Shown here: one piece after another, positions 1-64,000 of the stretch | Position numbering within the stretch: position 1 is the first letter of the stretch | How the letters are laid out: each line of letters begins with the position of its first letter | Assembly: GCF_028728065.1 (NCBI RefSeq) | Contig: NZ_CP117812.1 | Span: 310,001 to 374,000 of the forward strand | Origin: Lentisphaera profundi | Lineage (GTDB): Bacteria > Verrucomicrobiota > Lentisphaeria > Lentisphaerales > Lentisphaeraceae | Direction: 5' to 3' | Length of the DNA: 64,000 nt | Translations under genes and position numbers: made by a program | Notes under the pieces: model-generated | Database searches by the model: none | Told to the model about the DNA's origin: nothing | The model's input: only the letters and a program-made list of their open reading frames with translations

Positions 1-297
1 CTTAGCGTATGAACGCGGCTTAGGACCGAACGCAACACCACCACCAGTCCAGATGGGAGAGCGAGTTGAGCCAGCACGAGCGTTACCAGTACCTTTTTGA
101 CGCCAAGGCTTTCTACCACCACCGCGCTTTTCAGCACGAGTTTTAGTATTAGCGCTACCTGAACGAAGGCTAGCGAGGAAAGCTACAACGGATTCGTGTA
201 CAGCTTGCTCACCTTTTTCGAATTCAAGCCACTTGGAATTGATTTCTAATTCACCGGAAGCTTGACCCTTTGAGTCTACAGTATTTACTTTAGTCAT
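1..297 (-). CDS. rplD: 50S ribosomal protein L4 (N-terminal part, cut by window edge)
   Basis: L4 is an early-assembling large-subunit protein that lines the exit tunnel and, in E. coli, represses the S10 operon. The translation begins [12 protein letters not shown] and contains the family hallmark [16 protein letters not shown] followed by [16 protein letters not shown]. About 99 residues are visible; the C-terminal half lies beyond position 1. It follows rplC by 15 bases, so it belongs to the S10 part of the joined str-S10 unit. Confidence 0.95.
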
Positions 298-312
298 GAT
301 TCAATACTCCGA

Positions 313-945
313 TTACTTCTTAATTGCTTTCTTAACGACAACAAAGCCGCCATTGAAACCAGGAACAGCACCTTTCACCATAAGGATGTTTTCTTCAGGA
401 CGAACCTGAATAACTTTTAAACCTTGTGAGGTGCGCTGAACACTACCCATGTGACCAGGCATCTTTTTGCCTTTGAAAACACGGCCAGGCCAGTTACACA
501 TACCAATGGAACCACCTTTACGTTCCCAGTCACCACCGTGAGATGCACGACCGCCACCGAAGTTCCAACGTTTTACAACGCCTTGGAAACCGCGACCCTT
601 AGTCGTACCGATAACATCAACGTATGCAATATCGCTGAATTCTGCTACAGTGAGAACTGAACCGACTTCTTTATCAGAATCTGCATCGAGGCGGATTTCT
701 TTGATAAGAGCAGGAGGATTCTCTTGGTTGTTAGATTTAGCAAGGTGTCCGAGGACAGCTTTAGTGACATTCTTAGCGCGCTTAGAACCGTAACCGATTT
801 GAATTGCAGAGTAAGAATTTTTTTCCTTAGTTTTAAGGTCGAGTACTGGGCAAGGACCAGCTTCAATGACTGTAACAGGAACAAGAAGACCTTTGTCGTC
901 GTATACCTGAGTCATACCCAATTTTTTACCAATTATACCAATCAT
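313..945 (-). CDS. rplC: 50S ribosomal protein L3
   Basis: This 210-residue protein is full length for L3, which helps nucleate 50S assembly and reaches the peptidyl-transferase centre. It begins MIGIIGKKLGMTQVYDDKG and has the conserved RWNFGGGRASHG and RVFKGKKMPGHMG segments. By manual alignment the glutamine methylated by PrmB in E. coli (Gln150) corresponds to Asn in the segment GSIGMCNWPG, so that modification is not expected. It lies 12 bases after rpsJ. Confidence 0.97.
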   Translation of the reverse strand: MIGIIGKKLGMTQVYDDKGLLVPVTVIEAGPCPVLDLKTKEKNSYSAIQIGYGSKRAKNVTKAVLGHLAKSNNQENPPALIKEIRLDADSDKEVGSVLTVAEFSDIAYVDVIGTTKGRGFQGVVKRWNFGGGRASHGGDWERKGGSIGMCNWPGRVFKGKKMPGHMGSVQRTSQGLKVIQVRPEENILMVKGAVPGFNGGFVVVKKAIKK

Positions 946-957
946 AAGTATCTCCTA

Positions 958-1266
958 TTAAATTTTGACAGCGATGTCAACACCAGCAGGAAGATTAAGC
1001 TTTTTGAGCTCGTCAACGCACTTAGGTGTGGGTTCAATAATGTCGAGGAGACGCTTATGTGTTCTGATTTCGAACTGATCCATAGCCTTCTTGTTCACGT
1101 GAGGTGAGCGGTTTACAGTGAAACGCTCAATTCTTGTGGGCAGAGGAATAGGACCTGCAACACGAGCACCAGCACGTTTTACAGTCTTGACAATATCTGA
1201 AGCAGAAGTGTCAAGTACGGCGTGGTCATAAGATTGCAATCTTATTCTAATGGTTTGCTTAGCCAT
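958..1266 (-). CDS. rpsJ: 30S ribosomal protein S10 (NusE)
   Basis: S10 is a 30S head protein that also serves as NusE in antitermination by pairing with NusB. The 102-residue product matches the usual length and carries the conserved [20 protein letters not shown] loop and the [12 protein letters not shown] segment. It sits directly after fusA with only a 38-base gap, with no tuf gene between them as in the E. coli str operon. Confidence 0.97.
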
Positions 1267-1304
1267 ATGTTTTTACCTTACTTATTAAGTTAAGTTATTA
1301 TTAT

Positions 1305-3362
1305 TTATTTTTCTGATACTTCAGAGAAGTGCGAAAGCTCAATCGACGCAGAAGCGCGACCTTTGGTGAGCGAACGCAAGTCCGTGGTGTAACGGAAAAG
1401 TTTTGCTAGTGGAACGTGAGCAGAAATTTTCGAGAAATTTCCAACACTTTCCATATTGAGTACCGAACCTCGTCGAGATGAAATATCGCCAATGACGTCG
1501 CCTGTATTTTCTTCAGGAGTGTCAATTTCCAGTTTCATCATCGGTTCGAGTTTAACAAGTTGCGCCTTGAGAGCTGCATTGCGAAGTGCAATTGAGGCTG
1601 CGGCTTTGAATGCAATATCGCTAGAATCAGTCGAATGATGAGCTGCTCCAACAATAGAAACCTTCGTGTCCGTCAAGGGGTAACCGTGTTCAACACCGGT
1701 TCGAGAAGATTCGTTTATACCCTCGATTATAGAATTTTCAAATGATTCGGGAATAATACCGGGAGAAAGTCTATTGTCGAGCACGAAACCTTTGCCTCTT
1801 TCGAGAGGTTCGACTTTGAGTGAAACTTCGGCGAAAAGATTACCGTTGGGAGTTTCGCGAACAAAAGTCTCGGTAAATTCTGCCGTCTTAAGGATGGCTT
1901 CACGGTAAGAAACTTGTGGGCTACCTGTGTTGGCGTTTACTTTGAATTCGCGAATTAGGCGATCGGCAATAATTTCTAGGTGAAGTTCACCCATGCCAGA
2001 AATAAGTGTTTGTGCGGTTTCCTCGTTAAAGGAAATATTGAAAGTTGGATCTTCATCGGAAAGTGCTTTGAGAGCAATTTCTAACTTATCTTTTTCCGAA
2101 CTAGATTTAGGTTCAATCACCATGGAGATGACTGTGTCTGGGAAAGTCATTTCTTCTAGTACGCAAGGAAAGTCATTTGTGGAAAGAGTATCACCAGTTG
2201 TGCAAAAACGTGCGCCAACAATTGCGACTATGTCACCTGCTTGTGCAGATTTTATGTCTTCTTGAGAATTTGCGTGCATTTGTAGCAGGCGGGAAATTTT
2301 TTCATTTTTCTTATTGCGAAAGTTTTCAACTTTATCACCCTTTTTAATTGAGCCAGAATAGATGCGCACATAAGTAATGCGTCCAACGTATGGGTCAGTC
2401 ATGATTTTGAAAACTAAAGCAACAATGGGGCCCTTGGGATTAGATGCGAGTAATATCTCTTCATCATTTTTAGGGTTGAGGCCTTGTTTGTCTGGAAGTT
2501 CATTAGGAGCTGGCAGGATTGCAAGCACGGCATCAAGAAGACATTGAACGCCTTTGTTTTTGAAGGCAGTGCCGCATAATACCGGAACTAAATCATTTTT
2601 AATTGTGTGTTCACGTAAAACTGCAATGATGAGTTCTTCGGGGATTTCTTTTTCTTCTAAATAGAGATCAGCAATTTCATCGCTGAGCTCTGAAAGTGAG
2701 TCGATCATTTCCGCACGGGCTAATTCTGCATCGTCAGCAAGTTCTTCAGGAATGGCGGATTCGAGTATTTCTTCGCCTTTGGCGCCGGAAAAAGTGAAGC
2801 TTTTCATTTTTATGAGGTCGATGACTCCAGAAAATTCAGCTTCTGCACCGATGGGCATTTGAATGGGTACCGCATTGGCGGATAGTTTATTGCGAAGGTC
2901 GCTGACAACATTATTAAAATCTGCACCGACGCGATCCATTTTATTAACGAAAGCAATTGTGGGGACGTTATATTTACGAGCTTGGCGCCAAACCGTTTCA
3001 GACTGAGGCTGAACAGCTCCTACGGCGCAGTAGACAGCAACAGCGCCGTCTAAAACACGAAGAGCACGTTCGACTTCAATAGTGAAATCTACGTGCCCTG
3101 GGGTATCAATGATGTTGATCTTATGATCTTTCCAAAAGCAGGTAGTGGCGGCTGAGGTAATCGTAATTCCGCGTTCTTGTTCCTGCTGCATCCAGTCCAT
3201 GGTGGTGTTGCCATCATGAACTTCACCGATTTTATAATTCTTACCGGTGTAAAAAAGTATTCTTTCCGTGGTGGTCGTCTTGCCAGCATCAATGTGAGCC
3301 ATGATGCCGATATTTCGAACCTTGGAAAGAGAGTTTATATTAGGTGACTTAGTGTCGCTCAT
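1305..3362 (-). CDS. fusA: Translation elongation factor G
   Basis: EF-G is the GTPase that drives ribosomal translocation. The product is 685 residues from the ATG at 3362, which has a GGGAG Shine-Dalgarno six bases upstream; a TTG two codons earlier is less likely. Visible G motifs are [15 protein letters not shown] (G1), [11 protein letters not shown] (G2), IDTPGHVDF (G3) and [12 protein letters not shown] (G4). Domain IV carries [14 protein letters not shown], and the C-terminus has the usual [16 protein letters not shown] element. It lies in the str order rpsL-rpsG-fusA but is followed by rpsJ, not tuf. Confidence 0.97.
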
Positions 3363-3403
3363 ACGCAACTCCCTATTCTAAGGTTCGATCTATTGACTAG
3401 CTA

Positions 3404-3874
3404 CTACCAGCGGTAGTGTGCAAAAGCCTTGTTGGCTGCTGCCATGCGGTGAACTTCATCTTTCTTCTTAACAGCACTACCTGTTTTATTGAAGGCATCG
3501 ATGATTTCAGACGCAAGAGCTTGATCCATAGGTTTACCCTTTTTCTTTTGGGCAAATGTGATCATCCAACGCATAGCGAGTGATACTTGGCGATCAGGAC
3601 CAACTTCTACAGGTACTTGGTAATTAGCACCGCCGACACGACGACTTTTCACCATTACTTGTGGCTTGATATTTTCGATAGCGCCGAAGAAAACTTCAAT
3701 TGCATCAGTATCTTTTACTTTTGCAGTTACAGTTTCTAAAGCTTTGTATACAACGCATTGAGCAGTTGATTTCTTACCAGCATCCATCACCATGTTGATG
3801 AGGCGTGAAAGAAGTTCACTATTGTATTTTGCGTCAGGAGTTACAGGGCGCTTAGGTGCGCGATTTTTTCTCAT
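3404..3874 (-). CDS. rpsG: 30S ribosomal protein S7
   Basis: S7 initiates assembly of the 30S head and contacts the E and P sites. The 156-residue product contains VKSRRVGGANYQVPVEVGP, the LAMRWMITFAQKKKGK segment and the C-terminal EVHRMAAANKAFAHYRW signature. It starts five bases after rpsL ends, the normal str-operon order. Confidence 0.97.
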   Translation of the reverse strand: MRKNRAPKRPVTPDAKYNSELLSRLINMVMDAGKKSTAQCVVYKALETVTAKVKDTDAIEVFFGAIENIKPQVMVKSRRVGGANYQVPVEVGPDRQVSLAMRWMITFAQKKKGKPMDQALASEIIDAFNKTGSAVKKKDEVHRMAAANKAFAHYRW

Positions 3875-3879
3875 TGATC

Positions 3880-4257
3880 TTATCCTTTCTTCGGCTTCTT
3901 AGTGCCGTATTTAGAACGACCACGACCACGACCATCTACACCGAGACAATCAAGAGCGCCACGAACAACGTGATAACGTACACCAGGAAGGTCACGAACA
4001 CGACCACCGCGAACAAGTACAACACTGTGTTCCTGGAGGTTATGGCCTTCGCCGCCGATATATGCTGAAATTTCTTCGCCATTAGTGAGGCGTACACGAG
4101 CTACTTTACGTAATGCAGAGTTAGGCTTCTTAGGTGTTCTGGTCATAACCTGAACGCAAACTCCCCTTCTTTGAGGGCAGTTGTCAAGAGCGCGTGAAGT
4201 ACTTTTAGTAACTTTACGTTTGCGCCCTTTTCTTACAAGTTGGTTAATAGTAGGCAT
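3880..4257 (-). CDS. rpsL: 30S ribosomal protein S12
   Basis: S12 forms part of the decoding centre and controls accuracy. The start is the ATG at 4257 ([16 protein letters not shown]), with AAGGA seven bases upstream; a TTG two codons earlier is rejected. The product has 125 residues. The first accuracy loop, [12 protein letters not shown], has the wild-type lysines. The second reads [13 protein letters not shown], so residue 88 is Arg where E. coli has Lys, a change associated with streptomycin resistance. It follows rpoC after about 100 bases that contain a hairpin. Confidence 0.97.
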
Positions 4258-4319
4258 TAACAATTCCTTAATTCGTATTTAAACTTATTTCTAAAAAAAA
4301 AGTTCGTTAGTTTAGTGTA

Positions 4320-4345
4320 GGTGTCGACTATTGCAAGTCGACACC
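4320..4345 (-). terminator. Hairpin between rpoC and rpsL, possible attenuator or processing site
   Basis: A perfect 10-base-pair inverted repeat (GGTGTCGACT and AGTCGACACC, loop of six) lies in the roughly 97-base gap between rpoC and rpsL. On the transcribed minus strand a run of nine T occurs about 24 bases further on, so it is not a classical tight terminator. It may partly uncouple the rpoBC unit from the str-S10 unit, or be a cleavage site. The structure is seen; the role is inferred. Confidence 0.55.
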
Positions 4346-4354
4346 CATGATTTA

Positions 4355-7300
4355 TTAATCTAAGCTGAGCATCTCGTTTGTTGACTGTAAAAGACTGAAT
4401 TCGTCTTCGTCATCTTCATCAATATCTGGCACGACTTCAACGTGTCCAATTTTGACGACTTTGATGTCGCGAGCTTCTTCAATTCCGGTACCAGCTGGAA
4501 TGAGGTGACCCATGATAACGTTTTCTTTAAAGCCTTCGAGAGTATCGACCTTACCGAGAGTTGCTGCATCAGTTAAGATACGCGTTGTATCCTGGAAGGA
4601 TGCTGCAGAGATGAAACTATCGGTTTCGAGAGATGATTTAGTAACACCGAGTAATACCGGTACACCTTCAGCAGGTTGACCACCTTCGGCAAGAACTCTT
4701 TCATTTTCTTTTTCGAAAGCTTTTTTATCAACCTGTTCGCCAGCGAGGAAAGCAGTACTACCAGAGTCGGCAATACGGATTTTTCTAAGCATTTGACGAA
4801 CGACAATTTCAACGTGTTTGTCATTGATCTCAACACCTTGAGCACGGTATACATCTTGAACTTCGTTAACGAGGTATTCCTGAAGTTCTTGAGCACCACA
4901 TACTTCAAGCATATCTTGTAGTACAACGGAACCATCAGTGATAGTTGAACCTTTGCGTACAAATTCACCATTGTGAACGATGATACGTTTAGTAGTTGGA
5001 ATCAATACAGATTCTGAAAGATTATTTTCTGGGTCATTAATGTTAATCTGTTGCTTACCTTTAGTCACGCGACCGAACTCGATGTAACCATCGATAGTTG
5101 CGATAGTTGCAGGGTTCTTAGGAAGACGAGCTTCAAAGATTTCCGCAACACGTGGTAAACCACCAGTAATATCTTTCGTTTTAGCAGATTGACGTGGGAT
5201 TTTAGCAAGTACTTCACCGGCTACAACGTCAAAACCTTCTTCAACGATAATGTGGGCGCCGTTAGGCATTGAGTAGTGAGCAAGCATGTTGCCTTCCGCG
5301 TCAACAATAGATAATTGTGGGTGAAGATCGTCTCTGTGTTCAAGAACAACATTTTCTTCTTCGCCCGAAGCAGCGTTAATTTCGCGCTTAAGAGTTACGC
5401 CATCAACGAGGTCAAGGAAGTGTACACGTCCTTTAGTCTCAGTGATAATCGGTACATTGTACGGGTCCCACTGAGCAATCATTTCGTCGATCTTAACTGT
5501 GTCGCCTTCTTTCTTGAAGACTTGAGTACCAGGAACGAGTTGGTGTTCTTCTTCATAAACGCCATCAGCGTTTACAATAGCAAGTTTACCATTTTTATTG
5601 ACAACAACTTGGCTACCATCTTCTTGGCCAATCAAACGTGCGTCAATATAAGTTACTGTACCAACAGATTTAGGTTTAATCATTGGTTGCTTGTATGCAG
5701 TTGAAGCTGTACCACCAACGTGGAAAGTACGCATAGTAAGCTGTGTACCAGGTTCACCAATTGATTGTGCAGCAATAATACCAACGGCATCACCTTTACA
5801 AGCGATTTGGTCACTTGCGAGCAGGATACCATAGCAGTTAGAGCAAACACCACGATCTGATTCACAAGTTAGTACTGAGCGGATTTTCACATCTTCAATA
5901 CCACGATCTTCTAGATCTTTAGCAATGTGTTTATCTATAACTCCACCTGAGCGAACCATGTAAGTGTCCATGTCGCCTTCAGCGAGTGGGTCATGAATAT
6001 CATCAACTGAAACACGGCCAACGATACGGTCAAAAAGAGAAACTTTAACTTCATCACCAACGCGAATAGCTGCAACTTGAATACCTTTTGCAGTACCACA
6101 ATCCAGTTCAGAGATAACAACATCTTGAGACACATCAACAAGCTTACGAGTCATATAGCCTGAGTCAGCAGTTTTTAGTGCAGTATCGGCAAGACCTTTA
6201 CGAGCACCGTGAGAAGAGATGAAGTATTCGAGTACTGTAAGACCTTCACGGAAACTTGAAAGAATCGGACGTTCAATAATCTCGCCAGAAGGTTTGGCCA
6301 TAAGACCACGCATTCCTGCAAGTTGACGGATCTGGTCTTTAGAACCACGAGCACCTGAATCCATCATTGCGAAAACAGAGTTAATCTCTTCTTGACCGTT
6401 ATTGAGTTCGATTGTTTGGAAAAGTTTCTTAGCAACTTGTGAGTTACAGTGAGTCCAAATATCAATAATCTTGTTATAACGTTCGTTATTAGTAATAACA
6501 CCTTTTTTGTACTGAGTACGTACTTCTTCTACTTCTATTTCTGCTTCGTCAACTAAACCTTGTTTTTCATGAGGGATAATCATATCATCAGTTGCCACTG
6601 AGAATCCTGATCTAGTTGCAAAAGCAAAGCCAGTTTTCTTGAGTTCGTCAAGAACTTCAACAGTTTTAGCACGACCGATAATGTCGAAAGCATCATTAAT
6701 AGAGTCAGAAAGAGTCTTTTTGGTGAAAGTTTTATTGAGGAAACCGAGTCTATCATCCCAAGTTTGATCAAAGATACAACGACCAGCAGTAGTGATGATG
6801 AATTTAAGATCTTTTTCACCCCAAGCAGTGTCTTGCCCGAAATTAGGATTCTTGTACTTGATAATCTCTTGTAATTTGATGCTCTTTTTTTCAAGCGCCC
6901 ATAGGACATCACTATATTTTTCGAAACATTTAACAGTTCTCATATCTGCGAGGAACTCGTCAAAAATTCTTTTCTCTTTCTTAGTGTGTTTTGGAGCTGA
7001 ATAGTAAGCTTTAGCCGTCTCATCAAAAGATCTTAAATGCGTTGCACGCATTTCAGCAGCTTTAGAGAGATAAGTTACATAGTAGCAACCAAGAGTCATA
7101 TCTTGAGTTGGCGTACAAAGTGGCTTACCATTGGCAGGTGAAAGAATATTATTAGGTGAAAGCAGTAAGAGCTTACACTCTAACTGAGCTTCGTTTGAAA
7201 GCGGTACGTGTACAGCCATCTGATCACCATCGAAGTCGGCATTGTATGCAGTACAAACGAGTGGGTGAATACGAAGTGCTTTACCTTCAATCAATACAGG

Positions 7301-8626
7301 GTCAAAAGCCTGGATAGAAAGTCTGTGAAGAGTAGGGGCACGGTTAAGCATGACTGGGTGACCTTTAGTCACTGACTCGAGTACGTCCCATACTTCAGGA
7401 GCACCACGTTCAATCATTTTCTTAGCTGCGCGTACAGTGTGAGCTACACCATTATCTTTTAATTTACGGATAATGAATGGTTCGAATAAAACCATAGCCA
7501 TCTGCTTAGGAATACCGCACTGGTGAAGTTTAAGCTCAGGGCCAACAACAATTACAGAACGACCAGAGTAATCAACACGTTTACCGAGTAAGTTCTGACG
7601 GAAACGACCTTGCTTACCTTTAAGCATATCTGATAAAGATTTGAGCTGACGATTAGATGCACCTGTTACAGCACGACCATGACGACCATTATCTAAGAGT
7701 GAGTCAACCGCTTCTTGTAACATACGTTTTTCGTTACGAACGATAACGTCCGGAGTACGAAGGTGAAGAAGATTCTTCAAACGGTTGTTACGGTTAATAA
7801 CACGACGGTAAAGGTCATTCAGATCTGATGTAGCGAAGCGACCACCATCGAGGGGTACTAATGGACGTAAATCTGGTGGGATTACTGGGAGTGTTTCGAT
7901 AATCATCCACTCAGGACGTGAGTGATTGGCAATGAAACCTTCCATTAAACGCATACGCTTAGCAATTTTCTTGTGATTAGCTTTTGAACGAGTCGCAGCC
8001 ATTTCACCTTTGAGTTGCTCTAAAAGATCTTCAGGTACGATTTGTGAAAGGAGTTCTTTGACTGCAGATGCACCCATAGAAGCTTCAAAATCATCACCAT
8101 AGAGTTCTTTACTTTCACGGTATTCCGCGTCAGTAAGAATCTGCTTTGGAAGAAGTGGTGTGTCACCAGGGTTAGTGACGATGTAATCCTCGTAATAAAT
8201 AATTTTTTCGAGGTTACGTGCAGTCATATCAAGAACCATACCGAGACGTGAAGGCATACATTTGAAGAACCAAATGTGAGTAACAGGCACAGCGAGATCG
8301 ATGTGACCCATACGCTCACGACGAACGCGAGCTTTAGTTACTTCAACGCCACAACGGTCACAGATAATGCCTTTGTGTTTAATACGTTTGAATTTACCAC
8401 ATGAGCATTCCCAGTCCTTAGTTGGACCAAAAATTTTCTCACAGAACAAACCACCCTTTTCAGGTTTGAATGTTCTGTAGTTAATTGTCTCAGGGTTTTT
8501 TACTTCGCCCTTACTCCAGGAAGTAATGGTGTCGGGATTAGCCAGGTTGATTGTCACTTGCGAGAAGTTCGTTCCGCCACGTGATCCGGCATCAGCGAAC
8601 AATTTTCTACGAATGTCGTTTTCCAT
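4355..8626 (-). CDS. rpoC: RNA polymerase beta' subunit
   Basis: The 1423-residue beta' subunit holds the catalytic magnesium site. Landmarks are the N-terminal zinc ribbon ([20 protein letters not shown]), the rudder and switch region [20 protein letters not shown], the active-site loop [16 protein letters not shown], and the second zinc site [13 protein letters not shown]. The C-terminus ends in an acidic tail ([10 protein letters not shown]). Length is close to the E. coli protein. It follows rpoB by eight bases, as expected for a tightly coupled rpoBC pair. Confidence 0.98.
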
Positions 8627-8634
8627 ATTAGTTC

Positions 8635-11600
8635 CTATTCCTTTCTAAGACGAATATCAAGACAGAGACTCATCATCTCTTTCATTAATACATTAAATGA
8701 TTCCGGCAAGCCGGCTACTAAAGTGTTGTCACCGCGAACGATTGACTCATATATACGAGTTCTACCTTCCACATCATCAGACTTAACTGTGAGCATTTCC
8801 TGAAGTGTATACGCGGCACCGTAAGCTTCGAGTGCCCATACTTCCATCTCACCGAAACGCTGACCACCGTGCTGAGCTTTACCGCCAAGAGGCTGCTGAG
8901 TAACGAGTGAGTAAGGTCCAACGGCACGTGCGTGAATTTTATTAACAACAAGGTGATCCAGTTTAAGCATGTAAATCATACCAACTGTAATACGCTGATC
9001 AAAGCTGTCGCCAGTGCGACCATCATAGAGACGAGCCTTACCATCGCGATCATAACCAACTTCTTCAAGCATGTCATTAATTTTTGACTCTGGGCAACCA
9101 TCGAATACTGGTGTAGTAATCTTGATTCCCATGCGATTTGCAGCCATACCCAAGTGAGTTTCAAGGATCTGACCAACATTCATACGAGAAGGTACGCCGA
9201 GTGGGTTAAGAATAATGTCGATAACTGTACCATCTTTCATGAAAGGGAGGTCAGATTTTGGGACAATATTAGAAACAATACCTTTGTTACCGTGACGACC
9301 AGCCATTTTATCACCAACTGAGATTTTCCGCTTAGAAGCGATGTAAACCTTAACTGATTTGATGACGCCGCGCTCTTGACCATCTTCGTCATCGAGTTGA
9401 TCGATTTTTTCTGTGTTACGGAGACGAATGTCATTGAGACGAGGTTTGAAGTTATCCATAACTTCGTCAATCTGAGATTTTGCAGGTGAATCAACCATTG
9501 TGTAGTTGTCGTGCTGAGCAGAAAGTTTTCTAAGAAGAACTTTAGTGATCTTACGATTAGCAGGAACGATAATGGTTTCTTTGCCATCTTTTGATACGAT
9601 ATCATTGGATAGTTTAGAGCCGAGTAAGATCGCACCTAGCTTTTCAGCTAAATCTTCAAGGAATTCATTGTATTGAACTTTGTATTCAGCATCAATTTCT
9701 TTACGCTTGCGTTTGAGGTCACTCTTAGTAACGGCAGCTTTAGTTGGATCGATTTTGCGATCAACGCGAATATCCATTACGATACCATTTGTGCTTGATG
9801 CAACATAAAGAGATGAATCTTTTACATCTGCAGCTTTGTCACCGAAAATTGCACGTAGAAGACGTTCTTCTGGAGCTAATTCAGTTTCAGATTTCGGAGT
9901 GATTTTACCTACGAGGATATCACCAGGACCAACTTCAGAACCTAAACGGATTACACCTTCTGGACCGAGATTACGAAGTGCTTCTTCACCAACATTAGGT
10001 GTGTCACGAGTAATTTCTTCTGGGCCGAGTTTAGTGTCACGAGCTTGGATACTTGCTTCAGCAATATGAATCGAAGTAAAGACGTCATCTTGAACCATGC
10101 GCTCAGAGATAATGATCGCATCCTCAAAGTTGTAACCACACCAAGGCATGAATGCCACAAGAATATTTTGACCTAAAGCGAGTTCGCCATTATCAGTACC
10201 AAAACCATCAGCAATAACATCGCCAGCTTTAACAACATCACCAGCTCTAACAATTGGTTTTTGATTCATACAAGTTGATGAGTTTGATCTCATGAACTTA
10301 TAGAGAGGGTAAATGTTTTCAGGTTTGAGATCTTCTTCGTTTTTAAGGATACCATCTGCAGTGATGATAATCTTATCAGAAACAGAACTTGCAACAATAC
10401 CGTCAGCTCTTGCAGTAAGTACAGCTCTAGAGCCTTTGGCAATGAGTGCTTCCATGCCAGTACCAACAAGTGGTGAATCAGGTATTAAGAGTGGAACTGC
10501 TTGGCGCTGCATGTTTGATCCCATGAGTGCACGGTTTGCATCATCGTGCTCAATAAAGGGGATACATCCTGTAGCAGGGGAGATCAACTGTTTTGGACTG
10601 ACGTCCATGTGAGTAATTCTATCTTTTTCAGCTTCTAGAGAATCGCCTTCAGTACGTGAGAGAACATAGTCTTCTGCAAGAGTATTGTCGTCATTCAGTT
10701 TAGTGTTGGCCTGAGCGATAACAAAATCTTCTTCAATATCACCAGTTACGTATTCGATTTCTTCAGTCACTTTACCATCAATAACTTTGCGGTAAGGTGT
10801 TTCGATGAATCCGTATGGATTGATTTTTGCGTAACACGCAAGTGAAGAGATAAGACCAATATTTGGTCCCTCTGGAGTTTCAATAGGACAAATTCTACCG
10901 TAGTGAGAAGCGTGAACATCTCGTACTTCAAAACCAGCACGTTCACGACTTAGACCACCTGGTCCTAAAGCAGATAAACGACGTTTTGCAGTGAGTTCGG
11001 AAAGAGGATTTGTTTGATCCATGAATTGAGAAAGCTGTGAACGACCGAAGAAGTCACGAACTACGCTCTGCAATGCTTTCGGGTTGATAAGCTTTGAAGG
11101 CATGATTGTAGTGCTGTTCTTATCATAAAGAGTCATACGTTCGCGAATTAAACGCTCTGTACGACTTAGACCTGAACGGAATTGGTTTTGAACGAGTTCA
11201 CCAACGGTACGAACACGACGACTACCCAAATGATCAATATCATCAACTCTACCATGAGTATTTTTGATTTTCATAAGAGTGATAGTTGCTGCGACCATGT
11301 CTGAAGGTGTTAAAGTACGTTCATCGCTTGGTAAAGGTAATTCTTTTGATTGGAATTGTGCACCATCAAAAGCATTACGTAAACGCTGTTGAATCTTGTA
11401 ACGACCAACTTTACCTAAATCGTATGATTTTTGGTCAAAGAAGAGGCGGTTTAATAGGCCTTGAGCGTTATCAATATTTGCTGGATCACCAGGACGCATT
11501 TTTTTGTAGATGTACTTAAGAGCATCTTCGCGATTAGTCGTAGGATCTTTTTCTAAGTTTGTGATGAAAGTTGTACCGAGTTCGGTAGTATCAACAATAT

Positions 11601-12426
11601 CAAGCTTTTTCACGCCAGCATCTTTTACGAGGTCGAGAATTGAAGATGAAAGAGGCTCTAAAGTTTTAGCAATTAGTGCACCGTTTTCGTCAGCGATGTC
11701 ATCAACAAGAATTTTTTGAGCTAAAGTGCTTTCGTCTTTTGCGAGTGAAGCAACACTTACGTTTTGTACGCCATAGACGCAATCGAGTAGGTCGTAATTG
11801 TTGTCGCTATAAACTGCGCGTAAAAAAGTACTTATTAAAAATTTACGACGTCTGCGACGACGATCCATGAAAATATAAATGAGGTCATGGTTGTCATATT
11901 GGACTTCCATCCATGAACCACGGTCTGGAATAATTCTGAAAGAAAAAAGTGTTTTGTTACTAGTGGATTTACCTGCTTCGAAGCAGATACCAGGAGTTCT
12001 GTGAAGCTGACTGATGATTACGCGTTCTGCACCATTGATGATGAATGTTGCGCGCGGAGTCATTACTGGGATATCACCCATGAATACGCGTTCTTCAAAA
12101 ACTTCGGATTTGCCTGTTTCGTCTTTGATTTCTAGGGCGAAAGTAACGTGAAGACCAGCTTGGTAGGATTCGCCATCCTTGAGGCAGTCATACATGGCGA
12201 CATTTGGGATGCCGATTTCATATTTGACGAAATTTAAAATACAGTTTTCATCGAAGCTCTTAATCGGGAAGATTTCTTTGAACGTCTCTTGGAGACCTCT
12301 ATGTTCGCGGTTATCCGGATTAGTGGATTCCTGTAAAAATTCTCTGAATGATTCAAGCTGAACAGAAATCAAATCTGGAGTATCGATAACTTCTTCAATT
12401 TTTCCAAAGTTTTGACGAATTGCCAT
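8635..12426 (-). CDS. rpoB: RNA polymerase beta subunit
   Basis: The 1263-residue beta subunit begins [19 protein letters not shown]. The rifampicin-binding region reads [20 protein letters not shown] followed by [20 protein letters not shown]. By direct alignment the residue equal to E. coli His526 is Ala (residue 480 here, codon at 10987-10989), whereas Asp516 and Ser531 equivalents are kept. The conserved [20 protein letters not shown] and C-terminal [20 protein letters not shown] segments are present. It is transcribed after rplL across a gap of about 100 bases with a strong hairpin. Confidence 0.98.
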
Positions 12427-12468
12427 AAGTTGTAACCTTGCACGGGCTTAATGGTTTAAAATAAGAAA

Positions 12469-12497
12469 AGTAGGAACCGGATGGACCGGTCCCTACT
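12469..12497 (-). terminator. Hairpin in the rplL-rpoB gap (attenuator or RNase III site)
   Basis: The halves AGTAGGAACCGG and CCGGTCCCTACT can pair over 12 positions (one G-U) around a five-base loop. On the minus strand the stem is followed by TTTTCTTATTTT, a broken U-tract typical of a partial terminator. In E. coli the same gap holds an attenuator and an RNase III processing site, so this is probably the functional counterpart that lowers rpoBC expression relative to ribosomal proteins. The role is inferred from location. Confidence 0.65.
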
Positions 12498-12528
12498 GTG
12501 AGTTTTTTATGCTATGTTTAAACTTAAA

Positions 12529-12924
12529 TTACTTAAGTTCAACCGTTGCACCAGCGTCTTCAAGATCTTTTTTGATTTTTTCAGCTTCTTCTTTCGGAGC
12601 AGCTTCTTTGATCTTGCTAGGAGCAGCTTCTACAAGATCTTTTGCGTCTTTAAGACCAAGACCAGTTGCAGAACGAACAACTTTAATTACTGCAATTTTC
12701 TTGTCAGTAGGGTATGCTGCAAGCATAACATCAAACTCTGTCTTTTCTTCAGCAGCTTCTGCAGGAGCAGCAGCGCCGGCAGCAGCTACAGCTACTGGAG
12801 CAGCAGCTGATACGCCGAGACGATTTTCTAGAGCTTTTACGAGTGTAGTGAGTTCAAGTACTGACATTTCTTCGATAGATTTGACGAGTGCTTCGTGTGC
12901 TTCTGATAATACAACTTCAGACAT
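12529..12924 (-). CDS. rplL: 50S ribosomal protein L7/L12
   Basis: L7/L12 forms the flexible stalk that recruits translation GTPases. The 131-residue product has an N-terminal dimerisation helix ([19 protein letters not shown]), an Ala-rich hinge, and a C-terminal domain with [20 protein letters not shown] and [10 protein letters not shown]. It is slightly longer than the usual 120-128 residues because of the hinge. rplJ lies 12 bases upstream. Confidence 0.97.
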
Positions 12925-12936
12925 GTTATTAATCCT

Positions 12937-13452
12937 TTATTTATTTTTTTCGACAATTGCGTTAAGAACGTATACAATAGTAGCTGCTTTCTCATTAAGA
13001 ACTCTAACAAGGCTTGTAGGCACTTGATTGAGTAGTCCGAGCAATTGAGCGCGGGCTTGATCTTTAGTGAGCATATCCGCGACTGTAGCGGATGTGTTTG
13101 CATCTAGTACTTCACCATCTACAAAAGCTGCTTTGAATGATACAACATCATTTTCTTTAGCAAATTTCTTGATAGTTTTGGCTACATCAGCTGGTTCGCC
13201 TGAACCACATACAATAGCTGTGCCGCCAGTAAGTTCTAAGTTAGTAAGGTCACTGTAAGGTTTACCTTCAGCGGCTTTCTTAATGAGCGTATTTTTGTGA
13301 ACTTGTAAAGTTGCTTCATGCCCTTTGAGCTCATTTTTGAGTTCTTCGAGTTGTGAAACATTAAGTCCCATGTACGAGATAAGAAAGAAATTATTAGAAT
13401 TATCCAAAATTGATTGGATGTGATTCACTAGAATAGTTTTTTCTTGTCTCAT
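12937..13452 (-). CDS. rplJ: 50S ribosomal protein L10
   Basis: L10 is the stalk base that anchors L7/L12 dimers and represses its own mRNA in E. coli. The 171-residue product begins MRQEKTILVNHIQSILDNSN and includes the LEELKNELKGHEATLQVHKN segment and the GGTAIVCGSGEPADVAK motif. The C-terminal helix that carries L7/L12 is present. It starts two bases after rplA ends. Confidence 0.95.
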   Translation of the reverse strand: MRQEKTILVNHIQSILDNSNNFFLISYMGLNVSQLEELKNELKGHEATLQVHKNTLIKKAAEGKPYSDLTNLELTGGTAIVCGSGEPADVAKTIKKFAKENDVVSFKAAFVDGEVLDANTSATVADMLTKDQARAQLLGLLNQVPTSLVRVLNEKAATIVYVLNAIVEKNK

Positions 13453-13454
13453 GA

Positions 13455-14144
13455 TTACACCAAGTCCTTAAGGTCAATTTTCAGACCAGGGCTCATTGTG
13501 CTACTTACTGTACAGTTGACAACGTAAGTGCCTTTAGTAGATGATGGACGAGCTTTGAGAATTGCTTCTACAATTGCTTGTACATTTTGTGTGAGCTTGT
13601 CAGCATCGAAGGAAAGTTTTCCTACGAGTACATGAGTAGCGCCGCCTTTATCAGCACGGTACTCAACACGACCACCTTTAGAAGCTTTTACAGCTCCAGC
13701 TACATCATCTGTAACTGTGCCAGTTTTAGGATTGGGCATTAAACCACGTGGTCCTAAAACACGACCTAAAGTACGTACTTTTGACATTGCAGACGGAGTC
13801 GCAATAAGTACATCAAAATCAAGCCAGCCATCTTTAATTTTTGCAATCATTTCATCGTATCCAGCATAGTCAGCACCCGCAGCTTTCGCTTCGTCTGCGC
13901 TATTACCATCAGCGATAACCACAACTGTGACATTCTTACCAGTACCGTTAGGAAGCGAAAGAGCTCCACGAACGTTTTGTTCTGGTTGTCTAGTGTCAAT
14001 ACCTAACTGAAAAGCTACATCAACAGATTCATCAAATTTTACAGCAGGTAGAGCTTTGAGAGTTTCAAAAGCATCTTGAAAGCTGTAAGCCTTGTTGACG
14101 TCTACTTTTTCGAGTCTTGCATTATAAAGTTTTGAACGCTTCAT
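13455..14144 (-). CDS. rplA: 50S ribosomal protein L1
   Basis: L1 forms the mobile stalk at the E site and often autorepresses the L11 operon. The 229-residue product has the expected length and the motif [20 protein letters not shown] followed by [20 protein letters not shown]. Its start overlaps the end of rplK by four bases (ATGA), so the two are translationally coupled. Confidence 0.97.
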
Positions 14145-14566
14145 CCTACAACCTCCACGCCCATACTTCTTGCTGTACCAGCAAGCATTCTTAGAGCGGC
14201 ATCTTCTGTGTTAGCTTTCATATCGTTTTTCTTAATTCCGTAGATCTCTTTAAGTTGATCAATTGAAATTTTTCCTACAAATCCAGAGCCGGGTTTTTGT
14301 GAACCGGAAGCTAAACCAGCGTACTTTTTAATGAGTACAGGTGCGGGCGGCGATTTGGTGATGAAAGTGAATGAACGATCTTGAAATACTGTAATAACAA
14401 CAGGAATAATCATTCCTGCTTCGCTCTGAGTTTGAGCGTTGAATGCTTTACAGAATTCCATAATGTTCACACCCTGAGCACCAAGCGCAGGTCCCACTGG
14501 AGGAGCCGGGTTCGCCTTGCCAGCTGGAATTTGAAGTCTTATGTATCCTTTTACTTTTTTAGCCAT
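14141..14566 (-). CDS. rplK: 50S ribosomal protein L11
   Basis: L11 binds the GTPase-associated centre of 23S rRNA and is the thiostrepton-binding partner. The 141-residue product has [20 protein letters not shown] near the N-terminus and the C-terminal RNA-binding segment ending in [18 protein letters not shown]. Length is normal. It follows nusG by 37 bases. Confidence 0.97.
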
Positions 14567-14603
14567 ATCCTTCCCTTAACAGATAATTAAATTGACTAAG
14601 GAC

Positions 14604-15167
14604 CTAGTCGAATTCGTTTTTTTCTACTTGATCATATTCAACATCCACAGGAGTTGAACGACCAAAGATTATAACAGATACTTGAAGTTTACCACGATCT
14701 GCATCTACTTCAGTTACAGTGCCTTCGAAACTTTCGAAAGGACCTTCTTTGATTTTGATGATTTCGCCAACGGTATATTCAATTTTAGGTTTAGCAACAT
14801 CTTCGGTGACTTCAAGCTTGCGCCTGATCTCTTGTATCTCTTCATCAGAAAGAGGTACAGGGCGATCGCCACCTAAGAAATTAATAATGCCGTATGTATC
14901 TTTAACAAAATGCCAGACATCTTCTCTAGTATTCCCGTTCTCATCAATTAGGTCAACATTGACAAAAAGGTAACCGGGATAGAACTTTCTGTTTTGGGTA
15001 ATCTTCTTACCCTGGCGCACAGTGGTCACTTTTTCGGTAGGAAGTAAAACCTCTAAGACGAACTCTTGCATTGAATCTTGTTCAACGCGGCGTTCTAAAT
15101 CTAAGCGAGCCTTATTTTCTTTCCCTGAAAGAGATTGAAGCGTGTACCATTGACCGGGCTTTTCCAT
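14604..15167 (-). CDS. nusG: Transcription elongation and antitermination factor NusG
   Basis: NusG binds RNA polymerase across the clamp and couples it to Rho or ribosomal S10. The 187-residue protein has the N-terminal NGN domain (KPGQWYTLQSLSGKENKARL, FYPGYLFVNVDL) and a C-terminal KOW domain (GPFESFEGTVTEVDADRGKL). No insertion is visible. It lies between secE and rplK in the canonical order. Confidence 0.96.
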   Translation of the reverse strand: MEKPGQWYTLQSLSGKENKARLDLERRVEQDSMQEFVLEVLLPTEKVTTVRQGKKITQNRKFYPGYLFVNVDLIDENGNTREDVWHFVKDTYGIINFLGGDRPVPLSDEEIQEIRRKLEVTEDVAKPKIEYTVGEIIKIKEGPFESFEGTVTEVDADRGKLQVSVIIFGRSTPVDVEYDQVEKNEFD

Positions 15168-15215
15168 TTTTTATGTGATTCCTTTATTACCTAAGTTACC
15201 GATGAAAAAGACGGT

Positions 15216-15404
15216 TTAGATTAATTCTATAAGCGTCTGAAGAATCTGATCAGCGAACTGAACAAATATAGCAAGTAAAATACAGGTAATTAAAACCAAA
15301 ATGCTGGATTGAACCAACTCTGACTTACCTGGCCATGAACAGCGTTTAAGCTCTTCTACGACATCAATTGTGTACTTACTTACTTTTCTAACTGGATTAG
15401 ACAT
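15216..15404 (-). CDS. secE: Preprotein translocase subunit SecE
   Basis: SecE is the essential clamp subunit of the SecYEG channel. This 62-residue form is the short single-membrane-segment type: a cytosolic amphipathic helix (VVEELKRCSWPGKSELVQS) with the conserved W-P, then one hydrophobic helix (SILVLITCILLAIFVQFADQ). It sits between tRNA-Trp and nusG, the usual place in PVC bacteria. Confidence 0.95.
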   Translation of the reverse strand: MSNPVRKVSKYTIDVVEELKRCSWPGKSELVQSSILVLITCILLAIFVQFADQILQTLIELI

Positions 15405-15433
15405 GTTATTCCTCAGATTAACTTAAAAAAAAC

Positions 15434-15509
15434 TGGCAAGGGAGACAGGGTTCGAACCTGCGACCCTCGGTTTTGGAGACCGATGCTCTACCAGCTGAGC
15501 TACTCCCCT
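15434..15509 (-). tRNA. trnW: tRNA-Trp (anticodon CCA)
   Basis: The cloverleaf folds by eye. The acceptor AGGGGAG pairs with CTCCCTT (one G-U), the discriminator is G and the CCA tail is encoded. The anticodon stem TCGGT/ACCGA encloses the loop CTCCAAA with anticodon CCA, and a GGTTCGAACC T-arm is present. Length is 76 nucleotides. It lies between rpmG and secE. Confidence 0.96.
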
Positions 15510-15523
15510 GCAGTTTTAAATTT

Positions 15524-15676
15524 TTACTTGGTCTCTCTGTACAGTGTGTGTCTGCGAACTTTTGGATTAAACTTTTTCTTCTCAAGACGACCTGGAGTGT
15601 TCGTTTTGTTTTTAGTAGTAGAATAAGTTCTTTCGCCAGTTTCAGTACACTGAAGAGTTACAATTTCGCGTGCCAT
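15524..15676 (-). CDS. rpmG: 50S ribosomal protein L33, zinc-free form
   Basis: The 50-residue product reads [20 protein letters not shown] at its start and ends [17 protein letters not shown], matching L33 over its full length. Zinc-binding L33 has two CxxC pairs. Here only one Cys (residue 10) remains and the second pair is replaced by FNPK, so this is a C-minus form that does not need zinc. It lies nine bases after tuf ends and just ahead of tRNA-Trp. Confidence 0.95.
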
Positions 15677-15685
15677 TATAGTGAC

Positions 15686-16882
15686 CTACGCGATGATCTT
15701 AGTTACAGCGCCAGCACCAACTGTTCTGCCACCTTCACGGATAGCGAAACGAAGTGTTTCTTCCATAGCGATCGGCTGAATAAGTTCTGCTGTGATAGTG
15801 AGGTCATCACCAGGCATAACCATGTCGCGACCATCTTCGAGTTGGATAACGCCTGTTACATCAGTCGTTCTGAAGTAGAACTGTGGACGGTAACCAGCGA
15901 AGAAAGGCTTATGACGGCCACCCTCATCTTTAGAGAGGATATAGACTTGACCTTCGAACTTCGTGTGAGGAGTCACTGAGCCAGGCTTACAAAGAATCTG
16001 TCCACGTTGAACGTCTTCTTTCTTCACGCCACGGAGGAGTGCACCAACGTTTTCGCCAGCACGACCTTCTTGGAGGAGCTTACGGAACATTTCAACACCA
16101 GTGATAGTAGTAGTAGCAGTGTCAACAATACCAACAATTTCAGCTGTATCATTTACTTTGATGATACCACGTTCGATACGACCAGTAACAACAGTACCAC
16201 GACCTTCAATTGAGAATACATCTTCAATTGGCATAAGGAATGGTTTATCTACAGAACGCTCTGGCTCTAAGATGTATTTATCTACTGCAGCCATAAGATC
16301 CATGATACATTTTGCATCATCAGAAGTTGAGTCAGCAGACTCAAGAGCTTTAAGTGCAGAACCAGGAATTACTGGGAGATCGTCACCAGGGAACTTGTAT
16401 TCAGAAAGAAGTTCACGAACTTCCATTTCAACGAGTTCAAGCATTTCTTCGTCGTAGTCAACTTGATCAGCTTTGTTAACGAATACTACGATGTAAGGAA
16501 CACCAACTTGGCGAGCAAGAAGGATGTGCTCACGTGTCTGGGCCATAGGTCCATCAGTAGCAGCGATTACAAGGATAGCACCGTCCATTTGAGCAGCACC
16601 AGTAATCATGTTTTTAACATAATCAGCGTGACCAGGACAATCTACGTGAGCGTAGTGGCGAGTTTCAGTTTCATACTCTACGTGAGAAGTGTTGATAGTG
16701 ATACCACGAGCTTTCTCTTCTGGAGCGTTGTCAATTGCTGCGTAGTCCATAGCTTCACCACCGCCTGCGTGAGCAAGGATAGTGCAGATAGCGGCAGTTA
16801 AAGTTGTTTTACCATGGTCAACGTGACCAATTGTACCAATGTTAAGGTGTGGCTTTGTTCTTTCGAAGTTTTCTTTAGCCAT
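15686..16882 (-). CDS. tuf: Translation elongation factor Tu
   Basis: EF-Tu delivers aminoacyl-tRNA to the ribosome. The 398-residue product has [15 protein letters not shown] (G1), [16 protein letters not shown] (G2), [15 protein letters not shown] (G3) and [11 protein letters not shown] (G4), then the beta-barrel domains with [13 protein letters not shown] and the C-terminal [15 protein letters not shown] lies just upstream of the start. It is the only tuf in this window and sits between tRNA-Thr and rpmG, not in the str operon. Confidence 0.98.
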
Positions 16883-16914
16883 GATAGTTTTTCCTTACTA
16901 ATGTTGTTTTCAAG

Positions 16915-16990
<76 letters not shown>

Positions 16991-16993
16991 TTA

Positions 16994-17046
16994 TTGAGCG
17001 AACCAATAATACTTTATTGCAAAATATTTACAAATGGTTCACTCAA
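16994..17046 (-). repeat. Inverted repeat between rpsA and tRNA-Thr
   Basis: TTGAGCGAACCA and TGGTTCACTCAA match as an inverted repeat at 11 of 12 positions, separated by 29 bases. There is no T-run after it on the minus strand, so it is not a standard terminator. It could fold in the read-through transcript from rpsA and mark a processing site ahead of the tRNA, but that is inference. Confidence 0.4.
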
Positions 17047-17062
17047 TTTATATTAATTTATT

Positions 17063-18745
17063 TTATTTGTCTGAATCAAGGCCTTCTAGGGCCGAGTCAA
17101 AGATGTCACCAATGCCGCCAAAGCTACCTTGAGCTTCGTTGTTGCTTTGGATTGGAACTCTGACTGGTTTTGATCTAAGACTTAAGCCGATACGGCGCTC
17201 GTCTTGGTCGATTTTGATAACTTTCGCTTCAACTTCTTGACCAACGTTGATAACGTCTTTCACTTTTTCTACTTTGCTATCGCTAAGTTGAGTAATGTGA
17301 ATGAGGCCGTCGATTTGGTTGTCAAGTTCAACAAATGCACCATAGGCAGTAATTTTTGTTACGATACCTTTAGTAGTTGAGTTGATTTGGAAAACTGCTT
17401 CGATGTCATCCCAAGGATCATTGCTGAGTTGCTTGATACCGAGAGAGATGCGTTGCTCGTTAGGATCGATATCGAGAACTTTCGCTTCGACTTCGTCACC
17501 TTTTTTGAGTACTTCTGCAGGATTGTTAACTTTCTTAGTCCAAGACATATCAGAGATATGAATCATACCGTCGATATCATCTTTGATTTCAACGAATGCA
17601 CCGTAAGTAGTTAGGTTGCGAACTTTACCTTTGACGATTGAGCCAATTGGGTAATCTTTTGCAATAACTTCCCAAGGATTGTCTTGAGTCTGACGAAGAC
17701 CGAGTGAGATCTTTCTAGTGTCTTCTTGGATGTCGAGGATGATGGCTTCAACTTCTTCGCCGATCATAAGAACGTCACTAGCGCGAGTGATGCGCTTAGT
17801 CCAGCTCATTTCACTTACGTGAATAAGACCTTCAATGCCGTCTTCAAGTTCGATGAAAGCACCATATGGCATGATGTTAACAACTTTACCTGCGATCTTT
17901 TTACCTAGTGGGTAGCGGCCAGCAATTGCTTTCCATGGATCTGCGCTCTTTTGTTTGAGTCCGAGAGAAACACGTTTCTTTTCTTCGTCAATGTCGAGGA
18001 TCATGACTTCTACTGTGTCACTAATTGCAAGCATTTCTGATGGATGGGCAATACGTCCCCAGCTCATATCTGTGATATGGAGGAGGCCGTCCATTCCGTT
18101 TAAGTCAATGAAAGCACCGAAGTCGGTGATGTTCTTAACTGTACCTGGAAGGATGTCGCCAATTTTGATTACTTTAAGAAGAGCATCTTTCTGTTCTTCA
18201 CGTGCTTCTTCGAGAAGTTCACGACGTGAAATGATGATGTTGTTCTTGTCTTGATTGATTTTGAGTACTTTGAATTCGTATTCCTGGTTGAGGAAATCAT
18301 CTAAGTTACGTACTGGACCGATATCAATGTGTGATCCAGGGAGGAAGGCTTCAACGCCAACGTCTACAATTAAACCACCCTTTACGCGATACTTAACGAG
18401 GCCTTTAATAAGGTCGCCTTCGTTAGTGTTCTTGAGGAGGCCTGACCATGCTTTTTCGAGTTCTGCACGTGCAACAGAAATCTGTGGCATGCTGTTTTCG
18501 TCTTCTAAAGCTTCGAGGTAAACCTCTAATTCGTCACCAATTTTTACTGAGTCCCAATCTTTAAACTCATCTGAAGGAACAAAACCTTCAGCTTTATAAT
18601 TAATGTCAATTAATGCACCGTTGTCTCTTTTATCAACGACTACGCCTTTGATAAGTTTACCTTCTTGGTAATTTCTAGTGCTAAGTTCTACTGAGCCAAA
18701 CAATTCTTCCATGCTTGGCATGTCTTCAATATTAATGAATTCCAT
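17063..18745 (-). CDS. rpsA: 30S ribosomal protein S1
   Basis: S1 binds mRNA and helps load structured or SD-poor messages. The 560-residue product contains six S1 repeats; the last four are very regular, each with a G-x-V-x-x-I-x-x-x-G-A-F-V/I-x-L/I core followed by GLIHVSEMSW or a close variant (GLLHITDMSW, GMIHISDMSW, GLIHITQLSD). This matches full-length S1. The start codon has only a weak GAGAT upstream, and a hairpin sits just ahead of it. It heads the minus-strand translation block and is divergent from the GH78-like gene. Confidence 0.96.
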   Translation of the reverse strand: MEFINIEDMPSMEELFGSVELSTRNYQEGKLIKGVVVDKRDNGALIDINYKAEGFVPSDEFKDWDSVKIGDELEVYLEALEDENSMPQISVARAELEKAWSGLLKNTNEGDLIKGLVKYRVKGGLIVDVGVEAFLPGSHIDIGPVRNLDDFLNQEYEFKVLKINQDKNNIIISRRELLEEAREEQKDALLKVIKIGDILPGTVKNITDFGAFIDLNGMDGLLHITDMSWGRIAHPSEMLAISDTVEVMILDIDEEKKRVSLGLKQKSADPWKAIAGRYPLGKKIAGKVVNIMPYGAFIELEDGIEGLIHVSEMSWTKRITRASDVLMIGEEVEAIILDIQEDTRKISLGLRQTQDNPWEVIAKDYPIGSIVKGKVRNLTTYGAFVEIKDDIDGMIHISDMSWTKKVNNPAEVLKKGDEVEAKVLDIDPNEQRISLGIKQLSNDPWDDIEAVFQINSTTKGIVTKITAYGAFVELDNQIDGLIHITQLSDSKVEKVKDVINVGQEVEAKVIKIDQDERRIGLSLRSKPVRVPIQSNNEAQGSFGGIGDIFDSALEGLDSDK

Positions 18746-18756
18746 ATATGATATCT

Positions 18757-18781
18757 CGAAGTTCGATGGTGCTAAACTTCG
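18757..18781 (-). promoter_or_regulatory. Leader hairpin upstream of rpsA
   Basis: CGAAGTT and AACTTCG pair perfectly over seven bases around an 11-base loop, ending 11 bases before the rpsA start codon. The leader has no strong Shine-Dalgarno sequence. In E. coli S1 represses its own translation through leader hairpins, so this is a plausible equivalent. A second, imperfect palindrome (GACTGGA TC G TCCGGTC) lies at 18811-18826. Structure is seen, function inferred. Confidence 0.45.
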
Positions 18782-18958
18782 TTGGGTTTAAAGGTTATAA
18801 GATCTCTTAAGACTGGATCGTCCGGTCAAAAGGTCGGGGAAAGTACATAAGTTTGGCTGTTGTTCAAGTGTTTTTCATAAAAAATCTTTGTTTTCAAGGG
18901 TTTATATTTTTTCTCTAAGCTTATATTGAGCCATAAAATATTAAAATTTGGAGTGTTT

Positions 18959-21766
18959 ATGAAGCAAAGTCCTTACCCGAATATATTCGAAGGCAGTTGG
19001 ATTTGGGGATCCGATAAATCAAATAAGTGTATATTAAGTTATGAATTTTATCTCACGCAAATACCTTCTTCGGCGGATTTCTGGTTTTCGGTCGGTGAGT
19101 TTGCCCATGTATATGTTAATGGTATGCACCTCACTTATGGCCCTCACCCAAGTTCACATGGAAATTTTAGTATCAATTACCTTGATATTACTTTTCTTCT
19201 TCAATCGGGCAAAAATAATATTACTGTACTTGTCGCAGCTCCTGATTTCTCTTTATATAGTCGTGCAACGATGCCGAAAGGTTTCTGGGCTCAAATACTC
19301 ATCGATGAAAATGAGCATTTTGCAACAGGTTCAGATTGGAAAGCAGCTCCTGCGACTCACATACTTGATGCTGCACCGCGTCGTTCAGCGGGTTGCCTTT
19401 CAGTGCAATCTTTTGATTTACGCTCTCATCACTTACAAGAGTTTTTCTCAGGGAAATCTCAGATTAATGAGCAGGCAGTTGTATTAAAGAAAGCTGAAGC
19501 TGCTCAGTTTAATTCTTTCAGTCAGCTTCTTTTTGAGAGTGCATCGACTCCTTTTCCAAAGATTCGCGCATTGGGTCTATATGATCAAGTCATACCATCA
19601 ATGCATATAGACTTTTCCACGATTTATGATGGTCCCGGTGCTTATGTTGCCACGTCCTATTTTTACGTCGCAGATGAGGTTCACACAGAGGTTCTAACTT
19701 TTTCAGATAGTGCGTTTAAAGTTTTTGTTAATGGTTACCTTATTAATGAGCAGGGTTCCCAGTCTTTTATTAATGATGCAGATCCTCGTTGGCATAAAGA
19801 AATGTCGGCAATGGAACGTGGTGATTTAAAGCCTATGTGCTCAGTTAAGCTGAAGAAGGGTTGGAATTCACTTCGAGTCTTGTCTTATGCCGATGATCAT
19901 AGTCGTCTGTTAGCTTTGAACTTTGTTAGCCTATCACGTGATGAAGCGATCCCTTATATACAAAGAGATGATGATTCGGATCAGGGGCACCTCCTTGCCG
20001 GGCCACTTAATATACCTTTTCCTAATTTAGCTGGGTCTTTGAATTTCAATTTATTAAATTTTGTACCCGTGGCTCATAATCCTTACGCAGATATTTCTAT
20101 GTTTCTTCAGGCCTGTAGTTTTAAGGCGGAAGAGTTTGTAGAGGAAGGAAGCAAGACGATTACATTAGCACCGAATCAGTATCTTTGTTATGATCTGCAA
20201 GATATACGTTCTGGTTGTGTGAGGCTTTCGGTTGATACGCCACAAGATAGCGATGTGTTTTTGGTTTTTGCAGAAAGTTTTAATGACGGTATTCCACGCT
20301 CATTGCATCCTCTTCATGGTCGACGAGCTATCCATATTAAATTAAAAGCGGGATCTAATAATTGGGAGGATTTCTTTCCAGTAGGACTTCGCTATGTATT
20401 TATTTTGTCGGCAGCTAATTTTGATATCAATATTAATGACGTGCAGTTGCTAGCGCTTCAGACGCCTGAGTCTAGTGGCACGAAATTTGAATGTCCAGAC
20501 ATGACTCTCAATTCTACGTGGCAACGTAGTTTGAGTACTTTGAGCTCTTGTTCAGAGTACAGTTATATGGATTCTCCTAGTGGTAGGCGTGCGCAATTTT
20601 TACGTGATGCGGCTCTTCAGTCTATTTATAGTATGACTGCGACGGGCCAATATGATCAAGCTAAAAATTCATTAATAGAGTTTTCTCGGGGTCAGTATGA
20701 GACAGGTGAGCTTCCTTCTGTCTATCCTAGTTCATATTTTTATACTCTTGGTGAATCAAGTATGTATTGGGTTATATGGCTTCAGCAATATTTGCTCCAT
20801 ACCAATGATCTAGAGACCGCAGAGATACTTTTGTCGACTCTCAAAGAAGTAGTGAACTACTATTCTTTTTTTGAGAATGAGGATGAGTTATTAACTGGCA
20901 GCGTTGCGATTTTGTCTTCGATGATACCGGATGATGCGCCTATGGCTCCAAATACCATTTTCACGTCTTTTAATTGCCTATATTTAAGGATGTTGTCTGC
21001 ATCATCTTGGGTTTACTCCTTTTTGGATTTGGAGGAAGATTCTCAGAGTGCTCGTGATAAAATGTTGCGCATCAGTAAAAAGCTTCGCAGTTTATGTTGG
21101 GATGCTGAGAGAAATCTGTTTGTAGATTGGTCTTCGGGTGGTCAGCAGTGCGGTAGTTATTCAGTGGAGAGTAATTTTTTAGCGATGAACGCAGGGATTA
21201 TTCCGACAAATTCCCTAAATGATTTCTTGAATCAGGCAACGCTTGCAGAGGCGCCTTATCTGAAGCTCGACTTTCTACATCCTAAGTCTCCCTTCTTATT
21301 TGATATGGTTGTTCAGGCGGCGACAAATATTAATTTACGATCTTGGGCTTTTGATCTTACTCGTTATTATTGGGGTGCAATGATTGAGGATGAGTTGAGC
21401 ACTTGGCCAGAGTTTTATGACCCAGATGTAGCTTTTTCAAAAGAGACGACAAGCCTTTGTCATGGCATTGGTTGTGGTGCAGCGCAGTTTTTGATTAATG
21501 AAGTTGCGGGGATTCGTCCAGCAGCACCGGGCTACGAACAGATCTATTTTAATCCTTTACTAGATAAGATGGATTGGGCTCGTGCTCGTATTAAGACTGT
21601 TCATGGTCACATTAAAGTGGAATGGATGAAGAATGCAGAAGGTGGGGTTGATGTGACTTTGGAGTCTGCTTTTTCTGTAGATATGATCCCGCAGCTTAAA
21701 CAGAGAGTTGCTGATAATTCCTCCTTTCACTTGAGTGATAATATAAGTATTATCGGGCGGAATTGA
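18959..21766 (+). CDS. GH78-like (alpha-L-rhamnosidase family) six-hairpin glycosidase, altered catalytic motif
   Basis: This 935-residue protein has an N-terminal beta-sandwich region (WIWGSDKSNKC, then VNGMHLTYGPHPSSHG), a second sandwich, an (alpha/alpha)6 domain from about residue 510 to 850, and a C-terminal beta domain (PAAPGYEQIYFNPLLDKMDW). The order is typical of GH78. The start ATG at 18959 has GGAG five bases upstream; a TTG 11 codons earlier lacks one. No signal peptide is seen, so it is probably cytoplasmic. The usual acid motif D-C-P-x-R-E-R-L-G-W-T-G-D is here D-S-P-S-G-R-R-A-Q-F-L-R-D (538-550), so the general-acid Glu appears replaced by Arg. A candidate general base, Glu818 in STWPEF, is kept. 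The substrate is unknown. Confidence 0.75.
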   Translation: MKQSPYPNIFEGSWIWGSDKSNKCILSYEFYLTQIPSSADFWFSVGEFAHVYVNGMHLTYGPHPSSHGNFSINYLDITFLLQSGKNNITVLVAAPDFSLYSRATMPKGFWAQILIDENEHFATGSDWKAAPATHILDAAPRRSAGCLSVQSFDLRSHHLQEFFSGKSQINEQAVVLKKAEAAQFNSFSQLLFESASTPFPKIRALGLYDQVIPSMHIDFSTIYDGPGAYVATSYFYVADEVHTEVLTFSDSAFKVFVNGYLINEQGSQSFINDADPRWHKEMSAMERGDLKPMCSVKLKKGWNSLRVLSYADDHSRLLALNFVSLSRDEAIPYIQRDDDSDQGHLLAGPLNIPFPNLAGSLNFNLLNFVPVAHNPYADISMFLQACSFKAEEFVEEGSKTITLAPNQYLCYDLQDIRSGCVRLSVDTPQDSDVFLVFAESFNDGIPRSLHPLHGRRAIHIKLKAGSNNWEDFFPVGLRYVFILSAANFDININDVQLLALQTPESSGTKFECPDMTLNSTWQRSLSTLSSCSEYSYMDSPSGRRAQFLRDAALQSIYSMTATGQYDQAKNSLIEFSRGQYETGELPSVYPSSYFYTLGESSMYWVIWLQQYLLHTNDLETAEILLSTLKEVVNYYSFFENEDELLTGSVAILSSMIPDDAPMAPNTIFTSFNCLYLRMLSASSWVYSFLDLEEDSQSARDKMLRISKKLRSLCWDAERNLFVDWSSGGQQCGSYSVESNFLAMNAGIIPTNSLNDFLNQATLAEAPYLKLDFLHPKSPFLFDMVVQAATNINLRSWAFDLTRYYWGAMIEDELSTWPEFYDPDVAFSKETTSLCHGIGCGAAQFLINEVAGIRPAAPGYEQIYFNPLLDKMDWARARIKTVHGHIKVEWMKNAEGGVDVTLESAFSVDMIPQLKQRVADNSSFHLSDNISIIGRN

Positions 21767-21904
21767 GTTTGAATAGATTCTTCTGTAATAAAGCTCTAAT
21801 ACTACTTGCAAGGATATGACTTTGCGGTATAGTCACCACTCTTTTGTCAGAAGACAGTCCCGATTTAACTAGAGACCAATATAATTTTTAAGGAATTTTT
21901 AAAC

Positions 21905-22210
21905 ATGTACGCAATTATTGAGACAGGCGGCAAGCAGTATACCGTTCGTGAAGGTGATGTCATTCGCGTAGAACGCCTCAAAACTGCAGGCGCTGCATAC
22001 ACTTTCGATAAAGTCCTCGCCCTAGGCGGAGACGACGCAAAATTTGGAACACCCCTTGTAGAAGGCGCAAGTGTAATAGCTGAAATTGTAAATGAAGCTA
22101 AAGGCAAGAAACTTATCGTTTTCAAAAAGAAACGTCGTAAAAGATATAAGAAAACTCAAGGTCATCGTCAGTGGTTTACAGAAGTGAAAATCACTGGTAT
22201 TAACGCCTAA
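21905..22210 (+). CDS. rplU: 50S ribosomal protein L21
   Basis: L21 binds 23S rRNA near L20 during 50S assembly. The 101-residue product begins MYAIIETGGKQYTVREGDVI and has the C-terminal KKKRRKRYKKTQGHRQWFTEVKITGI-type tail typical of the family. The start has AAGGA nearby. Unlike the common rplU-rpmA arrangement, no L27 gene follows; a strong terminator lies 16 bases after the stop. Confidence 0.97.
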   Translation: MYAIIETGGKQYTVREGDVIRVERLKTAGAAYTFDKVLALGGDDAKFGTPLVEGASVIAEIVNEAKGKKLIVFKKKRRKRYKKTQGHRQWFTEVKITGINA

Positions 22211-22226
22211 GTCCTTCATCTATCCT

Positions 22227-22266
22227 AAAAAAGCCGAGTTTACTTACGTAAATTCGGCTTTTTTGT
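22227..22266 (+). terminator. Rho-independent terminator after rplU
   Basis: The stem GCCGAGTTTAC/GTAAATTCGGC (one G-U) has a four-base loop and is flanked by A-rich and T6 tracts. It follows the rplU stop codon by 16 bases and isolates rplU from the ATPase gene downstream. Confidence 0.92.
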
Positions 22267-22342
22267 TTTTAAACTCATGATGCTTGCGGTAATTTCATAT
22301 AGATATTAATTTTATTTGTTTAATTACCTGGGAGTGTCAAAC

Positions 22343-23428
22343 ATGCCAACGTCAAAACTCAACTCAATATTAGTTACTGGAGTCCAAGAAGGAGCCTCGG
22401 ATTGGCACATTAGAGAAGGCAGTCCAATTGCCTTGCGTGTGAATGGAGGTCTCTTTGAGATTTCAGATGGTTTTATTCCGGACTATGAATTCTTAAGTAC
22501 CGCGATTCTAGAACTTGCAGGACAAAAAGTTCTGGATCTTTATCTTGAGACAGGTGACTCAGACTTTGCCTTCGATGAAGATAATGCGGGTCGTTTCCGT
22601 GCAAATATTCATAGTCAACGCGGATTACTCTCCATGACTTTTCGTCATGTGAAAAGTGAAGTGCCGCCTTTAGAAGCCCTAGGCTTACCCGAAATCATTT
22701 TGCGTATTGCTGAATATGAACGTGGTATCATCTTAGTGACGGGTACAACGGGCTCTGGTAAGTCTACGACGATGGCCTGTATGTTAGAGCACATGAACAC
22801 CAGTATGAATCGTCATATTATCACTGTAGAAGACCCGATTGAGTACAACTTTAAAGATAAAAATAGTATCTTTGAACAAAGAGAAGTAGGTATTGATACG
22901 GTTTCTTTCGAGGCCGCTTTAAAATATGCACTTCGTCAGGACCCCGATGTGATTGTTGTTGGTGAAATGAGAGATGTTACATCAATTGAATCTGCTCTTC
23001 ATGCAGCAGATACGGGTCACATGGTTATTTCTACTCTGCATACAGCTAATGCGGGACAGTCAATTAATCGCTTATTAGATACTTTCCCTGCGGCAGCTCG
23101 CGCAGCTCTAAGGAAATCACTTGCTGAAAATGTAGCCGCTATTGTCTGTCAGCGTCTTGTTCCCCGCGCTTCTGGTCGAGGAATGGTTCCATGTAATGAG
23201 GTTATGATTAATACTGCCTACATCAAAAAACTCATTCTCGATGATAAAGTAGATCATATTAGTGGTGCCATTGCTAAAGGTGGTGAATATGGAATGTTTA
23301 CCTTTGATCAGCGCTTGCTACAATTAGTGAACTCGGGTGAAATTACTGAAGAAGCCGCTCTGGGCTTTGCGAATAACCCTGAAGGACTACAGATGAACCT
23401 TAAAGGTATATTCTTATCAGCTGACTAA
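22343..23428 (+). CDS. PilT/PilU-type twitching motility ATPase
   Basis: This 361-residue secretion-family ATPase powers pilus retraction in its relatives. It has the N-terminal PAS-like domain, Walker A GTTGSGKSTT, the Asp box ITVEDPIEYNF, Walker B DPDVIVVGEMRD and the His box STLHTANAG. The C-terminal part (GGEYGMFTFDQRLLQL, then GEITEEAAL) resembles PilU more than PilT, since the PilT AIRNLIRE motif is absent. The start is the ATG at 22343 with GGGAG eight bases upstream rather than a TTG nine codons earlier. No other pilus genes lie in the window, so whether it serves pili or another machine is open. Confidence 0.88.
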   Translation: MPTSKLNSILVTGVQEGASDWHIREGSPIALRVNGGLFEISDGFIPDYEFLSTAILELAGQKVLDLYLETGDSDFAFDEDNAGRFRANIHSQRGLLSMTFRHVKSEVPPLEALGLPEIILRIAEYERGIILVTGTTGSGKSTTMACMLEHMNTSMNRHIITVEDPIEYNFKDKNSIFEQREVGIDTVSFEAALKYALRQDPDVIVVGEMRDVTSIESALHAADTGHMVISTLHTANAGQSINRLLDTFPAAARAALRKSLAENVAAIVCQRLVPRASGRGMVPCNEVMINTAYIKKLILDDKVDHISGAIAKGGEYGMFTFDQRLLQLVNSGEITEEAALGFANNPEGLQMNLKGIFLSAD

Positions 23429-23453
23429 TAAGTACGGCTTAAGGGCTCCAATT

Positions 23454-23507
23454 CGAGTAGATTTAGGTCAGCTATGATAAGCTAATTTAAGTCTGCTCGT
23501 TTTTTTT
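23454..23507 (+). terminator. Long-stem terminator after the PilT-like gene
   Basis: CGAGTAGATTTAGGTCAGCT can pair with AGCTAATTTAAGTCTGCTCG at 19 of 20 positions when G-U pairs are counted. The loop has six bases and T8 follows at once. It begins 25 bases after the stop codon. The roughly 90 bases that follow contain no further gene before the YiiX-like start. Confidence 0.9.
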
Positions 23508-23597
23508 ATAATTATGCGATGTCGAATAGATATTCTTTTGCTTATTACTCATGCACAAGCTTTATTATGATATGATAGATTTATAAGGGTGAATTTA

Positions 23598-24380
23598 ATG
23601 GGTTTAATGCAGAAAATAGGTGAGTCGATCGCGGGCTATTTAGCCAAAGAACGACTAGGGGGCAGGCACTTGTCGACCTGTGATCCCCTGCTCTTAGAAG
23701 AAACCCTAAAACCAGGAGATGTTCTCTTAGTGGAAGGCAGTAGCCGTTTTAGTTCGGCGATTAAATATATTACCCAGTCGACATGGTCACATTCAGCTAT
23801 TTACGTAGGAGACTGTGGTTTAGAAGCAGAGGGAGAGGAAAAGGCTGTTTTGATTGAAGCAGATGTAGTAGAAGGGGTGCGAGCAGTGCCTATTAGCCAG
23901 TATACTTCTTATCATACGCGGATTTGTCGGCCAGTAGGGATTACACCCGATGAATTAAGTGATTTAAAGCAATTTTTGATTGATCGTCTAGGTTATCAGT
24001 ATGATTTAAAGAATATTTTTGATTTAGCTCGTTATTTTTTACATCCTCCTCCCATTCCGAGTAAATGGAGACGCCAGTTATTGGCTTTAGGGAGTGGTGA
24101 CCCTACACGAGCAATATGTTCATCTTTAATAGCATTAGCATTTCAGTCAGTTAAATACCCTATTTTACCAGAGCGTTTAAATGCTGGCGAAGATGGAGAG
24201 TCAGATGAAGAGAATCGTGAGCTTTATCATATTCGTCATCATAGTTTATTCGCTCCGAGAGATTTTGATGTCTCGCCATATTTTGAAATTGTAAAGCCAA
24301 CAATCTATCAAGATTTTGATCCGCATCAGTTGCTTTGGGCAACGGATGCAGAATTGAGGAAGCTGGAATTGCGTTTCTAG
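23598..24380 (+). CDS. YiiX-like permuted NlpC/P60 (papain-fold) protein
   Basis: The 260-residue product resembles the YiiX/YebB group of circularly permuted NlpC/P60 proteins, which may cleave amide bonds in peptidoglycan or lipids. Supporting segments are KPGDVLLVEGSSRFSSAIKY, then WSHSAIYVGD with the candidate catalytic His, an acidic LIEADVVEGV strand, and ICSSLIALAF with the candidate catalytic Cys. No signal peptide is obvious. The ATG at 23598 was chosen because AGGG lies eight bases upstream; GTG (23589) and ATG (23607) are alternatives. It converges on the parvulin-like gene with three bases between them. Confidence 0.7.
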   Translation: MGLMQKIGESIAGYLAKERLGGRHLSTCDPLLLEETLKPGDVLLVEGSSRFSSAIKYITQSTWSHSAIYVGDCGLEAEGEEKAVLIEADVVEGVRAVPISQYTSYHTRICRPVGITPDELSDLKQFLIDRLGYQYDLKNIFDLARYFLHPPPIPSKWRRQLLALGSGDPTRAICSSLIALAFQSVKYPILPERLNAGEDGESDEENRELYHIRHHSLFAPRDFDVSPYFEIVKPTIYQDFDPHQLLWATDAELRKLELRF

Positions 24381-24383
24381 CAA

Positions 24384-25346
24384 TTATGGATCTATAAATA
24401 ATTGGTAGGAGTTTAAATTTAGTTGTTGCGAAATTTCTTTGCTAAGATGTTTATTCACACGATGGCTTTTTATTGAGTTAATGATTTTTTCTTTGAGGAG
24501 CTCAAAAGCTATTTGCGATTGCTCAATTCTCTTGAAGGGAAAGTAGAGCAAGTGTCCTGCAGGATTTTTTATTAAATAGAACTGCTGAAGTGGGGCCTTT
24601 GATAGTGTAGATAATTCCGATTTCTTATGGCTAATATCTCCTACGAATTGATCTGCTAGGGTTTTGAACTTACCGTTTTGCTGTTTGAGTGCCTTGGAGG
24701 CTTCTAGGCCTTGCCTTATCAGCTGGTTGACCCTTTGTAATGAGGGCGTACTGAGAGGGCTATCAAGTTGAAATACATGGCATGTAATACCTGGTTCTTG
24801 GGTGAATGTTTGTGGGTTATCATAATAATAAAGCATAGCCTCGGCCTCGCCGACGAGCTCAGACTTAAAAAGTTCTTTACGGTAATTTTGAATCGTTTGT
24901 TTTTCGTAAATGGAGCGAACGATTTCTTGTTTACTCAGTTTGAGTAAGCTTAATTCTTCGATAAGTTTGGATGGATTCTGACGACTAGAGTAGTTTTCAT
25001 AAAATTTCTTGGCTTCGTCTATGTCAGCAGAGAAGCCTGCATTTCGGCTCAATTCAAAAAGAGCTTGAAAGGAAAAGTACTGTGTAAGAGCTGAGTGGGT
25101 AAATTTTTCTACCGTGTTGGCATCACTGGTGGCTCCTGAGTAATACAGTAGGTACTGACGAAGAATATTAAGACAATCAGTTTTTGTATAATCCTTACCA
25201 TCATAATGGGCACAGATAGCGGGTAATAAGGATGTGTTGAGATCCTTTAAGTCTATCGTTTTTTCTTGGGCCGGTAGCAATGAGATATTTAATGTACTAA
25301 AAAATATTAAGAATCTAATACTTGATTTTAGGATTATTTTATACAA
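24384..25346 (-). CDS. Exported SurA/PpiC-like protein with a degenerate parvulin domain
   Basis: The 320-residue protein starts with a hydrophobic signal segment (SSIRFLIFFSTLNISLLPAQ) followed by helical SurA-N-like sequence, with KFYENYSS and LSKQEIVRSIYEKQTIQNYR typical of the chaperone arm. From about residue 185 a parvulin-like pattern appears (CHVFQLDSPL, then KFKTLADQF, then GHLLYFPFKRIEQ), but the usual GGDLG turn is missing, so isomerase activity is doubtful. It starts eight bases before the end of the FHA-MoxR gene and so is translationally coupled to it. It may be the periplasmic partner of that complex (inference). Confidence 0.6.
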   Translation of the reverse strand: MYKIILKSSIRFLIFFSTLNISLLPAQEKTIDLKDLNTSLLPAICAHYDGKDYTKTDCLNILRQYLLYYSGATSDANTVEKFTHSALTQYFSFQALFELSRNAGFSADIDEAKKFYENYSSRQNPSKLIEELSLLKLSKQEIVRSIYEKQTIQNYRKELFKSELVGEAEAMLYYYDNPQTFTQEPGITCHVFQLDSPLSTPSLQRVNQLIRQGLEASKALKQQNGKFKTLADQFVGDISHKKSELSTLSKAPLQQFYLIKNPAGHLLYFPFKRIEQSQIAFELLKEKIINSIKSHRVNKHLSKEISQQLNLNSYQLFIDP

Positions 25347-26628
25347 ATTGAGGAATCTCTGGTTCGGGAATAAGCTCTAAAAGTTTATGGACGAGGTCAT
25401 CTTCATTTATACGTATAGCTTGTGCTTTGAAACTGAGGGAAATACGATGGCGTAAGACAGGTACGGCACATTTTTTGATGTCGGCGCATGTTGTGAAACT
25501 ACGTCCTTCCATGGCAGCAAAAGCTTTAGCTCCACGGATTAAGTATTGTCCTGCACGGGGGCCGGCACCATATTCAATTAATTCGCTTAATTCAGGGGGA
25601 CAGTCATCTGTGCCAGGACGTGTGGCCCGCGCAAGAGACGTGACATACGATATAACTAAAGGCGAGGTTTCGATGCGCTCAATAGCATTTCTAAAGCGGA
25701 TGATGTCATGTGCCTGAAAGATTTGTTTTAGGTGATAAGAATTAGGCGTACAGGTACGTCGTAAGATTTCTTCTTCTTCGTTTTGAGTAGGATAATCAAT
25801 GTTTATGTTGAACATAAAACGGTCCAATTGTGCTTCAGGAAGAATATAGGTACCTTCTTGTTCTACAGGATTTCGCGTTGCCATAACAATAAAAGGAGAG
25901 GGGAGTTGCATAGTTTTTTCGCCCACAGTAACTTGTTTTTCCTGCATGGCTTCAAGCAAAGCTGCTTGAGTTTTTGGTGGGGTTCTATTGATTTCATCAG
26001 CAAGTAATAATTGAGTGAAAATAGGGCCCTTCACAAACTTAAAAGATCTTCGGCCTTGTTCATCCTCATCAAGGATAGTTGTCCCAGTTATATCACTAGG
26101 CATTAAGTCGGGTGTGAATTGGATGCGCTTAAAATCGAGATTTAAGACTTTCGAAATAGAATTAATTGTAATGGTTTTGGCTAAGCCTGGGACGCCAGTG
26201 AGTAAACAGTGACCTCCACCAAAGATACCGGCAAGGATTTGACCGACGACATCATCTTGTCCCACGATAATTTTCTTTATTTCGCTACGAAGTATGGGGA
26301 TGCGATTTGCGAAATCCGCAAGAGTCTCTTTTATATCTGATCCACTTATAAAACGTATGAGGATGTCTCCAATCAGAAAAGTTTCTTGGTCTTCTAGTTT
26401 GACTTGTTTATGTTTTTCGCCATTAGCTTTAATACCATTGGTACTATCACAATCAGAAAGTGTTAATGAATCATTACGTAGATCGATAGAGGCGTGGATT
26501 TTTGAAATGGAGGGATGGTCAATACAGATGTCAGTATTAGCGTCGCGGCCAATAAATTGAATACCTTCATTGAGGGGGATGGTTTTTCCGGGTTCGGGAC
26601 CTTCAATAATTAGTAAATGGGCGCTCAT
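25339..26628 (-). CDS. FHA-MoxR fusion AAA+ ATPase
   Basis: Residues 1-95 form a forkhead-associated domain with the phosphopeptide-binding landmarks GRD, SISKIHA and DSTNGIKANG. Residues about 110-429 form a MoxR AAA+ ATPase with Walker A GVPGLAKT, Walker B LLADEINRTPPKTQAALLEA, sensor-type FIVMATRNPVEQEGTY and arginine-finger segment LPEAQLDRF. MoxR proteins normally act as chaperone ATPases with DUF58 and VWA partners; none is present here. A direct fusion to FHA suggests recruitment to a phosphothreonine target. Its ATG overlaps the stop of the pseudokinase-like gene (TAATG), and its end overlaps the parvulin-like gene. Confidence 0.9.
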   Translation of the reverse strand: MSAHLLIIEGPEPGKTIPLNEGIQFIGRDANTDICIDHPSISKIHASIDLRNDSLTLSDCDSTNGIKANGEKHKQVKLEDQETFLIGDILIRFISGSDIKETLADFANRIPILRSEIKKIIVGQDDVVGQILAGIFGGGHCLLTGVPGLAKTITINSISKVLNLDFKRIQFTPDLMPSDITGTTILDEDEQGRRSFKFVKGPIFTQLLLADEINRTPPKTQAALLEAMQEKQVTVGEKTMQLPSPFIVMATRNPVEQEGTYILPEAQLDRFMFNINIDYPTQNEEEEILRRTCTPNSYHLKQIFQAHDIIRFRNAIERIETSPLVISYVTSLARATRPGTDDCPPELSELIEYGAGPRAGQYLIRGAKAFAAMEGRSFTTCADIKKCAVPVLRHRISLSFKAQAIRINEDDLVHKLLELIPEPEIPQFV

Positions 26629-28454
26629 TAACTCTCCACGATATTTTGCTGCTTAAGTGATTCACGTACTTTGACGCTGCGTAGAATAAATTCCAGTAAT
26701 TTTTGATTCTTTGGATCTTTCACCTGAGCACTAAATGCTTGAAAGAGTTCATTAAGCTTATGTTTATAGCAGTACAGCGCCATATTGATATTCTTTCTCT
26801 CGCTATTGCTAATATTTGTCATAAAGAGGTCAGCGATTTGTTCTTCATTAAAAAAAGTAAATGAAGCTTGTGAACCATCATCGAGATCAAAGCCGTAGGG
26901 AGTGATTTTTTTAACTGTTTTATATTGTGGAAAATGGCGAGCTAAGAAGGCAGTAGCTCCTTGTAGGTTCTTTTCTTTAATGGCATCATAGAAGAGTTGA
27001 TACTCGGCTTTGGCATACAGACGTTCACAGCGCAAAAGGTGTCTGAGATCATTATTTTCTATTTCATCTTCATAGGATTTGGCTAAATCATAGATAGATT
27101 TTAAATTTTCCAAGGGCTTGATTAAGCGTTTTTTATATGCACTTTTCACAGCTTCGAGTGATGGGATGTCTTGTTCGACAAGAATCTTCTTTTTGACTTG
27201 CTGTTGTTGGCTCTGGGCACGTTTGAAAGGAATGGAGACGGCTAGGTTATCGAGTTCTCGTTGTTTCGGGTGCTTAGGGTAATTAATCTTGATGGAGGCT
27301 AAAATTTGCTCAGCACGATCGAATGCTTGAGTTTCCATGGCTCGTTTGGCTTCTTGTAGGGAGTGACTAAAATTTTGACTAATAAGATTTTCTATCTCAA
27401 AACTAAAGCTTTGAAAGTTGGCGTCATTTTTGTAGAAAGGGCGCGAGAGTTGTTGACGCAGTGTAGCTTTTTGTGCATAGCCAAGTTCCACTAGGTTTTG
27501 GATGACTTGCTGTTCATTACTTAGTGCAGTTTCACTGAATTTCTTCGGCGAATTTTCCTTGGTTTTAAGTATAATTTTTTCTTCTAGGGGCGGATCGTAT
27601 ATATCGCCCAACCAAGTCGATTGAAAGAAACTGTCTTTAAAAATGAAGGCAAGGATAAAGAGCAGTAAAAAAGTTGAGATCCCAATCTTGATTAATTTTC
27701 GTCTCTTTTCAATACGAATTAAATCAGCATAGATTTCGTGAAGGCTTAGCTGACAATTCTTCGGATTTTTTTTGATCGCCTGAAAGAGTTTTTTCATGGC
27801 AGGGCTTAATGAATAAAGGCTACGAAATTCTATTGGTTTGGCTTTGCCGCAAATAAAATAGAGCAATAAACGATTGCGGAAAAGAAAAAATTGTTCAGTA
27901 GGAGTGAGTTTATCTGAGGGGCATAAGTCAAGTAAGTCAGCTTTATTCTGTGTGATGATAGATTGATGAACGGGGCTTGCACCAGGGATTCGCAATCTCA
28001 CCGAATAATCATTTTTAGTTTTTATTAATCTTAAGCCAGGGATTAAGGGCGTTAGAGAGGGTTCTTTTTCTAAGTCCGATTCTATGAGTTCAAGAGCATT
28101 AAAGATCGCTTCGAAGTCATCACTAGCATACTCTTGATCGTGAAAACCAAATCCAGGGATAAGGGCGTAACTATCGACTTGTCGATAACAGAGTATTGTG
28201 TACTTGTCATGGCAGGCGTAAGCTGCAATGGGTAAAGTGAACCTTTCTTTGAACTTATATTGTCTTTTGACTTTTACATCAAAGCGATCAAGCATGGCAC
28301 TTGTATGATCTGAGCGGATGTATAATTGCAGCTCAAGATTGATGCCTTCGAGATTTTTAACTAAGGCAACGAGGTGAAATTCACCCTCATTTAATACTTT
28401 TAAGAGCTGAAATTTATGATGCTCTAAAATGTATAAATGGGGGTTATCAGACAT
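26628..28454 (-). CDS. Membrane pseudokinase-like protein with helical C-terminal region
   Basis: This 608-residue protein has a cytosolic N-terminal region of about 250 residues, one membrane segment (about 255-273, ISTFLLLFILAFIF) and a long mostly helical outer region (about 300-608). The N-terminal region resembles a worn Hanks kinase: FQLLKVLNEGEFHLVALVKN for the nucleotide loop, LLLYFICGKAKP for the helix F/G region, and SPAMKKLFQAIKKNPKNCQL followed by SLHEIYADL at the kinase tail. No catalytic Lys, HRD or DFG is visible, so it should not phosphorylate. It starts 15 bases after pdxH and is coupled to the FHA-MoxR gene. The kinase kinship is inferred from pattern only. Confidence 0.55.
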   Translation of the reverse strand: MSDNPHLYILEHHKFQLLKVLNEGEFHLVALVKNLEGINLELQLYIRSDHTSAMLDRFDVKVKRQYKFKERFTLPIAAYACHDKYTILCYRQVDSYALIPGFGFHDQEYASDDFEAIFNALELIESDLEKEPSLTPLIPGLRLIKTKNDYSVRLRIPGASPVHQSIITQNKADLLDLCPSDKLTPTEQFFLFRNRLLLYFICGKAKPIEFRSLYSLSPAMKKLFQAIKKNPKNCQLSLHEIYADLIRIEKRRKLIKIGISTFLLLFILAFIFKDSFFQSTWLGDIYDPPLEEKIILKTKENSPKKFSETALSNEQQVIQNLVELGYAQKATLRQQLSRPFYKNDANFQSFSFEIENLISQNFSHSLQEAKRAMETQAFDRAEQILASIKINYPKHPKQRELDNLAVSIPFKRAQSQQQQVKKKILVEQDIPSLEAVKSAYKKRLIKPLENLKSIYDLAKSYEDEIENNDLRHLLRCERLYAKAEYQLFYDAIKEKNLQGATAFLARHFPQYKTVKKITPYGFDLDDGSQASFTFFNEEQIADLFMTNISNSERKNINMALYCYKHKLNELFQAFSAQVKDPKNQKLLEFILRSVKVRESLKQQNIVES

Positions 28455-28469
28455 AATTAATCCAATTGA

Positions 28470-29060
28470 TTACGGGTAAAGGCAAACTTCTTGCCAATTT
28501 TGTTCATCAGTAGGAGTGAATACGTGACGTTCATGAAGACGAAAATCGCGTTTTTGCCAGAATTCGAATTTTGTTGGGACAATTCTAAAACCCGACCAAA
28601 ATTCTGGTCGAGGGACTTTGCTGGCAGCGAATTTCAAAGTGTATTTGGCAATGCGTTTTTCAAAATCCATTTTGCCCTCTATCTCTGAAGACTGTTTACT
28701 TGCCCAGGCTCCAATTTGGCTTTGCTTTGCACGTGTAGCAAAATAAGCATCAGCTTCTTCATTGCTGACTTGTTGTGCTCTGCCTTCAATACGAATTTGT
28801 TTAGAAATATTGTGCCACATGAAATTAATGCAGACTTGTGGGTTTAAAGATATTTCTTTTGATTTTCTACTGGTGAGATTCGTGTAAAATACAAAGCCAC
28901 GATGATCGAAAGCTTTGAGTAAGACCACTCGAGAGGTGGGAGCGCCCGCTTCACTTACCGTAGAGAGAGTCATGGCGGTGGGTTCAGGGTGACCTTTTTT
29001 GGTGGTCGCATCTAATTCTTTTTGAAAACGGGTGATGAGTTCATTTATAGGGACTGACAT
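28470..29060 (-). CDS. pdxH: Pyridoxamine 5'-phosphate oxidase
   Basis: PdxH is the FMN enzyme that oxidises pyridoxamine or pyridoxine 5'-phosphate to pyridoxal 5'-phosphate. The 196-residue protein has PTAMTLSTVSEAGAPTSRVV, LKAFDHRGFVFYTNLTSRKS (FMN binding), and the C-terminal family signature RPEFWSGFRIVPTKFEFWQ followed by RLHERHVF. Length is slightly short for the family because of a trimmed N-terminus. It lies 37 bases after hemB in the same orientation. Confidence 0.95.
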   Translation of the reverse strand: MSVPINELITRFQKELDATTKKGHPEPTAMTLSTVSEAGAPTSRVVLLKAFDHRGFVFYTNLTSRKSKEISLNPQVCINFMWHNISKQIRIEGRAQQVSNEEADAYFATRAKQSQIGAWASKQSSEIEGKMDFEKRIAKYTLKFAASKVPRPEFWSGFRIVPTKFEFWQKRDFRLHERHVFTPTDEQNWQEVCLYP

Positions 29061-29097
29061 GGCTTTACCTTAAAACTTATACTTATGATAATGAAAG

Positions 29098-30084
29098 CTA
29101 TGCTTTTTTCTGCCAAAGGGCAAATTCTTTTGCATGATAGCTTAGGATAATGTCTGCACCGGCACGTTTAAATGCCATGAGAGTTTCGCAAACTGTACTA
29201 CGGTAGTCAAGCCAGCCTTTTTCTGCAGCGGCTCGTAACATGGCATATTCACCAGATACATTATAAACGGCTACAGGTAGATCGGAAGTTTCAGCAAAGG
29301 AACGAACGATATCTAAATAAGCAAGTCCAGGTTTTACCATAATCATATCAGCGCCTTCTTCGGTATCGAGTTGGGCTTCTCGCATAGCTTCGCGGCTGTT
29401 TGCAGGGTTCATTTGGTAAGTTTTCTTGTCACCATCTTTAGGTGCAGAATCAAGGGCGTCACGGAAGGGACCGTAAAAAGCAGAGGCATATTTCGCGGTA
29501 TACGCGAGGATGCCAACGTTTGTAAAGCCAGCTTGATCAAGAGCTTGACGAATGACGGCAACGCGGCCGTCCATCATATCAGAAGGAGCAATGATATCGG
29601 CTCCTGCTTGAGCTTGTGCAACGGCCATGTCACCTAGGATAGCTAAAGTTTTGTCATTGATAATTTGGCCTTCTTCAACAAAGCCATCGTGACCATCGGA
29701 ACTATAGGGATCCATCGCTACATCACAGATGGTGAGCATATCGGGGCAAGTATTTTTGACAGTTTTGATTGCCATTTGGAAGAGCCCTTCTGGGTTGAGG
29801 GACTCGCGTGCTAAGGAATCTTTGAGGGATTCATCAATAGCGGGGAAAAGTGCAACTGCTTTAATGCCTAAATCCCAAAGTTCAGAGATTTCGTCAGCAA
29901 GTTTATCTAAAGAAAAGCGATAAACTCCCGGCATCGAGGCAACTTCGATTTTATGCTTTTGACCTTCAATAACAAAGAGTGGCATAATGAGGTCATCGAC
30001 ACATACGTGGTTTTCTTGAACAAGTTTTCTCATCGAGGAGTTAACTCGGTTTCGGCGTGGGCGGATGGGGATATTATAAGACAT
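29098..30084 (-). CDS. hemB: Delta-aminolevulinic acid dehydratase (porphobilinogen synthase)
   Basis: HemB condenses two 5-aminolevulinate molecules to porphobilinogen. The 328-residue product carries the two Schiff-base lysines in LAYTAKYASAFYGPFRDA and MIMVKPGLAYLDI. The metal site reads CDVAMDPYSSDGHDG: Asp replaces the Cys ligands of zinc enzymes, so it should be a magnesium-type synthase. AGGA precedes the start. The other heme genes lie about 30 kb away at 59271-63620. Confidence 0.97.
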   Translation of the reverse strand: MSYNIPIRPRRNRVNSSMRKLVQENHVCVDDLIMPLFVIEGQKHKIEVASMPGVYRFSLDKLADEISELWDLGIKAVALFPAIDESLKDSLARESLNPEGLFQMAIKTVKNTCPDMLTICDVAMDPYSSDGHDGFVEEGQIINDKTLAILGDMAVAQAQAGADIIAPSDMMDGRVAVIRQALDQAGFTNVGILAYTAKYASAFYGPFRDALDSAPKDGDKKTYQMNPANSREAMREAQLDTEEGADMIMVKPGLAYLDIVRSFAETSDLPVAVYNVSGEYAMLRAAAEKGWLDYRSTVCETLMAFKRAGADIILSYHAKEFALWQKKA

Positions 30085-30100
30085 TATTTGGGTCCTAGAT

Positions 30101-30556
30101 TTATTCGACTGGACGCAGGGTAAGTCCTGCTTCTTTTAAAATTTGAGAGGAAGTGGAATCAATACTGTAGCGCTGATGAAAAATAACTTCTTTGATACCG
30201 GCATTGATAATCATCTTGGCACAGAGTAAGCAAGGTGAGTAGGTGGTGTAGATGGACGCGCCATTAATGGATATGCCATGGGAGGCCGCTTGAACGATAG
30301 AATTTTCTTCGGCATGACAACAGAGGCATTGGTCGAGGCCATGACCAGAAGCGATATCTGAATTACAGCGCGGACAGCCACCTTCATCGCAGTTTTTGAC
30401 TCCACGAGGTGTGCCATTGTAGCCAGTGGAGATAACGCGCCTATCTTTAACAATTACGGCGGCGACATGCCTACGTGAGCAACTGCTGCGCTCTGAGGCC
30501 ACATGGGCAATATTCATAAAATATTGATCCCAGGAAGGACGTTTTTTCTTGCTCAT
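30101..30556 (-). CDS. Deoxycytidylate (dCMP) deaminase
   Basis: The enzyme converts dCMP to dUMP, feeding dTMP synthesis. The zinc and catalytic motifs are CHAEENSIVQAA and SPCLLCAKMIINAGIKEV, and the N-terminal WDQYFMNIAHVASERSSCSR with GTPRGVKNCDEGGC is typical of the ComEB-like group. The ATG at 30556 (MSKKKRPSWDQYF) is preferred because AAAGG lies seven bases upstream; an ATG eight codons earlier overlaps the dciA-like gene and lacks a site. The product has about 151 residues. Confidence 0.93.
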   Translation of the reverse strand: MSKKKRPSWDQYFMNIAHVASERSSCSRRHVAAVIVKDRRVISTGYNGTPRGVKNCDEGGCPRCNSDIASGHGLDQCLCCHAEENSIVQAASHGISINGASIYTTYSPCLLCAKMIINAGIKEVIFHQRYSIDSTSSQILKEAGLTLRPVE

Positions 30557-30566
30557 AGATTTGCCT

Positions 30567-31004
30567 TTAGGTTCTTGCATTTACAAAAATAATGCTTTTA
30601 ATTTGACCAGGGAATCGTTGTTTAAGGCGCATAAGTAACTCGCGTGAGTAATAGCTTCTTAGAGAGTAGGTATAAGTCGAGTTGTCACCCTCAATAATCA
30701 TGGCACCATCAGGTCGCAAAAACTTAGGGCGTGAATGTTCTACTAGAGGACCCGAAACATATTGGTCCCATTCTTCTTGCAAAATGCGTGCGGGATTATG
30801 AAGTTTCTTTTCCATTTTACTAACAATTGAATTCAATGAACCTTGAATGGGTTCGGAGCCATTGCGGATGAGTTGAGAGGCTTCAGCAGGACCTAGTTTT
30901 GAGCCGAAAAAGTTGATGAGTGATTGCTCACGCTGACGCTCTTTCCAGCCAAGTTTACGCATTTCGCCTGTGCGCCAATTATGTTCTTCTTTAAGATTAC
31001 TCAT
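30567..31004 (-). CDS. dciA: DciA-like (DUF721) replicative helicase-loader family protein
   Basis: The 145-residue protein matches the DUF721/DciA pattern: an N-terminal helical stretch, then a KH-like fold with RPKFLRPDGAMIIEGDNSTY, followed by SYYSRELLMRLKQRFPGQ and IKSIIFVNA. DciA is the ancestral loader or activator of DnaB helicase in bacteria that lack DnaC or DnaI. It heads the unit that continues with dCMP deaminase, so the first two genes share a DNA-replication theme. Confidence 0.75.
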   Translation of the reverse strand: MSNLKEEHNWRTGEMRKLGWKERQREQSLINFFGSKLGPAEASQLIRNGSEPIQGSLNSIVSKMEKKLHNPARILQEEWDQYVSGPLVEHSRPKFLRPDGAMIIEGDNSTYTYSLRSYYSRELLMRLKQRFPGQIKSIIFVNART

Positions 31005-31095
31005 GATATATATCTATTTCGTCTTCTTTAATCTGATTCAATTTATTAAAACTAGCATTTTTCTGCTAAGAATATAGCAGGAATACTCATTAAAT

Positions 31096-32559
31096 TTAAG
31101 GACGAATCGAAAAAGAACAAGGCTTATTGTCTTCTGGGATGAATTCCAAGTGAGATTTAATGAAATTGACTTGGACTTCCGGCTTATGAGAAACGTATAA
31201 AATAGTCATGTCTGTATTGGTCGCCAAAAAATCTACGGTATTGAGTAGTGCCATACGGTTTCTTTTGTCCAGTCCTTGGCAAGGTTCATCCAGAATTAAA
31301 ATATTTGGTGATTTGACCATGGCTCTGGCAAGTAATACGATTCGTCGCTCGCCATAGGAAAGGTTTTCGAAAGATATCTTAGCTAAATCACCGATACCTA
31401 AAGTTTGCATCCAATCTTGTGCGATTTGTAGGTGGCTTGCATCAGCTTCGCGGTAAAGGCCAATAGAATCAAAAAAACCTGAAACAACGACATCTAAGGC
31501 AAAAATATTCTGATGGTATTCTAGCTGGAGTTCCGTGGTGACAATGCCAATTCTTTTTTTTATATCCCAGATGGACTCACCACTTCCTCGTTTGCGTCCA
31601 AATAAATGGAAGTCTTTTCCATAACCCTGGGGATTATCCGCTGAAATAAGTGAGAGCAAGGTAGTTTTGCCCGCGCCATTGGGCCCAGAGATACACCAAT
31701 GATCACCAGCTTTTACCGACCATGTGAGCTTATTGATCACAGTTTTATCGCCATAGACTACGGATAAGTCTTTCATCTGAATGATTTCGCTTGATTTCTC
31801 AATATGCTTAGGCGCAGCATAGGAGGAGGGTAGAGAACTGGGGATAGCGGGAGGCGATTTAAAAAGTCGCTCAAATTCTCTAGATTGCTGTACTCTTGCT
31901 CGAGGTCCAGCGGCAATAATTTTGCATTTATCCAAGCAAAGCAGGTGTGTACAGTTTTTTGGGATTTGCTCACTATCTTGGACACAAGTAATAATCTGGC
32001 AACTTTGTGCTAATTCTTCAATAAGTTCAGTTATTTGTTTCTTAGAATCTTGATCGAGGCCTTCATAAATTCCATCTAAAATCAGGATTTGCGGTTTGCG
32101 CACAAGAGCACGTAAAATATGGGCTTTGCGCATCTCGCCATTAGAAATAAATTTAATTCCTGTGTTGAGGAAATTATCGAGCTTAAATTTTTCTATGACT
32201 TGTGCGTCGAGTGAGTAAGTATCTTCGCAAATGAATTCATGTACGGACCGTCCTTTATCGACTCCACCTTCCAGAAATTCGGAATCGTCATTCCATGCTT
32301 CATAATCAAGACTTTCTTGTACGACGGCAAAGGAGACCTCTTGTATTTGACTAGGAGCTAGTGAGAAATGTATATGGGGACAGTTATATCGTTGCGTGAG
32401 TAAGCCCGCTAGTAGAGATTTTCCGGCCCCATTGGGGCCAATAATAGTCCAGTTTTCTTGAGTTTTAATTTCCCAAGAAAACTTATCGAGAAGAAGTTTT
32501 TGATTGATGTATAGCTGTGCATTCTGAAGTGTGATTAGGCTTTTTTTAATACTTATCAT
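31096..32559 (-). CDS. modF: ModF-like tandem ABC ATPase
   Basis: Two ABC ATPase domains lie in one 487-residue chain with no membrane segment. Domain 1 has Walker A IIGPNGAGKS and signature ISNGEMRK, but its Walker B reads ILILDGIYEGLD, so the catalytic Glu is Gly. Domain 2 is complete: SGPNGAGKTT, LSYGERRIVLLARAM and ILILDEPCQGLD. This layout matches ModF/PhrA-type proteins, linked in E. coli to molybdate genes, though no mod genes are nearby. Its start overlaps the end of pckA by 14 bases. Confidence 0.85.
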   Translation of the reverse strand: MISIKKSLITLQNAQLYINQKLLLDKFSWEIKTQENWTIIGPNGAGKSLLAGLLTQRYNCPHIHFSLAPSQIQEVSFAVVQESLDYEAWNDDSEFLEGGVDKGRSVHEFICEDTYSLDAQVIEKFKLDNFLNTGIKFISNGEMRKAHILRALVRKPQILILDGIYEGLDQDSKKQITELIEELAQSCQIITCVQDSEQIPKNCTHLLCLDKCKIIAAGPRARVQQSREFERLFKSPPAIPSSLPSSYAAPKHIEKSSEIIQMKDLSVVYGDKTVINKLTWSVKAGDHWCISGPNGAGKTTLLSLISADNPQGYGKDFHLFGRKRGSGESIWDIKKRIGIVTTELQLEYHQNIFALDVVVSGFFDSIGLYREADASHLQIAQDWMQTLGIGDLAKISFENLSYGERRIVLLARAMVKSPNILILDEPCQGLDKRNRMALLNTVDFLATNTDMTILYVSHKPEVQVNFIKSHLEFIPEDNKPCSFSIRP

Positions 32560-34057
32560 GATTCTCTTTAAATAGTTTGGCTAATTTAGCTGCTTCTTCT
32601 CTATAGTGTTGAACATTATCCCAAGCTAATTCGGGATGAATGATTTCATTGGGGACTCCTGCAATCGCATTAGGGATTTCGAGACCAAATGATTGGTCAG
32701 TAAAGTAACCCTTGTTTTCTATTGAACCATCTAGAATTGCATCGATTATTTTACGAGTGAGAGGAAGGCTAATACGTTCACCTATGCCGTAGGGCCCGCC
32801 AACCCAGCCGGTGTTAACTAAATAAACTCGAGAGCCATGTTGATCTAGTTTTTTTCCTAAAAGATCAGCATAGCGTCGTGGGTGCAGTGTTAAGAATGGG
32901 CCACCGAAACATGGGGAGAAATCGGGCTTGGGTTCGTTTATGCCCAATTCGGTACCCGCTACTTTTGCCGTATATCCCGCAATGAAGTACTCCATGGCTT
33001 GTTCACGATTCAGGCGTGAAATAGGGGGAACGACACCAAAGGCATCACAGCATAAATAAATGACAACCTCAGGATGATTGCCTCGGCTTATAGGACGTAC
33101 ACGATTATCAATATGTTCGATCGGATATGAGACGCGGGTATTTTTAGTTTTAGAAGAATCGTCAAAATTGACACTTTTATCATCATTTAAAACGACATTC
33201 TCTAAGAGGGCATTAGGACGAATGGCTGCATATATGTCGGGTTCATACTCAGGGTTTAAACTAATAGTTTTTGCATAGCAACCACCTTCAAAGTTGAAAA
33301 CGCCCTCGTCATCCCAGCCATGTTCATCGTCGCCAATAAGTTGGCGTTTAGGGTCAGTGGATAGGGTGGTTTTTCCAGTTCCTGAAAGTCCGAAAAAGAG
33401 TGCGGTATGACCCTCGCTATCCATGTTTGCTGAGCAATGCATAGACAGAACACCTTTTTGTGGCAAGAGATAATGCATGACAGAGAAAATACCTTTTTTC
33501 ATTTCACCGCCATACCAAGTGCCACCAATGATGGCCATTTTTTCTTCGAGATTAAAAATGACAAAGACTGGGGAGTTCAATCCTAAATCTTTGTAATCAT
33601 CGGCACTGATTTTACAGGCATTAATAATAGTGAATTCAGGTGAGAAATCATCGAGCTCATTTTCTTCAGGGCGAATGAACATGTTTTTACAAAAATGTGA
33701 TTGCCAAGCAATTTCAGAAATCACTCGAACTTGAAGACGATTATCATTGTCGACGGCACCTGCATAACAATCACTTACGTAAATATCTTTGCCCTCATAG
33801 TGTGTGAGTGCGCGTTGCTTGAGTGTATCCCAGGTACTTAATGGGACTTCTTGATTGACTGGACCAATCCATAAATCCTTAGTGGGAGTGAAAAACTTAT
33901 CCTTTGGTGAACGACCCGTAAATTTCCCAGTGTCCACGGTATAGGCGCCTAAAGTGGTGACTTCGCCTTCATTATTATTAATTTCATGCTCACGTAGAGC
34001 TTCATAGGAAAGGTTTCTATAGATTTTTCGGGGTTTAAAATCCAAATTTACGTTCAT
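32546..34057 (-). CDS. pckA: ATP-dependent phosphoenolpyruvate carboxykinase
   Basis: PckA converts oxaloacetate and ATP to PEP and CO2, the first step of gluconeogenesis. The 503-residue product carries TGRSPKDKFF, the kinase-1a loop FGLSGTGKTTLSTDP, the metal-binding LIGDDEHGWDDEGVFNFEGG and the adenine-binding NTRVSYPIEHI region. The ATG at 34057 has AAGGAG five bases upstream; an upstream in-frame start 19 codons earlier lacks a site. A GATTCC/GGAATC inverted repeat lies in its leader at 34093-34106. Confidence 0.97.
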   Translation of the reverse strand: MNVNLDFKPRKIYRNLSYEALREHEINNNEGEVTTLGAYTVDTGKFTGRSPKDKFFTPTKDLWIGPVNQEVPLSTWDTLKQRALTHYEGKDIYVSDCYAGAVDNDNRLQVRVISEIAWQSHFCKNMFIRPEENELDDFSPEFTIINACKISADDYKDLGLNSPVFVIFNLEEKMAIIGGTWYGGEMKKGIFSVMHYLLPQKGVLSMHCSANMDSEGHTALFFGLSGTGKTTLSTDPKRQLIGDDEHGWDDEGVFNFEGGCYAKTISLNPEYEPDIYAAIRPNALLENVVLNDDKSVNFDDSSKTKNTRVSYPIEHIDNRVRPISRGNHPEVVIYLCCDAFGVVPPISRLNREQAMEYFIAGYTAKVAGTELGINEPKPDFSPCFGGPFLTLHPRRYADLLGKKLDQHGSRVYLVNTGWVGGPYGIGERISLPLTRKIIDAILDGSIENKGYFTDQSFGLEIPNAIAGVPNEIIHPELAWDNVQHYREEAAKLAKLFKENHDKY

Positions 34058-34142
34058 TGTGCACTCCTTGCTTAATAGATGATTAAACTTATGATTCCTC
34101 GGAATCGAAAACAAGGATTTATAGTGAGTATAATAAGAAAGT

Positions 34143-34171
34143 TTGCTTTTTACTGTTCAATCCAATACAAT
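34143..34171 (+). promoter_or_regulatory. Sigma70-type promoter for the Cys-rich lipoprotein
   Basis: TTGCTT (34143-34148) and TACAAT (34166-34171) are separated by exactly 17 bases and lie 31 bases before the ATG at 34203. The match to TTGACA/TATAAT is good at the -10 and partial at the -35. Confidence 0.6.
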
Positions 34172-34202
34172 TGGTGATCCCCCAAAACAATAAGAGGTCA
34201 AA

Positions 34203-34376
34203 ATGAAAATTTTTCTATCATCATCACTCATGGCAATTTCGATGCTAGGTCTTACGGCAATGATGGCGAGCTGTAGCTCATCATGTGGGAGCGATTGTGC
34301 TAAAGCCTGCTGTGAAAAGTCAGCAGACAAAGCATGTGCCGCAGATTGCACTAAGGAATGTTGCGCGAAGAAGTAA
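34203..34376 (+). CDS. Small Cys-rich lipoprotein with two C-x3-C-x3-CC repeats
   Basis: This 57-residue protein has a hydrophobic signal (MKIFLSSSLMAISMLGLTAM) and a lipobox-like MASC at residues 21-24. The mature part is about 33 residues with two matching units: CGSDCAKACC (28-37) and CAADCTKECC (45-54), each C-x3-C-x3-CC. AAGAGGT lies upstream of the ATG, a promoter precedes it and a terminator follows, so it is a complete single-gene unit. The eight regularly spaced Cys suggest metal binding or thiol chemistry at the membrane surface. I do not recognise a family. Confidence 0.85.
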   Translation: MKIFLSSSLMAISMLGLTAMMASCSSSCGSDCAKACCEKSADKACAADCTKECCAKK

Positions 34377-34392
34377 GATTCTTTAGAAGCAC

Positions 34393-34430
34393 AAAAAAAA
34401 GGCTGAATCATTTAAGATTCAGCCTTTTTT
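34393..34430. terminator. Bidirectional terminator
   Basis: The perfect stem GGCTGAATC/GATTCAGCC has a six-base loop and is flanked by A8 and T6. It can stop transcription of the Cys-rich lipoprotein gene on the plus strand and of the converging epimerase-like gene on the minus strand. Confidence 0.92.
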
Positions 34431-34445
34431 AGTTCTGTGGAGCTA

Positions 34446-35288
34446 TTATTTGATGACTTCGCGGGCGAAGTCGAGAGACTTCTTGGCGAGGTCAAGCTTG
34501 TCAGCAAAAAGAGGACGCCAACGATTTGCACCTTCTCGTAGACCTTCTACATCGTCAGAAAAAGCTTCGATGACAATATTTCCCTGATAGTTGTTTAAGC
34601 TTTTAATAGCGTTACGGGTAGCATTCCAATCGACGAGACCTTCACCCAAGATACCGCGATGACTTTCGGATAAATGGAGGTGATTGAAGAATGATCCACT
34701 TTCATCAAAAGCGCCCTGAATAGAGTACTCTTCGATATGAGCATGATGTGTATCGTAAAGAATGCCGATATTTTTTTCATCGACTAATTTGCAGTAATCC
34801 ATGGAATCTTTTGCACAGTTAAGGAGGATGATTTCAAAACGATTAAGGAATTCGACTCCAATATGAATACCTTTTGGAGCGGCATACTGACAAGCTTCTT
34901 TTAATAAAGCAGCAGAGCGTTTAAAGGATTCTGCAATTGAATCTTCGAGTTCAAATTGTTTATGTGCGGCATAGACGGGGCCAATGAGTGTTTTGGATCC
35001 AAGGATTTCAGCTTTATCAATATTATCTTTCAGTTTAGCAAGTCCATTTGCTCGAACTTTTGGGTCACTAGACATAGGATCTTCATCGGGAGCAATGAAA
35101 GTCGACGCAGAAGCGATAAGGCCGAGGCGATCAAGTTCGGCTTTCATTTTTCTATAGTGTTCATAATCCCCATCCATGACGGGGATTTCGACTCCATCAT
35201 AACCCATGTTTTTGAGTTCTTCGAAAAGGTAGAATTGGTCTTCACTAACAAAAGTAGTCCAGAGAAGGAAATTTAGGGAGATTTTCAT
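34446..35288 (-). CDS. Sugar epimerase/isomerase of the D-tagatose 3-epimerase / hydroxypyruvate isomerase type
   Basis: The 280-residue TIM barrel begins MKISLNFLLWTTFVSEDQF and contains the metal and catalytic residues of ketose 3-epimerases: Glu in GVEFLNRFE, Asp in LYDTHHAHIEE, His in FNHLHLSESHRG and Glu in IVIEAFSDD. A family-consistent role is epimerisation at C3 of a keto sugar, or a related isomerisation. The exact substrate cannot be read from sequence. It has no signal peptide. A 16-base perfect palindrome lies 67 bases upstream. Confidence 0.82.
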   Translation of the reverse strand: MKISLNFLLWTTFVSEDQFYLFEELKNMGYDGVEIPVMDGDYEHYRKMKAELDRLGLIASASTFIAPDEDPMSSDPKVRANGLAKLKDNIDKAEILGSKTLIGPVYAAHKQFELEDSIAESFKRSAALLKEACQYAAPKGIHIGVEFLNRFEIILLNCAKDSMDYCKLVDEKNIGILYDTHHAHIEEYSIQGAFDESGSFFNHLHLSESHRGILGEGLVDWNATRNAIKSLNNYQGNIVIEAFSDDVEGLREGANRWRPLFADKLDLAKKSLDFAREVIK

Positions 35289-35354
35289 GATGTCCTTGTA
35301 GTATTACGATAATTTTATTTTTGGTATATGTATTCTTCTAAGTAGAGTATTTGC

Positions 35355-35370
35355 AGATTTAATTAAATCT
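35355..35370. promoter_or_regulatory. Perfect 16-base palindrome upstream of the epimerase-like gene
   Basis: AGATTTAATTAAATCT is fully self-complementary and lies between the epimerase-like start (35288) and the terminator of the ThuA-like gene. Its location fits an operator for a dimeric regulator. No regulator gene is adjacent, so the binding factor is unknown. Confidence 0.4.
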
Positions 35371-35384
35371 TGCACTCTAGACAC

Positions 35385-35416
35385 AAAAAAGCCGACTAAA
35401 ATAAGTCGGCTTTTTT
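35385..35416 (-). terminator. Terminator after the ThuA-like gene
   Basis: The stem GCCGACT/AGTCGGC is flanked by A6 and T6 tracts. On the minus strand it begins 10 bases after the ThuA-like stop codon, and its symmetry would also allow action in the other direction. Confidence 0.9.
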
Positions 35417-35426
35417 GTAGTGTAAA

Positions 35427-36230
35427 TTACTTAGCTAAGTAATTTACTGCATCTTTTACTAGACCTTGGAATTCAGGCTGGCTCCATTCACCCATGTCGT
35501 GACCGAGAGATAATCCAATGACTTTACTTTTACCCTGCGGAACTTCCCACATGACAATAGCTTTTGCAGTTTTCCCCTTTTTACCTTTCTGTGTGCCATT
35601 AAGCAGGGGTTTTACATCTTTTGTTACATAGTAGTTATTATAAAGCTCTGAAACTTTTGCAGTTGTGTAGCCTTCCTTTTTAAGGGATTGTGTCGCTTCG
35701 TGCTCACAGCATTTTTCAATAGTAATTGGAGCTTTAGGACCGTGTCCTGTAGATGCCACACCAGTGAAATCACCCCAAACAGGGAAAGCTTTGCCAGGAT
35801 TTTCTTTATCCCATTGCTCTTTCAGGCCGTCTTTAATAGTAACTTTTCCATTTTTGCCTTTAAAGGTAGCCCAGAAACTATGCATAGAGCAATGGATGAC
35901 CATGGCAGGAGTGCCTTTTTCACGAGTCTGTGCAATAACGTTTGATACGGCTTTTAGATCTTTGGATGACGCAAAACAGAAATTATAAACTACGGCATCG
36001 TAACCTTCCGTGAGTTTTGGATCACGAAGTGCAACAATTTGAGGTTCATGCATTCCAGTCGATACAGTAAGTTCCCAACCAGCTTCTTTTGCCATTTTAA
36101 TAAAAGCTTCTTTCTGTGGAGTGTACTTGTGGTACTTGCCCGGTTCATGTGTGACATAGAGGATTTTTTTAGCATCGGCAAGAGTAGAGATACTCATAAG
36201 TGCGAGTGTTAAGAGGATGAATTTTTTCAT
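35427..36230 (-). CDS. Exported ThuA-like domain protein
   Basis: The 267-residue protein has a Sec signal peptide (FILLTLALMSISTLADA) followed by a ThuA-like fold: KKILYVTHEPGKYHKYTP, then EGYDAVVYNFCFASS, then GTPAMVIHCSMHSFW and a terminal KVIGLSLGHDMGEWSQPEFQ. ThuA-like proteins are glutamine-amidotransferase-like folds tied to trehalose and other sugar metabolism, common and often secreted in PVC bacteria. The precise reaction is unknown. It is read after gdhA with a 98-base gap. Confidence 0.82.
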   Translation of the reverse strand: MKKFILLTLALMSISTLADAKKILYVTHEPGKYHKYTPQKEAFIKMAKEAGWELTVSTGMHEPQIVALRDPKLTEGYDAVVYNFCFASSKDLKAVSNVIAQTREKGTPAMVIHCSMHSFWATFKGKNGKVTIKDGLKEQWDKENPGKAFPVWGDFTGVASTGHGPKAPITIEKCCEHEATQSLKKEGYTTAKVSELYNNYYVTKDVKPLLNGTQKGKKGKTAKAIVMWEVPQGKSKVIGLSLGHDMGEWSQPEFQGLVKDAVNYLAK

Positions 36231-36328
36231 TATGGCTCCTTTAGGATTAAGTAATTTTTTGTGTACGTCATTTAACTACGAAGAAGAAAACAGACCTCAA
36301 CAGCCGTTAATGACTTTTTTATAAAAAA

Positions 36329-37681
36329 TTAAACAACCCCATAAGCGAGCATGGTATCAGCAATTTTTGAAAATGCCGCAATATTGGCTCCTTTTACATA
36401 GTCAATATAATCATCTTCAGTTCCGTACTGAACACATTTTTGATGGATATTTTGCATGATCCCAAGAAGGCGTTGATCAACTTCTTCAGCACTCCAGTGG
36501 ATACGCATGGAATTTTGTGTCATTTCTAAACCCGAAACGGCGACTCCTCCAGCATTGGCCGCCTTACCTGGGACGAAAATGATTTTAGCGGCTTGGAGAA
36601 GGTCAATCGCTTCTTTTGTCGAAGGCATATTGGCACCCTCACAGATCGCGTGACAAGAATTCGCAATGAGGGCTTTTGCGTCCGGGGCTTCAATTTCATT
36701 TTGTGTAGCACAAGGAAAAGCCAAATCCGCTGGTATTGACCAAGGACGTTTGCCCTCCAAGAATTGAGCAAGTGGATATTGCTTTGCGTATTCCGCAATG
36801 CGTCCTCTACGGATATTTTTGAGATCTTTAATCCAAGCAAGTTTATCCTCATTAATACCCTCAGGGTCATAAATAGTACCACTAGAGTCTGACATGGTAA
36901 GGACTTTAGCACCGAGCTGAATGAGTTTTTCAGCACAAAATTGTGCAACATTACCAGAACCTGAGACAAGACAAGTTTTACGATCTAGATCATCCCCAGC
37001 ATGAGATAGTACTTCACGCATCATATAAACACAGCCATAGCCGGTGGCCTCAGGGCGCATGCGAGATCCACCATAATTAAAGCCTTTCCCGGTAATGGCA
37101 CCAGTATGTCGATTATTAAGGCGTTTGAATTGTCCATAAAGGAAACCAATTTCACGAGCTCCAACGCCGATGTCGCCTGCGGGGATATCAATATCGGCAC
37201 CAATGTGGCGCGATAATTCGGTCATGAAAGATTGGCAGAAGCGCATGACTTCACCATCAGATTTTCCTTTTGGATTAAAGTTTGCACCACCTTTACCACC
37301 GCCTAGAGGAAGAGTGGTAAGGCTATTTTTGAAGATTTGTTCGAAGCCGAGAAATTTGAGGATACTAAGGCTTACTGAAGGGTGAAAACGAAGCCCACCT
37401 TTATAAGGACCGATACAATTACTGAATTGTACTCGATAACCACGGTTGGTTCTTATATTACCTTGATCATCTTGCCAGCAAACACGAAAGATGATGACAC
37501 GATCTGGTTCGGTCAACCTTTCAAGTAATTGAGCTTGCATATATTTCGGGTTGTCGATAATAAAGGGCATGAGGCTCATGGCAACTTCTTCTACGGCTTG
37601 ATGGAATTCTAATTCTCCCGGATTACGCTTGCGTAAACCTGACATGAAGTTCTCGAGTTCTTGAGGGGCATAATTAGTCAT
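36329..37681 (-). CDS. gdhA: NADP-type glutamate dehydrogenase
   Basis: The 450-residue hexameric-type enzyme interconverts 2-oxoglutarate plus ammonia and glutamate. It has the substrate-binding GPYKGGLRFHPSVSLSILKF and GGGKGGANFNPKGKSDGEVM segments, the catalytic Asp in DIPAGDIGVGAREIGFLYG, and a nucleotide-binding fold with VSGSGNVAQF. Length matches the NADP-linked biosynthetic form of E. coli. AGGAG lies upstream of the start. It is likely the main ammonia-assimilating dehydrogenase. Confidence 0.97.
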   Translation of the reverse strand: MTNYAPQELENFMSGLRKRNPGELEFHQAVEEVAMSLMPFIIDNPKYMQAQLLERLTEPDRVIIFRVCWQDDQGNIRTNRGYRVQFSNCIGPYKGGLRFHPSVSLSILKFLGFEQIFKNSLTTLPLGGGKGGANFNPKGKSDGEVMRFCQSFMTELSRHIGADIDIPAGDIGVGAREIGFLYGQFKRLNNRHTGAITGKGFNYGGSRMRPEATGYGCVYMMREVLSHAGDDLDRKTCLVSGSGNVAQFCAEKLIQLGAKVLTMSDSSGTIYDPEGINEDKLAWIKDLKNIRRGRIAEYAKQYPLAQFLEGKRPWSIPADLAFPCATQNEIEAPDAKALIANSCHAICEGANMPSTKEAIDLLQAAKIIFVPGKAANAGGVAVSGLEMTQNSMRIHWSAEEVDQRLLGIMQNIHQKCVQYGTEDDYIDYVKGANIAAFSKIADTMLAYGVV

Positions 37682-37776
37682 GATAAATCTCCTATATATT
37701 GCGATTTACGCAAATATATGTGATGGGAGTATGAAACCCAACTTTTCTTATATGGGATAGCTATATAAATGGACAC

Positions 37777-37808
37777 AAAAAACTCCCCGCCGCTGTCACG
37801 ACGAGGAG
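37777..37808 (-). terminator. Terminator after the Met/Glu-rich exported protein gene
   Basis: On the minus strand CTCCTCGTCG pairs with CGGCGGGGAG over ten positions (two G-U) around TGACAG, followed at once by T6. It lies 23 bases after the stop codon and separates that gene from gdhA. Confidence 0.88.
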
Positions 37809-37831
37809 CCCGAGGATGATTGTTATTACGC

Positions 37832-38452
37832 TTACTTCGATGCCTGAGCTTTCTCGAGGATGTAGGCTTTTTTCTCTTCTAAGCTCTTGCCTTCCATTTC
37901 TTTCATGAAGGAATCACGTTGCTGTTTCATATTTTCTTTAAAACTTTGACGCTCTTCTTCAGGCATGTTTTTCATTTTTTCACGGGCAGCATTCTTTTTA
38001 GCTTCAAAAGATTCACGTACAGTTTTACGTTCTTCTTCACTCATAGTATCCATGAGTTCTTTACGCTGAGCGTGACGCTCTTTCATTTTCGTTTTCATTT
38101 CGGTACGCTCCGATTCAGACATGCTTTCCCATTTAGCTTTCATGGCCTCATGTTCCATTTTGCGACCTTCATGTTTTTCACGCATTTCTTTTTTAAAGGC
38201 TTCACGATCTTCTTCGGGCATATTTTTCATTTTTTCTTTCATTTCTTCACGGCGTTGTTCGTGATCATCACCTTTGCCACGTTCGCCTTTCTCACCACCA
38301 CGCGCTCCTCTTTCACCACCTTTCCCTTTTTTGCAGTTCTCGCATTTAGCTTTTTTCTCTTTCCCTTCTTTACTAGGCTTTTGATCTGCTTCGAAAGCTG
38401 AAAGTGAAAAAAGGAAGCTCATGCTGATGATTGTTGTAAGTAGTTTTTTCAT
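37832..38452 (-). CDS. Exported charged helical repeat protein, Spy/CpxP-like in character
   Basis: The 206-residue protein has a signal peptide (LLTTIISMSFLFSLSAF), a CENC motif near residue 37, a Gly/Arg/Glu/Lys-rich stretch, and then about five helical units built on M-x-x-M-x-E-E-x-R. Examples are MKNMPEEDREAFKKEM, WESMSESERTEMKTKM, MDTMSEEERKTVRESF and MKNMPEEERQSFKENM. Spacing and Met/Glu/Arg content resemble periplasmic LTXXQ chaperones or metal sensors such as Spy and CpxP, but the LTxxQ signature itself is absent. Function is not assignable; a periplasmic chaperone or metal-buffering role is a guess. Confidence 0.7.
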   Translation of the reverse strand: MKKLLTTIISMSFLFSLSAFEADQKPSKEGKEKKAKCENCKKGKGGERGARGGEKGERGKGDDHEQRREEMKEKMKNMPEEDREAFKKEMREKHEGRKMEHEAMKAKWESMSESERTEMKTKMKERHAQRKELMDTMSEEERKTVRESFEAKKNAAREKMKNMPEEERQSFKENMKQQRDSFMKEMEGKSLEEKKAYILEKAQASK

Positions 38453-38659
38453 TGTGTATCTCCGTTGGGGTTATATTTTAAATTGTGCTTACTTACTTAT
38501 TCGGATAATATTCACTCATTCTTGCACGCATTGATGAAAAATATGAGAAAATATGTGGTTTTTATTAAAAATGAGCAGGGAATTAATATGCTATTATGCT
38601 TTTACTTGGATAGGTTTTAGTAAGTCTTTTTGAAAGTAGAGATAAAATTAAGGTTCAGA

Positions 38660-40417
38660 ATGAGTGAAGAAATAGTCAATAATAGCGATGTATTATCAAT
38701 AGAAGAAATCTCGAGGCGACACTTTTTAAAAGTAGGGGTGGCTGGATTGAGTGTGCTGTCGTCACATAGCGGCTACGCAAAAGAGAATGAGAGCAGTGGT
38801 TTTTTGCCTTTCAATGAATTGGCAATCCAGCAGGCATCGGGTTTAAGATTAGCAGAAGGCTTTAAATATAAAACTTTATGTGCTTTTGGAGATCCTTTGC
38901 ACGCAGGGATGAAAGCTTATGATCCTAAGAGCTTGAGTGGCGAAGAGCAAAAAAAACGTTTTGGTGCGGCTTGTGATTTTATTCATGTATTTGAGCAAAG
39001 TGATGACAAGGCGATACTTTGTTTTAATAATGAGTTCCCTGAACTTGGTGGTCATCCAGATAGAGCTGAGAGAGAGCAAGCCGCTTATCATAGTGTGGGC
39101 GTTAGCATAGCCGCAATCAAGCGTGATGGCAGGGATGAGTGGAAAATCGATTTCCTGTCTCAGCTTAATCGTCGCGTGACTCCGTCTAGTAAAGCTCTTA
39201 TAACAGGGCCGGCAGCAGGTCATGAGAGAATGAAATCAAAAGCTAGTCCAGATGGGATTCGTACAGCAGGAACATTGGGCAATTGTGCCGGAGGTTATAC
39301 TCCTTGGGGAACATATCTAACTGCAGAAGAAAATGTACAGCAATATTTTTCAGGTGAGATTAAAGGACATAAAGAAGAAGAGAATTTTAAACGCTTTGGT
39401 ATGAACGATAATGGCAACTTTTTTGCTAGGCTTGATCCTCGCTTTGATCTCAATAGCGGTTATCAGTCGGCCTTGCACTTTGGTATGGTGGTTGAAATAG
39501 ATCCCCTAGAGCCAAATGAGCCGATCAAAAAACATTCTATGTTGGGTCGCTGTCGGCATGAATGCGCGAAAGTACGCGTCAATAAAGAGGGCTACATAGA
39601 AGTCTACACAAGTGATGATCAAGGCTTTGAATATATTTATAAATTTATTTCTGCAGAGAAATATAAAGAGGGAGATCGTCAGCATAATAAAACTTTATTA
39701 GAAGCGGGTGTTTTACATGTAGCAAAATTTGCGGAAGATGGAAAAATGGCTTGGTTACCAATGATTTTTGGAGAAGGAAAATTGACCAAAGAGCATGGCT
39801 TCAATTCTCAAGCTGACGTGCAAATTGATTCTCGTAAAGCAGCGGATTTACTTGGGGCAACTCCTATGGATCGTCCCGAAGATATTGATATAGATCCCAA
39901 GACAGGAAATATCTTTTTCTTCATGACCGGAAACAGAGCTCGTTCACGTGATAAATTAAATTCAGCCAACCCCATCGAGATGGGTGCGGGGCATATTATT
40001 GAACTTAATGATCAAGGAACTCAGGGAAAGTGGAACTTCTTTGTTATTTGTGGGAAGTTTTCTGGCGACCCAGTGAACTCTACTTTTACTCAAGAAACAA
40101 GTCTTTCAGGGTGTTTTGTCTATCCGGACAATGGGGCCTTTGATCGTGACGGAGAATTATGGGTATGTTCAGATGGTTATAGCTTCCCGGGTTTTACTGA
40201 TGGACTTTGGCATTGTGAGAAAAAGGATGATCGGGTCATCTCCCGTCGTTTTGCTACACCACCGAAAGCAGCAGAGTTTACGGGGCCTTATTTTTTGAAA
40301 AATAGCAAAGAGTTATTTTTATCTGTTCAGCATCCTGCGACAAACCCTTCTGGGAGCTTTCCTGATTTCAATCACCTTAAGGCAAGAAGTGCGGTTGTGG
40401 TGATTAGTCGAGATTAA
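38660..40417 (+). CDS. PhoX-like (DUF839) Tat-exported alkaline phosphatase family protein
   Basis: The 585-residue product carries a twin-arginine signal (SRRHFLKVGVAGLSVLSS). The mature beta-propeller contains GNCAGGYTPWGTYLTAEEN, which includes the Cys and Glu that bind iron in PhoX, and MLGRCRHECAKVRVN and DRPEDIDIDPKTGNIFFFMT further on. PhoX enzymes are calcium- and iron-dependent phosphomonoesterases used for phosphate scavenging in the sea. AAGG lies seven bases before the ATG at 38660; a TTG ten codons earlier is rejected. No Pho box was recognised. Confidence 0.88.
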   Translation: MSEEIVNNSDVLSIEEISRRHFLKVGVAGLSVLSSHSGYAKENESSGFLPFNELAIQQASGLRLAEGFKYKTLCAFGDPLHAGMKAYDPKSLSGEEQKKRFGAACDFIHVFEQSDDKAILCFNNEFPELGGHPDRAEREQAAYHSVGVSIAAIKRDGRDEWKIDFLSQLNRRVTPSSKALITGPAAGHERMKSKASPDGIRTAGTLGNCAGGYTPWGTYLTAEENVQQYFSGEIKGHKEEENFKRFGMNDNGNFFARLDPRFDLNSGYQSALHFGMVVEIDPLEPNEPIKKHSMLGRCRHECAKVRVNKEGYIEVYTSDDQGFEYIYKFISAEKYKEGDRQHNKTLLEAGVLHVAKFAEDGKMAWLPMIFGEGKLTKEHGFNSQADVQIDSRKAADLLGATPMDRPEDIDIDPKTGNIFFFMTGNRARSRDKLNSANPIEMGAGHIIELNDQGTQGKWNFFVICGKFSGDPVNSTFTQETSLSGCFVYPDNGAFDRDGELWVCSDGYSFPGFTDGLWHCEKKDDRVISRRFATPPKAAEFTGPYFLKNSKELFLSVQHPATNPSGSFPDFNHLKARSAVVVISRD

Positions 40418-40449
40418 TATTCAATATTGAGAATCTCAAAGAGCTTATT

Positions 40450-43400
40450 CTATTCATTTTCTTCCAGTGACTCGATATTTATACCCTGCCAGCCACCGCC
40501 GAGTGCTTGATACAGTTGTATCAGCGATTTGTTCGACTCTAAGCGACTCAAGGCCAACTGTTCTTCCGCCACCTGAGCATTGAGCAATGCTGAAATAACT
40601 GATTTGTAATCACGTAATCCTTTAAGGTACATGCCGCGTGCTAATTTAACTGAGCTCTCAGCATAGCGAACGGCAGCTTGGATTTCGCTTTGGCGCTCGA
40701 GTTCTTTGGTGAAGCCTAGTAAACTTGATTCTACTTCTTCCACACTCTGTAAAACCACTTTTTTATACTGCAAGACTTGTTCACGCAGAGTTGATTCTTG
40801 GATCTTGATTTCGTCTTTGATACGCATGGCATTGAGAATACGCCATTCAAAGTTGGGACCAAAACTCCAGTGCTTACTATCACTGCTGGAAACATTAGAA
40901 ATATGTGAAGCATTGAGGCCAATACTTCCATTGAGATAAAACTTCGGATAGTATTCCGCCTTGGCAATTTTCAGTCGTGAAGCCTCGGCTTCCACTAAAT
41001 ACTCTTGTTTCTTGATATCGGGTCGACGGCGTAATAAATCTACGGGCACACCACGAGTCATCGATTTGTTTGGTGTTATTATTGTGATTTCACCTTCAAG
41101 TTCTTTATTGAGTGTACCTGGAAAGGCTCCAAGTAAAACACATATTTGATTAGCGAATTGCTGACGTTGTTTCTCGAGTTGGCGTAAATGAGCTTGACTA
41201 CGGTGAATGAGTTCTAGGGCGTCATTCACATCGAGTTGTGTCGATGAACCTGCTTTGAAACGCGCTTTGATGAAGCGTAAGTTTTCTTGTTGCAAGTTGA
41301 GGTTTCGATGGCTGATTGATTCCAGTTTCTGCTGAATGCGGTAGGCAAAATAAAGCTGCGCTAATTCTGAACTCATGAGTACGTGTAAGTGATAAAGGTC
41401 CTCGCGACTCGCTTCATACTCACGTTCCGCCACACGAGTATTTTCGCGAACGCGTCCAAAGAAGTCCATCTCCCAACTCGCCTGTGCAAAGATATTATAA
41501 TCAGTCTCTGCTTCGGAACCACGGAAACTATTCTTAAGATTTTCACTATATTGACTTCGATTAGCGCCCCCTCCAATATTAGTGGTGGGATACTTATTTC
41601 GACTCTCGCGACTTAAATTGGCTCGTGATCGTTGAAGGCGTTCAAGGCCCATTGCTAGGTCCAAGTTTTGCAAACGTGCGCGTTCAATCAATGAGACCAA
41701 GAGTGGATCTTCAAACTGAGTCCACCAAGTTTGTAAATCACCCTCAATAACATCGGTGGTATTTACCCACTGCTTAGGCGGAACAATTTCTTTAGACAAT
41801 TTCACTGTTTCTTGGCTCTCACAGGAAACAATCAATAAGCTGAACAATACGAGACTTACGAGGGCTATTTTTTTTGCGTGAAATTTTTCCGAAAGACTTA
41901 AGGATAAAGAGAGTAGAACCGGAACCAAAAAGAGTGTGAATATCGTTGAACAAATCATTCCTCCGACCACGACAGCGCCAAGGCCACGGTACAGCTCAGA
42001 ACCCGAACCGGGCATAAGCACAAGTGGTAACATACCACCAACGGAAGTCAGCATACTCATAAAGATGGGGCGTACTCGGCTCTGAACAGCAAGGGCAATA
42101 GCTTCACGTGCAGGCATTAATTTATGTTCAGGGTTTTCAATCCCCAAGCCATGCATCAAATGATCTGTTTGTGCAACAATCAGAATAGCGTTATTTACGA
42201 CCACTCCCACCAAGATAACAAAACCTAAGAGTGTTAACATATCTAAGTTTTGAACGGGCATGTAGGGATCAGCCAGACTCACTTTGTGTAAAATTGCTAG
42301 TCCGACAAAGCCACCTAAAGTGGCTAATGGAACCGAGAAAAGGATAATAAAAGGCTTAATCCAACTCTGAAATAAAACACACATGAGTAGGTACACTGCC
42401 GCAATGGCTAAGAAAAAGGAACTTCCTAAAGTCCCCACAAAAGTCCCATCACCTAAGAGTGTCTCACGGATTTTTTTGAGTTTTCCTGCAGTGCCTTCGA
42501 TCTCAATTTCAACCCCGGGAGCAATGGCGCCACCTTGTCGCAACTGTGCAATAATTTCTTCTGTTGAACTGATCGCAGTTTCGAGTGGGATTCCCTGAGG
42601 TGGCGTAAATTCTAGTGTAATGGCGCGACGACGTCCAACACGCTTGATTTGCTCAGGTGCTTCCATCCATCTAAACTCAGCTAGTTCACCCAAGTACGTT
42701 ACTGATCCAGACGGTGTAACTACTGAGAAAGACTTAAGTTCGCTCAGGTAATTTTGATCAGCTGTACCCTGAGCCATCAATTTAAGATCGATCAAATCAT
42801 TGCTCTTGTCATACTCGCCCAAAAATAATCCATCGCTCGCAGCTTGTACAGCTTGAGAGAGCTCCGCACTCGTCATGAGTAGTTCCGCAAGTTTAAGTTG
42901 ATTCGGAATGATCTGCAGTTCTTTGGGATAAACATTAAAGTTGGCAGGGTCTGGTCGCAGTGCCCCGGGTCCATAAGTTTTCATCATAGTTCCAAATAGT
43001 GCACCCGTAGCACTAGAAATTTGCTCGAGATCATTTCCCGTTAAATTGATTTTGATCGCAGATCCAGTGGAGCCACCAATTCTAAATAAGGGGAACTGAA
43101 AGGCAAAGGCATAAGTCCCGGGTATAACATTCGGATTCGTCGCATGCTGAAAAAGAGCCACATTATCTACCGCACGAGTCGCGTCAGAACTAATTCCTCC
43201 GTGGAAAAGGACATCGCCCCTCGCAACTAAGAAATAACGTTTTAACGACGGAGGCTTCACCGTTTCTCCTGTTTGACTATAGGGGACGGGTACAGGTTCT
43301 CGATTGGGTGTATCTTCCCAATAAGGCTGAATTGTTTTTTCAACAGCTTTACCCATCTGTTCCAATTTATCCAAGTTGTAACCAGGAGGTGGAATCATGA

Positions 43401-45105
43401 TACCAAAAGTAATATTGCGATTACCCTTCGGTAAATAATCGAGTGGTGGGGTCAAAACTTTGGTTCCCCATAAGGCAATGCTTACAAAGACAAGGACAAT
43501 AATGATACGAACGCTGGTGCGTCCATTGATCCAATAAATAAATCGCTGCAGCTTGGCTTGCTTAGCATTGCCCTGTTTCTGTATACCATCTTTATGCAGT
43601 AAGAGTGCACCTGCCGAGGGAATCACTGTAATCGAAACCAAATAAGAAAAACTCACGGCGATAATAATTGATAAGCAAATATCTCTGAAGAGCTGCCCAA
43701 CTTGATCTTCGATGAGTAAAATCGGAATGAAAACTGCCACGGTAGTAAGCGTGGAAGCCAACACCGCACCAGCCACTTCTCGTGTGCCTTCATATGCGGC
43801 ACTTTTACGTCCTTTGCCCATTTCTAAATGTCGATAAATATTTTCAAGAACCACGATACAGTTATCTACCACCATGCCGACGGCAAAGGCCATGCCTGCT
43901 AAACTAACCACATTTATGGAGCGCCCCATCAAAACCATAATCACAACGGTTCCCACCATAGAAACGGGGATGGATAAAGCAATGATACCAACTGAACGAA
44001 TCGAACGTAAGAAAATCAATAAAATGATAACGGCAAGCGCACCGCCCATGAAGATGTTGCTTTGGACGAGTTTAAGGGCTTGGTTGACATAGTTGGTGGA
44101 TTGATAAGATACCAAAAGTTGTAGTGGTTTTTTTAAACCTAAACGTTTTGATTCAGCAGCGAGTACGCCACCTTCGCTATTGAGTTTATCGATGCGTTGC
44201 TGTAAGTCGTCCATTATATCAAGCACATTGCTTCCCAATTCACGTTGGAAATTTAAAGCGAGGGCACGGCGCCCATTGGAGCGTACAAAAGCAGTCGCTT
44301 CTTTATAAGTTTCTTCTACAGTAGCCACATCGGAAACGCGGATTACACCCGTCGCGTCATTGCGAATCACCACGGATTCAATATCTTGGGGTGAAGAAAA
44401 ACGGCCCACGGTACGAATGCGGATATCGCTTTTACCTTGAATGAGTGAACCACCCGAGGTATTTTGATTATTGCTTTGTAAGGCCGCGACTAACTCGCTA
44501 ATCGGCATTTTAAATTGCGCTAAACGCAAGGGATCAAAATGAATTTGAACTTCCTGTTCGGTTCCACCGAGGACATTGACTTCGGAAATTCCCGATACGC
44601 GTTCGAGTAAGGGCTTAACACGATCATCCGCAAAATCTTGTAAACGACGTACATCAAAATCATCGTCCTCGGTAGCTAAAACATACCAAGCGATATAATC
44701 CTTACTATCTGGGTCACTAGCTTCAATTACGGGTTCATCAACATTGCTAGGATAGGAAGGCACTTCTCTAAGTTTATCGCTCACTTCACGCAGAGCCACA
44801 TCTTTATCGATGCCTTGATTAAATTCCAGACGTATCACTCCTTGCCCACGTGAGCTGACGCTACTGAGGCTGCGAAGGTTAGCTAAACCTTGGAGTTTTT
44901 CTTCTTGTGCATCCACAACTTCCGATTCGATTTCTTGTGGGGAAGCATTCTCCCAATGAGTCGTAACCGCAATTACTGTATCGTCGACCTCTGGTGTCAT
45001 CTGCACTGGCACGATTTGAAAGGCGACGATTCCCGCTAAAAAACAGAAAAGTATGGCGACGGCAACACTGATGGGTTGCTTGGTCGATAGTTTAATAAGG
45101 TTCAT
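40450..45105 (-). CDS. RND efflux pump fused to a NodT-family outer-membrane channel lipoprotein
   Basis: Residues 1-1079 form a complete RND permease: a first membrane helix near 12-32, porter and docking regions, and two six-helix sets with GMVVDNCIVVLENIYRH (proton-relay Asp) and GVVVNNAILIVAQ. At residue 1080 the same frame continues into a signal-like stretch (IALVSLVLFSLLIVSC) with lipobox Cys1095. About 456 residues of TolC/OprM-type channel follow (DLQTWWTQFEDPLLVSLIER, FLKARF-type FIKARFKAGSSTQLDV, VPVDLLRRRPDIKKQEY). The junction lies on an A8 run (41868-41875). No start codon suited to a separate channel gene was found. The gene begins directly at the stop of the adaptor gene, giving a three-part efflux system from two reading frames. 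Confidence 0.9.
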   Translation of the reverse strand: MNLIKLSTKQPISVAVAILFCFLAGIVAFQIVPVQMTPEVDDTVIAVTTHWENASPQEIESEVVDAQEEKLQGLANLRSLSSVSSRGQGVIRLEFNQGIDKDVALREVSDKLREVPSYPSNVDEPVIEASDPDSKDYIAWYVLATEDDDFDVRRLQDFADDRVKPLLERVSGISEVNVLGGTEQEVQIHFDPLRLAQFKMPISELVAALQSNNQNTSGGSLIQGKSDIRIRTVGRFSSPQDIESVVIRNDATGVIRVSDVATVEETYKEATAFVRSNGRRALALNFQRELGSNVLDIMDDLQQRIDKLNSEGGVLAAESKRLGLKKPLQLLVSYQSTNYVNQALKLVQSNIFMGGALAVIILLIFLRSIRSVGIIALSIPVSMVGTVVIMVLMGRSINVVSLAGMAFAVGMVVDNCIVVLENIYRHLEMGKGRKSAAYEGTREVAGAVLASTLTTVAVFIPILLIEDQVGQLFRDICLSIIIAVSFSYLVSITVIPSAGALLLHKDGIQKQGNAKQAKLQRFIYWINGRTSVRIIIVLVFVSIALWGTKVLTPPLDYLPKGNRNITFGIMIPPPGYNLDKLEQMGKAVEKTIQPYWEDTPNREPVPVPYSQTGETVKPPSLKRYFLVARGDVLFHGGISSDATRAVDNVALFQHATNPNVIPGTYAFAFQFPLFRIGGSTGSAIKINLTGNDLEQISSATGALFGTMMKTYGPGALRPDPANFNVYPKELQIIPNQLKLAELLMTSAELSQAVQAASDGLFLGEYDKSNDLIDLKLMAQGTADQNYLSELKSFSVVTPSGSVTYLGELAEFRWMEAPEQIKRVGRRRAITLEFTPPQGIPLETAISSTEEIIAQLRQGGAIAPGVEIEIEGTAGKLKKIRETLLGDGTFVGTLGSSFFLAIAAVYLLMCVLFQSWIKPFIILFSVPLATLGGFVGLAILHKVSLADPYMPVQNLDMLTLLGFVILVGVVVNNAILIVAQTDHLMHGLGIENPEHKLMPAREAIALAVQSRVRPIFMSMLTSVGGMLPLVLMPGSGSELYRGLGAVVVGGMICSTIFTLFLVPVLLSLSLSLSEKFHAKKIALVSLVLFSLLIVSCESQETVKLSKEIVPPKQWVNTTDVIEGDLQTWWTQFEDPLLVSLIERARLQNLDLAMGLERLQRSRANLSRESRNKYPTTNIGGGANRSQYSENLKNSFRGSEAETDYNIFAQASWEMDFFGRVRENTRVAEREYEASREDLYHLHVLMSSELAQLYFAYRIQQKLESISHRNLNLQQENLRFIKARFKAGSSTQLDVNDALELIHRSQAHLRQLEKQRQQFANQICVLLGAFPGTLNKELEGEITIITPNKSMTRGVPVDLLRRRPDIKKQEYLVEAEASRLKIAKAEYYPKFYLNGSIGLNASHISNVSSSDSKHWSFGPNFEWRILNAMRIKDEIKIQESTLREQVLQYKKVVLQSVEEVESSLLGFTKELERQSEIQAAVRYAESSVKLARGMYLKGLRDYKSVISALLNAQVAEEQLALSRLESNKSLIQLYQALGGGWQGINIESLEENE

Positions 45106-46200
45106 TTAGGGCTCCTTAATCACCTGCACAGGTGTCATCGGAAAGAGTCGTTCATTGCCTTCGATAATAACGGAACTCCCCACGGCTAAATCTGGATTTG
45201 ATATAGCACTTTCTTGACCCAAACGAAAGAGTAATTTTACGGGTATCGGTACGGCTAGGTGACCTTTTTTTCCGGGAGTGGCTAAATATATATAATAGCC
45301 GGCACCATTTCGCGAGATAGCATCGCTAGGCACCAATTTATGTTTGGCTTTACTCGTTTTGGGTAAGATAGCCTCGACTGACATGCCGTGAATTAGAGCC
45401 TCATCCTTCGCGATATTAATAATGACCTGGTAATTACGTGAACGCTGATCAACTTGAGGAATAAAGCGGAGTTTTTCAATTTTCAATTTTTTGCCACTCG
45501 CACTCAAATTTATATTATCTATTTTTAAATTCGTAAATGGCAGAGATTCTGGGACTGGCAACCAGGCTTCTAGTTGATCAGTACTACGTAGTTTCAATAA
45601 AGAGCTACCGACACCCAACCAACTGCCTTGCTCAACAAAACGTTCGACGATTACTCCTGTGAAAGGGGCTTTGATTTCCATGTCCCTCAAGGAGATTTGT
45701 AAAGTTTCTAAGCTCGCTGCTAGAGTCTTTGTACGTGCCTTTTCAACAGCTAGGTCACCTTCAGTAGTCACCACTAGAAGTCGTGCTTTACGTTTTTCCT
45801 GCTTGCTGACCGACCCAGCATAATCCACTTCTGCTTCGATCAATGAATCGTATTCTTCGCGTAAAATAAGGAGTTCGTTGCCATAGCGCTTGAGTATTGC
45901 GCTATTCTCGGCTAACTCAGCCTGTTTAGAAAGTATTGACTGGCGAATACGACGATCATCCAAGCGTGCCAAAAGTTGCCCTTTTTCCACTCGTTCACCT
46001 TCTCGTACCAAGAGTTCATCTAAACGTCCTTCTTCGAGTGAGGAAATATCTGAACTTAGTGCAGCTCGGAGAGAGCCCGTGACTCGTTGTTGCTCAAAAA
46101 CTGATCTTTCTTGCACTGTGGCGACACGTACGGGTGAAGCTTGTTGAGCCGATAATGAACTCATACTCAAAATAGCGCCGATTATAAAATATTTTCTCAT
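45106..46200 (-). CDS. Periplasmic adaptor (membrane fusion) protein of the RND pump
   Basis: The 364-residue AcrA/HlyD-type protein bridges pump and outer-membrane channel. It has a signal peptide (IIGAILSMSSLSAQ), an N-terminal barrel and lipoyl half-motif SDISSLEEGRLDELLVREGE, a coiled-coil hairpin (about 95-165), the second lipoyl half MEIKAPFTGVIVERFVEQGS, and a beta-barrel domain. No lipidation Cys is seen, so it is probably soluble or loosely attached. Its stop codon touches the pump start codon (TAAATG). Confidence 0.93.
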   Translation of the reverse strand: MRKYFIIGAILSMSSLSAQQASPVRVATVQERSVFEQQRVTGSLRAALSSDISSLEEGRLDELLVREGERVEKGQLLARLDDRRIRQSILSKQAELAENSAILKRYGNELLILREEYDSLIEAEVDYAGSVSKQEKRKARLLVVTTEGDLAVEKARTKTLAASLETLQISLRDMEIKAPFTGVIVERFVEQGSWLGVGSSLLKLRSTDQLEAWLPVPESLPFTNLKIDNINLSASGKKLKIEKLRFIPQVDQRSRNYQVIINIAKDEALIHGMSVEAILPKTSKAKHKLVPSDAISRNGAGYYIYLATPGKKGHLAVPIPVKLLFRLGQESAISNPDLAVGSSVIIEGNERLFPMTPVQVIKEP

Positions 46201-46203
46201 CTT

Positions 46204-46926
46204 CTAACCTTTAATTAAATCTTGTGTTTTATCTTTTAAGATATTGCTTACGTCCTTTAGTTCGCCGGGAAAAAAGTCGCGGCGACAGCCAAATCCTTTG
46301 AGTAAGGCACTCAGGCATTGTAGGTAAATTTCTTCCTCGTTAATATCTTGATAAATTGTTTTGTTTTTCATACAAAAACTATTGAAGACTTGATGCAGTC
46401 CTATGCAAACGCCCCACAAGCTGAGGTTCAATGTTTGAGTAAGGGCCTCTTCTTCTACCACTTCATCAAAAAGCTCGCGATTTTTTAAAGTCGCCATGAT
46501 AAAGCCATGCACTAACTCGCCGATGCCTTCGCAAAGTAGGTTTTGTTGCATGGTACGCAATTGTGATGCTCTCTTCCATACCGAGGGAAACAAAGTCAAT
46601 GATTCCACTTCCGCCAATTCACCATGCGCACGATTCATCAGGTAATCACCCATGATCAAGCCAATAATGCGATGTACCGGATCCTCGAATATCTCTCCTG
46701 CACGACGAAAAATTTGTTCGCGCTTTTTTAATAAACAGACGGCAACGCCGACCATGAGGTCTTCCTTACTCACAAAATGTGTGTAAAGTGTCCCTACGGA
46801 GATATTGGCTTCTTTGGCAACATCGGACATGCGTAGATTAAAAAATCCTTCACTCGATATTTTTTGCTTAGCGACTTCGAGGATGAGTTCTTCTCTTGCG
46901 AGTATTTTTTCTTGTTTATTGTACAT
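46204..46926 (-). CDS. TetR-family repressor of the efflux operon
   Basis: The 240-residue protein has an N-terminal TetR helix-turn-helix: LILEVAKQKISSEGFFNLRM, then SDVAKEANISVGTLYTHFVS with the canonical V-G-T-L-Y-x-H-F. A helical ligand-binding domain follows. It is first in the operon, three bases before the adaptor gene, so it most likely autoregulates and controls the pump in response to a toxic ligand. Candidate operators lie just upstream at 46951-46961 and 47061-47075. Confidence 0.92.
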   Translation of the reverse strand: MYNKQEKILAREELILEVAKQKISSEGFFNLRMSDVAKEANISVGTLYTHFVSKEDLMVGVAVCLLKKREQIFRRAGEIFEDPVHRIIGLIMGDYLMNRAHGELAEVESLTLFPSVWKRASQLRTMQQNLLCEGIGELVHGFIMATLKNRELFDEVVEEEALTQTLNLSLWGVCIGLHQVFNSFCMKNKTIYQDINEEEIYLQCLSALLKGFGCRRDFFPGELKDVSNILKDKTQDLIKG

Positions 46927-47216
46927 GAAATAACCAATTGAATCTTTTTCGAATAATATTCATTTTTCGAGAACGTAGTCCATTTAGCTATCCATACAAA
47001 CTTTTTATGGAGATAAAATCATTCGTAAAACTAAAGTTGCTTGTAGTGCGGTCATGATAAATTCACAATGTGAATCGTGGAAAAGGACTGATGAATGTTT
47101 TAAATATGGAAGAGAGCATATTTTATTCATTCAACATTTCTAAACAAATCCTACGGCTAGATATACAGGTTTAAATCGCCTTAAAGAAATTTATACAGTA
47201 GGCTTATAAGTCGAAA
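46927..47216 (-). promoter_or_regulatory. Upstream region of the tetR-efflux operon with two palindromes
   Basis: This 290-base gap lies before tetR and after the end of the isomerase-like gene. It contains GAATAATATTC (46951-46961, 11-base palindrome about 25 bases before tetR), overlapping a possible -10 (TATTAT on the minus strand). A longer perfect palindrome, ATTCACAATGTGAAT, lies at 47061-47075. TTTTTCGA also occurs twice around the first palindrome. No convincing gene was found in the gap. Operator roles are inferred. Confidence 0.45.
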
Positions 47217-48113
47217 TCAAACTTCGATAGAGCAGGTTTCAAAGGCTTCTGAAAGACCTAGTTCGGCATTTTTAGTAGGGAGAAACTCATGTGTGAGGTA
47301 GCCTTTGTAGGCATTGTTATTCAAGGCTTGGATGACGGCGGGATAATTTATTTCTTGACTATTATCGAGTTCGTTTCTTCCTGGGCAACCAGCAGTATGA
47401 ACATGGCCAATAATATCCATATTGTCATTGATTCTAGTAATGAGATCACCTTGCATGACCTGTACATGATAGATGTCGAATAAAAGTTTGAAATGATCGG
47501 AGTTGAAATGTCGAATGATTTCGCCACAGTATTCTACGGTATCACCTGCAAAGCCAGGATGACCTTTCATACTGGTAGAAACCCGAGAATTAAGTATTTC
47601 CATTTGTAAGGTGATACCCTGTTTCTCGGCATAGGGGAGCACTTGCTCGTAGGCTTGGATACAGTTTTTGATGCCTTCTGAAGCCGAGATTTTAGCTCCC
47701 CCTTGGTCAGTGTTATCTGAGAAGCCAACAAATGTAATGACGGAAGGGAAATTATATTGCTTACATAAGTCAATACGTTCTTTTATTTTAGAGATGTTCG
47801 CGAGGTGAAAAGTTGGGTCGTTCATCCCCGTGGTAAAACTGTGAGAGGTACTTAGAGAACATTCTAGTCCAGCATCTTTGAGTTTCCCCCAATACTTTGG
47901 CGGTACGAGTTCAATACCATCGCAATCCATTTTTTTAGCGATGCTAATCATTTGATCAATGGACCACATATCCTTGTATGGCCAATAGCAGAATGATTTC
48001 TTGAAAGGGAATTGTTTCTTTGACTTAGTTTGAGGTTTTGATGTGCTCGTACAAGAGTTTGCTGCTAGAGCTAAGCCCAAGCCACTTGCTTTTAATAAAT
48101 TTCTTCTATGCAT
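47217..48113 (-). CDS. Exported sugar isomerase/epimerase-like TIM-barrel protein
   Basis: The 298-residue protein has a Tat-like leader (MHRRNLLKASGLGLALAANSC) ending in a Cys that could be lipidated. The TIM barrel has Glu in LQMEILNSRV, Asp in LLFDIYHVQVMQGDL, His in GHVHTAGCPGRNELD and Glu in YLTHEFLP, as in hydroxypyruvate isomerase-like enzymes. The export and the neighbouring sulfatase suggest a role in polysaccharide breakdown outside the cytoplasm. The substrate is unknown. It follows the sulfatase by 77 bases. Confidence 0.8.
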   Translation of the reverse strand: MHRRNLLKASGLGLALAANSCTSTSKPQTKSKKQFPFKKSFCYWPYKDMWSIDQMISIAKKMDCDGIELVPPKYWGKLKDAGLECSLSTSHSFTTGMNDPTFHLANISKIKERIDLCKQYNFPSVITFVGFSDNTDQGGAKISASEGIKNCIQAYEQVLPYAEKQGITLQMEILNSRVSTSMKGHPGFAGDTVEYCGEIIRHFNSDHFKLLFDIYHVQVMQGDLITRINDNMDIIGHVHTAGCPGRNELDNSQEINYPAVIQALNNNAYKGYLTHEFLPTKNAELGLSEAFETCSIEV

Positions 48114-48190
48114 GCTTAGCCTCAGTTTAGAGATTGGATTAATGCATTAGTATACACAAGTACCGTGGTATGTGTAATCAAAGAGATGAA

Positions 48191-49735
48191 TTATTTCTTT
48201 TTCACGCCCCATTTGAGGTAGGAGTTTTCTTTTTCTAAATGTTTGAAGCGTGAGATAACTTCTTTGTCATCGGGGACTTCGAGTTCAACTTGTTGTTGCT
48301 TGAGTTTCTTTTTCATGTTATCTAAAATACTTTTGAATTCGGGATCTTTGGCGCGATTAAGGTTCTCCCCTGGATCTTTCTCCATATCGTAAAGTTCCCA
48401 TTCGTCCGTGGTGTAGAAATGAATGAGTTTATAACGTCCATCAGTGACGCCACAATGCTTTTGAACTAAATGCCAATCAGGGTAGCCATAGTAATGGTAG
48501 TAAAATGATTCTCGCCATTGATCTACTTTTAAGCCTTTCATGAAGGGGAGGAGACTGGCTCCTTGCATTTCTTTAGGTGAAGGGGTTCCTGCGATTTCTA
48601 AAAATGTTTGAGCGAAGTCTAAGTTAGAAACGATTTCTGTATTTACAGAACCGCCTTTAATAGTTTTAGGCCAGCGCATAAGCAATGGCGTGCGTAAGGC
48701 TTCTTCGTACATAAAGCGTTTATCAAACCAACCATGTTCACCAAGGAAAAATCCTTGATCGGATGAATAGATAACTAAGGTATTCTCTGCCAAGCCTTGA
48801 TCATCTAAGTATTGGAGGACTTCGCCTATAGAGTCATCAATGGATTGAACACAACGAACATAATCACGTATATAACGCTGGTAGTTCCAAGAGCGTAATT
48901 CTTTTCCCTGGAGATTCGCCTTTGCGAAGTCCGCATTTTCTTGATCATAGGCTTTGTGCCAATTAGCGAGATCTTCACCATCAAGGTATTTAGGTGGAGT
49001 AAGTTTGAGATCCCCTGGGTTCATTGAGCCTTTGATCATCATGTCCTGTTTTTTGATATGAGAGGTTTTGCCTGCATAATCGGTATGAAGATTTTCGGGT
49101 TCGGGGAATTTTTTATCTTTAAAAGCATCCATGTATTTAGGAGAAGGCAACCAAGCGCGATGAGGAGCTTTGTGTTGCATCATCAGTATAAAAGGTTTTG
49201 ATTTATCGCGTTGATTTTTTAACCAATCCATATTTAACTGAGTGATGATCTCGGTGGTGTAGCCGCGATAATTTGTGGTTTCACCATTGCGGTTCATTTG
49301 AGGATGATAATACTTGCCTTGCCCACCGTAACCAGTAATGACTTCAAAGTGATCAAAGCCAGTAGGGAGTGACGCCAAATGCCATTTGCCTATGACGGCA
49401 GTTTGATAGCCTGCTTTTTGTAAAAGCTTAGGGAATGTGAGCTGCGCACCATCAAAATACATGTCATTTTTGTAGAAGCCGTTAAGATGAGAATATTTTC
49501 CTGTGAGAATTGCGGCTCGACTAGGACCACAGATAGCATTAGTGACTAAGCAGCGATCGAAGCGAATGCCTTCTTTGGCAATGCGATCAATATTCGGTGT
49601 TGAGTTCAGAATTGAGCCATAACAACTTATGGATTGAGTGGCGTGATCATCTGAAAAGATGAAGAGGATATTGGGTTTACTGGCGGAGAAAATAGAGATG
49701 CTACAAGTAAAGAGCAGAGTTATAATGTACTTCAT
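48191..49735 (-). CDS. Exported Cys-type sulfatase
   Basis: The 514-residue enzyme has a signal peptide (IITLLFTCSISIFSAS), the metal site FIFSDDHATQ, and the formylglycine motif CGPSRAAILTGKYSHLNG with the modifiable Cys at residue 69. Further landmarks are AVIGKWHL and IYSSDQGFFLGEHGWFDKRF. It should hydrolyse sulfate esters, probably on marine algal or animal glycans. No formylglycine-generating enzyme is in the window, so activation would rely on a gene elsewhere. It lies 67 bases after the kinase gene in the same direction. Confidence 0.95.
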   Translation of the reverse strand: MKYIITLLFTCSISIFSASKPNILFIFSDDHATQSISCYGSILNSTPNIDRIAKEGIRFDRCLVTNAICGPSRAAILTGKYSHLNGFYKNDMYFDGAQLTFPKLLQKAGYQTAVIGKWHLASLPTGFDHFEVITGYGGQGKYYHPQMNRNGETTNYRGYTTEIITQLNMDWLKNQRDKSKPFILMMQHKAPHRAWLPSPKYMDAFKDKKFPEPENLHTDYAGKTSHIKKQDMMIKGSMNPGDLKLTPPKYLDGEDLANWHKAYDQENADFAKANLQGKELRSWNYQRYIRDYVRCVQSIDDSIGEVLQYLDDQGLAENTLVIYSSDQGFFLGEHGWFDKRFMYEEALRTPLLMRWPKTIKGGSVNTEIVSNLDFAQTFLEIAGTPSPKEMQGASLLPFMKGLKVDQWRESFYYHYYGYPDWHLVQKHCGVTDGRYKLIHFYTTDEWELYDMEKDPGENLNRAKDPEFKSILDNMKKKLKQQQVELEVPDDKEVISRFKHLEKENSYLKWGVKKK

Positions 49736-49802
49736 GGTTTTCCTTAGCTTATTAATGTATGGTCGATTGATAACAGCAACACGGATTAAATTGACAGCAA
49801 GT

Positions 49803-51950
49803 CTAATCCACGAACGATACTTTGATGTGTTTTGGGAGCTGGTTTAGTTTACTTTCACTGAAGGTGAAACGTGAGATGTAGATATTTCGCAGTGTTGGAA
49901 TATTCTGGATGAACGTTAAATCGGACCATTTATTATTTAAATAAATGGTCTCTAAAGGAGCGTTCGAGAGGTAGCGAATATTACGGACATTAGTTTTCCA
50001 GATATTGATATGCTTAATTTTTTTGTCTTCAAGGGGTAGAAGTGAATAGACGTGAGTTCTACTAATGTTTAAATGTGTGAGGGGCATAGTTGCCATCGCT
50101 TGGATGGAGTCAATATCGGTATTGGAAGCATCGAGTTCAGAAATGGGTAGGTTGTTTAATGCAATGAGATCGTGAACACCTTTGCTACCTGCGATGGAAA
50201 GAGAATAAGTAAGATCTTTTTTCTGCTTTAATTTAAAAGTAAAATCAGTAACACACATGGCTTTAAGGTGTTTTTCAGCGAATTCCCAGCGTTTATGGAG
50301 GGGGTATTTGTAGGTGGCAACAGAAAGAAAATGATGATAGGTTTTTTGATTTTTTTTCAATTGATGAAGTTTATGTAATATTTTAGGGAAGGTATCAGAA
50401 GTGATAAAATCCTCATGATCATACTCTAAACTCATTTTGCAAAGTTCTTTGAGCCAATCCGTGGCTAGCTTTCCTTGATATTTATCGATTTCTTCTATTG
50501 CTTTAGGAAAATTGTGGAAGCCAAATTGGTAGAGTGCGTGATAATAGCGAGATTCCATGTTCTTAGGGTCGGAGACGAGAGATTCTTGTACCAGTTTTAA
50601 GGCGTGTTGATAACTTGTTTTTTGGTATTCGTTACGAGCAAAATCGAGCAGGAGTACCGCCGTTTGTTTACGGATTTGCATACTGCGTGCATCAGCTTTC
50701 TCGGCTTTGATTTTGGCGCTTTCGGCATTTTCCCGAGCTTCTTTTTCGATTTTTTGTGATTGTCGGGCTTGGGCTTCTGCCGCTAAGGCCGCTTCACGTT
50801 CATTTTGCAGGCTATCCATAAAGGTGGCGGTGATCAGAATAATGATCAGAAAGGAAGCTGAAATGAGTAAGCAGGCTTCTTTATGACGTTTAAATAGTAA
50901 GTTTAATAGGGTTAGAAATCCCGCATGTTCAGCTTCAGTGGCAAAGCCCTCGATAAAGGCTTTAACTTCATCGGCTAGGTCATCTACATTTAAATAGCGA
51001 TCTTTTACTTTAGTTGCCATCGCTTTGACCACTACGGCGTTGAGGCTATTACTAATTGTGAAATCAGGTTTGCGTTGGTTGGGAGGGATGATTTCTCCAC
51101 TGAGTGTTTGTTGAACAATACTTTTCAAATTTCCACTGAAAGGACGTTCTAAGGTGAGGATTGAGTAGAGGATTGCACCGAGACAATAAATATCCGTTGC
51201 GTATGAGCGTGAGCCACAAGAAGAGGTGATTTGTTCGGGGGCCATGTAACCTGGACTTCCTTTGAGAACGCCATCTTGAGTTAATTCTATGGAGTCACTT
51301 TGCAGGGATTGTATTTCGATGTCTTCGGCAATTTCATCGTCTTTGTCTCTTAATTGGCGAGCGAGCCCCCAGTCACAAAGTAACACTTCACCGAATTCAT
51401 TAACCTGAATATTAGCGGGTTTAAGGTCGAGGTGTAAGACGAATTTGGAATGCGCAAAGGCAACAGCATTACAAACTTTTAGAAAGATCCCTAGCAACTC
51501 ATTTTTTGGGTAGCGCTTTTGATATTCGGGGTTTTCTGCTTTGAGCTGGTCGAGGATATCTTGTAAGTTTTCACCATGCAATAATTTCATGGTGAAGAAA
51601 GGTTCGGCCTCATTTTCGATACCTATGTCATGGACCGGTACTATATTAGGATGTTCAAGAGAAGCAGTAATGCGAGCTTCGCGAATAAAGTTTTTTACGG
51701 TCTCTTGATCATCCGCATTTTTCATGACGGCTTTAGCGATACTTCTTTTGGTGAGTTCATCATAAGTTTCTACGATGTATTTCATCCCACCTTCGTTAAC
51801 AGTACTCTTTACATCATAGCGCTCATCACCGATTTCTAATTCTTCGAGCAGGCGGAGGTAATCTTGTTCAGGTTCATCGAAAGCTGCATCAAAATGATTA
51901 AGCAAATGAGGGATGACTTCAGATTGAGTTCCGCGATCATTTGAGTTCAT
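49803..51950 (-). CDS. Membrane Hanks-type Ser/Thr kinase with leucine-rich-like C-terminal repeats
   Basis: The 715-residue protein has a cytosolic kinase domain (about 42-340), a membrane helix near 360-379 (LLISASFLIIILITATF), a charged coiled coil (about 385-445) and an outer part ending in repeats such as LPISELDASNTDIDSI and MPLTHLNISRTHVYSL. Catalytic motifs are AVMK, FIREARI, HLDLKPAN, CDWGLAR and SPGYMAPEQ. HRD is HLD (a non-RD kinase) and DFG is DWG, and the Gly loop is weak (NEGGMKYI), but the Lys, Asp and Asn needed for activity remain. The ATG at 51950 has AGGA upstream and is preferred to one 11 codons earlier. Confidence 0.9.
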   Translation of the reverse strand: MNSNDRGTQSEVIPHLLNHFDAAFDEPEQDYLRLLEELEIGDERYDVKSTVNEGGMKYIVETYDELTKRSIAKAVMKNADDQETVKNFIREARITASLEHPNIVPVHDIGIENEAEPFFTMKLLHGENLQDILDQLKAENPEYQKRYPKNELLGIFLKVCNAVAFAHSKFVLHLDLKPANIQVNEFGEVLLCDWGLARQLRDKDDEIAEDIEIQSLQSDSIELTQDGVLKGSPGYMAPEQITSSCGSRSYATDIYCLGAILYSILTLERPFSGNLKSIVQQTLSGEIIPPNQRKPDFTISNSLNAVVVKAMATKVKDRYLNVDDLADEVKAFIEGFATEAEHAGFLTLLNLLFKRHKEACLLISASFLIIILITATFMDSLQNEREAALAAEAQARQSQKIEKEARENAESAKIKAEKADARSMQIRKQTAVLLLDFARNEYQKTSYQHALKLVQESLVSDPKNMESRYYHALYQFGFHNFPKAIEEIDKYQGKLATDWLKELCKMSLEYDHEDFITSDTFPKILHKLHQLKKNQKTYHHFLSVATYKYPLHKRWEFAEKHLKAMCVTDFTFKLKQKKDLTYSLSIAGSKGVHDLIALNNLPISELDASNTDIDSIQAMATMPLTHLNISRTHVYSLLPLEDKKIKHINIWKTNVRNIRYLSNAPLETIYLNNKWSDLTFIQNIPTLRNIYISRFTFSESKLNQLPKHIKVSFVD

Positions 51951-52161
51951 GAAGAGTCCTATCTTAGTGGGTTTTTTAATCAAGCTAATATAAGTCGTCT
52001 AAATATTTTGAAGCTAAAAAACGAAGATTTTTTAGCGAATCGGCTGAAAAAATAAAGCCTTAGCCCTTTTTATGATTTTAGCTGTCAATTTATTTTTGAG
52101 TAAAGCTATTTAGAATTATGGAACTCAAAAAAGAGTTGGAAACAGATAACAAGGATGATAG

Positions 52162-52413
52162 ATGAAAAAATTAATCGTATGTTTAATGAGCTTATGTTAT
52201 GTAAGTTTTGCTGCTAATGAAGTGAATAAAGTTGAAGCAGAAAAATTAATCGTGAGTGGGACTTTTAAACAGACCTCATATGGTACTCTCTTTACCAATG
52301 AAAAAGGCGAGGAGTTTATGGTACTCAAAAATTCACATGAGAAAATCAAAGCTTTGCTCGATAAAGAAGTCGAGATGACTGTGAAGGTTAAGCAAGGTAA
52401 GCATCGTAAATAA
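52162..52413 (+). CDS. Small secreted protein of unknown function
   Basis: The 83-residue protein has a signal peptide (LIVCLMSLCYVSFA) followed by about 65 residues with alternating short strands (KLIVSGTFKQTSYGTLFTN, EEFMVLKNSHEKIKALLDKE, VEMTVKVKQGKHRK). The pattern could form a small OB-like barrel, but I do not recognise a family. AAGGA lies 7 bases before the ATG and a terminator follows, so it is a single-gene unit. The 211-base gap ahead of it holds no other gene. Confidence 0.75.
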   Translation: MKKLIVCLMSLCYVSFAANEVNKVEAEKLIVSGTFKQTSYGTLFTNEKGEEFMVLKNSHEKIKALLDKEVEMTVKVKQGKHRK

Positions 52414-52474
52414 ATAGTTTACATCACAAAAATAGACCCGTTAGATTAAGTCTAGGGACAAATTTTTTGTGTAT

Positions 52475-52504
52475 AGCTCGAGTCAAAGACTCGAGCTTTT
52501 TTTT
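52475..52504 (+). terminator. Terminator after the small secreted protein
   Basis: AGCTCGAGTC and GACTCGAGCT form a perfect ten-base stem with loop AAA, followed by T8. The T-tract runs into the end of the converging DUF2797 gene. On the opposite strand no T-run follows, so it acts mainly in the plus direction. Confidence 0.9.
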
Positions 52505-53321
52505 AGTCTTCCCAAGAAAATGAAATGTTGTAGCCTGAGTGAGCACGAACATTAAATACTTCATTAGTATCAAAAATGAGGTATTGCCCTTTGATAGCCA
52601 TGAGTGTGGCGGTATAAATTGGCACTTTATCTAACTTTAAAGATTTGACTTTCTTTGGCCATTCGATGTGAGGGTATTCGAGTTTGATTGTCTTTGGCTC
52701 ATCGAGTAAATATTGTTGCTGCTCTTTACTGAGAATTTCTTTTACTTGTTCCATAATCGGTTCAAATGCGGTGTCAGTAAGATCATGCTTAAGCATTTTC
52801 TGCCAGCTAGTACGATCTGAAATGCCACTTGAGCTAATGGCTTTTTCGGCTAAACCAACATCGAGGCGATTTGGAAAGAGTCCAATGACTAAAGCTTCTG
52901 AGGCGCCTTGGTCAGCCCAGCGTGTAAGGTGGTTTCCGCCGCGAGTGATACCAATTTTAACTCCAGATGAACGTGCTAGGTAGAGTGCTTGATCAGTCAT
53001 GCAATGGGTGTCGGCCCATTTGGGTTGACGGCAAGTGCCTTTAGCGTAATGACAAGTTTCTGGTTTCATGATACAGAGGTCATTGCAGGCTAAGTTATTG
53101 AAACAAGGCCAGCATGAGCCTTGACCCACGGCTTTCTTTATACTTGCGCCGCAATGGATGCAGTTAATTTGACCTTGGTAGGACCAGGAAACTTTTTTTC
53201 CAATAAGGGCATTTAAAGGTAAAACACCCTTGCCATTCATGCTTAAGGAGTATTCCACTAAGCCACCATTTGTGGGGCATAGAGTATTCATTTTATCGAG
53301 ATTGCCAGTGAGTTGATTCAT
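52503..53321 (-). CDS. DUF2797 Cys-rich protein
   Basis: The 272-residue protein matches the DUF2797 family. It has a Cys cluster typical of zinc binding (INCIHCGASIKKAVGQGSCW, then CFNNLACNDLC and CHYAKGTC) followed by HCMTDQALYLARSSGVKIGI and TRWADQGASEALVIGLFPNR. The latter half resembles a GIY-YIG-like core. The function of the family is unknown. It is last in the pepA-mtaB-larE unit, 16 bases after larE. Confidence 0.75.
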   Translation of the reverse strand: MNQLTGNLDKMNTLCPTNGGLVEYSLSMNGKGVLPLNALIGKKVSWSYQGQINCIHCGASIKKAVGQGSCWPCFNNLACNDLCIMKPETCHYAKGTCRQPKWADTHCMTDQALYLARSSGVKIGITRGGNHLTRWADQGASEALVIGLFPNRLDVGLAEKAISSSGISDRTSWQKMLKHDLTDTAFEPIMEQVKEILSKEQQQYLLDEPKTIKLEYPHIEWPKKVKSLKLDKVPIYTATLMAIKGQYLIFDTNEVFNVRAHSGYNISFSWED

Positions 53322-53337
53322 ATTCCCTTGGTCCTAG

Positions 53338-54135
53338 TTAATGGGTTGATCCAGTCCGGTAACCGGCTAGATCTAAAGTGATGTGACGATAGCCAACTTT
53401 TTTGAGCTGACTTAAAATTTGTTGACGAAATTCTTTGTCAAAAAAACGATCAAGCGCTTCTTCTTCAACTTCAATTCGTATGAGCTCACCATGATGGCGG
53501 GCGCGGTATTGATGAAATTTGTATTTCTTGAGTATTTCTTCAGCCATCTCGATTTGAGAGAGTTTTTGAATGGTAACTTTTTCTCCTTGCGGTAAGCGAG
53601 AGGCTAAGCAAGCAAATGATGCGCGGGACGCTGTCGGCAAGTTTCTTTCTTTGGAGAGTTCGCGAATTTCCTCTTTACTAAGGATCTGCAATGGCGCAAT
53701 AACTGAATATTCCTCAGCAGCTTGGGCGCCAGGTCTATGATCACTAAGGTCGTCAAGAATAGCCCCGTATGCCATGGTTTTTATATTATTTTCATGTGCA
53801 TATTGAGACATTTCAGAGAAGAGTTCTGATTTACAGTAATAACAACGATTACCCGAGTTGGCTTGGTATTCGGCTTTGTCTATTTCATGGGTATAGAGAA
53901 CCGTGAGTCGCCAGTTTTTCTCAGAGGCCAATGCTTGGGCTTCTTTTAATTCCGACCGAGGGATGGAAGGAGAGTCGGCAATAATGAGCTCAACGCTTTC
54001 TTTTGGCATGAACTCGTAGGCTAAAGCTGCGAGTAAGCTTGAGTCCACACCACCGGAATAAGCAATGGCAAGGCTATCGAGTTCTTGCAGTTCTTGTTTG
54101 ACTTGAAGGAGTTTGTCAGAGAGGGACTTATTCAT
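53338..54135 (-). CDS. larE: LarE-type ATP-dependent sacrificial sulfur transferase
   Basis: LarE adenylates and thiolates pyridinium cofactor precursors using its own Cys or a cluster-bound sulfide. The 265-residue protein has the PP-loop AIAYSGGVDSSLLAALAYEF, the NRCYYCKSELF motif, and ASFACLASRLPQG, where the Cys corresponds to the sulfur-donating residue. The larB, larC and larA genes of the nickel-pincer pathway are not in this window. Its start overlaps the end of mtaB by eight bases. Confidence 0.85.
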   Translation of the reverse strand: MNKSLSDKLLQVKQELQELDSLAIAYSGGVDSSLLAALAYEFMPKESVELIIADSPSIPRSELKEAQALASEKNWRLTVLYTHEIDKAEYQANSGNRCYYCKSELFSEMSQYAHENNIKTMAYGAILDDLSDHRPGAQAAEEYSVIAPLQILSKEEIRELSKERNLPTASRASFACLASRLPQGEKVTIQKLSQIEMAEEILKKYKFHQYRARHHGELIRIEVEEEALDRFFDKEFRQQILSQLKKVGYRHITLDLAGYRTGSTH

Positions 54136-55441
54136 CTACTAATTCAGCCATTGCGAAGTCCGCAACTGTATGAGTGATTTTTACACGTCGAATATGACGA
54201 CTTAAATTCCCAGAGTATTCAACTGAGACACGGATGAAGTTCTCGGTATATCCAGTCCATAATCCATCATGGCCTGATTCAAAGAGCACGTCAAATTCAC
54301 GGCCGATATACTCGCTGTAGAACTTAAGACGTTTTCTTTCACTAATGGCTCTGAGTACTGAAGAACGATGAGATTTCTCTTTTGGGGAAACTTTCTCTTC
54401 CATTTTTACTGCAGGAGTTCCATCGCGTTCAGAAAAAGTGAAGACGTGGAAATAGTTCACGGGTGATTTGATCAGGAAGTCACAGGTTTCTTCAAATTCT
54501 GCATCGCCTTCGCCGCACATGCCAACCATGACATCAGTGCCAATACATAAGTCAGGGACACGTTCAGAGGCTTTTTTGATAAAGTCGAGAAAGTCTTGAC
54601 GTTCGTAACGCCTTTTCATGATTTTGAGGATTTTATCAGATCCACTCTGTAGAGGGATGTGAAGATAAGGGACTAAGGCGTGATTGGGGTCAGCCATATA
54701 ATCAAAGATTTTTTCTGGAATAGTGGTGGGCTCGATTGAGCTAATACGAATTCTTTCAATACCTTCTAGTTCATTAAGTTGATCAATGACATCGAGAAAA
54801 GTTCGTCCCTGTGATTCATAGGTGGCAACGTTGACACCAGTAATGACAATTTCACGAAATCCTTGAGCAATAAGTACGCGAGCTTCTTCCAAAAGGTTAT
54901 CCATTTCTCTTGAGCGAGAGCGTCCTCTTGCCATTGGTATGATACAGAAAGTGCACATGAAGTCACAGCCATCTTGGATCTTTAGATTGGCGCGTGTTTT
55001 TGAATCTGATTGGCCCATGGTGTCAATAGTGAAATCTTCTTTGACAATTCGATCTCTAATGATTAAAGGTTTTTCATTTTTACCCATACTGACGTAATCG
55101 AGTACCGACATTTTATCTTGATTGCCAATGATTAGGTCAACGCCTTCAATTTCCGAAAGAGTTTTATAGCCCATTTGCGAATAACAACCGACCACGGCAA
55201 CAAAAGCATCCGGATTCCTACGGATGTAGGAGCGAATGACATTGCGACAATCTGAGTCAGCACGTGCCGTTACGGTACATGTATTGACGATGGCAAGGTT
55301 GGAGTCTGTTTTGAAATCAACGATTTCAAAACCTTGCTCTTTAAGACCTTGCTCCATGACGGATGATTCTGATTGGTTGAGACGGCACCCGAGGGTGTAT
55401 ACGCTAGCTTTTTTTGTATCTAAATTTGGTTTTTGGGTCAT
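54128..55441 (-). CDS. mtaB: tRNA t6A37 methylthiotransferase (MtaB)
   Basis: This radical-SAM enzyme adds a methylthio group to t6A at position 37 of ANN-decoding tRNAs. The 437-residue product has three N-terminal cluster Cys (LGCRLNQSES, NTCTVT, VVGCYSQMG), the radical-SAM motif GCDFMCTFCIIPMARGRSRS, and a C-terminal TRAM-like region. The ATG at 55441 overlaps the pepA stop (ATGA), indicating coupling; an ATG seven codons earlier is possible but lies within pepA. MtaB rather than MiaB is supported by CRLNQSES and the sequence after the cluster. Confidence 0.9.
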   Translation of the reverse strand: MTQKPNLDTKKASVYTLGCRLNQSESSVMEQGLKEQGFEIVDFKTDSNLAIVNTCTVTARADSDCRNVIRSYIRRNPDAFVAVVGCYSQMGYKTLSEIEGVDLIIGNQDKMSVLDYVSMGKNEKPLIIRDRIVKEDFTIDTMGQSDSKTRANLKIQDGCDFMCTFCIIPMARGRSRSREMDNLLEEARVLIAQGFREIVITGVNVATYESQGRTFLDVIDQLNELEGIERIRISSIEPTTIPEKIFDYMADPNHALVPYLHIPLQSGSDKILKIMKRRYERQDFLDFIKKASERVPDLCIGTDVMVGMCGEGDAEFEETCDFLIKSPVNYFHVFTFSERDGTPAVKMEEKVSPKEKSHRSSVLRAISERKRLKFYSEYIGREFDVLFESGHDGLWTGYTENFIRVSVEYSGNLSRHIRRVKITHTVADFAMAELVDE

Positions 55442-56913
55442 TCTGCAATATTCATGAGCCATTTGGCGAGGAGTCGAGTTCCGAAGCCACTGGCGAGTTT
55501 TTCGTTAATGTATGTGCAACCTTTCATTCCCCATGCAGTGCCTGCGATGTCGAGGTGAGCCCAGCGAGTATCGCCAGCAAAGTTGGAAAGGAAGCCAGCA
55601 GCAGTGATTGTGCCTGCATACGGAGGGCCGATGTTGCAAAGATCAGCATCAGTGCCGTGTAGGAGCTTTTTATAATCGTCGTTTAGAGGTAGGGGCCACA
55701 AGCGTTCATGCACTTGTGATCCTGCTTCAATGAGGTCCTTTTGGAGCTCGTCATCTTCACTGATGATAGCCGACATTTCATGGCCTAAAGCCACGATGCA
55801 TGCGCCGGTTAGAGTAGCTACATCAATCATGATGTCTGGCTTATATGTTTCGGCGGTATAGGCCATGGCATCGCAAAGGAGTAGTCGACCTTCAGCGTCT
55901 GTATTGTAGATCTCGATAGTTTTACCATTATAAGCAGTGACGATATCGCCTGGCTTAGTAGCTTTGCCATTGATAAGGTTTTCTGAACTTGGTACAACGC
56001 AAATGACGTTGATGGCGGCGTTACATTCACAGATCGCTTTGAAAGCACCAAGGACAGCGGCTGCACCGCACATATCGTACTTCATCTCTTGCATGCCTTT
56101 GCCTGGCTTAAGGCTAATACCGCCAGAATCAAAAGTTACGCCTTTGCCTACAATAGCGACAGTTTTAGTCGCGCTCGGGTGAGTGTGCTTGAGAATGATG
56201 AGTTGTGCTTCTTCGTCTGAGCCAGCCGAAACTGATAAGAGTGCACCCATGCCGAGTTTTCCCATTTCGGCTTCGCCGAGGACTTCGATTTCTGAATCAG
56301 TCTCTTTTGCAAGATTACGCGCTTTATCAGCAAGGATTTTTGGTGTGAGGGCATTGCCTGGAGCATTGCCTAAGTCGCGAGCGTAGTTAGCGCATTCAGT
56401 AAAAATTTGTGCGCGATTCGCTTTGCCTTGTTCGATAGTGATGTCTTTACTAGCGCAAAGGTGAACGCAGAGGTTGTCTACTTTGACGGTTTCAGATTTT
56501 TTAGTTTTGAAAGCATCATACTCATATTGGCCGAGGTTGAGGGCTGCAACAAAATGTCTAGTTTGAAGTTCTGGGACATGGCCCAGTTCAAGTAAGAGGT
56601 GGTGCTTCTTGTACTTCTGAAGAAGGCTCACGGCTTTACCAGTTGCGCTACGGAATTTATGACTGAGGTCACCCTCTTTTTTGCCAAGACCCAAAATGAG
56701 GATGCCGCGATAAGCACTCATAGGAGTAGGGAGATAAAACATGTCTTTGCCGCAAATGTTGCCGCGCTCATGGATTAAGTTCAGAGATGTTTGGTCTTCT
56801 AAAGCAATTAAGGAACTATTTATAGCGCCGTCTAACTCGCCTTCCCATGCAGGGATAATTAAGCAGTCAACTTCAGGTTCGATTTCGCAGTTTGTAATAA
56901 AATGTATGTCCAT
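55438..56913 (-). CDS. pepA: Leucyl aminopeptidase (M17)
   Basis: The 491-residue enzyme is a two-metal cytosolic aminopeptidase that trims peptides. The C-terminal catalytic domain has VGKGVTFDSGGISLKPGKGM, MKYDMCGAAAVLG and the family signature NTDAEGRLLLCDAM, carrying the metal ligands and catalytic Lys/Arg. The N-terminal domain is more divergent, as usual. It heads the four-gene unit pepA-mtaB-larE-DUF2797. Confidence 0.96.
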   Translation of the reverse strand: MDIHFITNCEIEPEVDCLIIPAWEGELDGAINSSLIALEDQTSLNLIHERGNICGKDMFYLPTPMSAYRGILILGLGKKEGDLSHKFRSATGKAVSLLQKYKKHHLLLELGHVPELQTRHFVAALNLGQYEYDAFKTKKSETVKVDNLCVHLCASKDITIEQGKANRAQIFTECANYARDLGNAPGNALTPKILADKARNLAKETDSEIEVLGEAEMGKLGMGALLSVSAGSDEEAQLIILKHTHPSATKTVAIVGKGVTFDSGGISLKPGKGMQEMKYDMCGAAAVLGAFKAICECNAAINVICVVPSSENLINGKATKPGDIVTAYNGKTIEIYNTDAEGRLLLCDAMAYTAETYKPDIMIDVATLTGACIVALGHEMSAIISEDDELQKDLIEAGSQVHERLWPLPLNDDYKKLLHGTDADLCNIGPPYAGTITAAGFLSNFAGDTRWAHLDIAGTAWGMKGCTYINEKLASGFGTRLLAKWLMNIAE

Positions 56914-57197
56914 AAGTGCGTTCCAAAATAGTGGTTAAAATTTCAAAAATAAGCGGTAATATGTGTTGCTAGACTTGATTTGTAAAGTTTTCTCAAAATT
57001 AAAGCTGTGTTTTTCCTTTTGAATCTCTCTGTAAAATCTTATTTGTCAATGACTTTTGATTTTTTGAGTATTCTCTAGGCTTGGTTTGAGATGCAAGTGA
57101 ATCAACATATACTTATTCGACTTTAAGTATTTGGTAATTAAGGCATATTAGTTTTTTGCCAATTTTCATCAAGTAATCAAGCGAAAACAGAACTTTT
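56914..57197. other. Divergent intergenic region pepA / HAD phosphatase
   Basis: This 284-base AT-rich gap lies between two divergent units and must hold both promoters. I saw no tRNA, strong palindrome, terminator or credible small gene. The HAD start has no clear Shine-Dalgarno sequence. Confidence 0.5.
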
Positions 57198-57872
57198 ATG
57201 AAGCGAATTAAACATATATTTTGGGACTGGAATGGGACATTGCTCAATGATGTCGATCTTTGTGTCCATGTAACGGGAGAGTTTCTACGTGAACGCCATG
57301 GCAAGTTAATGGATCGTGAAACGTATTTAAGGGAATTTGGTTTTCCAGTCATTGATTTTTATAAAAAAATTGGAATTGATTTACGCGATGCTGATTATGG
57401 GCAAATGGCCTTGGATTGGATTGGAGCATATAATCAATCATTTGGAGACTTTGCGGAACTTCATCAAGGAGTAGGCGAAGTACTCTTAGCTTTAAATGAC
57501 TTGGGTTATAAACAGTCGATTTTATCGGCATGCGAAAAAGATTTACTTGGCACCTTGGTGAAAAAGTTTAAGCTGTGGGATCATTTTGATTCAGTCCATG
57601 GAGTCGAAGACTTTAAGGCACACGGGAAAGTCGATTTAGCCATTTCTGCAGTGAAATTAAGTAATTTGAAGGCCGATGAGTGTATGCTGATCGGCGATAC
57701 TAAGCACGACTATGAAGTCGCTCAAGAAGCGGGTATGCAATGCTTGTTGATTGGAGGGGGTCACCAAAATATTGAGCGCTTGAAGTCGACGGGTTGTGAG
57801 GTTCTTGGCGATATAAGCCAAGTTCTCGAAAAATTTAAAAATATATTAAGTAAGGACTCATCTAATGTCTAA
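57198..57872 (+). CDS. HAD-superfamily phosphatase (Gph-like)
   Basis: The 224-residue protein has the HAD motifs in order: motif I FWDWNGTLLND, motif II ILSACEKDLL, a Lys in DFKAHGKVDLAI, and motif IV MLIGDTKHDYEVAQEAGMQC. The helical cap resembles phosphoglycolate phosphatase-like enzymes. Motif I has W-N in place of the usual L-D-x-D (D-W-N-G-T), so the second Asp that acts as acid/base is Asn; this occurs in some family members and may lower or change activity. It overlaps the aspartokinase start by eight bases. Confidence 0.85.
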   Translation: MKRIKHIFWDWNGTLLNDVDLCVHVTGEFLRERHGKLMDRETYLREFGFPVIDFYKKIGIDLRDADYGQMALDWIGAYNQSFGDFAELHQGVGEVLLALNDLGYKQSILSACEKDLLGTLVKKFKLWDHFDSVHGVEDFKAHGKVDLAISAVKLSNLKADECMLIGDTKHDYEVAQEAGMQCLLIGGGHQNIERLKSTGCEVLGDISQVLEKFKNILSKDSSNV

Positions 57873-59268
57873 ACATACAGTTGAAAAAATTGGTGGTACT
57901 TCTATGTCTCGCTTTGGTGAGATTGTGGATAATGTCATTTTAGGGAATCGCAAAGAAGACGAAATCTATAATCGTGTATTTGTCGTAAGTGCTTATGGTG
58001 GGATTACCAACGCATTGCTTGAGCATAAAAAGACCGGTGAGTCAGGTGTGTATCAGTACTTTAAAGATGGAGATCAAAAGTGGGAAGGCGCTTTAGATAA
58101 AGTTACTGCACAAATGAAAGAAGTGAACACCGAAATGGTGGCTGCGGGCTTAGATTTGAAAGCTGCAAATGAGTATGTAGATCAGCGTGTGGAAGGGATT
58201 CGCAACTGTCTAAAAGATATATGCCGCATCTGTTCCTATGGTCATTTCCACTTAAATGAGTTCTTGATGGCGGCAAGAGAACTTCTCAGTTCTGTAGGTG
58301 AGGCTCACTCCGCATGGAATTCAGTAAATATCCTCAATAATCGCAAGATAAACGCTTTGCTTATTGATTTGACCGGATGGAAAGATAATGAGGCCAAGCC
58401 TTTTGCCGAGAAGATTGAGCTCGAATTTGCTGGTGTGGATTATGCGAATAATATTTGTATTGCAACTGGTTACACAAAGTGTAAAGAAGGCTTGATGCAT
58501 ACTTTTGATCGTGGTTACAGTGAAATTACTTTTTCAAAAATTGCCTGTATTACTGGTGCACGTGAAGGTGTGATTCATAAAGAATTTCACTTGTCGTCAG
58601 GTGATCCAAATTTAATGGGTCTTGATAAAGTAGAGATCATTGGGCGTACAAACTTTGACGTAGCGGATCAATTAGCTGATTTAGGAATGGAAGCTATCCA
58701 TCCCAAAGCTTCGAAAGAAATGGAGAATTTAGATATTCCAATTCGCGTGACGAATGCTTTTGAGCCAGAGCATCCAGGGACTTTGATTGACAAGAGTTTT
58801 CGCAGTGAGTTTCCGAGAGTGGAGATGGTTACTGGGCGTGATGATATATTAGCTATTGAAGTCCATGATCCCGATATGGTGGGTGAAAGCGGCTATGATT
58901 ACAGAATAATGGAACTCTTTGCTAATCATAAGGTTAGTTATATAGCAAAGAATACGAACGCTAATACAATCACACATTTCTTGCCTGAGAAAGATGTGAA
59001 AGAGCAGTTTGTCTTGGATTTAAAAACCAATTTTAAAGGCGCAGAAGTCAGTCTGAAGGAAGTCGCTATTGTATCGGCGATTGGAAGTAATATGAATAAG
59101 CCAGGTTTTCTTTCACGTTCCGCCGAAGATTTAGCGCAAAGCCAAATCAATATTCTTGCGGTTAATCAGTGCATGCGTCAAGTTAATATGCAGTTTGTCA
59201 TTGATCGTCAAGATTATGAAAAAGCACTAAAAGCCTTGCACAAGGGCCTCGTAGAAGAAGAGCAATAA
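57865..59268 (+). CDS. Aspartate kinase, ectoine-type (Ask_Ect-like)
   Basis: The 467-residue protein phosphorylates aspartate in its family. It opens with SKHTVEKIGGTSMSRFGEIV, where KIGGTSMS is the form I associate with ectoine-cluster aspartokinases instead of KFGGTSV. It also has the segment FDRGYSEITFSKIACIT, EAIHPKASKEMENLDIPIRV, and two C-terminal ACT domains. AAGGA lies eight bases before the ATG. No ectABC genes are seen; the neighbours are heme genes. Whether it serves osmolyte or amino-acid synthesis is unresolved. Confidence 0.85.
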   Translation: MSKHTVEKIGGTSMSRFGEIVDNVILGNRKEDEIYNRVFVVSAYGGITNALLEHKKTGESGVYQYFKDGDQKWEGALDKVTAQMKEVNTEMVAAGLDLKAANEYVDQRVEGIRNCLKDICRICSYGHFHLNEFLMAARELLSSVGEAHSAWNSVNILNNRKINALLIDLTGWKDNEAKPFAEKIELEFAGVDYANNICIATGYTKCKEGLMHTFDRGYSEITFSKIACITGAREGVIHKEFHLSSGDPNLMGLDKVEIIGRTNFDVADQLADLGMEAIHPKASKEMENLDIPIRVTNAFEPEHPGTLIDKSFRSEFPRVEMVTGRDDILAIEVHDPDMVGESGYDYRIMELFANHKVSYIAKNTNANTITHFLPEKDVKEQFVLDLKTNFKGAEVSLKEVAIVSAIGSNMNKPGFLSRSAEDLAQSQINILAVNQCMRQVNMQFVIDRQDYEKALKALHKGLVEEEQ

Positions 59269-59270
59269 GC

Positions 59271-60638
59271 ATGTCGCAATTGACTCGTAAAGTAGCGGTA
59301 GTGGGAGCGGGACTTAGTGGTCTTGCTACTGCGTATTTCTTAGGGAAACAATTAAGTGATGTCGAAATCACTGTCTTTGAAGAAGAGGCTGTGCCAGGTG
59401 GGAAAATTCTTAGTGACCAAAAAGCGGAATTCCCCCATGAAAAAGGACCCAATGGCTTTCTTTCGAGTCGTCGTGAGATTTTTGAGCTCTGTGAAGAGCT
59501 TGAGCTAGATATTCTTTTTGCTAATGAAGATGCAGCAAAGCGTTATCTATGGATGGATGGAGAACTAAAAAGAATTCCAGAAGGACCCGTCTCAATGATG
59601 ACCTGGGGTGAATTGAGCCTCAAGACTAAGTTAAGCCTCTTCGGGGATATTCTGAAAAAACCTCGAGCAGCAGATGATGAAAGCTTATATGATTTTGTTA
59701 GTCAGCAGTTTAGTGAAGAATTTGCAATGAAAATTGCCGATCCCTTCGTGGCAGGAGTCTTTGCCGCGGATCCAAAAAAACTTTCTATGAGATCCGCCTT
59801 CCCCGCAGTCTTTGATGCTCAGCGTTCCCATGGTTCAGTTATCAAAGGAATGAAAGCCGCTTATAAAAGCAAGATAGAGCAAGGTTTAGCACCAGCGAAA
59901 CGCAAACGCGGTCGTTTATGCAGTCTACGTGGCGGGATGAAATCCTTGCCGAAAGCTTTGTCGGAACGTGTAAAAGTACGTTACAATACAGAAGTAACGA
60001 CATTGAATGTTGAGGATGAAACACCAGTCTTATGCTTTGACGGCCAACAACATGAGTTTGATGCAGTTGTGTTTGCGACTCCCGCAGATAGGACAAGTGA
60101 AATGATGGCAGCTACGATGCCTGGGCTAGCAGAGAATTTGGTCAATGTTCCTTACACAGCCGTAGGAGTGGCGGTTTGCGGCTTTCGCGAAACATTAGAT
60201 ATACCAAGAGGTTTTGGTTTTTTAGTGCCGAGTCATGAAAAATCAAGGGTCCTAGGGGTGTTGTTTTCTTCGCAGATTTTCCCAGATAATCACGGTGAAG
60301 GAACTACATTTAGAGTGATGTATGGCGGTGCTCGTGAGCCTGGTTTACTCGACTTGGATAAAGATGAATTACAGGCGATTATTGCATCAGAACTTAAAGA
60401 AAAGTTAGGTGTGACAGTTCCTATGGATTTCTTTCAAACGATTCCGTGGAAGAAAGCAATTCCGATGTATGAATTAGGTCACTACAAAAAAGTGGAATAT
60501 ATTGAAAATGCTCTACGCGAAAAATCAATTTTTATTACTGGGACATCACTGTATGGTGTGTCCATGAATGACTGTATAGTTTCGGGGCAAAATTGTGCTG
60601 AACAAGTCAAGAATTATTTGAGATCAAAATATGACTAA
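59271..60638 (+). CDS. hemG: Oxygen-dependent protoporphyrinogen/coproporphyrinogen oxidase (HemY/CgoX type)
   Basis: The 455-residue FAD enzyme oxidises a porphyrinogen to the porphyrin. It has the dinucleotide motif VAVVGAGLSGLATAYFLGKQ, a FEEEAVPGGKI segment, RGGMKSLPKALSER and the C-terminal FITGTSLYGVSMNDCIVSGQ typical of the HemY group. Sequence alone does not tell the protoporphyrin-dependent from the coproporphyrin-dependent route. It begins three bases after the aspartokinase gene and overlaps hemX by eight bases. Confidence 0.92.
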   Translation: MSQLTRKVAVVGAGLSGLATAYFLGKQLSDVEITVFEEEAVPGGKILSDQKAEFPHEKGPNGFLSSRREIFELCEELELDILFANEDAAKRYLWMDGELKRIPEGPVSMMTWGELSLKTKLSLFGDILKKPRAADDESLYDFVSQQFSEEFAMKIADPFVAGVFAADPKKLSMRSAFPAVFDAQRSHGSVIKGMKAAYKSKIEQGLAPAKRKRGRLCSLRGGMKSLPKALSERVKVRYNTEVTTLNVEDETPVLCFDGQQHEFDAVVFATPADRTSEMMAATMPGLAENLVNVPYTAVGVAVCGFRETLDIPRGFGFLVPSHEKSRVLGVLFSSQIFPDNHGEGTTFRVMYGGAREPGLLDLDKDELQAIIASELKEKLGVTVPMDFFQTIPWKKAIPMYELGHYKKVEYIENALREKSIFITGTSLYGVSMNDCIVSGQNCAEQVKNYLRSKYD

Positions 60639-61440
60639 TATACTTTTCTTTAGTGTGTACGCACTATTTATGCTCTCTGTCACGGGTTTTTGTACTCATG
60701 CCTTAAAGAGAGATAAAAAAAGCTTTATCTTTGGGACTTTGAGTTCGCTCTTGGGTTTCTTGGGTTTGACGGGACTTTTAATTCAACAAGTTTTTACATC
60801 AGGAATGGATAACCTTTTATTGACAAATTGGTTGATGGCGGTGATTTATTATTACACGGCTTATAAGACTAAGAATCGTTTGTTGGGGACAGCATTTATG
60901 CCAATTGTGCTCGTCTTGATGACTTTTGTTGTGTTTAATGATGGTACTAGTTTATTGACGAAGACTTCTTATGATGGGCAGTTTTTCCTCTTTATGCACC
61001 AGGCTTTACTGATTGCGGCCTTCGCAATTTTCTTTTTTACTTTTGCGCAGAGTGTCACCTACTTAATAAAATTAAGAGCATTGAAGAATCATAAAGAAAT
61101 GGCTTTAGATCAAGAACTTCCTTCTTTGGACCGTTTGCAGCAAGTTTTTAGTGTATCCTTTAATCGAGGATGGTCAGCCATGACTGTAGGTATAGCTTTT
61201 GCGGTGATTTATTACTTTAAGAAAGATTCTGAAGGTTTTAATGAGCTTAAGGTGATATGGGGTACCGTTTTGTGGGTGATTTATACCGCGCTTTTTGCAT
61301 TGTATAATACTAAAAAAATGAACTCTCGAGATTTAGCTCGTGCAGTCACCGTTTTGTTTATTGCCTTTATTATTTTTTATGGTTGCATAAGTACCTTTGC
61401 ACCAAGAGCACATGTTCAAAATGTTGAGGTAGTCAAATGA
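60631..61440 (+). CDS. hemX: HemX/CcsA-like integral membrane protein
   Basis: The 269-residue protein has about eight hydrophobic segments with a cytochrome-c-assembly-like layout: LFMHQALLIAAFAIFFFTFA with a candidate heme-ligand His, and VIWGTVLWVIYTALFAL. HemX in Bacillus lies next to hemA and limits glutamyl-tRNA reductase levels. The same adjacency here supports the name, though a heme-handling role is also possible. It overlaps hemG by eight bases and hemA by four (ATGA). Confidence 0.78.
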   Translation: MTNILFFSVYALFMLSVTGFCTHALKRDKKSFIFGTLSSLLGFLGLTGLLIQQVFTSGMDNLLLTNWLMAVIYYYTAYKTKNRLLGTAFMPIVLVLMTFVVFNDGTSLLTKTSYDGQFFLFMHQALLIAAFAIFFFTFAQSVTYLIKLRALKNHKEMALDQELPSLDRLQQVFSVSFNRGWSAMTVGIAFAVIYYFKKDSEGFNELKVIWGTVLWVIYTALFALYNTKKMNSRDLARAVTVLFIAFIIFYGCISTFAPRAHVQNVEVVK

Positions 61441-62681
61441 CGCTGCCTTTTATTTCTATTATTGGTTTAAATCATAAGAGCGCCCCTGTAGAGTTACGTG
61501 AAAGGCTGGCTTTTGGTGCCGATAAATTAAAAGAGATCTTAAGCTATTGCTGTGATAGCCTTAGTGAATTTGTATTGATTTCTACCTGTAATCGAACCGA
61601 GTTTATTTTTAATGGTGAACAAGCGGTTTTAGAAAAATACCTCATGGAAGTGGGTTCATTTAAAGAGAGTGATTTTGAGGATTTCTTTTATCGCTATAAT
61701 GATTACGAAGCCTTAGATCATCTTTTTCGAGTTGCTTCAGGTTTAGATTCTCTCGTTGTCGGCGAAGTGCAGATTTTAGGGCAAGTTAAGAGTGCGTTTG
61801 AATTGAGCTTTGAGCAGAATTATGCGACGGCCAATTTTGCACATATTTATCAACAAATGCTAAAATGTGCTCGCCAAGTTCGTCGCGATACAGATATCGG
61901 TAAGGGCTCTGTATCGGTAGCATCGATTGCGGTGCAGTTATCAAAAAATATTTTTGATCATTTATCAGGAAAAAAAGTTCTTTTGATTGGTGCAGGAGAA
62001 ATGTGTGAATTAGCAGGGGTTCATTTTTTTGATGCAGGCGTTGATCAAATTATGGTAGCTAATCGAAATGTTGAGCGTGCTGAAACCTTGGCAAAGAAAT
62101 TTAAGGGCAAAGCATTTGGCTTAGATCAGTTAGAGGACGCTGTGTGGGGAGCCGATATCATATTGTCTTCCACAGGTTCACCCGATTACATTTTAGAAAA
62201 AGATTTAATCAAGGGTGTGATGTCAAAACGTCGTGAACCAATGTTTTTAATTGATATTGCAGTTCCGCGAGATATTGATCCAAAGATTAATGATTTGACG
62301 GATGTTTTTGTCTATAATATTGATGACCTCAATAAGATTGCGGAAGAAAACCGCAAGAAACGCGGTCGTGCCTTTGGCCGTGCAGAAGAGATTGTAGAAG
62401 GGAAGTTACGAGAGTTTAAAGAGGAGCAGGCACTTTCCTCAGTGGGCCCTTTAATTAATTCTTTCCGTGAGCGTCTACATGGAATTAAAGATGAGGAGCA
62501 GGCTAAGCTTTTTCGAAAATTGAATCATTTGAGCGATTCTGATAAAGAGGCTATTAATAAAAGTTTACATCAAATTGTGAACAAATTACTTCATGATCCA
62601 ATTATCACTCTAAGGGATGAAGTAAAGCGAGATGACCCATCACGCTTAGTGAAAGTATTTAAAGATTTATTTAATTTATAA
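61437..62681 (+). CDS. hemA: Glutamyl-tRNA reductase
   Basis: HemA reduces glutamyl-tRNA to glutamate-1-semialdehyde, the committed step of the C5 heme pathway. The 414-residue protein has GLNHKSAPVELRERLAF, the catalytic Cys in LISTCNRTEF, GLDSLVVGEVQILGQVKSAF, the NADPH fold VLLIGAGEMCELA, and a C-terminal dimerisation helix. It overlaps hemX by four bases. Confidence 0.97.
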   Translation: MTLPFISIIGLNHKSAPVELRERLAFGADKLKEILSYCCDSLSEFVLISTCNRTEFIFNGEQAVLEKYLMEVGSFKESDFEDFFYRYNDYEALDHLFRVASGLDSLVVGEVQILGQVKSAFELSFEQNYATANFAHIYQQMLKCARQVRRDTDIGKGSVSVASIAVQLSKNIFDHLSGKKVLLIGAGEMCELAGVHFFDAGVDQIMVANRNVERAETLAKKFKGKAFGLDQLEDAVWGADIILSSTGSPDYILEKDLIKGVMSKRREPMFLIDIAVPRDIDPKINDLTDVFVYNIDDLNKIAEENRKKRGRAFGRAEEIVEGKLREFKEEQALSSVGPLINSFRERLHGIKDEEQAKLFRKLNHLSDSDKEAINKSLHQIVNKLLHDPIITLRDEVKRDDPSRLVKVFKDLFNL

Positions 62682-62696
62682 GATTTGGAGTCCGAA

Positions 62697-63620
62697 TTGA
62701 AATTGAGAATTGCAACACGTGGATCACAGCTAGCTTTATGGCAAGCTGAGCATGTAAAAAGTCGTTTATTAGAAATGGATCCCAGCTTGGAAATTGAGCT
62801 AAAAATAATCAAGACTCAGGGAGATATTATCCTGGATGTATCTTTAGCGAAAATTGGTGGCAAAGGTCTCTTTGTGAAAGAGATTGAGCAGGCAATGATG
62901 GACGGTGAAGCTGATTTAGCTGTGCATTCCATGAAAGATGTTCCTGCAGAGTTACCAGAAGGGCTTATTTTACAGGCGATTTTAGAGCGTGAAGATCCTA
63001 GAGATGCATTTGTTTCAAATAAATATAAAAGTTTAGAAGAACTTCCCGATGGTGCGGTAGTAGGAACGAGCTCATTGCGAAGGGGTAGTCAGCTTTATAG
63101 ACAATATCCTGTGAAAACGGCGCTCTTACGCGGCAACGTCAACACTCGTTTAGCAAAGCTAGATGATGGACAGTATGATGCCATTATTTTGGCAGCAGCG
63201 GGGCTCATTCGTTTAGATTTTGGCGACAGAATAGCCTCGAGTCTAGATCCAGATAAATTCATTCCTAGTCCAGGTCAGGGGGCGGTAGGTGTTGAATGCA
63301 GAGAAGACGATGAGCAAGTTTGTGCATTGTTAGCCAAGCTAAATCATCAAGAGACTTCCTCGCGAGTAAGAGTTGAGAGAGAATTTAATTTAGCCATTGG
63401 TGGATCTTGTCAGGTGCCAGCAGGTTGTTATGCAACAATTGAAGGTGATAAGTATCAACTACGAGCCTTTGTTTCTTCCCCTGATGGTAAAGAGTATTAT
63501 CGTGAAGATATGTCCGGTGAGCTTAAAAACTTAGAGGGAAGTGGTACGGAAATCGCGAACAAATTAATTGCACGAGGCGCAGCCGTCATTATTAATGATT
63601 TGCTAGGAAAAGATATTTAA
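62697..63620 (+). CDS. hemC: Porphobilinogen deaminase (hydroxymethylbilane synthase)
   Basis: HemC joins four porphobilinogens into hydroxymethylbilane. The 307-residue protein has LRIATRGSQLALWQAEHVKS, IKTQGDIILDVSLAKIGGKG, FVKEIEQAMMDGEADLAVHS with MKDVP, and the dipyrromethane-binding Cys in GGSCQVPAG. The TTG at 62697 was chosen: GGAG lies six bases upstream and the product then begins with the conserved LRIATRGS. A TTG four codons earlier lacks a site. hemD does not follow directly. Confidence 0.95.
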   Translation: MKLRIATRGSQLALWQAEHVKSRLLEMDPSLEIELKIIKTQGDIILDVSLAKIGGKGLFVKEIEQAMMDGEADLAVHSMKDVPAELPEGLILQAILEREDPRDAFVSNKYKSLEELPDGAVVGTSSLRRGSQLYRQYPVKTALLRGNVNTRLAKLDDGQYDAIILAAAGLIRLDFGDRIASSLDPDKFIPSPGQGAVGVECREDDEQVCALLAKLNHQETSSRVRVEREFNLAIGGSCQVPAGCYATIEGDKYQLRAFVSSPDGKEYYREDMSGELKNLEGSGTEIANKLIARGAAVIINDLLGKDI

Positions 63621-63635
63621 TCAATGAGATGAGTG

Positions 63636-64000
63636 ATGAAACTACTCGTTAATTTATATAGCACGGTTCATTCATTCTCTGGACAAGCTGAGCATTTTCA
63701 AGAAATCTTCAGCCTTTTTGGCGAAGATCAATGTGTGTTTGCTCGGAGCAATGAAGAATTCTTAGAGCATTTACCTCAAGCAGAATGCCTTATTTGTTGG
63801 AGTTTTTCTACTGACTTATATGACTTGGCAAAGAACTTGACGCTAGTGGTGACGCCAGCCGCGGGTCGTGATTGGATTGAACAAGATCCTCGTCAGCAAG
63901 TCCAGGTCGAGTTTTCGAGTTTTCATGGGCCGATGATTGCTGAATCCTTTTTAGGCATGCTCACGTATTTCAATAATCAGTTCCCCAAGCAAGTAGTCTT
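63636..64000 (+). CDS. D-2-hydroxyacid dehydrogenase-like protein (5' part, cut by window edge)
   Basis: The frame starts at the ATG at 63636, 15 bases after the hemC stop, and stays open to the window end for 121 residues. It begins MKLLVNLYSTVHSFSGQAEH and includes LVVTPAAGRDWIEQDP and SFHGPMIAESFLGMLTYFNN. The latter fit the P-A-A-G-x-D and I-A-E-x-x-L region just before the NAD domain of D-isomer 2-hydroxyacid dehydrogenases. The NAD motif is outside the window, so the call is tentative. Confidence 0.6.
   Translation, partial: MKLLVNLYSTVHSFSGQAEHFQEIFSLFGEDQCVFARSNEEFLEHLPQAECLICWSFSTDLYDLAKNLTLVVTPAAGRDWIEQDPRQQVQVEFSSFHGPMIAESFLGMLTYFNNQFPKQVV

Follow-up and report, generated by a model that had tools for sequence, protein, structure and literature searches.

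The locus lies in a 64,000-nt window of the Lentisphaera profundi genome (NZ_CP117812.1, 310,001 to 374,000; GCF_028728065.1), to which the coordinates below refer. The minus strand from 40450 to 45105 is one uninterrupted frame of 1551 codons that starts with ATG, and the plus strand over the same interval contains many stops. The frame joins an RND permease to an outer-membrane channel, and its parts and neighbours are as follows.

40450..45105, minus strand: fused gene, RND permease plus NodT-type outer-membrane channel, 1551 aa (open frame, Pfam/NCBIfam domains, full-length orthologues)
41908..45105, minus strand: RND permease part, residues 1-1066, with 12 hydrophobic segments (ACR_tran, hydropathy, solved AcrB/MdtB/MexB relatives)
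41824..41907, minus strand: basic cytoplasmic linker (SEKFHAKK) and thirteenth hydrophobic segment ending IVS, residues 1067-1094, the predicted internal signal peptide (junction comparison, hydropathy)
41821..41823, minus strand: Cys1095 codon, predicted lipidation and LspA cleavage site (invariance in 10 fused proteins; [GAS]C in 18/18 junctions)
40453..41820, minus strand: NodT/OprM-type outer-membrane channel part, residues 1096-1551 (outer_NodT score, OprN/CusC/OprM-like fold)
41868..41875, minus strand: run of eight A at the junction, in the window copy only (sequence)
45106..46200, minus strand: periplasmic adaptor (RND_mfp), 364 aa, directly upstream of the fused gene (TIGR01730, 159.3 bits, cut-off 94.9)
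46204..46926, minus strand: TetR-type regulator, whose gene opens the presumed operon (TetR_N)

The last base of the adaptor gene abuts the ATG of the fused gene, and the adaptor of a tripartite RND pump is thus encoded in the same operon. On the other side, a plus-strand gene at 38630-40417 converges on the fused gene, and the two 3' ends lie 32 bases apart; its product is an alkaline phosphatase of the PhoX type, whose signal (RRHFLK) is Tat-like.

The first two thirds of the chain have the hallmarks of an RND permease, with a full-length Pfam ACR_tran match (residues 4-1065, 626.8 bits) and 12 membrane segments, seen as 12 hydropathy peaks before the junction; a thirteenth peak follows at 1077-1095. 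The permease scores below the cut-offs of the named NCBIfam subfamilies RND_permease_1/2, AcrB and CusA (best RND_permease_2, 535 bits versus 1250; CusA, 276 versus 701), and because the multidrug and heavy-metal cut-offs are both missed by far, we read it as a divergent member of the HAE-like group. Among solved structures, MdtB and other AcrB/MexB-type multidrug pumps come closest to it. Asn replaces both the second Asp of AcrB's TM4 pair (VDN415) and the TM10 Lys (VNN971), sites that we take to be functional in AcrB, and both variants are conserved in the fused clade.

The remainder of the chain is a NodT-type channel. Pfam finds two OEP stretches after the permease (best 1358-1536), and the NCBIfam model outer_NodT (TIGR01845) matches residues 1119-1538 with 279.5 bits, above its cut-off of 210.05. 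In a structural model of residues 1068-1551, a helix (1071-1093) is followed by an unstructured segment to about residue 1125 (pLDDT <50 at 1090-1125) and then by a TolC-like alpha/beta-barrel resembling OprN, CusC, VceC and OprM (Foldseek E down to 1.8e-27). The two halves of the chain therefore match the folds of AcrB/MdtB/MexB and of OprM/OprN/CusC, although in those systems the two are separate proteins. Between the halves, the hydrophobic stretch 1077-1094 runs into a lipobox-like IVS-C1095. The original prediction, made by reading the letters, had described precisely such an uninterrupted 1551-codon frame, with a NodT-type channel behind a signal-like stretch and a lipobox at Cys1095, and the search of the whole chain (ACR_tran, OEP and outer_NodT) agrees; it was also right that the permease is complete, but placed its end at 1079 rather than near 1066.

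The fusion is not confined to this genome. The same full-length fusion, in one open frame, is present in four other Lentisphaeria genomes (54-60% identity), the related Lentisphaerota in which the original prediction had proposed to look for it. Identity is 47-50% for the copies in Scalindua/Brocadiaceae and in another planctomycete. The planctomycete fusions were found by an alignment-based scan of genome contigs; a single-sequence scan, with patterns that were too strict, gave nothing. In the copy from Candidatus Scalindua RBC_AMX3 (L038), the permease is split into many frames, probably owing to a low-quality assembly, and the junction is intact. In two genomes of the same genus the gene is absent at E 1e-100, and a search of the phylum (388 genomes) at 1e-180 gave only seven matches, of which five have the fusion; thus, the distribution is patchy. 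Exchange between lineages is likely.

Comparison of the junctions singles out the cysteine. C1095 is the sole invariant residue between positions 1065 and 1112 in an alignment of ten fused proteins, and the residue before it is Ser or Gly in all ten. Similarly, a hydrophobic stretch ending in [GAS]C is found at 18/18 fused junctions, among them those of two more fusions of independent origin. The basic n-region, hydrophobic h-region and lipobox of a bacterial lipoprotein are all present, although some relatives depart from the lipobox pattern at position -3, where they have A, G, T or F. The unusual point of this candidate lipoprotein is the position of the signal, which lies at residues 1067-1094 of 1551 and not at the N-terminus of the chain. 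In the twelve fusions of the window-gene clade and in L091, 32-36 residues separate the Cys from a conserved WW in the channel core. This spacing is close to that in the stand-alone NodT-type channels encoded elsewhere in the L. profundi genome, whose lipoboxes at the start are LVAC, LSSC and MVSC. In E. coli, Asp after the lipoprotein Cys is an inner-membrane retention signal, a rule that may not hold here; the residue after the junction Cys is never Asp. Nine OEP proteins are encoded in the L. profundi genome, and the window gene is the only fused one. The genome also contains Lgt and LspA genes; despite these and several lipoprotein-type channels, Pfam LolA has no match in it, which counts against the outer-membrane delivery proposed below, although its LolA family may be divergent.

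Fusions of heavy-metal pumps with channels in Bacteroidetes, which the original prediction had mentioned, do exist. They are CusA/CzcA-TolC proteins of 1446-1492 aa from Haliscomenobacter (WP_013768944.1, confirmed as ACR_tran plus OEP), Runella (WP_013931245.1), Spirosoma, Flavobacterium, Fibrella, Chryseobacterium and Hymenobacter. Like the window gene, they combine a permease and a complete C-terminal OEP/TolC domain in one chain (of ∼1450 aa), with a signal-like stretch inside the junction and an adaptor gene adjacent. They differ in that the permease is of the heavy-metal (HME) type rather than HAE-like, the adaptor gene is downstream and the hydrophobic stretch between the two domains closes with [A/S]-Q and lacks a Cys in 7/7 cases (plasmid loci L102-L108). 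The window gene, with its CusA score far below cut-off and its Cys junction, falls outside this class. In Bacteroidetes, cleavage by signal peptidase I exposes an N-terminal Gln, the Q-rule (PMC5837995), which suggests that the Bacteroidota fusions are processed by signal peptidase I. The L. profundi genome also encodes a CusA-like permease of 1377 aa (G000:C1:1626472-1630602; L111:4473-8603), which contains long extra segments and, at its C-terminus, further hydrophobic stretches; no channel domain is apparent in it.

Related operons whose genes are separate run adaptor-permease-channel. Separate MFP-RND-OMF operons of Planctomycetota and Verrucomicrobiota (L026-L029, L031, L035, L040, L084) share the gene order, the RND subfamily and the channel lipobox with the window locus, but their permease and channel are two genes, the channel starting a few bases from the permease end or overlapping it and carrying its own signal peptide and lipobox. 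In one of these (L084, genome G260), a single in-frame stop lies between permease and channel. The permease tails of the separate-gene relatives compared are charged or short, without a hydrophobic stretch like that of the fusions. Close relatives with two genes, which would have spoken against the original prediction, were absent from the sampled window-gene clade; such relatives occur only in sister lineages.

The permease tree needs four changes between fused and separate states and at least three separate fusions; it is a quick tree without bootstraps, with L091 on a long branch. The first fusion comprises Lentisphaeria, Scalindua and L021 (11 rows, SH-aLRT 99). The second, also with a NodT-type channel, is that of planctomycete G554 (L091); a single event for all NodT-type fusions was rejected on the quick tree (AU test, p 4e-24). 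In the third, found in five planctomycetes (L088, L089, L090, L059, L060), the same permease subfamily is joined to a different, TolC-type (non-NodT) channel, giving permeases of 1700+ residues with an internal lipobox at the junction; OEP was confirmed by Pfam in the three tested. L061 is a separate-gene exception within this group.

Several candidates were set aside. The long frames of L061 and L081 are reading-frame overlaps with the adaptor gene, the fused-looking entries L082 and L084 in the search table are divided by an in-frame stop, and a single-piece plasmid match in Parabacteroides is two abutting genes. A fusion of another kind is found in bacterium RI_285 (L083:7904-12205; G398:C14), in which an RND permease (ACR_tran 5-1055) carries a C-terminal ABC-transporter ATPase (ABC_tran 1162-1305); the next gene has a weak TolC-type match. 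It is puzzling that a proton-driven pump should be combined with an ATPase.

We propose that the window gene encodes a pump-channel polyprotein, that Lgt lipidates it and LspA cuts it at C1095, and that its channel part then reaches the outer membrane; we assign this reading a probability of roughly 0.8. The fused chain would supply two of the three components of a tripartite efflux pump, and the gene immediately upstream the remaining one, the adaptor. Residues 1-1066 would insert in the inner membrane as an AcrB/MdtB-like permease with a cytoplasmic C-terminus, and the basic linker and thirteenth hydrophobic segment would act as an internal lipoprotein signal that exports the channel part across the inner membrane. 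Lgt would lipidate Cys1095 and LspA would cut just before it; the released, lipidated NodT-type channel would then move to the outer membrane and trimerise, where the adaptor would join it to the permease. Fusion would yield equal amounts of permease and channel, which fits a trimer:trimer pump. We infer from sequence comparison that the chain has this topology and is lipidated and cleaved in this way, that the channel is delivered to the outer membrane and that the pump works in efflux. A general precedent for the arrangement is the FbcH cytochrome b/c1 polyprotein of Bradyrhizobium, in which a multi-pass inner-membrane protein and an exported protein are cut apart at an internal signal, although in FbcH the enzyme is signal peptidase I and the exported part a cytochrome, not a lipoprotein channel.

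The original prediction had left two outcomes side by side: either the chain is lipidated and cleaved, or it bridges the envelope as one piece. The comparative evidence strongly favours cleavage, because the lipobox Cys is invariant within a variable linker and, in fusions of independent origin, the type of signal tracks the type of channel. With [GAS]C in the PVC-group fusions versus [A/S]-Q in those of Bacteroidota, the junction seems to retain a cleavage signal suited to the channel that was fused: lipoprotein-type in the former, signal peptidase I-type in the latter. Selection thus appears to have kept the processing site and not merely a thirteenth helix. An uncut, envelope-spanning chain would be compatible with one open frame that has no second start and with a linker after the Cys that is modelled as unstructured and could stretch. 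However, the 32-36 residues from the Cys to the first core helix reach ∼120 Å at most, and in solved tripartite pumps the corresponding part of the channel (the equatorial region) stands an estimated ∼150-200 Å above the inner membrane; because of this shortfall we consider the uncut chain improbable, and it would also leave both the invariant Cys with its preceding [GAS] and the signal peptidase I sites of Bacteroidota unexplained.

Partial processing, with full-length and cut forms coexisting and slippage on the run of eight A also giving a permease without the channel, is at least as improbable. Homopolymer runs of this kind can cause transcriptional slippage, and the run sits exactly at the junction, but no homopolymer of at least six A or T occurs at the other fused junctions; slippage is therefore not conserved and would be a local extra at most. 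It is very improbable that the channel is also made separately from an internal start: some ATG, GTG or TTG lies near the junction in 15/18 fused genes and one gene (L091) has an SD-like sequence, but the start positions are unconserved, the genes other than L091 have no SD-like sequence, and there is no in-frame ATG, GTG or TTG at the junction of the window gene, L021 and L022, which excludes a separately started channel in these three.

The chance that a sequencing or assembly error joined two genes is negligible, since the homopolymer at the junction, although suggestive, is found in the window copy only among the 18 fused genes, and the same open fusion recurs in independent genomes that span several families and two phyla. 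The doubt raised at the outset, that a miscounted A-run at 41868-41875 created the fusion, is thereby removed, and the frame is real, neither a sequencing artefact nor a product of chance.

In the open-access literature we found no paper on natural RND-OMF fusions or on an internal lipoprotein signal of this kind, nor any named case in which LspA cuts behind a protein of 12 helices. Public annotation already contains RND-OMF fusions of Bacteroidota but lists them only as CusA/CzcA permeases. What appears to be new, from the comparisons made here, is an HAE-like permease linked by a retained lipobox to a lipoprotein channel, and the repeated independent origin of such fusions. We think it probable that pump-channel polyproteins are a recurrent, convergent class, in which an exported channel is freed from a multi-pass inner-membrane protein by the signal peptidase that fits the channel, LspA in the PVC group and signal peptidase I in Bacteroidota.

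If cleavage at C1095 is correct, the signal on which Lgt and LspA work is internal and lies behind a complete 12-helix protein, and a single translation event sets the stoichiometry of pump and channel. Common predictors search only the N-terminus, where lipoprotein signals are assumed to lie, so that such channels would be missed or misread as membrane-spanning. The finding also corrects how 'RND permeases' of ∼1450-1750 residues are annotated in Lentisphaerota, Planctomycetota and Bacteroidota. If the convergent-class reading holds, lipoprotein maturation would extend to internal signals behind a 12-helix protein. The repeated independent origin of these fusions, with a cleavage signal kept each time, offers a clean natural experiment on the assembly of envelope-spanning pumps.
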